From the NCBI GenBank assembly GCA_946538525.1, contig CAMNGU010000015.1, positions 1 through 33,334 of the forward strand: DNA of 33,334 nucleotides, read 5' to 3'. Of this stretch, positions 1-33,334 are shown piece by piece. Position 1 is the stretch's first letter. Each line of letters begins with the position of its first letter. Below the pieces are notes generated by a model. The model saw nothing but the letters and a program-made list of their open reading frames with translations. It was not told the origin of the DNA and made no database searches. The position numbers were made by a program, and so were the translations under genes. This DNA comes from an uncultured Lachnospiraceae bacterium. GTDB taxonomy: Bacteria; Bacillota; Clostridia; Lachnospirales; Lachnospiraceae.

Positions 1-53
1 CCCCGACCTTCTGGTCCGTAGCCAGACGCTCTATCCAGCTGAGCTAAGAACGC
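1..53 (-). tRNA. tRNA-Arg (anticodon ACG), 3' end cut off by the window edge
   Basis: Reverse complement GCGTTCTTAGCTCAGCTGGATAGAGCGTCTGGCTACGGACCAGAAGGTCGGGG: D-arm TAGCTCAGCTGGATAGAGC and anticodon arm TCTGG-CTACGGA-CCAGA with anticodon ACG. Confidence 0.93.
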
Positions 54-73
54 ATTTAAATGTACAGCGTGTG

Positions 74-865
74 TTATAATAACACTTCCACCCGCTCAAT
101 GTCAAGTATTAACTTAGGATTCTCTGCACATATGGTCAAACTATAGTCTCCATCATCAAGTCGAAGGGTGACAAAATGATATTCTTTCCCCTGTAAATCA
201 TACCCATTTCGGTCCCCATCCTTCACAGAAACTATCACTCCTTCACTGGTTTTGGAGCCCTCTTCATAGCACTTTGTCCTACTTCCCTCAAAGCTTCCCA
301 GAGATGTATTTATCCCGGTTCCTACACACTTAAGAAAAGCTTCCTTCACGGTCCACACATCCCTAAATCTGTATTGATTTATATTCAAATTGCCTAAGTT
401 CTTAGTAATATATTCCACTTCATCAGGAGCAAAAAACCTCTTTGTTACTTTGAAATCCTTGTCATCCTTATTCTCCACATCGATTCCTACCGGCGTTTCT
501 CCTATAACAACTGCCACATAATCTCCAGAATGAGAAATGTTATAATATATTTTATTATTATTTTTATTTAGTTTATCATGCACATAAAAATTTATGACAG
601 TTTCGTTTGCAGGATTCGTTTTTAGATTTTCTTCTGGATATAGCTCCCTAAAGTCCCATTTTACTTCACTTATATCTATATTCAGGTATCTGGAAATTGC
701 AATATCAAGAAGCCTGCCTGCCGCAATACTTTGGAGCCTTGAATCCTGCGGTTTTATCTTCTGTGCCTTTTCCTTACGCCATTCAGGGAGAAGTCCAAAT
801 ATTTTAGACTCCTCCCGAAGCATTATTTCTTTATCAATTTTATAAAGATAAACTTTTTCTTTCAT
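74..865 (-). CDS. 4'-phosphopantetheinyl transferase, Sfp/Gsp family
   Basis: Motifs GIDVENK and FRDVWTVKEAFLKCVGTGI match the PPTase magnesium/CoA-binding signatures; 263 aa. Confidence 0.88.
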   Translation of the reverse strand: MKEKVYLYKIDKEIMLREESKIFGLLPEWRKEKAQKIKPQDSRLQSIAAGRLLDIAISRYLNIDISEVKWDFRELYPEENLKTNPANETVINFYVHDKLNKNNNKIYYNISHSGDYVAVVIGETPVGIDVENKDDKDFKVTKRFFAPDEVEYITKNLGNLNINQYRFRDVWTVKEAFLKCVGTGINTSLGSFEGSRTKCYEEGSKTSEGVIVSVKDGDRNGYDLQGKEYHFVTLRLDDGDYSLTICAENPKLILDIERVEVLL

Positions 866-901
866 ATTATTCTTTTTACGATTATTTTTTTATATTATGA
901 T

Positions 902-932
902 GTGGGTGTCAAAAGTACCTTTTGACACCCAC
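902..932. repeat. Palindromic repeat, copy 1 (14-bp perfect stem, TAC loop)
   Basis: GTGGGTGTCAAAAG-TAC-CTTTTGACACCCAC; 34 bp around it recur identically near 33284-33317. Confidence 0.9.
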
Positions 933-955
933 TTAAGAATATTCGGTTAAGAATT

Positions 956-1714
956 TTACACAATCTTCATATCCACAATACTGCTGTACTGTTCTCCAGG
1001 ATACTTATCTGTGATTATAAATGTACCGCCAAAATCTGAAAATGTAACCGCTGACGACAGGCCAAACTTGTCATGATCTGCAAGAATGTACCTTTCCCCC
1101 ATCTGAGTATTTTCGATAGCCACTCTCTTGATAAGCGCTTCCCTTACATCCGGGGTAGTATAGCCCAGCTTCACATTCACTCCATTAGTACCAAAGAACC
1201 CCTTTGTAAAATGATACTTCTGAATGTGGAGAATTGCATCCGCCCCCACGATAGCCTCAGTATTTTCCTTAAGTTCTCCGCCGATTAAAAGGACCTTAAA
1301 TCCCTTTCGCACCAGGTCTTTCGCATGAGAAACCGCATTGGTCACATAAGTAGCCTTTCTCTCGGTAATAAACGCAACCATATACTGTGTGGTAGATCCT
1401 GAATCAATGAACACACAATCTCCCGGCATTATAAGGGACGCTGCATATTCAGCTATTCTTAGCTTCTCCTCCTGATTTACCGATTCTTTAGCGAGCATTG
1501 ACATTTCCACAGTAGAATATGTCTTATCCAGTTTCACTGCCCCACCGTGAACCTTAACCAGCCTTCCCTCTCGACTGAGAGCCTGAATATCTCTTCTTAT
1601 AGTCGATTCCGAAACTCCAAACTGCTTTGACAGCTCCTGAACAGTAACGGTCTTCTTATCATTTACTATATCAACTATTTGAGTTTTTCTTTCCTCTGTA
1701 AGCATTTCGTTCAC
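956..1714 (-). CDS. DeoR/GlpR family transcriptional regulator, probable regulator of the fructose genes
   Basis: N-terminal MLTEERKTQIVDIVNDKKTVTVQELSKQFGVSESTIRRDIQALSREGRLVKVHGGAV is the DeoR HTH; the C-terminal sugar-phosphate sensor domain follows; sits beside EIIC and fruK. Confidence 0.92.
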   Translation of the reverse strand: MNEMLTEERKTQIVDIVNDKKTVTVQELSKQFGVSESTIRRDIQALSREGRLVKVHGGAVKLDKTYSTVEMSMLAKESVNQEEKLRIAEYAASLIMPGDCVFIDSGSTTQYMVAFITERKATYVTNAVSHAKDLVRKGFKVLLIGGELKENTEAIVGADAILHIQKYHFTKGFFGTNGVNVKLGYTTPDVREALIKRVAIENTQMGERYILADHDKFGLSSAVTFSDFGGTFIITDKYPGEQYSSIVDMKIV

Positions 1715-1756
1715 CTAATTTCTTTGTTTTTTTATTTTTATATTTTTTTATTTTTC

Positions 1757-3376
1757 TTAATTTTCATATTTTTCATATTTTTCTAATTGATTTTTCTTGA
1801 GGAGTCCCAACATTACACAGGTAACAGCTGAGCCAACCAGCCAAGCCACAATAAACACTATTGGCTTTCCAGCTAAATTTACTACAAAAAGTCCGCCAAA
1901 TGGCACCGTCAGAGTACACTTAAACTGCGCCACTAAAAATCCAGCAACGCCTGCTCCCACCATGGTACAAGGAATCACTCTAAGAGGATCTGCTATAGCT
2001 ATTGGAGCCGCACCCTCTGTAATTCCCGAAATACCCATTAGGATGTTAGGAATTGCAGAACATCTTTCTTCCTTTGTGAATTTCTTTGAAAATATCAATG
2101 ATGCCAACGCAACACCAACCGGAGGAACCATAGATCCAACCATTATTGCTGCCATAGCAATGTAGAAGGCTTGAACAGTGGAATCATTTGTATCCACTCC
2201 CCCTGCACCATATACCGACGCCACCGTCAGCATTCTAATGCCGAAGGCATATGCAGCTTTATTAAATGGGCCATCTAGATCTACGGCTATCATAGCCCCA
2301 AGTATAAGTCCAAGAAACGCAACCATTCCAGAATCTGATAGGTTTGTCAACATACTTAACAATCCACCATTTATAAGGCCAATAACAGGATTAAAAATAA
2401 AGCACATAGTTAAGCCTACTAAAAGGCTTCCAACAATCGGATAGATAATCGTAGTTTTTATAGCTTCTGCTGAGTCAGGCATATCTTCGCACATTTTCTG
2501 AAGTCCTAGCGCTATAAATCCCGCAAGAAAACCTGCCACAATTCCGCCAATAACCCCTGATCCGGTATACCCACCATAAGGCTGTTCGAAAGCCCATTTT
2601 GAAAGTACATCACTAAAGCCATCTAAAGCCTTTCCATCTACAAATACGCCTTCAACAAATGAATAACCGGCCAGAGACGCATTTCCTAAAGAAGCAATCA
2701 CACCACCTATAAAACCAATCGCAAGTCCCGATTTTCCAGCAATAGCTTTAGCAATATACCCTGCAAGAACAGGTATCACCATTCCCATCGTCAGTTCGCC
2801 CAAATATTTCAGTATGGCCGCCAAAGGTGTCACACTTCCAAATCCGTTTTCTCCCACCGAACTGTATCCAGAAACGGTATCTATGATAAAAGCTAAGGCT
2901 ATAAGAATGCCACCACCAATCACAAATGGAAGAATATGAGACATGCCACAATTCAGCCAAGAATAAATCTTCTGAACCACCCCGTTTTTCTTCACAGGCT
3001 CAGCCGGTTTTACGACTTTTTCTTGAGGAGCATCCTTAGTTTCTTCAGCCGCTTTTTCCGTCTCTTTTGAAGTTTCTTGCGAAGTTTCTTTTAATTCTTC
3101 TTTAGACTCTTCAGCTTGATTTTCAGCCCCTGATTCAGCTTGATTTTCAGCCGCTTTACTCTCTTCTGTAGTTTCCTTAGCTTCTTCTGCAGTCTCTTCA
3201 GACTTTTCCAAAGTTTCTTCTTTCGCATCAGCCAGAAACTCATCAGCCTTACTTATTCCTTCGGCTATTTTCTTCTCCTCAGTTTCTGCATCCGCATTTT
3301 TTTCAAGGTTAACAATCTCTCCTTCACCATTCTCTTTTTTCAATTCGTCCTGCATTATATCCCCCTTTTCATACAT
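1757..3376 (-). CDS. PTS fructose-type EIIC permease with an acidic low-complexity N-terminal extension and no EIIA or EIIB domain
   Basis: AVDLDGPFNKAAYAFG and GISGITEGAAPIAIADPLRVIP match fructose EIIC signatures; multiple hydrophobic segments; residues 1 to about 127 are Glu/Lys/Ala-rich. Confidence 0.88.
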   Translation of the reverse strand: MYEKGDIMQDELKKENGEGEIVNLEKNADAETEEKKIAEGISKADEFLADAKEETLEKSEETAEEAKETTEESKAAENQAESGAENQAEESKEELKETSQETSKETEKAAEETKDAPQEKVVKPAEPVKKNGVVQKIYSWLNCGMSHILPFVIGGGILIALAFIIDTVSGYSSVGENGFGSVTPLAAILKYLGELTMGMVIPVLAGYIAKAIAGKSGLAIGFIGGVIASLGNASLAGYSFVEGVFVDGKALDGFSDVLSKWAFEQPYGGYTGSGVIGGIVAGFLAGFIALGLQKMCEDMPDSAEAIKTTIIYPIVGSLLVGLTMCFIFNPVIGLINGGLLSMLTNLSDSGMVAFLGLILGAMIAVDLDGPFNKAAYAFGIRMLTVASVYGAGGVDTNDSTVQAFYIAMAAIMVGSMVPPVGVALASLIFSKKFTKEERCSAIPNILMGISGITEGAAPIAIADPLRVIPCTMVGAGVAGFLVAQFKCTLTVPFGGLFVVNLAGKPIVFIVAWLVGSAVTCVMLGLLKKNQLEKYEKYEN

Positions 3377-3416
3377 TTATATAGCCAGTCTATCATCTCA
3401 ATACACTGCCAGTCAT

Positions 3417-4373
3417 TTAAGCAAATGAATTATATAGCTTTTCTACTTCCACCTTCGTTGCAAGAAATTCCGAATATGCGCTTGCCGAACCTGTACAAAG
3501 TCCCAGTTTAAACGCATGATATAATCTGCTGTCCGAAGAATCATTCTCCGGCTTTACTATATCCTCCGGCTTTAGATATCCGGCAATAAATCCAGCCACC
3601 ATGGAATCACCTGCTCCGACACCATTTATCAATTCACCTTTTGGAGCCTCCCTTATATACTCTTCTCCGTTAGAGCTTACAAATACCGCGCCATCTCCAG
3701 CAAGAGACACGATAACATTTTCCGCTCCCAGCTCTATCAGTTTCTTCGCATACGGCACAACGCTTTCTCTGGTTTCAAGGTCAACTCCAAACAATTCCCC
3801 CAGCTCATAATTATTTGGCTTAATGAGAAATGGTTTAAACTTCAGAACATTCATAAGAAGCTTTTTGGTTGCATCCACAACTATCCTGATGCCTTTTCCC
3901 TGAAGCCTTTCCATTATGTCGCTATACATAGTTTCAGGCATACTTGAAGGTATACTGCCAGCCAAAACCAGAGTATCACCTTCCTTCAGGTTATCCAGCT
4001 TCTCATATAGTTTTTCTATATCTTTTTCTGAGACCACCGGCCCCATACCATTTATCTCTGTGCCCTCAATAGATTTCAGCTTTACATTTATTCGGGAGCA
4101 GCCTTCACTTATTCTTATTTCTTCCGACCTGATACCGCTCTCCTGAACTCTTTTAGTTATCTCTTCACCAATAAAACCTGCAGAGTAATAGATAGCAGAA
4201 TTCTTAATGCCAAGATTATTCAAAACAATAGAAACATTTATGCCTTTACCTCCAGGCAGTGTTAGTTCCGATGTTGTCCTATTGGTTACTCCCAGCTTAA
4301 AGTCATCCACATCCACTATATAATCCAGTGAAGGGTTAAATGTTACAGTATAAACCACTTTTCTCCTCCCCAT
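3417..4373 (-). CDS. fruK: 1-phosphofructokinase (PfkB family)
   Basis: VYTVTFNPSLDYIVDVDDF, LPGGKGINVSIVLNNLG and NGVGAGDSMVAGFIAGY are FruK/PfkB signatures. Confidence 0.92.
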   Translation of the reverse strand: MGRRKVVYTVTFNPSLDYIVDVDDFKLGVTNRTTSELTLPGGKGINVSIVLNNLGIKNSAIYYSAGFIGEEITKRVQESGIRSEEIRISEGCSRINVKLKSIEGTEINGMGPVVSEKDIEKLYEKLDNLKEGDTLVLAGSIPSSMPETMYSDIMERLQGKGIRIVVDATKKLLMNVLKFKPFLIKPNNYELGELFGVDLETRESVVPYAKKLIELGAENVIVSLAGDGAVFVSSNGEEYIREAPKGELINGVGAGDSMVAGFIAGYLKPEDIVKPENDSSDSRLYHAFKLGLCTGSASAYSEFLATKVEVEKLYNSFA

Positions 4374-4484
4374 TCAAAAAACATCACTTTCAAGCATTTA
4401 ATATGCTGATATTTCGATTATATAAGCAGTTTCGTGCAAATTCAAGCATCGCATCAAAAAATAAGAGCATAAAATAAAATGTTC

Positions 4485-4539
4485 CAAAAAAAATATACGA
4501 GACCATCTGTCCCAAGTTTTTAGAACAAATGATCTCGTA
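4485..4539 (-). terminator. Rho-independent terminator after the giant adhesin gene
   Basis: Minus-strand TACGAGATCATTTGT...ACAGATGGTCTCGTA followed by ATATTTTTTTT. Confidence 0.85.
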
Positions 4540-4555
4540 CATTTTAAGTGTATAA

Positions 4556-7500
4556 TTATTTATCTAAGAATCTTTTTTTCTTAAGTCCAACAAATACTAT
4601 TCCTGCAAGTGACAGGGTCATAAGAACCACCATCAGTAACATGCATACTGTATCGCCAGTCTTTGCTGAACCTGTAGCTGTGTCATGAGAATCTTTACCA
4701 GTAGTTACATTTGGAGTATTTGGAGCTTCCTTCTTCTCCTTATCTAACATGGTTACATTCTTTACAGCTGTTGTGGAACCATCACTTCCAATAAGCTGTA
4801 CATTTCCATCATTATCCAGCTTGAACTTAATATCTCCTGCAAGCTCATAGCCTTCTGGAGCTTCCTTCTCATGTAATGTATATACAGTATTTCTATTAAG
4901 TCCATAAAGAACAACTTCTTTATCTGTTGAAGCAAACTCGAATACTGTATTGCCCTTATCATCCAAAATTGCAAGCTTAGCTCCTACTAATGGACCGCCC
5001 TTCTCAGCCGTTTTAAGTATACCAATCTTAGTCATGGTATTATCCATTTCAGCCTTTGCAAGGGTAATATAACTTCCACTATCAAGTCTTCTTATCTCAG
5101 ACTCTCTTGTGTAGTTGATGGTTGACATCAGTGTTCCATCACCATTATTGCTTACCTGAACAACTGCATATATAGGCTGAGCTGTATAAAGGATGTTGCT
5201 TATCTGGCTGCTCTTGTCTTCCTCAATCTTATAAATATGAGTTCCAACATTTCTCATAGTATACTTAATACTATTAAATACAGCCTTGCCATCTTTATTG
5301 CTCTTTACAGTTTCTATATCAACAAACATTCCAGTTGCCGGATTATATTCAGAAAGCTTAAATGTAAACATATCCGCTTTCATCTCAGTCTTAATAACTG
5401 AATCATTAATATTCAGAACCTTCTTATCAACCGAAAGTTCCACCTGTCCGATTGCACCATATAGATTGATATAGTCTACATCGAAGGTAGCATTTCCATC
5501 TTTAAATGTTGTTCCATTAGTTACATCCTGAACATTACCTTCCTGAAGGCTTACGATAAGTATTCCATCACGGCCATCTTCAACCTTTGTAGTAATGAAA
5601 TATTCCTTATCATCATATGTATATCCTGGACGCTTATCATCCTTCTCAGCAACTCTATAATGATGAATTCCGACTGAATTCAGATCATATTCTATAGCAG
5701 GAAGTGTGGCGGTTTCACCGACCTTAACCTTGCCATCCTGAACAAGTGTCTCAGAACCATCATCTGCTATCTCATAAACCTCAACGGTAAACTCATTTCC
5801 TACTGCTTCACCCGCTGTAGTTTTATCATCATAAGCCACATCATCATCGGTAATCGCACTCTTCTTTGCAGATATCTCCAGCTGTCCTTTTGCCTCATAA
5901 AGGTTTATGAAGTCAAAAATATCAGTCTGTTCTGAAGTAGTAATAGAAAGCTGTCCATTTCCTAAACTATCATCAACCATTGCAGTAAGAGTAATCTGGG
6001 CTGCATCGTAAGTCACTCCGCCACGCCTGCTTGCCTCATCCGGAATAACCTCTGAAGCCACATACTGATATAAGCCAAGATCATCCTGAGTACTATTCTT
6101 AACATACTGGATGGTATCAAAGGTAATATCACCGTTAATATCACTCTTTCCGTTAAACACTCTTCCAGTTTCTACAAATGAATTGCTATTATAATCATAT
6201 TTACTCTCAACAGCCTTGAAGGAGAATTCGCCATCATCAAGAGTTCTTCCATTAAGTGTCTTAGTTCCAGAAAGATCAAGACTTCCCGTAGCTTCATATT
6301 CATTTATAAATGTTGCAGCTCTATTTGTATCTACTGTATATGTAAGCCCTGTACCTGAAGCACTTGCTCCAGTAACTGCGAAGTCTATACTTCCATCTCC
6401 ATGATCCTTAGCTTCGATAGATAATTCTATCTCAGTATCATCATATGTATATCCTTCATAATAATTTGAAGCATCCGCTCCACTTGGAATTCTTTCTTTA
6501 AGTACATAGTTATGAATTCCAAGATTTGAATCAACACCTGTTGCTGAACCAGTTACCGAGAAGTCAATTGGTGTAAATACAACCTTTCCAGTAGCATCAT
6601 TTGAACCTGTTGAAATCGGAGTGGTTCCCAGCTTACCATCTTTATCCTTCTCAAATATATCAAAGATAAATGTCTTAGTAGTTCTGTCTGATATATCTCT
6701 ACCTAAAAGCTGTTTACTAGCCTCAAATGTAACTGAACCTGTTGCTGAATATAAGTTTATAAAGTCTATAGTATTTGCAGCCTTTCCATCCTTACCAGTA
6801 ACAGTCTTAGTGATGTCCAACTGTCCATTAGAGCCCTCAGCTACTTTTACTACTGCAGTATAGCTGCTTGTATCGTAAGTAACAGAAGGTACCGGATTCT
6901 GAGTTGGAATAAGCTCATGAATCTCATAAGTAAATTCTTTTCCTATATCCGCTTCTGTATAGTTCTGAGTAAGATAAGTAATCTCACCATTTGCATGAAC
7001 TACACCAATAGGAATCGTCTGAGCAGCTGACACATTTCCGCTTCTATCTTTTACAGTTCTTTCAGCCACTATACTAAATTCATTATCAGCAAGAGTTCTT
7101 CCCACAAGAGTTTTAGTTCCTGTAAATGAAACACTTCCTGTAGCTGAATAAAGGTTGATAAAGTTAAAATTATCCGAATCTAAATTTGCTGATACTGACA
7201 GCTGTCCGTTACCCTTATCAGAAACGGTCACATTTACATCATATACTGTAGGATCATATGTATATCCATTTAACTTATAACTTGAATCTACCCCTCTTGG
7301 AATAACTTCCTTAACTCTATAATAATGTGTTCCTATATCACTATAATGATATGTCAGAGTTGGGAACTTAATTGCAGCTGTTGCACTGGCCTTTTCAGGG
7401 TCAAGTGGATCAACTGTCATAGTACTTGCAGCATTAACACCGCATGTATAAACAATCGGCTGTCCACTGGCATCCTGTTTTACGCCCTGTCTTCTACTAT

Positions 7501-10500
7501 CTGAGTACTCAGTTACAGTATACTCGAACTGATCTTCCCCAATAGTATGATTATTTAAAGTCTTTTTACCGCCAAATGTTATATTACCTACTGCATCATA
7601 CTCATTAATAATATCTACTGAAGCTTCTGTACCAGTGCGTCCCTGGTCATCTGTCACTTCTGCAGAAAGAGTTCCATCACCATTATCTGTTACATCAACA
7701 ACAATATTCTTTGGATCAGTATCATATGTAATGCCATCCTTAGTCTTGTTATTTCCATTTACTCCTTCAGGAGTGTTCTCTGTTATCTGATAGTAATGTT
7801 TTCCAACATCACTGATCTCATAATCTATTTTACTAAAGTTGTATGAAGATTCATTTGTTCCATATGAGGAACCACTTATATCCTTAGTCCACTCTTTGCC
7901 AGCAATAGCTGTACTATAAGTATTATCGGTATACTCCTTCATTGTAAGGCTAAATGTGTTGGCAGGAATCTGTCTGTTATACTTTTTCTTTCCTCCAACA
8001 GTTGCACTTCCTTTAGCTTCATAAACATTTACCATAGCCACAGGATCAGCAGATGATACTCCATTTTTACTATACTCTATGCTATCTATCTGAAGCTGAT
8101 TCGAACCATCCTTCGAAGTCTTTACAGTAACATAGATGCTATTGGTATCATATTTGATTCCATCAGCAACATATCCCTTTCTAGAGCTATTATATGCCGC
8201 GCTATCCGGTCTAACCTCTTCTATAATGAAGTATGAAGTTCCTTCCTTAACAATCTTCTGAGTTGAGAATTTTACCTTCTCATCATTATCTGTAGACTTT
8301 GTTTCAACCAGTGTACGCTGTGAAGATGTAGCACTTTGATATGGAATACTTATAAGGTTAAATGTAAAGTCTCCAGGATTTACTGTCTTTCTAACCTTAT
8401 TATCGCCATCCCCATCGCCATCACTATCAGCACCTGATGCCTCAAAATATTCCTTGGCAGTTTCGAGATTTACTTCAACATAATTATCTGTATATGTATT
8501 TATAAGTTCAAACTCAATATCATTATCTACAGGGCTGCCACCATATGTTGTAGAAGTAGCATAAAAATTGAAAGAGTTATTATTTGTTATATAAGCACCA
8601 TTATTTGCTGTTAAGATATAAGCCTTTCCTGGTACATTTGCATTTGTCTCTTCAACTGTATAACGGTCACTGGAATAATGCAGTCCGTGCAGTTTAAATC
8701 CACCAGTTACATTTTCAATTCTAATATCTGAATATGCCTGAGAATCCAGTCTATATTTATCAACAACAGAATTATATACAACAGTTGCCAGAATCTGACT
8801 ATTCAGTTTAACTCGGAAAGTCATACCATCTGGTTTAAGGATTGTTTCTCCTGTATCTGATACTGCATTCTTTAGAATCTGAAGACTAACATTTGCCGAG
8901 TTCTCAAAATTCAGTACATCCTTACCTGATTCATCAATTGTTCCTGTAAATGAATTTTCCTCAGTTCTTGTCTTTGCATCATTTCCAACCATATCAACAA
9001 CTTCGCAAGAGGTTAGATAATCATTATCTTTAACCTCTGTAACCTTATAGGTTGAGTCTGTTGGAATGTTGGAGATTTCCATCTTCTCATCATGTTTCAG
9101 ATAGAATACTGTACCATTTGAATATGTTCCTGTTGTAACTGTTCCATTAGCTTCTGTCTTTGTGAATATAAGCTTTCTGGTTACCAGTTTACCAGTAGAA
9201 TCTGTGATAAGCGCCGCAAATGAGAAGGACTTATCATCATGATTATCATCCGCATTTGTAACCTGCTTACTGATTTCAAGTCTTCCACTCTTAAATTCAT
9301 TTGGAACTTTAACAGCAGATAATCTTCCTGTATCATCTATTACAAGATCTCCACTAACAGAACCTGTGGCAGATACAACTCTACCCTTATCCAGTGTAAG
9401 TGTGTAAACTTCCTTTGTATTCTTGTATCCCTCTGGAACTACAGTCTCCTTCATATAAAGAGTAGTAACATTGGTAGGAAGCTCTATATTTCTAAATAAA
9501 ATATTTCCGTCTAATACATTATCATAAGTTGCTGTACCATCGGCAGAAGTAGAAAGCTCATCCTTCGCACTGGCAAGCACCTTTGTACATGCAGAGTCTG
9601 AGTAAAGCGTAAATTCTGCCCCTGTAAGAAGAGAATCTGTAGCCTTATCTGTCTTATGAATATCTAAGCCAAACTTCTGGTTGGATATCTCTATAACAGG
9701 AATGCTCTGAGTATCATCCAGCTTATTCTTAAGCTTGATCAGTTTATAGGAATCAACTGGAACCTGCGCTGGAACTGAACTATCATCCGGATAAGTTCCC
9801 AGCTCTGAAACATAGTAGTAGATTGGTGTAGCATCCAGAACATATCCGTCAGTATTTTCAACCTCTACCAACTTGTAGTAAGTTTCATTTTCAACCTTTA
9901 AGATAGGCTGAGTATTAACTACTGAATTTGCAATAGAAGCAACGCCATTACTATCTGTTTTAATCTTCTCATAGTTTGGATCACCGGTTGTTACTAACTG
10001 CCAGTTACCACTTACAAGCTTATATAAGTCAAATGTTGCCTCAAGAGAATTACTTACTGCATATTTATCAAACTTATGAAGGTCTATCTGATATACATAA
10101 GCATTAGATCCTTCGCTATACTCATACTTTAGAGTCTTATCAAGGATCTTGTCCTCTTTAGCAGTACAGTCATCCATTTTAGCCACATTCGAATATGTAA
10201 CTAATGTATTTGATGCTCCATCTATTCTGGAAGAATAAACAATACGATATTTATATGATAAATCCTTTATAAGGATAGCCAGCTTAAGTTCATTTGTATC
10301 CGGATCTATACTATGCTGATATTCTTCATTAGTTAGCTCTACCGCATTTACAAAATTATCACCTTTGTATTTATATACTTTTAAGCTGTCAGGTATAAGT
10401 GTCTGATTGGAAGACAACTGGTCAGTAACATTTATGGTATCTCCTACTTTGTAATCTTCCGTTGTTGTTGTTTCATTATCAGTACCAGCATTTACTGTTA

Positions 10501-13500
10501 CGATTTTCTTTGCATTTTCTGACTTTGGATTAACATCAATATAATACTTTGCTGTATACTGATTTGCATTATCTGCTGTTTCATCCAAATGCTTATCTAT
10601 AGCTTTATCTATAGCATATTCAACTGTTGCTTCACCAAGACTAGTCTTCTTCACCTCTCCAGTCTGATCATCTGTTGTAAGCTCGAAAAGACCAGCTGTA
10701 TTCTGAATTGTAGTATCAGTAGTAAATCCTTCCATCTCTACTTCATACTCAATTCGAAGTTTCATAAACATGCCACTTGCATCAGTAAAATCGCCATTTG
10801 TATTATCAAATGTAAAACTGAATCCATTAGATGTATTGTCCGAAGCTGTTACATTGAAGGAAACCTTCGAAGTAGCTCTAGAGTACTTTGCAGCCACACT
10901 CTTTCCAGCGTTGGACCATACAACATTATCTGATTCATCATAGATAGTAAATGAATCGTCTTTATATTTCATTCCTGACAGATTCAAAACATCCGACAGT
11001 TCATATTTCTGATTTACTGCAGCAATATCCTTATTTGGATCAGCCACAATATTATATTTTACATATTCATTATTTGAATCTGGTCCAACAACAGTCTTAT
11101 TAAGTCCAGGACTGTTATTCTTAATACCGATCCAATATGGAGATGACATGGTCTGCATTCTTCCAGTAAATCTAAAGTTAACTGCATTTCCAGCATAAGA
11201 ATTACTACGGAAAGAAGTCCATGTTTCAGCGGAATTAGTATTAACGATATACTCTTCGCCTGAATTCTGAAGAATCTCCGGCATCTTTTCGATCAGCTCA
11301 GGATTGACCTGCATTGTAAATTCAATATCAATATCATAGCCTATCTCTGAACCAGGAATATCATCCAACCAAATGATCATAGCACCCGGAGTATATGTGG
11401 AACCCTTTTTAAACTTAAGCTTTCCATTTGGGTGGTACATATCATTCTTAACAACAAACTGTCCGGCAGAAGTAGCTGAACCATAATAAATTCCGCCCTT
11501 TGGCTTACCACTCCATAAAGAATCACCGGCTTCAAAAGTTCTACTACTCCATGGGTAATAGTCTTTTCTTACAAATGATTCTACACTGGTATCACCATTT
11601 ACCTCGTAAAAGTAACCGGCCCAGGCATTATCAACCACATCCTGTACAGACTGCTCTGTGCTGGTACTGGATATCTTAATAGCATTTGAAACAAGATTAA
11701 CATTATCCATTGATGTCATATTGGAAATATCAACATCATCTGCATCAAAACCAGCAAGCCAGTCAAATACTTCATATTCCTTACCATCATCCAAAGTTAC
11801 TGTATGATATGGGAATAAATCTCTTACCGCAATGTCTTCAAAGCCAGCACTTCCGGCTTCAACACCAACTGTAATCTTATAATCCACATAATAATTTCCA
11901 TCAGATCCGATATAAACTCCATAGTTGGTCTTAGTGGAATTCATAACCTTCTTTATAGGTCTTGTCCAACCAGCTCCAGGACCTGAAGGAACGCCTTCGT
12001 AATCAGTAAACCAAAGAGAAGCACCATTCTTAAATGAGCCAACTGTCTGATCCACTATAGTATCATAATGAATTGTATAAGAAGTTGGAGTAGTATCGTC
12101 TGGCATTATCCAAACAAAGTCATTACTCTCGTTATCTGTGAATACATATTTAAGCGCAAGATCATCATCAAAAGATGTGTAACTTGTACCATATGCCGCA
12201 TTTACTGCATTTACCAATGCACTTGAAAGACCAGCATCTTTTCTAATATTTTGAAGTGCTGTATCGCTTGATGCTGAGCAGAGTCCCTTCAAAGATGCAA
12301 ATGTAGCTGAATCAAGGAGTACCCAATACTGTGTTATATTTTCTCCAGATGGAGTATCTTTTGTAATCCTTTCAACATATGTTGTGGCTGTTGATGTTGT
12401 ATCATATACAACAGAACCTCCAACAAAGTCTGTAATCTCATCCTTAACAGCAGAACCACCAAGGCTATAAGCCCTTCTCTTATTAACATTAATTACATAA
12501 GGAACAACAACCTTCTCTGTTCCGCTCACATTCTTTGTTTTTGTTTCATCGGAAGCATTCTTCATAATCCAGGTATCGCTTCCATCGTACTCCGACTTTA
12601 CTTCCGCTGAAGCTGAAAGAGTTACAGGCTGACCTGTGGCAGAATCTGTATATTCATATGAAGATTTAGCAGTATTCTTATAGCTGTCAGTTCCATTTGC
12701 AGCATCTATCTTAATGCGTTCCTCAAGTGGTACATTTGCTTCATACTCAACTATAAAGTAACCACCACTTTCAATATCTATTCCTGAAATATCAAACTTA
12801 TCACCATTACCAATATCTGCAAGCTTATAATACTTTACTTCCTTAAGAGTCTTATTGGCATTATAATGTGAAACCTTTACTGCATACTTTTCGCCAGCAG
12901 GGCCATCAGGATTCTCATAGGAGTCCTGAATAATATTTAAATGAGAACTATGAGAAAATGTATCAGTAAATGTAATATCAGTTATAGTTGCATCCTGACT
13001 TTTTGGACTTGTCTTAATTGAAAATGAAGTTTTTAAACTACCGTCTGGCTGAGTAATATATCCAGACTGTGTCTTCTGAATAGAAAGGTCACAAAGATCA
13101 ATATTATATATATCTGTACGATCTGACCAAGGTACACGAATCTGAGTCACGCCTGAAGAATCACTCCAGGAACCTTCCATATCAAAATAAGCTACTACTC
13201 TATCATAGTAACCCGGGAAGGATACATACATAACATCATCCTGAATAAAGTATGTACCAATAGCAACCATATTTGAATTATAAAGGGTAATTGGATCAGA
13301 AGCAGATCCTTGATTTCCAATAGAGATATGGTCTGGTAGTACGAAGTAGTAATTAAGTCCTCCAGTAGCCATTTCAGTAATAGATAATTCAAACTCTAAC
13401 TCAAGTCTGAAGTTAACCGCCGGGTCTATTGTGGCACCACTACTTACTTCCGCTCCATCAACAATAATCTTATGAGAATTAAGCTGATCAGAAGTAAACT

Positions 13501-13882
13501 CTGTATAACCATCTAAAATATTTTTAGTCGATGTTTCAGCAGGCATATAAGCAGCTTGTGGCTCCTCATACATCTCAACATCATACTCATTTCCAAATGC
13601 TTCCGCATTGGTTTTATCACGCCTTACAGAACCATCCTCAGGGAAATAATTAATAACATGATCCTCCTGTGGACCTTGCCCTGAATTATCTCCTTTATCC
13701 TCAGGTATTTCTCCAGACACCTCGCCTGTAGATTCTTGTTGCTGAGACGCATCAGTACTGGTTGCCGCAACAACCGAACCTTCACCTTCAGCACGCACTG
13801 GTAGCGATAGACCACCAAGCCCGGACAGGACCATAACAATACTAAGAAGTAGAGCCAGTCCCTTCTTTGCCTTATTCTTCAT
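4556..13882 (-). CDS. Giant secreted, wall-anchored adhesin/pilin-like protein (3108 aa) with SpaA/Cna_B-type and Spy0128/FctA-type domains
   Basis: Signal peptide MKNKAKKGLALLLSIVMVLSGLGGLSLPVRAEG; Shine-Dalgarno GGGGAG upstream of ATG; tandem domains such as VSFTGTKTLVGRTLADNEFS...FINLYSATGS; C-terminal SAKTGD, hydrophobic segment, KKKRFLDK tail. Confidence 0.93.
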   Translation of the reverse strand: MKNKAKKGLALLLSIVMVLSGLGGLSLPVRAEGEGSVVAATSTDASQQQESTGEVSGEIPEDKGDNSGQGPQEDHVINYFPEDGSVRRDKTNAEAFGNEYDVEMYEEPQAAYMPAETSTKNILDGYTEFTSDQLNSHKIIVDGAEVSSGATIDPAVNFRLELEFELSITEMATGGLNYYFVLPDHISIGNQGSASDPITLYNSNMVAIGTYFIQDDVMYVSFPGYYDRVVAYFDMEGSWSDSSGVTQIRVPWSDRTDIYNIDLCDLSIQKTQSGYITQPDGSLKTSFSIKTSPKSQDATITDITFTDTFSHSSHLNIIQDSYENPDGPAGEKYAVKVSHYNANKTLKEVKYYKLADIGNGDKFDISGIDIESGGYFIVEYEANVPLEERIKIDAANGTDSYKNTAKSSYEYTDSATGQPVTLSASAEVKSEYDGSDTWIMKNASDETKTKNVSGTEKVVVPYVINVNKRRAYSLGGSAVKDEITDFVGGSVVYDTTSTATTYVERITKDTPSGENITQYWVLLDSATFASLKGLCSASSDTALQNIRKDAGLSSALVNAVNAAYGTSYTSFDDDLALKYVFTDNESNDFVWIMPDDTTPTSYTIHYDTIVDQTVGSFKNGASLWFTDYEGVPSGPGAGWTRPIKKVMNSTKTNYGVYIGSDGNYYVDYKITVGVEAGSAGFEDIAVRDLFPYHTVTLDDGKEYEVFDWLAGFDADDVDISNMTSMDNVNLVSNAIKISSTSTEQSVQDVVDNAWAGYFYEVNGDTSVESFVRKDYYPWSSRTFEAGDSLWSGKPKGGIYYGSATSAGQFVVKNDMYHPNGKLKFKKGSTYTPGAMIIWLDDIPGSEIGYDIDIEFTMQVNPELIEKMPEILQNSGEEYIVNTNSAETWTSFRSNSYAGNAVNFRFTGRMQTMSSPYWIGIKNNSPGLNKTVVGPDSNNEYVKYNIVADPNKDIAAVNQKYELSDVLNLSGMKYKDDSFTIYDESDNVVWSNAGKSVAAKYSRATSKVSFNVTASDNTSNGFSFTFDNTNGDFTDASGMFMKLRIEYEVEMEGFTTDTTIQNTAGLFELTTDDQTGEVKKTSLGEATVEYAIDKAIDKHLDETADNANQYTAKYYIDVNPKSENAKKIVTVNAGTDNETTTTEDYKVGDTINVTDQLSSNQTLIPDSLKVYKYKGDNFVNAVELTNEEYQHSIDPDTNELKLAILIKDLSYKYRIVYSSRIDGASNTLVTYSNVAKMDDCTAKEDKILDKTLKYEYSEGSNAYVYQIDLHKFDKYAVSNSLEATFDLYKLVSGNWQLVTTGDPNYEKIKTDSNGVASIANSVVNTQPILKVENETYYKLVEVENTDGYVLDATPIYYYVSELGTYPDDSSVPAQVPVDSYKLIKLKNKLDDTQSIPVIEISNQKFGLDIHKTDKATDSLLTGAEFTLYSDSACTKVLASAKDELSTSADGTATYDNVLDGNILFRNIELPTNVTTLYMKETVVPEGYKNTKEVYTLTLDKGRVVSATGSVSGDLVIDDTGRLSAVKVPNEFKSGRLEISKQVTNADDNHDDKSFSFAALITDSTGKLVTRKLIFTKTEANGTVTTGTYSNGTVFYLKHDEKMEISNIPTDSTYKVTEVKDNDYLTSCEVVDMVGNDAKTRTEENSFTGTIDESGKDVLNFENSANVSLQILKNAVSDTGETILKPDGMTFRVKLNSQILATVVYNSVVDKYRLDSQAYSDIRIENVTGGFKLHGLHYSSDRYTVEETNANVPGKAYILTANNGAYITNNNSFNFYATSTTYGGSPVDNDIEFELINTYTDNYVEVNLETAKEYFEASGADSDGDGDGDNKVRKTVNPGDFTFNLISIPYQSATSSQRTLVETKSTDNDEKVKFSTQKIVKEGTSYFIIEEVRPDSAAYNSSRKGYVADGIKYDTNSIYVTVKTSKDGSNQLQIDSIEYSKNGVSSADPVAMVNVYEAKGSATVGGKKKYNRQIPANTFSLTMKEYTDNTYSTAIAGKEWTKDISGSSYGTNESSYNFSKIDYEISDVGKHYYQITENTPEGVNGNNKTKDGITYDTDPKNIVVDVTDNGDGTLSAEVTDDQGRTGTEASVDIINEYDAVGNITFGGKKTLNNHTIGEDQFEYTVTEYSDSRRQGVKQDASGQPIVYTCGVNAASTMTVDPLDPEKASATAAIKFPTLTYHYSDIGTHYYRVKEVIPRGVDSSYKLNGYTYDPTVYDVNVTVSDKGNGQLSVSANLDSDNFNFINLYSATGSVSFTGTKTLVGRTLADNEFSIVAERTVKDRSGNVSAAQTIPIGVVHANGEITYLTQNYTEADIGKEFTYEIHELIPTQNPVPSVTYDTSSYTAVVKVAEGSNGQLDITKTVTGKDGKAANTIDFINLYSATGSVTFEASKQLLGRDISDRTTKTFIFDIFEKDKDGKLGTTPISTGSNDATGKVVFTPIDFSVTGSATGVDSNLGIHNYVLKERIPSGADASNYYEGYTYDDTEIELSIEAKDHGDGSIDFAVTGASASGTGLTYTVDTNRAATFINEYEATGSLDLSGTKTLNGRTLDDGEFSFKAVESKYDYNSNSFVETGRVFNGKSDINGDITFDTIQYVKNSTQDDLGLYQYVASEVIPDEASRRGGVTYDAAQITLTAMVDDSLGNGQLSITTSEQTDIFDFINLYEAKGQLEISAKKSAITDDDVAYDDKTTAGEAVGNEFTVEVYEIADDGSETLVQDGKVKVGETATLPAIEYDLNSVGIHHYRVAEKDDKRPGYTYDDKEYFITTKVEDGRDGILIVSLQEGNVQDVTNGTTFKDGNATFDVDYINLYGAIGQVELSVDKKVLNINDSVIKTEMKADMFTFKLSEYNPATGMFVDIETVKSNKDGKAVFNSIKYTMRNVGTHIYKIEEDKSSQISNILYTAQPIYAVVQVSNNGDGTLMSTINYTRESEIRRLDSGSYITLAKAEMDNTMTKIGILKTAEKGGPLVGAKLAILDDKGNTVFEFASTDKEVVLYGLNRNTVYTLHEKEAPEGYELAGDIKFKLDNDGNVQLIGSDGSTTAVKNVTMLDKEKKEAPNTPNVTTGKDSHDTATGSAKTGDTVCMLLMVVLMTLSLAGIVFVGLKKKRFLDK
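5030..8500 (-). repeat. Eight tandem divergent Spy0128/FctA-like pilin domains (about 130-155 aa each) within the adhesin
   Basis: Recurring pattern [G/S]xK-xLxxR ... GxHxYxVxExxP ... YTYD ... [F/Y]INxY[E/S/G]AxGx. Boundaries approximate. Confidence 0.85.
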
Positions 13883-13960
13883 TTTTCTCTCCCCTATGAT
13901 TATTTTTCACTCTCTCTAAGTATATAAAAACATCATTAGGATAAAATGTTACCATAATAT

Positions 13961-13983
13961 TCCGTCTCCGTAAACGGAACGGA
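13961..13983. promoter_or_regulatory. Imperfect inverted repeat upstream of the adhesin gene; possible operator
   Basis: TCCGTCTCCGT-AA-ACGGAACGGA, about 80 bp upstream of the adhesin start codon. Confidence 0.35.
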
Positions 13984-14106
13984 TTTATTTTTAACAAATA
14001 TTACATATAATTTTGTGCAATTTTAACAATACTGCGGAGTATGTAATAAGTCATATTTTGTGATATCTCAAATTTTTTGCCCATTTTTTGTCATGGGCAA
14101 TTTTTC

Positions 14107-14151
14107 AAAAAAAAGCGCCAGAGACTTTTTTCTCAAAAAATCTCCAGCGCT
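14107..14151 (-). terminator. Rho-independent terminator after uvrA
   Basis: Minus-strand AGCGCTGGAGATTTTTTGAGAAAAAAGTCTCTGGCGCTTTTTTTT. Confidence 0.88.
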
Positions 14152-14180
14152 GTTCTAGATTTTATTATTTTTTATATTTC

Positions 14181-17021
14181 TTATAAATATTTCTTTAAAT
14201 ACTTTCCTGTATATGAATCCTTTTTCTTTGCAATCTCTTCTGGTGTTCCCTGGGCTACAACTGTACCACCACCATTTCCACCTTCTGGTCCCATATCGAT
14301 TATGTAGTCTGCCTGCTTGATAACATCCATGTTATGCTCGATAACTACAACTGTATTTCCTCCATCTGCAAACTTCTGAAGAATCTGAAGCAGCTTCTTC
14401 ACATCATCGAAATGAAGTCCTGTAGTTGGTTCATCCAGAATGTAAATGGTATTTCCAGTACTACGCTTTGAAAGTTCTGTGGCCAGTTTAATTCTCTGTG
14501 CCTCGCCTCCTGACAGTGTAGTTGAAGGCTGACCCAATTTAATATATCCTAGTCCAACATCCTGAAGAGTTTTAATCTTCCTATATATAGAAGGTACCGC
14601 TTCAAAGAAGTCACATGCTTCATCCACAGACATATCCAGCACCTCAAATATATTCTTACCCTTATATTTCACCTCAAGAGTTTCGCGGTTATATCTCTTA
14701 CCCTCACAAACCTCACAAGGCACATAAATATCAGGAAGGAAATGCATTTCAATCTTATTGATACCGTCTCCCTTACAAGCTTCACATCTACCACCGGAAA
14801 CATTGAAGGAGAATCTTCCCTTGGTATATCCCATGGTTTTTGCGTCCTTTGTTTCTGCAAAGAGGGATCTAATAAGATCAAATACCCCTGTATAAGTTGC
14901 AGGATTTGAACGAGGTGTTCTTCCTATCGGCGACTGATCGATATCTATAATCTTATCAAGCACATCCATCCCTAAAATATCATCATGCTTTCCAGGCTTA
15001 ATCCTTGCTCTATTAAGATCTCGTAGAAGTCTCTTTTTAAGAACCTCATTTATAAGCGAGCTCTTTCCTGAACCAGACACACCAGTTACAACCGTCATAA
15101 TACCCACAGGTATCTTAACATCAACATTCTTTAGATTATTCTCTCTTGCGCCCTTTATCTCCAGCCAACCAGCAGGTTTTCTTCTTTCTGCCGGAACAGG
15201 AATTATCTCTCTTCCACTTAGATACTGACCTGTAATGGACTCTTTACATTTAATAATGTCTTCCACAGTTCCTTCAGCCACTATCTCACCACCATGAATC
15301 CCTGCTCCAGGCCCGATGTCCACGATGTAATCCGCAGCTCTCATAGTATCCTCGTCATGCTCAACTACGATAAGTGTATTCCCCAATTCCTGCAGTCTCT
15401 TTAGAGAAGCGATCAGCTTATCATTGTCCCTCTGATGAAGACCAATAGATGGCTCATCCAGAATATAAGTTACCCCCACAAGTCCAGAACCAATCTGAGT
15501 TGCCAGTCTTATTCTCTGTGCCTCTCCACCGGAAAGAGATGCAGTAGCACGGCTAAGATTCAGGTAATTAAGCCCCACATCCACCATGAAATTAAGTCTT
15601 GCTCTAATCTCTTTCAGGATGTCTTTACCTATCATTTCCTGTCTCTTAGTAAGTTCAAGATTACTTACAAATTCTGCCAATTCATCAATCGGCATCTCTG
15701 TCATCTCATAAATATTCTTATCTCCAACGGTAACCGCCAGTGAAGATGGCTTCAGCCTCTTTCCACCACATACAGCACAAGGGGTAAATGTCATATAAGA
15801 CTCGTAGTCAGATTTCATTTCCTCTGAACTAGTATATCTATATCTCTCTTCCACATTTGCGATCAGTCCTTCAAATGGATGAGTAAAGGTATTTTTTCTA
15901 CTTCTCTGACTGTTGTAATGAATGGTAATCCTTCTGCCACGAGTACCGTTCATGATCACATCCTTCGCCTCATCAGGAAGATCCCGGTAAGGCACATCCA
16001 TAGAGAATCCATAGGTTTCAGAAAGTGCCACAAGAAGCGAATGGGTAAATGACTTCGCATCACCACTGGACGCCCAGCCGGATACAGCTATAGCCCCCTC
16101 ATTCAAAGTACGGGATTTATCCGGAATCATCAAATCAGGATCCAGTTTCTGCTCCCAACCAATACCTGTACATGCAGGACAGGCGCCAAATGGATTATTG
16201 AACGAAAATGATCTTGGCTCAATCTCATCAATAGACACATTACAATATGGGCAGGAAAAGCTGTCTGAGTATGTATAGGTTTCTCCATCAATAACTTCAA
16301 TCTTCACAATACCCTCAGCCTGTTTAAGTGCCACTTCAATAGAATCAGCAAGACGCTTTTCAATACCCTCCTTCATCACAAGTCTATCTACTATGATGTC
16401 TATATTATGCTTAATATTTTTTTCAAGAGTAATCTCTTCATCGAGAGTATATTGATTGCCATCTATCACAACTCTTACGAAACCATTTTTCTTTGCACGC
16501 TGAAGCAGTTTCTCATGAGTACCTTTTCTTCCTCTTACTACTGGCGCCAGCACCTGAAACTTTGTCTTTTCTTCCAGTTCAAGTACACTGTCAACCATCT
16601 GATCAACTGTCTGTCTCTCGATGATGCGGCCACAGTTTGGACAGTGAGGGATACCAATTCTGGCATAAAGAAGTCTAAGGTAATCATAGATTTCTGTTAC
16701 TGTTCCAACTGTAGATCTAGGATTCTTGTTGGTAGATTTCTGATCTATAGAAATCGCAGGTGAAAGTCCTTCGATTTTATCCACATCCGGTTTTTCAGCC
16801 TGTCCCAAAAACTGTCTGGCATAGGAAGACAGGGACTCCATATATCTTCTCTGCCCCTCTGCATAAATGGTATCAAATGCCAGAGATGATTTACCCGAAC
16901 CTGACAGTCCGGTAAATACTATAAATTTATTTCGAGGAAGCTTAACATCCACTCCGCGAAGGTTATGCTCACGCGCCCCCTGTACTGTAATATATTTTAT
17001 TTCACTCATAATTTCTCCCAA
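14181..17021 (-). CDS. uvrA: Excinuclease ABC subunit UvrA
   Basis: [64 protein letters not shown]; paired ABC domains and CxxC zinc motifs. Confidence 0.98.
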
Positions 17022-17095
17022 AATATATTTTTGATTTATATAACACCTATAGAATACCTATAAAATAATTTTTTGCAGACTCAAAATAAAGCGAT

Positions 17096-19105
17096 TTATT
17101 TATCATAGTCTCGCAGTTTCACTTTAAGTTCAATAAGCTCATCTCTAAGAAGGGCAGCAAGTTCGAAGTTCAGTTCAGCAGCAGCCTGATTCATCTTCTT
17201 AGTGAGACGATCAATCTCCTTACCCAGTTCTTTCTTATTCATAAGGTCTGGATCTTTACCTACGCGCTTACTTTCTTTTTCTTCGTCTCTAGCCTCCTGA
17301 GCCGCCTTAAGACTTGTGGATATAACCTCTCTAACAGCCTTTCGGATTGTCTGCGGAGTGATTCCATTTTCTTCGTTATACTTCTGCTGCAATGCACGAC
17401 GGCGGTTGGTTTCATCAATCGCCTTCCTCATAGAATCTGTTATGGAATCTGCATACATGATAACATGTCCGTCAACATTTCTGGCTGCTCGTCCAACAGT
17501 CTGAATAAGCGAAGTTTCTGAACGGAGGAATCCTTCTTTATCAGCATCCAGGATCGCCACCAAAGTTATCTCAGGAATATCAAGTCCTTCTCGAAGGAGG
17601 TTGATTCCAACTAAAACATCAAAAACGCCAAGACGAAGATCTCTCACTATCTCCATTCTTTCAAAGGTATCAATATCACTATGAAGATACTTCACCTTCA
17701 CATCCAATTTACGGAGATAGTCTGTCAGATTCTCCGCCATTCTCTTAGTGAGTGTAGTAACAAGTACCTTGTTCCCCTTCGAAACCTCAACATTTATCTC
17801 TCTATATAAGTCATCAACCTGCCCTTCCACAGGACGAACATCTATAGGAGGATCCAGCAGTCCGGTCGGTCTGATGATCTGTTCCGCCCTCGCCTCCTCA
17901 TGTTCATCCTCATAAGGTCCCGGGGTTGCAGAAACAAAAAGCACCTTATCCAAATGAGCCTCATACTCATCAAAATTCAGTGGTCTATTGTCCATAGCTG
18001 AAGGAAGTCTAAAACCAAACTCAATAAGCGTTTCCTTCCTCTTTTTATTTCCACCGAACATACCTCTTACCTGAGGCAATGTCTGATGCGACTCGTCTAT
18101 GATCAGAAGATAATCATCTCCAAAGAAATCCATAAGTGTATCTGGTGGATCTCCCGGTTTTCCTCCTGCTATTATTCTGGTATAATTCTCAATTCCAGAG
18201 CAGAAGCCTGTCTCTCTAAGCATTTCCATATCCAGCTCTGTTCTCTCCTGTATTCTCTGAGCCTCCAGAAGTTTATCATGAGCCTTGAAGTATGCTATTC
18301 TCTCTCTAAGCTCATCATCTATTTCCTGCAGAGCCTTCTCCATTTTATCTTGAGCAATAACATAGTAGGACGCAGGGAAGATACAGGTGAATTCCACTTT
18401 TCTCTTTATCTCTCCTGTCATAGGATCAAACTCGGAAATGCTATCTATCTCATCTCCGAAGAACTCAACTCGTATAGCCTCCTCATCTTTATTGGCCGGG
18501 ATGATATCTACCACATCACCCTTTACCCTGAATGTACTTCGCTTAAAATCCATTTCATTTCTGGTATACTGCATATCTACCAGCTCACGAATCAACACAT
18601 CTCTATCCAGAGACATACCAGGGCGAAGTCCCAACATCATCGCCTTATAGTCTTCCGGGTTACCAATACCGTATATACAGGATACAGAAGACACAACTAT
18701 AACATCATCTCTCTCAATAAGTGCTGATGTTGCGCTATGTCTCAACATATCTATCTCATCATTTACGGATGAATCCTTTTCAATATAGGTGTCGCTGGAG
18801 GGCACATACGCCTCCGGCTGATAGTAGTCGTAATATGACACAAAATACTCCACCGCATTCTCTGGGAAGAATGACTTCATTTCTCCATAAAGCTGTGCCG
18901 CAAGAGTTTTATTGTGCGACATAATAAGGGTCTTCTTCCCCAGCGCCTTAATGATATTTGCCATGGTAAATGTTTTACCTGAACCAGTTACACCAAGGAG
19001 AGTCTGCCTTTTCTTCCCTTCCTGAAATCCCTTTACCAGCTCTGCAATAGCCTCAGGCTGATCGCCGGTTGGAGCATATTCTGAATGTAATATAAAATCC
19101 GCCAT
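17096..19105 (-). CDS. uvrB: Excinuclease ABC subunit UvrB
   Basis: [54 protein letters not shown], and C-terminal UVR motif; upstream of uvrA in transcription order. Confidence 0.98.
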
Positions 19106-19241
19106 GATTCTTTAATTCCTCACTAAAAAAAATACAATCAAGCCACCTAATTAATATTCCATATTTCCTTATATATTTCAAACCTTTTATTATGGTTTTT
19201 ATTTTGACTTACTGTGTTTCTTATTCCCCTTAAAGATACAG

Positions 19242-19277
19242 ATACCTTCGAAAACTGATTATAGTTTCCGAAGGTAT
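19242..19277 (-). terminator. Stem-loop downstream of the GH13 gene, without a clear U-tract
   Basis: Minus-strand ATACCTTCGGAAACT-ATAATC-AGTTTTCGAAGGTAT, 15-bp stem with one G-U. Confidence 0.5.
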
Positions 19278-19333
19278 TCTATAGTAAAAATCATTATTTA
19301 TCTTATCTCTAGACAATTAGTCGGTCCCATATT

Positions 19334-21424
19334 CTACAACTTGCAAACATAGATTGCAGCCGAGTTCTTTGGAACAACAACCGTAAGCACATTATTCTGA
19401 ACCACTAAAGTTTCAGTATCCAGTGTATAACCAAACTCATTTGTAAGTAGAACTCGTTTCATCATTCTATTATTATGAACTCCCAATTCTCTTACATGAA
19501 GTTTTACTTCTTTATCAACAAAGTCACTGTTTATAACAACCGCAACCGCTTCCTTAAAAGTAAATCTTCCGTAGGACAGAAGCCTATATTCACTATGTAG
19601 GAACTTTAACGAACCGGTTCTCAGCGAAATAAAACGGTTATGAATCTCAATGATATCTTTATGGAAGGCTATCATCTCATGATCCTCATGTCCCCAAGGA
19701 TATGTTCTTCTGGAATCAGGATCCGTCCATCCACACACTCCAGCCTCATCACCATAGTAAATCGTTGGCGCACCCGGCCATGTCATCTGAAATGTAACAG
19801 CCATACGCATGATATTTTTGTTTACATTTTCATTTGCCATTTCAGCACCCACAGTTTGTATTCGACCTACACGATGGTTTGTTCTGGTCAAAAATCTGGA
19901 GTGATCATGGTTTGATAGCTCATTCATAGAAACATAGAGAGAATTATACATAAAGTATGACATATAATTCCTGATGGTTCCTTTGAAGAAATCAGCATTT
20001 CCCAGGAAGTCTCCTCTAAACTCATCACTATGCTTTTCCACACCTGTCAGGAACCAGGTAATAGGCTCCATAAATGCACCATAGTTCATTATGGTATCCC
20101 ACTCATCTCCATCCAGCCACGCCTTAGGATTTCCGTAGTGCTCTGCCAGGATTATAGCCTCAGGATTTGCTTCTTTAACTGCAGCTCTAAAGTCTTTCCA
20201 GAACCTGTGATTATATTCTTCTGAATATCCCAGGTCCGCCGCCACATCAAGTCTCCATCCGTCACAATTATAAGGTGGTGAAACCCATTTCTTTCCTATC
20301 TTGATAATATAATCGTGGAGTTTCACAGACTCCTCGTAATTAAGCTTTGGAAGGGTATCATGTCCCCACCATCCATTGTAGGAACCATTATTCGGCCAAG
20401 CATTTTCATCCTGGAATTTAAAGAAGGAACGATATGGACTGTCTGCACTGACATATGCCCCCTTCTCATAATCCGGATTCTGATCATAAATTCTTTCCTT
20501 ATCCAACCACTTGTTAAATGATCCGCAGTGATTGAATACACCATCCAGAATAACCTTGATGTTTCTCTTATGAGCCTCATCCACCAGCTTTGCAAACAAG
20601 CGATTGGAAGCCTTAAGATTAGCCTTATCCGTAACACGACAGATATATCTTGAAGCCTGTGTATTATCATTTACCCACTCAGGAAGAAGTTCTCCCTCAT
20701 CCTTTACAATACGACCAAAATGAGGATCCACATAGTCATAATCCTGAGTATCATATTTATGGTTCGATGGTGAAACAAAGATAGGATTGAGGTAGATAGC
20801 CTCTACTCCCAGATCCTTTAGATAATCCAGTTTGTCCATAACCCCCTGAAGGTCTCCACCATAAAAGTTACCAACATCCATGGTATCAGGAACCTTATCC
20901 CAATCATCGATTCTTCTAACCTGCTGACCTACATAACTGTACTCTCCGGTAAGAACATCATTCGACTTATCTCCATTACAAAATCGGTCAACAAAGATCT
21001 GGTAGAATACCGCTCCCTTTGCCCAATCAGGAGTTTTAAAACCAGGAACAATCTGAAAATCATAATCATGATTAACATCTCGCAGAATGCCAAGGCGATT
21101 ATAAACCACCTGTAATCTGTCTGAGTGCACAACAAAAAAATACCTCAACTTCGTATGAACATTTGAAAACTTAATAGAATAGTAATCAAATATTCCCGTC
21201 TGCTTAGAAAGCTTCATAGGAATATGTTCATCTCCTACAACGATATCAACTCCATCTGCATTACTTCTTGCTGTTCTGAAACGAATGGTAATATCATCTC
21301 CAACTTCAGGTTCTGCTGGTGTAACGAACTGTGGTGTGACATCTGAAAAAAGAGCACCGAAATTGAGAATAGTCGTTGAATTATATATTCGGTTGATCAT
21401 GTCGATTACATTCGTATGCGACAT
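19334..21424 (-). CDS. Glycoside hydrolase family 13 enzyme (neopullulanase/cyclomaltodextrinase-like), likely cytoplasmic
   Basis: AVFYQIFVDRFCNGD, VILDGVFNHCG, DGWRLDVAADL, IILAEHYGNP, NHDHSRFLTR: GH13 conserved regions; no signal peptide. Confidence 0.92.
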   Translation of the reverse strand: MSHTNVIDMINRIYNSTTILNFGALFSDVTPQFVTPAEPEVGDDITIRFRTARSNADGVDIVVGDEHIPMKLSKQTGIFDYYSIKFSNVHTKLRYFFVVHSDRLQVVYNRLGILRDVNHDYDFQIVPGFKTPDWAKGAVFYQIFVDRFCNGDKSNDVLTGEYSYVGQQVRRIDDWDKVPDTMDVGNFYGGDLQGVMDKLDYLKDLGVEAIYLNPIFVSPSNHKYDTQDYDYVDPHFGRIVKDEGELLPEWVNDNTQASRYICRVTDKANLKASNRLFAKLVDEAHKRNIKVILDGVFNHCGSFNKWLDKERIYDQNPDYEKGAYVSADSPYRSFFKFQDENAWPNNGSYNGWWGHDTLPKLNYEESVKLHDYIIKIGKKWVSPPYNCDGWRLDVAADLGYSEEYNHRFWKDFRAAVKEANPEAIILAEHYGNPKAWLDGDEWDTIMNYGAFMEPITWFLTGVEKHSDEFRGDFLGNADFFKGTIRNYMSYFMYNSLYVSMNELSNHDHSRFLTRTNHRVGRIQTVGAEMANENVNKNIMRMAVTFQMTWPGAPTIYYGDEAGVCGWTDPDSRRTYPWGHEDHEMIAFHKDIIEIHNRFISLRTGSLKFLHSEYRLLSYGRFTFKEAVAVVINSDFVDKEVKLHVRELGVHNNRMMKRVLLTNEFGYTLDTETLVVQNNVLTVVVPKNSAAIYVCKL

Positions 21425-21512
21425 TTTCTCCCCTCCCCACTAGAATGAGTGTATAAAACTCAAAACTAACGAGTATTTTACCACAAATAATATATATTTT
21501 AAAGCAAAAGAA

Positions 21513-21539
21513 GAACACCCCTACTTACCGTAAGGGTGT
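21513..21539 (-). terminator. Probable terminator after the DUF4190 gene
   Basis: Minus-strand AACACCCTTAC-GGTAA-GTAGGGGTGTT followed by CTTCTTTT. Coordinates approximate. Confidence 0.65.
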
Positions 21540-21587
21540 TTTCTAATTATGCATAATTAATTTATGTATTAATTAAGTCATGGCTAT

Positions 21588-21845
21588 TTACATGAATATA
21601 AAACTTGAACTATTCAAAATAGCAGTGAATGTTCCAGTTACCGCATTAATAATAATAGCGACAATCCAGAGAACAACTGCAATAATACCAAGAATTAATC
21701 CTGCTGTAGCCTTACCACTCGTATTTCCTGCATCCTTTGCCTGCTTAGCTAAAATGATAGCTGCGATACCACATGGTGCACAGCATAACAGACCAACAAT
21801 ACCTAACACGAGAGAAGTAGTAGCCTTCTTATCTTCTGGTTGCAT
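21588..21845 (-). CDS. DUF4190-type small membrane protein
   Basis: TTSLVLGIVGLLCCAPCGIAAIILAKQAKDAGNTSGKATAGLILGIIAVVLWIV. Start placed at MQPEDKK (21845), preceded by GGAGGTGG, rather than the ORF-track start at 21917. Confidence 0.8.
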   Translation of the reverse strand: MQPEDKKATTSLVLGIVGLLCCAPCGIAAIILAKQAKDAGNTSGKATAGLILGIIAVVLWIVAIIINAVTGTFTAILNSSSFIFM

Positions 21846-21984
21846 ACTCTTCCACCTCCATACATATTTCAGGTAAAAACCCGTAAATAGATTATCATAT
21901 AGATATACTATTTTCAAGTAAAAATTGCCAAAAATGTCATAATTCTGTGGTTTTAGCTTACCAAAGAATATTTAAGAAGAATTT

Positions 21985-22356
21985 TTATAAACCAAATGCA
22001 TTTCTGACAAACATAAATGCTATAGCTAAACCGGCATATGTATATATCAGCGCAAGATTCCATTTTGGTATCTTTTCATCCCTACAATATCTAACAAGAA
22101 TATAAACTATTTCAGCAACTATAAACGGCCATAAAACAAACATCAACTGATTGTCCATAAAAGCTTCCTTGAACTGAAAATGTGTAAGATGCATTACCAT
22201 CCTTGTCAGCCCACAGCCAGGGCACTTCTTTCCTGTGGATGCATAGATGTAGCAGGGAATTCCTACCCCAAGATGTCTAACTATAAAGTAATAGCCAATA
22301 CCAACGGCAATAACTATCAACCAGCCTATTATTAATTTTTTTACCCTTCTATCCAT
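21985..22356 (-). CDS. DUF2752 family membrane protein
   Basis: CYIYASTGKKCPGCGLTRMVMHLTHFQFKEAFMDNQLMFVLWPF is the DUF2752 signature. Start placed at MDRRVKK (22356), because the ORF-track start at 22410 lies inside a terminator hairpin. Confidence 0.82.
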   Translation of the reverse strand: MDRRVKKLIIGWLIVIAVGIGYYFIVRHLGVGIPCYIYASTGKKCPGCGLTRMVMHLTHFQFKEAFMDNQLMFVLWPFIVAEIVYILVRYCRDEKIPKWNLALIYTYAGLAIAFMFVRNAFGL

Positions 22357-22389
22357 AGATAAAACCTTTTCTCTATCAATTAAAACTAA

Positions 22390-22417
22390 AGAGCCAACAG
22401 GATTCCCCATTGGCCCT
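22390..22417 (-). terminator. Rho-independent terminator after the Hsp70-like/GrpE fusion gene
   Basis: Minus-strand AGGGCCAA-TGGGGAATCCTG-TTGGCTCT followed by TTAGTTTTAATT. Confidence 0.6.
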
Positions 22418-22465
22418 AAGTATTTCTGGCTTTTCTGATTTTACGGAATATCCGTCTAAACTACG

Positions 22466-23875
22466 TTAGTTTGCCACGATTACCGAAGCAGTTCTTAGAA
22501 TCTTGCCCCTATATGAATATCCTGTCTGCATAACCTGCTTAACAGTATTCTCAGGAAGATCTACATCAGTAACATGAGCTACTGCATTTTGTGTATTAAA
22601 GTCAAATGGTTCGCCTTCGCCCGAGATAATCTTTACACCATTTTCTTCCAGTATCTTTCTAGCATTCTCATAGGTCTGAATAATACCCTTTGTATATGGG
22701 TTATCTTGATCCTGTGCGAACTTCGTAGCATATTCAAGGTTATCCAGAATAGGAATGATCTTCTCAACAAAGGCAGCTGTGTCTTCGCTCTCACTCTTTG
22801 CCTTTTCCACTTCAGCCGCATCCTCTACCGGAATCTCTACATATGCCTGGGTTTCCAGATTTTGGATAACAACCGCCAAGTCTTTATTCTTATCAACATT
22901 AATACCAACCCATACAGGTTTCTTGAAGTAATCCTGAATATCTTCCTTTGGTGCATTTACAGCTCCAATCTTAATAAGTCTTCTGCCTTTTTTCTCATAC
23001 ACAATAAAAGATTCTGTATCACCACCAGATTCAGGAATTCTCCTCATATCCAGCCCTGAGCTTCTTGTCAGATGGCCCTCAGGCTTTATCATCTTGAATA
23101 TCTCACCATTGATTCCCAAAAGAATTTCATACGGAGAAACTGTATCGCTAATTCCAAGACCTACAAACGCCTCATTACCCTCCAGTTTTCCAGCCAGATA
23201 TCCCAGTCCATCAACCACATAAGAACTATCCAGCAGTTTGATACACATATCCTCACCAAACATATCTGAATCATTTACATATGTTCTAACAGCCTGTTCA
23301 AATGACATTCCTGCATTCATACTTCCAGAAATAAAGAAGAACTCTGCATCTGTAGCATCAAAATATTTTGCACTATAATCATGAAGGAACGGTGCTCTGC
23401 TAAGATCCGAACCCTTCCAAGGTCCACAGGCATGAGTACCAATCTTCTTTACTCCTTCATCACTGTAATCATATTCAGCTATGCTAACTCGATTGTCTGA
23501 AACAACCGCAGCCAGCATTCTTCCATCAAAACTATATTCACCATAAACAGAAAGGGCCATGGCAAATGTTTCACAGATTGTGGTAGTAACCTCCACTCCG
23601 CTTTCCCTGCCTGCAGCATAAACTCTCTGTGTTTCTTCAATACCAAAATCATCCGGAACAGCTATTGCCATGCCGAATTCAGAAATATTAACCTTCTGGG
23701 AAAGATAATCCCTGATTGCTCTAAAAACCCCTTGGAGCGCAAAATCCTGTCTTAAAATGTCATCTCGTCTGTAATCTTCAGGAAGATTAAAGGATGCTCC
23801 AAGTATCTCGTCCCCGTTGAGCCAGCAAAGATGCACTTTCTTATCCCAGAAATGAACCCCTATTATTCTTTTCAT
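22466..23875 (-). CDS. Degenerate Hsp70-like protein with a C-terminal GrpE domain (469 aa)
   Basis: C-terminus FVEKIIPILDNLEYATKF...PFDFNTQNAVAHVTDVDLPENTVKQVMQTGYSYRGKILRTASVIVAN is GrpE-like. N-terminus AIAVPDDFGIEETQRVYAAGRESGVEVTTTICETFAMALSVYG resembles Hsp70 [39 protein letters not shown]. Confidence 0.8.
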   Translation of the reverse strand: MKRIIGVHFWDKKVHLCWLNGDEILGASFNLPEDYRRDDILRQDFALQGVFRAIRDYLSQKVNISEFGMAIAVPDDFGIEETQRVYAAGRESGVEVTTTICETFAMALSVYGEYSFDGRMLAAVVSDNRVSIAEYDYSDEGVKKIGTHACGPWKGSDLSRAPFLHDYSAKYFDATDAEFFFISGSMNAGMSFEQAVRTYVNDSDMFGEDMCIKLLDSSYVVDGLGYLAGKLEGNEAFVGLGISDTVSPYEILLGINGEIFKMIKPEGHLTRSSGLDMRRIPESGGDTESFIVYEKKGRRLIKIGAVNAPKEDIQDYFKKPVWVGINVDKNKDLAVVIQNLETQAYVEIPVEDAAEVEKAKSESEDTAAFVEKIIPILDNLEYATKFAQDQDNPYTKGIIQTYENARKILEENGVKIISGEGEPFDFNTQNAVAHVTDVDLPENTVKQVMQTGYSYRGKILRTASVIVAN

Positions 23876-23973
23876 TTTATTCTCTCTTTCTTATTATTCT
23901 CTCTTTCCCCTAACACTCTCTCAACATTCAATATATACACCACAGCATTGTAACATAAAAAACAGAAATATAA

Positions 23974-23995
23974 AAGCCCACCTAATGGTGAGCTT
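23974..23995 (-). terminator. Rho-independent terminator after trmL, overlapping its stop codon
   Basis: Minus-strand AAGCTCACC-ATTA-GGTGGGCTT followed by TTATATTT. Confidence 0.75.
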
Positions 23996-24497
23996 GATAT
24001 TTCAGTCTATGTAGTTCTCCCTCTGTCTCAAGTCCCGGAAAATCCAATTGTCTTAATGCTTCATATAAAATAATTGCTGCACTGTTGGAAAGATTTAGAC
24101 TTCTTTCCTCTGGCATCATAGGAATTCTAATGCAGTCCTCCGGATGTTCAGCTAGTATCTCTTCCGGAATACCTGCACTCTCGCGACCAAACATTATAAA
24201 GTCGCCATCATGATACTCCACATCCGTGTAACGATGTTTGCCCTTTGTGGTAGCATAAAAAAGCCTCGGATGCTCATCAAGAGAATTGAAATAATTATAA
24301 AACTCTTCGGTAGTATCATGCTCGTGAAGGTCCAGTTTTGGCCAGTAATCAAGCCCGGCTCTCTTTATCATTTTGTCATTCAGAAAAAATCCATATGGTC
24401 TTATCAGGTGCAAACTGGCCCCCGTTATAACACAGGTACGGCCAATATTTCCAGTATTATATGGAATCTCCGGTTCATGCAGAACTATGTTGATCAT
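23982..24497 (-). CDS. trmL: tRNA (cytidine(34)-2'-O)-methyltransferase, SpoU/TrmL type
   Basis: INIVLHEPEIPYNTGNIGRTCVITGASLHLIRPYGFFLNDKMIKRAGLDYW; IMFGRESAGIP; IPMMPEERSLNLSNSAAIILYEALRQ. Confidence 0.94.
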   Translation of the reverse strand: MINIVLHEPEIPYNTGNIGRTCVITGASLHLIRPYGFFLNDKMIKRAGLDYWPKLDLHEHDTTEEFYNYFNSLDEHPRLFYATTKGKHRYTDVEYHDGDFIMFGRESAGIPEEILAEHPEDCIRIPMMPEERSLNLSNSAAIILYEALRQLDFPGLETEGELHRLKYQAHH

Positions 24498-24498
24498 A

Positions 24499-25194
24499 TT
24501 ATTCGCTCACTTCCTCAGCATTTTTGACCACCTCAAAAGACGCATCCTTCAGTCTGATATATTCATAAACATCATCCGGATTATCTTTATAAGTTTCAAA
24601 TACACCTGTAACTATGGCATCCGAACCATCTTCAGGATATTCATCAGGGAACACATGGGATCCATCGTCCCAAATAAATTCAAGTCCCTGCTGACAGCAG
24701 GCCGTAGCATCCTTAACCAGAATAAAGAAATATCTGATACCAGTCGCTTCATCGTAACTGGAATAATACATCCCCTTCATTCTCACGGTCTTACCTACAT
24801 AGCTAGGTGCATCCGCCATCATCTGGTATACAGTCGAATATACCATATTGCTATCCATTACCGTAAGATCAATATCTACATCAGTCTTGGCATCAGCAAT
24901 ATCAGTTACTCCATCTTCTGTACTTACTTCGGTAACAGCTTCAGTTGCCTCAGTTTTATCCTCTGTAGGCGGAACCACAAGAGTCTGTGGCAGTTCTTCT
25001 GTTGTTGCTTCTGTTGAAGCTTCAGCATCCTCTTTCGCCATCTGACTATTTAAGGCTTCCTCTACACTATTACTATCATTTTGATACTTACTGGAGCCGT
25101 CGTCACCTGAACCACAAGCCGTAAGCCCCTGAAGACATACAGTAAGTGCAAGTCCTACACATACCACTCTTTTTAAACTCAACTTTTTCATCAT
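24499..25194 (-). CDS. Zinc-operon-associated lipoprotein with a YcgQ/DUF1980 (TIGR03943)-like C-terminal domain
   Basis: Lipobox LTAC; C-terminus DAPSYVGKTVRMKGMYYSS...YFFILVKDATACCQQGLEFIW...IVTGVFETY. Start trimmed to MMKKLSLKR (AGGAG upstream) from the ORF-track start at 25227. Confidence 0.7.
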   Translation of the reverse strand: MMKKLSLKRVVCVGLALTVCLQGLTACGSGDDGSSKYQNDSNSVEEALNSQMAKEDAEASTEATTEELPQTLVVPPTEDKTEATEAVTEVSTEDGVTDIADAKTDVDIDLTVMDSNMVYSTVYQMMADAPSYVGKTVRMKGMYYSSYDEATGIRYFFILVKDATACCQQGLEFIWDDGSHVFPDEYPEDGSDAIVTGVFETYKDNPDDVYEYIRLKDASFEVVKNAEEVSE

Positions 25195-25235
25195 GACTCC
25201 TAAACTGTCACATTTTGCCCTAAGCATATACAGTA

Positions 25236-26075
25236 TTAATCTAGTTTTATTATGAATTTACCAATAGCCCATGATATTACAAAGAAAACAAAATCCATAG
25301 CAACAATTGTAGCACCAGTTGGAGTATTTGCAAGCATAGATATGATCATTCCCGTCAGCGAACATACTACGGAGAAGATAACCGAAAGAATCACAACCCC
25401 TTTAAAGGTACCACTAAGTCTCATGGCAGCAAGGGCAGGGAATACTATCAGTGCTGATATGAGTAAGCTTCCCACCAGATTCATTCCAAGTACTATAATA
25501 ATTGCGATTATAACTGCAATCAGGAAATTGTACCTTCCGGCCGGTACTCCTGTAGCTCTACAGAAGGTTTCGTCAAATGTTACAGCAAATATTTTATTAT
25601 AGAAGATAATGTATATTGCAATAACTACTGCTGAAAGAGCTATGCAAACAGCCACCTCTGTTTTATCCAGTGTCAGGATTGATTTTGAACCAAACAAGGT
25701 CCCACAAACATCACCTGAAACATTCGCCGATGCAGAAAAAACATTCATTATCATATAACCGAAGGCCAGGGATGTAACCGAAAGCATGGCGATGGCCGCA
25801 TCTCCTTTCATTATAGACTTATTTCCAGTTCTAAGCAGCAGCACTGCCGTAATAATTGTTACTGGCATAACCAGCACAGTGTTACTTACTAGATGAAGCA
25901 CACTGGCTACCGCCATAGCGCCAAATGCCACATGAGACAGACCGTCTCCAATAAAGGAATAGCGTTTCAACACCAGTGTCACTCCCAGAAGTGACGCACA
26001 AAGCGCGATAAGTACACCAACTATAAGTGCGTATATAACAAAATTATACTGAAGGTACATCTGAAGTTTTTCCAT
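25236..26075 (-). CDS. znuB: Metal (probably zinc) ABC transporter permease
   Basis: ABC-3 family: LLGVTLVLKRYSFIGDGLSHVAFGAMAVA and MNLVGSLLISALIVFPALAAMRLSGTFKG. Confidence 0.92.
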   Translation of the reverse strand: MEKLQMYLQYNFVIYALIVGVLIALCASLLGVTLVLKRYSFIGDGLSHVAFGAMAVASVLHLVSNTVLVMPVTIITAVLLLRTGNKSIMKGDAAIAMLSVTSLAFGYMIMNVFSASANVSGDVCGTLFGSKSILTLDKTEVAVCIALSAVVIAIYIIFYNKIFAVTFDETFCRATGVPAGRYNFLIAVIIAIIIVLGMNLVGSLLISALIVFPALAAMRLSGTFKGVVILSVIFSVVCSLTGMIISMLANTPTGATIVAMDFVFFVISWAIGKFIIKLD

Positions 26076-26839
26076 TATTCATTACCTCCTTCAGTTTTCT
26101 TATTATCTTCGGCTTCTTCATCTTCCTCATCTTCTCCATCCCCTCCAATCGAAGAGAAGAACTTATATGCTTCGCTATGAACATATTCTTCAGTCGGGCC
26201 ATAAAACAGCTGCTTATGACCTAAATGAAGAATCTTATTTGAAAATCTTACAGCTGTATTAATATCATGAGATATCATTATTATTGTAACACCTGTATCA
26301 TTCAGGGATTTAACAAGACGGTACAGTTCTTCTGTAACCTTTGGATCAAGTCCTGCAACCGGCTCATCCAGGAGAATAAGCTTTGATGTTGCGCAAAGCG
26401 CTCTGGCAAGAAGAACTCTCTGCTGCTGTCCACCTGAAAGATTTCTAAAGGTCTTTTTTCTAAGTTCCCAGGCATCAAATCTCTTAAGACATTCTTTAGC
26501 CCGTTCTTTTTCTTCTTTATTATAGAAAGGCCTTAAACCAGACTTAGCAAGATTACCAGAAAGTACTATCTCCCACACGCTGGCAGGGAAGTCCTTCTGT
26601 ACCACAGTCTGCTGAGGAAGATATCCAACATCTTTCGCCCCCAGCTCCTCGTTAAATATAATCTCGCCCTTTACAGGCGGAATAAGACGCAGAAGAGTCT
26701 TCATAAGAGTACTCTTTCCTGCGCCATTTTCTCCTACTATACATAGATAGTCGCCCTTCTCAACTACGAAGTTAATATGCTTCGTAAGAGGAATCCCATC
26801 ATATCCGGTTGTTAAATGCTTGGCCTCAATATAATTCAT
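26075..26839 (-). CDS. znuC: Metal (probably zinc) ABC transporter ATP-binding protein
   Basis: Walker A GENGAGKST, signature NLSGGQQQRVLLARAL, Walker B LILLDEP; adjacent to the permease. Confidence 0.92.
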   Translation of the reverse strand: MNYIEAKHLTTGYDGIPLTKHINFVVEKGDYLCIVGENGAGKSTLMKTLLRLIPPVKGEIIFNEELGAKDVGYLPQQTVVQKDFPASVWEIVLSGNLAKSGLRPFYNKEEKERAKECLKRFDAWELRKKTFRNLSGGQQQRVLLARALCATSKLILLDEPVAGLDPKVTEELYRLVKSLNDTGVTIIMISHDINTAVRFSNKILHLGHKQLFYGPTEEYVHSEAYKFFSSIGGDGEDEEDEEAEDNKKTEGGNE

Positions 26840-26895
26840 TTCATCACCTGATTTTCCAAATACATTAAACTTTTTGTTTCACCCAACAAATAATT

Positions 26896-28239
26896 TTACT
26901 CAGATACTCCTAGTGCCTTCTTTAATACACTAAGATTATCTGTCATTATCTTAAGGTAGTTTGCTCCAGCCTCAACATCTGTTGATGTAACTGACTGCAG
27001 TGAATTAAGTGTCAAAATCTCCTGATCCTGTGTCTTTGTATTATTCTTTACTGTCTCAGCAATTCCCTGATCACTCTTCTCAATAGTACAGATTGCTGGA
27101 AGTCCCAACTCATCAACCTTTCCTGAAAGGAAGATAACTGTTTCAAAGCTGGCTTCTGTCTCTGCTGAACATCCAATGAATGCTGCATAGTAATTGATTC
27201 CATAATCATCCACCATATATCTAAATGGGAATCTGTCACCAAAAAGAATTGTATCAACTGTGGCTGCATCTACTGCAGACTGATATTCTGTATCAAGGTC
27301 AGAAAGCTTTTCAATATATGCATCTGCATTAGCCTTATAAGCTGAAGCATTTTCCACATCCTTTGAACCTAATGAATCAGCTATTTTTTCTGTTAATACT
27401 TCAGCATTCTTAAGGGAAAGCCATACATGCTCATCATATTCTATCTCACCATCATCATGGTGATGTCCTTCACCGTCTTCATGATCTTCATGGTCTTCCT
27501 CTTCTGCCTCAGCCACTTCAGCTTCCTCTTCTTCAGCCTCAGCCTCTTCATCAGTAAGTTCCAGTGAACCCTCGTCAGAAAATCCAGGATTATCAGATTC
27601 TTCAGACTGTACTACAGGAGCAGGTGAATTTGGGCTTCCTGAATTTCCAACATTCTCAACTGACGCTGATTCTTCTTTAGATTCATCTGAGCTTTCCTCA
27701 GTTTCCTCAGTCTCGACAGCATCCTCTTCAGAGGCTTCATCCTCTTCCTCTTCGCCTTCCATGCCTTCCACAAGTTCTTCTTCCTTTACGCTATCGCCAA
27801 GCACATCCATAAGGTCAATAACTACCATATCCTTATTTTTAGCTTCTTTCAGCGCATCATCAACCCATTTATCTGACTCTCCGCCAACATAAATGAACAC
27901 ATCACATGTTGAAATTTTTGCAATATCAGCAGCTGTAGGCTGATAGCTGTGAAGATCCACACCGTTATCCAGCAACATTGATACTTCTACTTTATCAGCA
28001 ACACTAGTATCTACGCTGTTTTCGCCCTGGCCCGCAACCTCTCTAACCCAGTCATACTCTGGGAAAATGGTAGCAACAACCTGAAGCTTGTCACTTCCTT
28101 CCTCACTGGCCTCTGCATTTGGAGCAGCATTTCCACAAGCTGCAAGCCCTGCTGTTAATGCTCCAGCAAGTACTACTGAAGCTATTTTCTTAATTTTTTT
28201 TATACTATTATTCTTTAAATCTATATTACTTTTTCTCAT
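26896..28239 (-). CDS. znuA: Zinc ABC transporter substrate-binding lipoprotein with a very long acidic/His-rich loop
   Basis: Lipobox LAAC; LQVVATIFPEYDWVREVAG; DLHSYQPTAADIAKI; loop DHEDHEDGEGHHHDDGEIEYDEHVWLSLKNA; GDRFPFRYMVDDYGINYYAAFIGCS. Confidence 0.93.
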   Translation of the reverse strand: MRKSNIDLKNNSIKKIKKIASVVLAGALTAGLAACGNAAPNAEASEEGSDKLQVVATIFPEYDWVREVAGQGENSVDTSVADKVEVSMLLDNGVDLHSYQPTAADIAKISTCDVFIYVGGESDKWVDDALKEAKNKDMVVIDLMDVLGDSVKEEELVEGMEGEEEEDEASEEDAVETEETEESSDESKEESASVENVGNSGSPNSPAPVVQSEESDNPGFSDEGSLELTDEEAEAEEEEAEVAEAEEEDHEDHEDGEGHHHDDGEIEYDEHVWLSLKNAEVLTEKIADSLGSKDVENASAYKANADAYIEKLSDLDTEYQSAVDAATVDTILFGDRFPFRYMVDDYGINYYAAFIGCSAETEASFETVIFLSGKVDELGLPAICTIEKSDQGIAETVKNNTKTQDQEILTLNSLQSVTSTDVEAGANYLKIMTDNLSVLKKALGVSE

Positions 28240-28321
28240 TTTTCCTCTTTAAATCCTTTTTATTTCTTCTATAAATATTCACTTGTTTGATTATCTTTAT
28301 TAAGACTATTAGATTATCAAC

Positions 28322-28621
28322 TCAATAATTCAGTCTCACTTTGTTCGATATTGGATTATATTTCCTTGCTTCCTCAACACATCCCTGATCAGCCATCACT
28401 ATAAATGGAAGTAATACTGCTGTACATGAAATGATATTAGCTGCTGTACCACATCTTCTAATATTATTGATGCATTCTTCTACTACAGAACATATAGGAC
28501 AATCTTCACCCGAGCAGTCATGATGCCCCATCTCCTTAGCAATAAAAAGCATGGAAATGAACATAACAGCTATAAGTATCAGCGCCAGAAGCAGGCCAAA
28601 CATACTACGCATTTGTCGCAT
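28322..28621 (-). CDS. Small membrane protein with an HHDCSGEDCPIC motif
   Basis: N-terminal hydrophobic helix, then GHHDCSGEDCPICSVVEECINNI and a second hydrophobic segment; 14 nt downstream of zur. Confidence 0.72.
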   Translation of the reverse strand: MRQMRSMFGLLLALILIAVMFISMLFIAKEMGHHDCSGEDCPICSVVEECINNIRRCGTAANIISCTAVLLPFIVMADQGCVEEARKYNPISNKVRLNY

Positions 28622-28634
28622 CTATTCTCGCCCC

Positions 28635-29078
28635 CTACTCATCCTGCAATTCTCTGCACTCTTCACAAAGTCCATAAAGCACTGTTCTTCTTGGATTTAT
28701 CACAAAACTATGTTCTGTCTCTATATGCTTTATCATATCTTCGATTTCTTCACAATGAAGGTGGATCAATTTTCCACATTTATCACATTTGCAGTGGTAG
28801 CAGCTTACAGCTCCATCCATATGATGATCCTTATCAATATATTCATAACAAGCTGAGCTGCTAGAATCCAGATTGTACTTATTTACAATACCTTCTGCCA
28901 CCATCTTATCCAACTGACGGTAAACTGTTGTAACTCCTATCGTTTTACCTTTTTCTTCAAAGTATTTGCAGATATCAGCAACAGTAACATGTTCCCCTGA
29001 TTTACTCAGCAGATAAGCAGTAATCTCAGCTCTCTGTCTTGTTTTATATTGTGACTTGTTATTTTGACTTAAGGTCAT
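28635..29078 (-). CDS. zur: Fur-family regulator, probably Zur
   Basis: ITAYLLSKSGEHVTVADICKYFEEKGKTIGVTTVYRQLDKMVAEGIVNKY; CYHCKCDKCGKLIHLHC and CEEC; heads the zinc transporter operon. Confidence 0.9.
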   Translation of the reverse strand: MTLSQNNKSQYKTRQRAEITAYLLSKSGEHVTVADICKYFEEKGKTIGVTTVYRQLDKMVAEGIVNKYNLDSSSSACYEYIDKDHHMDGAVSCYHCKCDKCGKLIHLHCEEIEDMIKHIETEHSFVINPRRTVLYGLCEECRELQDE

Positions 29079-29165
29079 TGTTTTCTTCCTTATTAGATTT
29101 TTATTAGATTCTTATTTGGTACTTATTAGATATTTATTAAATATATTTTTATAAAACAAAAAAAC

Positions 29166-29202
29166 GAAAACCGTTTTCAAATTCAATTTGAAAACGGTTT
29201 TC
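29166..29202. promoter_or_regulatory. 37-bp perfect palindrome upstream of zur; terminator-like on the minus strand
   Basis: GAAAACCGTTTTCAAATT-C-AATTTGAAAACGGTTTTC (18-bp arms, 1-nt centre); minus strand continues GTTTTTTTGTTTT. Confidence 0.85.
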
Positions 29203-29233
29203 ATTTTACTATTAAGATTTGCAATTGTCAAGG

Positions 29234-29256
29234 AATTTGAAAATGATTTTCAAATT
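29234..29256. promoter_or_regulatory. Fur/Zur-type operator candidate
   Basis: AATTTGAAAAT-G-ATTTTCAAATT, perfect 11-1-11 palindrome containing the 7-1-7 unit TGAAAAT-G-ATTTTCA, close to the Fur-box consensus. Confidence 0.75.
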
Positions 29257-29302
29257 TCGCTTTGGGGTAACAATTAACGCAAATAGGATACTTATTTAGG
29301 GA

Positions 29303-29932
29303 TTACTTGCACTCGATTGTAATCTTTGAAACGCCTTCAGCATTCTTCTCAAAATCAAGTGTGTATGTGATTGTTCCCTTATCATAAACATATGTGAAAC
29401 CACCAGCATTCTCAATTGTTGTATCTGGCTCACCATAACGACCTGTTACATCATAAGCACTTGTACCAATTGTTACATTTCCTGGAAGGACTACTACATT
29501 ACCATCAGCATGTCCAGCCTGAGCTACGATTGATGTAACCTTACAAGCCTTTGGATAATCTTCCTGCTTTCTATCATTCTTAAGGCTAACTACTACATAT
29601 GAATTTTCCTGATTGAATACATCAAGATATATATTATTAAGAGTGCTGTTTGGAGCAACCTTTACATTGAACTGCTCTGTCATCTCATCTCTAAGAGTAA
29701 ACTTCTTTGAAATCTTTGAGTAATCAACTGGCATCTCATATACCTTACCAAGAAGCTTAACCTCTCCAACACTAAGATCATCTGCTGTAAACATCTCGCC
29801 ATCTGATGCAACTACCTCACCAACTGTATCGTTTGATGCTGTATCATCATTCTTACCACAAGCAACTGCAGACATCATAACAACCCCTGCTAAAACTAAA
29901 ACACTTAACCTCTTCACAATGTTCTTTTTCAT
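29303..29932 (-). CDS. Lipoprotein of unknown function
   Basis: MKKNIVKRLSVLVLAGVVMMSAVACGKNDD (lipobox AVAC); 209 aa; no family recognised. Confidence 0.75.
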   Translation of the reverse strand: MKKNIVKRLSVLVLAGVVMMSAVACGKNDDTASNDTVGEVVASDGEMFTADDLSVGEVKLLGKVYEMPVDYSKISKKFTLRDEMTEQFNVKVAPNSTLNNIYLDVFNQENSYVVVSLKNDRKQEDYPKACKVTSIVAQAGHADGNVVVLPGNVTIGTSAYDVTGRYGEPDTTIENAGGFTYVYDKGTITYTLDFEKNAEGVSKITIECK

Positions 29933-30093
29933 TTTTCTTTCTCCTTCTCTTTCCTATGCTTTGTTCTCTTTGATTTTCGAGACGGAGTTTAGCACTAAAA
30001 AAAAACAAATGCTTTGCAAAAATTGCTATTCATTTTTCATAAATTGCTATCATTATCCAAAAAAAGGTGTTTTTTTGATTTTTTGTTAGATAT

Positions 30094-30134
30094 GCACAAA
30101 AAAAGACCAATTTCGACTTTGGCCTTTTTTGTGC
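30094..30134. terminator. Terminator between folP and the lipoprotein gene, possibly bidirectional
   Basis: GCACAAAAAAAGACCAA...TTGGCCTTTTTTGTGC; minus strand reads GGCCAAAGTCGAAATTGGTCTTTTTTT. Confidence 0.75.
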
Positions 30135-30305
30135 GTATTGTATAAAAACCCCTTTTTTTCTTGTATTTATTCTCCATATTGAAATGTGGGTTTTTCACCA
30201 AGTATACATATTACACAATAAAACATTAGAGCAACATCTGCAAAAAACCGTAAAATCGGAGCAATTTTTGTTATTTTTCGGGTCGCTATTCAAAAAAATC
30301 ACACT

Positions 30306-31340
30306 TTAATTATTTATACTATTTCTAATCGCTTCAAGCATTTTTAATGCCCGTACATTTTTCTCCACATCATGAACTCTTACCATACAATATCCTGCAT
30401 TTGCGGCAAGAACTGATGTAACAAGGGTACCTTCTTCCCTTTCTGCAGGATCAAGTTCAAGAACATTTCCAATCACAGACTTTCTTGAAGCTGCAAGAAG
30501 CATTGGGAACCCTTCACTAACTCTTATCTTTTCCAGATTAGCCAGAACCATAAGATTTTCCTTTTGAGTTTTTGCAAATCCTATTCCCGGATCCAGAATT
30601 ATCTTTTCTTTTGCAATTCCAGCATTACGAGCAATATCTCTGGAAACTGTTAATCCTGTTATAACACGGTCAACCACATTTTCTTCTTCTACTGAATGAA
30701 GTACTTTCTTGGAATGATATTTTGACAGGTTACCAATCATATGTTCTTCATCAACTATATATGTCCTGATCTGTTCCGGACTTTCAAAGCAACTATTGGC
30801 CTCTAAAAAGTCAGTAATCACTTCGTCATTTCTTCCTTCCATATCGCGGCCCAGATTATCATTATGCATAAGAATGATTGGAACATCATATGCATTAACA
30901 ACTTCCGCCATATTCTTTCCAGAATATCTATCCGCTAAAATAGAATCTTTATTATATACATCATACTGAAGGCCCCAGATATCATTTATCACATCTGCTC
31001 CCGCCTCAAGCGCAGCCTTCGCCACAGGTGCCTTATAAGTATCTATAGAAACCGGAATATCAAACCTGTCTTTAATACAGGCTATAACTTCAGTAACTCT
31101 TTCTATCTCTTCCTCTTCCGGAATCTGCTGATGCCCCGGTCTGGTACTCTCCCCACCTACATCAATAATGTCCGCTCCTTCTCCTATCATCTGATCCACA
31201 TGATTTAGTGCATCCTCAGGATTCACGAAGTGCCCACCATCCGAAAATGAGTCCGGAGTAACATTTAATATCCCCATAACATAGGTATGATTTGAATTCA
31301 TATCAAACTCTTTGTTTCCTATTTTCATTTTACCTCTCAC
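30306..31340 (-). CDS. folP: Dihydropteroate synthase with an internal insertion
   Basis: YVMGILNVTPDSFSDGG, ADIIDVGGESTRPG, IPVSIDTYKAPVAKAALEAGADVINDIWGL, ILDPGIGFAKT, LLAASRKSVIGNVL. Confidence 0.94.
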   Translation of the reverse strand: MRGKMKIGNKEFDMNSNHTYVMGILNVTPDSFSDGGHFVNPEDALNHVDQMIGEGADIIDVGGESTRPGHQQIPEEEEIERVTEVIACIKDRFDIPVSIDTYKAPVAKAALEAGADVINDIWGLQYDVYNKDSILADRYSGKNMAEVVNAYDVPIILMHNDNLGRDMEGRNDEVITDFLEANSCFESPEQIRTYIVDEEHMIGNLSKYHSKKVLHSVEEENVVDRVITGLTVSRDIARNAGIAKEKIILDPGIGFAKTQKENLMVLANLEKIRVSEGFPMLLAASRKSVIGNVLELDPAEREEGTLVTSVLAANAGYCMVRVHDVEKNVRALKMLEAIRNSINN

Positions 31341-31366
31341 TTTTTCTTTTTATATATTCTTTTAAT

Positions 31367-31403
31367 CAATAAGTCACCGATACAAAGTACCAGTGACTTA
31401 TTG
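31367..31403 (-). terminator. Strong stem-loop between the wall-binding protein gene and folP
   Basis: Minus-strand CAATAAGTCACTGGTAC-TTT-GTATCGGTGACTTATTG: 17-bp stem including two G-U pairs; no clear U-tract. Confidence 0.5.
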
Positions 31404-31427
31404 AATTCTGTTTAATTATCAAATGAT

Positions 31428-32720
31428 TTACCAGCAGGCGCCATCAGCCCCCAGCCAATAACCATCCACATAGCAGTTAACTGCCATATAGCCATCTCCA
31501 TAGAAGTAATACCAGGAGCCATCTATCTTCTGCCATTGATTAACCGGATACCATCCTGCGCTATCTTCTACCCACCAGCCATAACTATCGCTCTTCCAGC
31601 TAAGAACGCCTTCATAACCTATGGATCCATCCGAGCCAATCCAGTAGCCGTCTCTCCATTCATTTGACGCCATGTAACCACTGCCATCAAAATAGTACCA
31701 CTTACCATCTATCTTCTGCCACTGACCAGATGGATACCAACCTGAGCTGTCCTCTACCCACCAGCCTGAGCCGTTGCTCTTCCAGGAAAGAGTTCCCGAG
31801 TAAGTCTGATTTCCATTTCCATCATACCACTTACCGTTCACCCATTCATTACTATATTTATTCGATGAACCTGACGAAGAACCTGATGCTGATCCAGAAC
31901 CTGTTCCAGCCCCCGAAGAAGAGCCTCCTGAACTAGATCCATAAGGATCTGCAGTCTTATTGATAAGGATATGAAGCGCATAGCTGCTATCCTCACAGAG
32001 ATATGTAAGGAAGTCTCCCTCATCAGAAACCACCTTACTGAGTGAGATTTCATTTCCGCCCTGAAGCTTCACACCATTATTCATTATAATATTATATCCA
32101 CTCTTAACAGCTACAGTTCCATACAAAGGTTCAGCGCTTGCCCCCAGAGACATATCCGCCTTAAGGGTCCCACCATTAATGGTAATATTTTCATCGCATA
32201 CAATAGGATCAACCACAGAATCAACCGTTAGGTTTCCTCCATTTATATTAAGAGGACCACGGCATCTAAGTCCGGCCATTGTTGAATGAACTGTCAGGTT
32301 ACCTTTAATATTCATGGAACCGCCAAATTCATTCTTTACCGCCTGATCATAATCGCTTCCAAGCTCTTCACCCTTAACAATTACATTAGCACCATTCTCT
32401 ATAGTAAGATTAACCACATAAATAGTCTGACGAACAGTCAAGGTGCCAGACCCCTTAATAACTACATCATTACCAAAGATGGCATCCACAGTTTTAGATG
32501 CATCCATATTAATTGTGAGTACATCAACTTTTTCAGGATAATTTCCATTTATCACTCCCGAAAAACTACTATCGGAAGCATTTACCGTTTTACTGGCAGC
32601 TTCAACTCTTTTCACCCCTACCGGAAGCACTCCAACTGCAGCTATTACCATTGCCGTTGAAACCACCGCAGCTATAAGTTTTTTACTCATGCTTTGAATC
32701 AGATTTCTACCCATACCCAT
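31428..32720 (-). CDS. Secreted surface protein: carbohydrate-binding/beta-helix-like N-terminus plus C-terminal cell-wall-binding repeats
   Basis: Signal peptide; GNLTVHSTMAGLRCRGPLNINGGNLTVDSVVDPIVCDENITINGGTLKAD; Ser/Gly linker; SGWYPSGQWQKIDGKWYYFDGSGYMAS repeats. Confidence 0.85.
   Translation of the reverse strand: MGMGRNLIQSMSKKLIAAVVSTAMVIAAVGVLPVGVKRVEAASKTVNASDSSFSGVINGNYPEKVDVLTINMDASKTVDAIFGNDVVIKGSGTLTVRQTIYVVNLTIENGANVIVKGEELGSDYDQAVKNEFGGSMNIKGNLTVHSTMAGLRCRGPLNINGGNLTVDSVVDPIVCDENITINGGTLKADMSLGASAEPLYGTVAVKSGYNIIMNNGVKLQGGNEISLSKVVSDEGDFLTYLCEDSSYALHILINKTADPYGSSSGGSSSGAGTGSGSASGSSSGSSNKYSNEWVNGKWYDGNGNQTYSGTLSWKSNGSGWWVEDSSGWYPSGQWQKIDGKWYYFDGSGYMASNEWRDGYWIGSDGSIGYEGVLSWKSDSYGWWVEDSAGWYPVNQWQKIDGSWYYFYGDGYMAVNCYVDGYWLGADGACW
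31431..31853 (-). repeat. Two cell-wall-binding repeat units (about 61-62 aa) plus a partial third
   Basis: LSWKSNGSGWWVEDSSGWYPSGQWQKIDGKWYYFDGSGYMAS versus LSWKSDSYGWWVEDSAGWYPVNQWQKIDGSWYYFYGDGYMAV. Confidence 0.85.
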
Positions 32721-32765
32721 AACCTCCCCTTTTTAAAACTTTTTGTAGTCTTTTGTAGCCTGCAT

Positions 32766-33227
32766 TTAGAACCAAAAATGTAATACCAACGCCACAACTA
32801 TTCCAAGAACACTTCCCATAACAACCTGAAGTGGTGTATGACCAACAAACTCTTTCAGCTTTTCTTCATTAGAAAGCTCTGTTCCACTAAGCTTCTCCAT
32901 AAGCTCTGTCATCTCGTTTATAACCTTTGCCTGCTTACCAGTCTCCAGTCTAACTCCCATAGCATCATGCATAACAACTATTGCAACTATGGTTGCCACT
33001 CCAAATAATGCTGAATTGAAACCACATTCATAACCAGTCAAGAGTGCCATAGCGGATACGGTTGCAGAATGTCCACTTGGCATTCCCCCGTCACCAAAAA
33101 GTCGTTCCAGCTGGAGTCTCTTATTCACCATCAGGAAGATTATAGTCTTAAGGATCTGCGCCGAAGCCCAGCCCACTAGACCGCCTATCAGTATCTTATT
33201 TGTAATCAGCTGATTAACATATTCCAT
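32766..33227 (-). CDS. Divergent PAP2 family (YuiD/DUF212-like) membrane protein
   Basis: GDGGMPSGHSATVSAMALLTG, MHDAMGVRLETGKQA, GHTPLQVVMGSVLGI. Confidence 0.9.
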   Translation of the reverse strand: MEYVNQLITNKILIGGLVGWASAQILKTIIFLMVNKRLQLERLFGDGGMPSGHSATVSAMALLTGYECGFNSALFGVATIVAIVVMHDAMGVRLETGKQAKVINEMTELMEKLSGTELSNEEKLKEFVGHTPLQVVMGSVLGIVVALVLHFWF

Positions 33228-33283
33228 ATTACTTATTCCTAATTCTATATTACTTATTTTTTTATAATTATTTTTTTTAATTA

Positions 33284-33317
33284 TATGATGTGGGTGTCAA
33301 AAGTACCTTTTGACACC
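33284..33317. repeat. Palindromic repeat, copy 2 (11-bp perfect stem, TAC loop)
   Basis: TATGATGTGGGTGTCAAAAGTACCTTTTGACACC, identical over 34 bp to copy 1. Confidence 0.9.
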
Positions 33318-33334
33318 ATATGACATACGGATTG

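Follow-up and report, generated by a model that had tools for sequence, protein, structure and literature searches.

A giant Lachnospiraceae surface protein with eight tandem FctA/Spy0128-like units and ten further candidate isopeptide triads

Spy0128, the T-antigen backbone pilin of Streptococcus pyogenes (3B2M, 3GLD, 3GLE), has two domains in each subunit of about 300 residues and is polymerised by its own sortase; these domains are inextensible (PMC12617251). Tandem isopeptide domains are also common in the stalks of fibrillar adhesins (PMC12617251), among them the elongated surface proteins with tandem CLIPPER/DUF11 domains, in which DUF11 is CnaA-like and has a catalytic Asp, and a giant adhesin of Mobiluncus mulieris, 7,651 aa in length, has 33 predicted isopeptide domains, with the C-terminal domain of Spy0128 used as the query (PMC10619420). 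Tandem cross-linked fibrillar adhesins are already known, and the giant protein described here is a well-conserved further example. It shares the FctA family with Spy0128, but has eight FctA units in a chain of 3,108 aa with no sortase nearby, and these eight stalk units are CnaB-like with a Glu, in contrast to DUF11. It resembles the Mobiluncus adhesin in its size and its many tandem, putatively cross-linked Ig-like domains; however, the latter is from an actinobacterium and has a thioester tip and ester-bond domains, whereas Pfam searches for thioester and ester-bond domains (TIE protein) found none in our protein (E up to 1) or in three of its orthologues (E up to 0.1), and five Lys-Asp-Asn domains come first instead. 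The original prediction, made from the DNA sequence, held that eight such domains in one chain are unusual, which is only partly right in view of the 33 predicted in Mobiluncus.

The window, by which we mean the entire 33,334-nucleotide stretch analysed, is from an uncultured Lachnospiraceae bacterium, and the open reading frame at 4556–13882 on its minus strand encodes a giant surface protein of about 19 domains. We consider it probable (roughly 87%) that this protein is a fibrillar adhesin that is secreted, anchored to the cell wall and equipped with about 18 self-cross-linking domains. Its features are listed below; FctA units 1–8 are assigned from Pfam, alignments and predicted strands, and unit 8 also from the orthologue alignment.

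4556..13882, minus strand: giant surface protein ORF, 3,108 aa (full-length orthologue at locus L046, 48–51% identity)
13790..13882, minus strand: aa 1–31, signal-peptide-like N-terminus MKNKAKKGLALLLSIVMVLSGLGGLSLPVRA (read from the sequence)
13097..13549, minus strand: aa 112–262, conserved N-terminal region that has no triad and is presumably the outermost (binding) domain (orthologue conservation; putative function)
10097..13096, minus strand: aa 263–1262, five CnaA-like candidate isopeptide domains with triads K270-D307-N403, K441-D481-N619, K651-D688-N883, K929-D964-N1061 and K1097-D1154-N1232 (orthologue conservation, predicted strands, Foldseek)
9677..10096, minus strand: aa 1263–1402, SpaA-like domain, K1270-E1340-N1401 (Pfam, orthologues)
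9296..9676, minus strand: aa 1403–1529, SpaA-like domain, K1410-E1479-N1528 (Pfam, orthologues)
8894..9295, minus strand: aa 1530–1663, DUF7601, K1539-E1616-N1661 (Pfam, E 5.7e-14)
8495..8893, minus strand: aa 1664–1796, unnamed candidate CnaB-like domain, K1671-E1745-N1795 (orthologues)
8012..8494, minus strand: FctA unit 1, K1810-E1889-N1952
7592..8011, minus strand: FctA unit 2, K1966-E2035-N2093
7139..7591, minus strand: FctA unit 3, K2107-E2192-N2243
6740..7138, minus strand: FctA unit 4, K2257-E2323-N2376
6287..6739, minus strand: FctA unit 5, K2390-E2463-N2527
5888..6286, minus strand: FctA unit 6, K2541-E2611-N2660
5450..5887, minus strand: FctA unit 7, K2674-E2746-N2806
5030..5449, minus strand: FctA unit 8, K2820-E2888-N2948 (Asn of DNTMTK)
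4733..5029, minus strand: aa 2952–3050, SpaA domain of SpyCatcher/CnaB2 type, K2957-E3005-D3047, a Lys-Asp pair (aligned to SpyCatcher/FbaB CnaB2 structures)
4559..4669, minus strand: aa 3072–3108, sorting-signal-like tail with AKTGD, a hydrophobic stretch and KKKRFLDK (sequence)

The eight FctA units lie consecutively on the minus strand from 8494 down to 5030. A Pfam search matches FctA (PF12892) to the protein in eight stretches with 229.1 bits (E 1.9e-68), and every unit exceeds the family cut-off of 22.1 bits when scored singly. The prediction of eight tandem units at 5030–8500, each with Lys, Glu and Asn, had the coordinates correct and agrees with both Pfam and the alignments. Its details need small corrections: the early first-strand Lys is present throughout, that of unit 1 being the Lys of ETAKEY, which precedes an acidic insertion, and the Glu is followed by the expected [I/R]-P motif except in units 7 (AEKDD) and 8 (EEDKS). 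Placement of the unit 8 Asn in DNTMTK was sound, as Asn2948 is the aligned residue and is Asn in 15/15 orthologues; a loss of the bond in this unit, suggested by a Thr at the Asn column when the eight units are aligned by themselves, is overturned by the orthologue alignments. Over all the units compared for junction spacing, the Lys-to-Asn span varies from 104 to 186 residues.

The triads are well conserved. Among 57 units from seven genes, with a mean pairwise identity of 29%, just three of 240 columns are invariant, and these are exactly the K, E and N columns (the median frequency of the top residue in well-filled columns is 0.37); because these are the sole invariant columns across such divergent units, their conservation is not due to chance. 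An alignment of 16 genes contains 120 units, four of which are DUF7601 domains, and all three residues are retained in each of the remaining 116 FctA units. When the unit profile is aligned to 3B2M the invariant columns fall on K36, E117 and N168 of Spy0128, and 3GLD, the E117A mutant, carries Ala at the Glu column; a phmmer search of the PDB with one unit returned nothing relevant, although the profile searches did match. In the predicted structure the FctA block has pLDDT values of 78–92, all 24 triad residues are in predicted beta strands that follow the right order, at equivalent topological places in the eight units, and the best Foldseek match is 8F70, a tandem group A Streptococcus pilin (probability 1.00), with 3B2M, 3GLD and 3GLE also retrieved. 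The predicted Spy0128-type nature of the triads is thus supported by the columns, the mutant and the strand placement. The two AlphaFold models were built from shallow alignments (12 and 15 rows) and have low pTM (0.35 and 0.47), and so do not bear on relative domain placement or rod shape. The bonds are candidates from sequence, and some DUF11 domains, a related isopeptide type, have none (PMC12617251), such that the triads could be relics in domains that fold as ordinary Ig-like spacers, with most bonds never forming in the cell. We regard this as highly improbable, since only a chemistry that is in use readily explains why K, E and N are the sole invariant columns at about 29% identity, and mutated triads would be expected among 116 units, where none is seen.

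Although eight is the right number of FctA units, it undercounts the domains of this type, as ten more conserved triads lie beyond the predicted interval (five Lys-Asp-Asn, four Lys-Glu-Asn and one Lys-Glu-Asp). These span nearly all of the remaining chain, bring the total to about 18 candidate bonds, and have residues that are almost all invariant among 15 orthologues. In the five CnaA-like domains the Lys and Asn are present in 15/15 orthologues and the Asp in 15/15 or 14/15, and 14 of the 15 triad residues are in predicted strands. The CnaA-like region of the window protein has no Pfam match, and the N-terminal part of the protein has no sequence-level match in the PDB or Pfam; profile searches of both databases with the N-terminal half likewise failed to assign it confidently to a family. 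Foldseek matches the region to PrgB, antigen I/II C-domains and MSCRAMMs; the likeness to these and to the MSCRAMM N-domains is in the fold of the N-terminal 1,150 residues and the Lys-Asp-Asn triad of the CnaA-like domains, but identities are 8–13% and whole-model TM-scores are low. Of the Lys-Glu-Asn domains, DUF7601 is a predicted isopeptide family of that type (PMC12617251, Table 1), and the unnamed CnaB-like domain has its Lys in 14/15, Glu in 15/15 and Asn in 14/15 orthologues. CnaB2, the parent of SpyCatcher/SpyTag from the S. pyogenes fibronectin-binding protein, has a Lys-Glu-Asp set that is retained in the C-terminal SpaA domain, with all three residues invariant in 15/15 orthologues; this SpaA domain is one of 18 candidate domains, at the wall-proximal end.

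The junctions between FctA units are of constant length. The Asn of each unit and the Lys of the unit that follows are spaced exactly 14 residues apart at 100/100 junctions, and in an alignment-free count a spacing of 14 occurs 99 times, compared with 27–56 for each other spacing from 5 to 30. This exact spacing from one predicted weld to the next is an unusual and new detail of the stalk. The 14 residues may simply be inherited from the duplicated ancestral unit and have no mechanical meaning, a somewhat unlikely reading to which the origin of every unit by duplication and the similarly short junctions (12–19 residues) of non-orthologous tandem FctA proteins lend weight; yet units only about 29% identical, with spans of 104–186, have gained or lost residues at 0/100 junctions, and a different giant FctA protein (L036) keeps mostly 15. 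As to how the stalk could work, the N-terminal domain would be held outward by about 18 beta-sandwich domains in series. In every one of these domains a Lys and an Asn (an Asp in the last domain) would spontaneously form one intramolecular isopeptide bond, with help from a buried Glu or, in the five N-terminal domains, an Asp. Within the FctA units the bond would link the first and last strands and tie both domain ends, and pulling force would pass from weld to weld through the 14-residue junctions, skipping about nine-tenths of the residues; we therefore propose that the stalk, presumably rigid and inextensible, could not unfold and would be hard for proteases to cut. More tentatively, and with somewhat less than even odds, we speculate that it is a measured, load-bypassing rod, with FctA inserts of free length and fixed 14-residue junctions on the force path, whose reach evolves through the gain or loss of complete welded units (3 to 10), with no change in the stiffness or geometry of the junctions, and that the N-terminal Lys-Asp-Asn domains represent isopeptide families not yet in Pfam, forming an extensible section ahead of the inextensible one.

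The gene is solitary, with a PTS/phosphofructokinase operon on one side and uvrA/uvrB on the other, and no sortase or signal-peptidase-like gene was found in the window; these neighbours and the lack of a window sortase rule out a pilus operon around it. The C-terminal tail reads AKTGD in place of the canonical LPXTG, and most orthologues with intact C-termini retain TGD in an xTGD, hydrophobic and basic arrangement, suggesting that a sortase may anchor the protein to the wall; the N-terminal domain could be an adhesive tip, judging by its position and a weak fold resemblance. The genome assembly (80% complete) contains only two sortases, on contigs C19 and C3, and C3 holds a Spy0128-like pilus operon of a backbone pilin, a basal pilin, a very large putative tip protein and a sortase. 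Since FctA domains are those of Spy0128 backbone pilins and a pilus sortase is encoded in the genome, the giant protein might be part of a sortase-assembled pilus, as a pilin or tip protein that is either polymerised or otherwise built in, in the manner of Spy0128 or its ancillary proteins. We think this very unlikely, as the gene stands by itself, the C3 operon is already supplied with backbone, basal and putative tip proteins beside its sortase, and the AKTGD tail is unlike the pilin tail IPTGI. There is also no dedicated sortase in the gene cluster, and at about 19 domains the protein far exceeds the one to four of a small backbone-pilin subunit; its stalk is made of repeated domains, as in fibrillar adhesins. 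A stalk is therefore favoured over a pilin, because the window lacks a sortase and a separate pilus operon is present on another contig, which, with the 3,108-aa chain, upholds the original preference for a stalk over a polymerised pilus.

Orthologues of about 2,200–3,300 aa with 3–10 FctA units are present in rumen and gut Lachnospiraceae, and one is carried by Eubacterium ruminantium ATCC 17233, which can be cultured. No relative was recovered when contigs were scanned with the window protein by itself, whereas 18 loci were recovered when the orthologue alignment served as the query. Orthology is unit for unit (8/8) with two other species at 33–51% identity, as opposed to 17–40% among the units of one gene, which supports the old duplications originally proposed. 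The unit order common to these two species rules out an assembly artefact.

As naturally occurring tandem arrays that have a precise junction register and vary in copy number, the units offer material for force spectroscopy and for making covalent protein rods. The survey of PMC12617251 used AlphaFold DB models of up to 1,280 residues, so that full-length proteins of this size were beyond its reach, and we suggest that structure-based surveys with this cap overlook the longest cross-linked adhesins. The self-welding chemistry of pilins, mostly studied in pathogens, would here be extended to a widespread gene family of rumen and gut Lachnospiraceae, in a setting where firm attachment is important amid flow and proteolysis.

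The interval for which eight tandem FctA/Spy0128-like domains had been predicted lies within a single open reading frame:

4556-13882, minus strand: open reading frame of the window protein, 3,108 aa

Pfam assigns to this chain eight FctA domains (of the Spy0128-like isopeptide family), three SpaA domains and one DUF7601 domain, and NCBIfam recognises a streptococcal pilin isopeptide linkage domain in six stretches. The protein ends with AKTGD, a hydrophobic stretch and KKK, resembling a sorting signal without LPXTG; xTGD is present in most relatives whose C-terminus is intact. The neighbouring genes encode a fructose-type PTS and a phosphofructokinase on one side; on the other lie uvrA/uvrB. 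Elsewhere in the window, we note by eye a zinc-uptake-like cluster (24499-29078: permease, ATPase, Fur-family-like regulator, and a binding protein whose long insert is acidic/His-rich) and a secreted protein carrying a series of W/Y-rich repeats of cell-wall-binding-like type in its C-terminal part (31428-32720).

Each unit of the window protein was aligned, together with its flanks, with those from 15 related genes. The resulting set of 120 contains 116 FctA units and four DUF7601 domains caught by the profile. Lys, Glu and Asn occupy three fixed columns in all 116 FctA units, as proposed for each unit originally, and the single apparent exception among the 120 is a DUF7601 domain. When the set is cut down to 57 units (mean pairwise identity 28.6%), these are the only three invariant columns. 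Unit 8 seemed to depart from the triad when aligned alone, and this was ruled out by the full-length alignment, where Asn2948, the DNTMTK residue proposed for this unit, is Asn in 15/15 sequences. The assignment to the Spy0128 type also holds: in a search of the PDB, the unit profile places the triad columns on 3B2M chain residues 23, 104 and 155, which with an offset of 13 are K36, E117 and N168 of Spy0128, and this numbering is fixed by the deposited mutant 3GLD (titled E117A), which has Ala exactly at the Glu column. An AlphaFold2 model of the eight-unit stretch (12-sequence alignment; mean pLDDT 82.9) has 54% of its residues in strand and matches group A Streptococcus T-antigen pilins and Spy0128 in Foldseek with probability 1.00; its pTM is 0.35, and the orientation between units is therefore not predicted. 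All 24 triad residues fall in predicted strands (block pLDDT 78-92), with Lys in the first long strand, Glu at or beside the end of a middle strand, and Asn in the last.

The spacing between units is uniform. At 100/100 junctions in 16 genes, the Asn of an FctA unit and the Lys of the following one lie exactly 14 residues apart, and the Lys-Asn span inside the units ranges from 104 to 186 residues. When Asn-Lys pairs are counted in eight genes without an alignment, spacing 14 occurs 99 times, and each of the other spacings in the range 5-30 occurs 27-56 times. Non-orthologous tandem FctA proteins have junctions of 12-19 residues, one of them mostly 15. Spy0128 is cited as inextensible in PMC12617251, and from this and the topology we infer that about 1,030 of the 1,139 residues from K1810 to N2948 would be shielded from load.

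Beyond these units, residues conserved without or almost without exception in 15 full-length sequences group into further candidate triads of fitting type and spacing (aa positions):

270-307-403: Lys-Asp-Asn, N-terminal half
441-481-619: Lys-Asp-Asn, N-terminal half
651-688-883: Lys-Asp-Asn, N-terminal half
929-964-1061: Lys-Asp-Asn, N-terminal half
1097-1154-1232: Lys-Asp-Asn, N-terminal half
1270-1340-1401: Lys-Glu-Asn
1410-1479-1528: Lys-Glu-Asn
1539-1616-1661: Lys-Glu-Asn
1671-1745-1795: Lys-Glu-Asn
2957-3005-3047: Lys-Glu-Asp

By the table in PMC12617251, Lys-Asp-Asn triads are CnaA-like, and those with Lys-Glu-Asn or Lys-Glu-Asp are CnaB-like. Outside the Pfam domains, order, spacing and fold suggest the grouping of these residues as triads. 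In predicted fold, the N-terminal half is similar to PrgB, antigen I/II C-domains (including SspB, 2WZA, with two isopeptide bonds) and MSCRAMM head domains, and 14/15 candidate triad residues there are in predicted strands. A Pfam search recognised no family in the N-terminal half of the window protein, and four relatives match GBS104-like_Ig weakly in theirs. Five candidate Lys-Asp-Asn domains lie in a row at 10097-13096 (aa 263-1262) without a Pfam match in the window protein, and these may represent unnamed isopeptide domain families. Overall, about 18 of some 19 domains have a candidate internal bond, the exception being the N-terminal region (aa 112-262). Several other junctions along the chain are also fixed, at 38, 36, 38, 9, 11, 10 and 9 residues, each in 15/15. 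CnaA-like domains are reported to extend partly under force (PMC12617251), which suggests that the N-terminal third would be more compliant than the FctA stalk.

No sortase was found in the window, and the genome assembly, which is 80% complete and of which the window is contig 15, has two, both elsewhere. Another contig of this genome (C3; locus L042, 5064-8498 and onward) carries one sortase inside a Spy0128-like pilus operon, together with a signal-peptidase-like protein, a 427-aa FctA pilin ending IPTGI, a basal pilin and, as putative tip protein, a chain of 1,832 aa or more; roles apart from sortase and FctA were read by eye. Because the window lacks a sortase and the pilus operon is separate, a separate, monomeric stalk is the better reading of the window protein, in line with the original preference for a stalk over a polymerised pilus.

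The best match of each window unit is the same-numbered unit in two other species (8/8 in the full-length orthologue L046, allowing for an extra DUF7601 match, and 8/8 in L060), versus 17-40% identity between units inside the window gene; the duplications are therefore old, as had been suggested. Other relatives have 3 to 10 FctA copies, some with more recent repeats in which alternate units are up to 59% identical. In a Coprococcus assembly, contig JAGBHU010000042.1 encodes three adhesin paralogues (L053, L058 and L063) with 3, 4 and 8 FctA units, and so unlike stalk lengths in one genome. Five loci (L034, L035, L036, L038 and L041) encode non-orthologous giant FctA proteins of 3,019-3,611 aa, and in some of them FctA apparently alternates with other domains whose length is nearly constant (spacings of about 120 or 150 from Asn to Lys). 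The nearest relatives with a name are Lachnospiraceae, among them several assemblies labelled as rumen or gut, together with Eubacterium ruminantium and E. uniforme. FctA domains are found in 29/37 genomes of the same genus, in 31/61 relatives in all, and in 6/200 genomes sampled across the phylum.

Fibrillar adhesins with tandem isopeptide domains are established (PMC12617251), and the window protein is another member of this kind, which includes a Mobiluncus adhesin with 33 predicted isopeptide domains and ester-bond domains (PMC10619420). Our literature search found no paper on these Lachnospiraceae proteins. What appears to be new is the exact 14-residue register of the FctA junctions, the candidate bonds covering nearly the whole chain, the Lys-Asp-Asn domains without a name, and the wide occurrence of such proteins in gut and rumen Lachnospiraceae.
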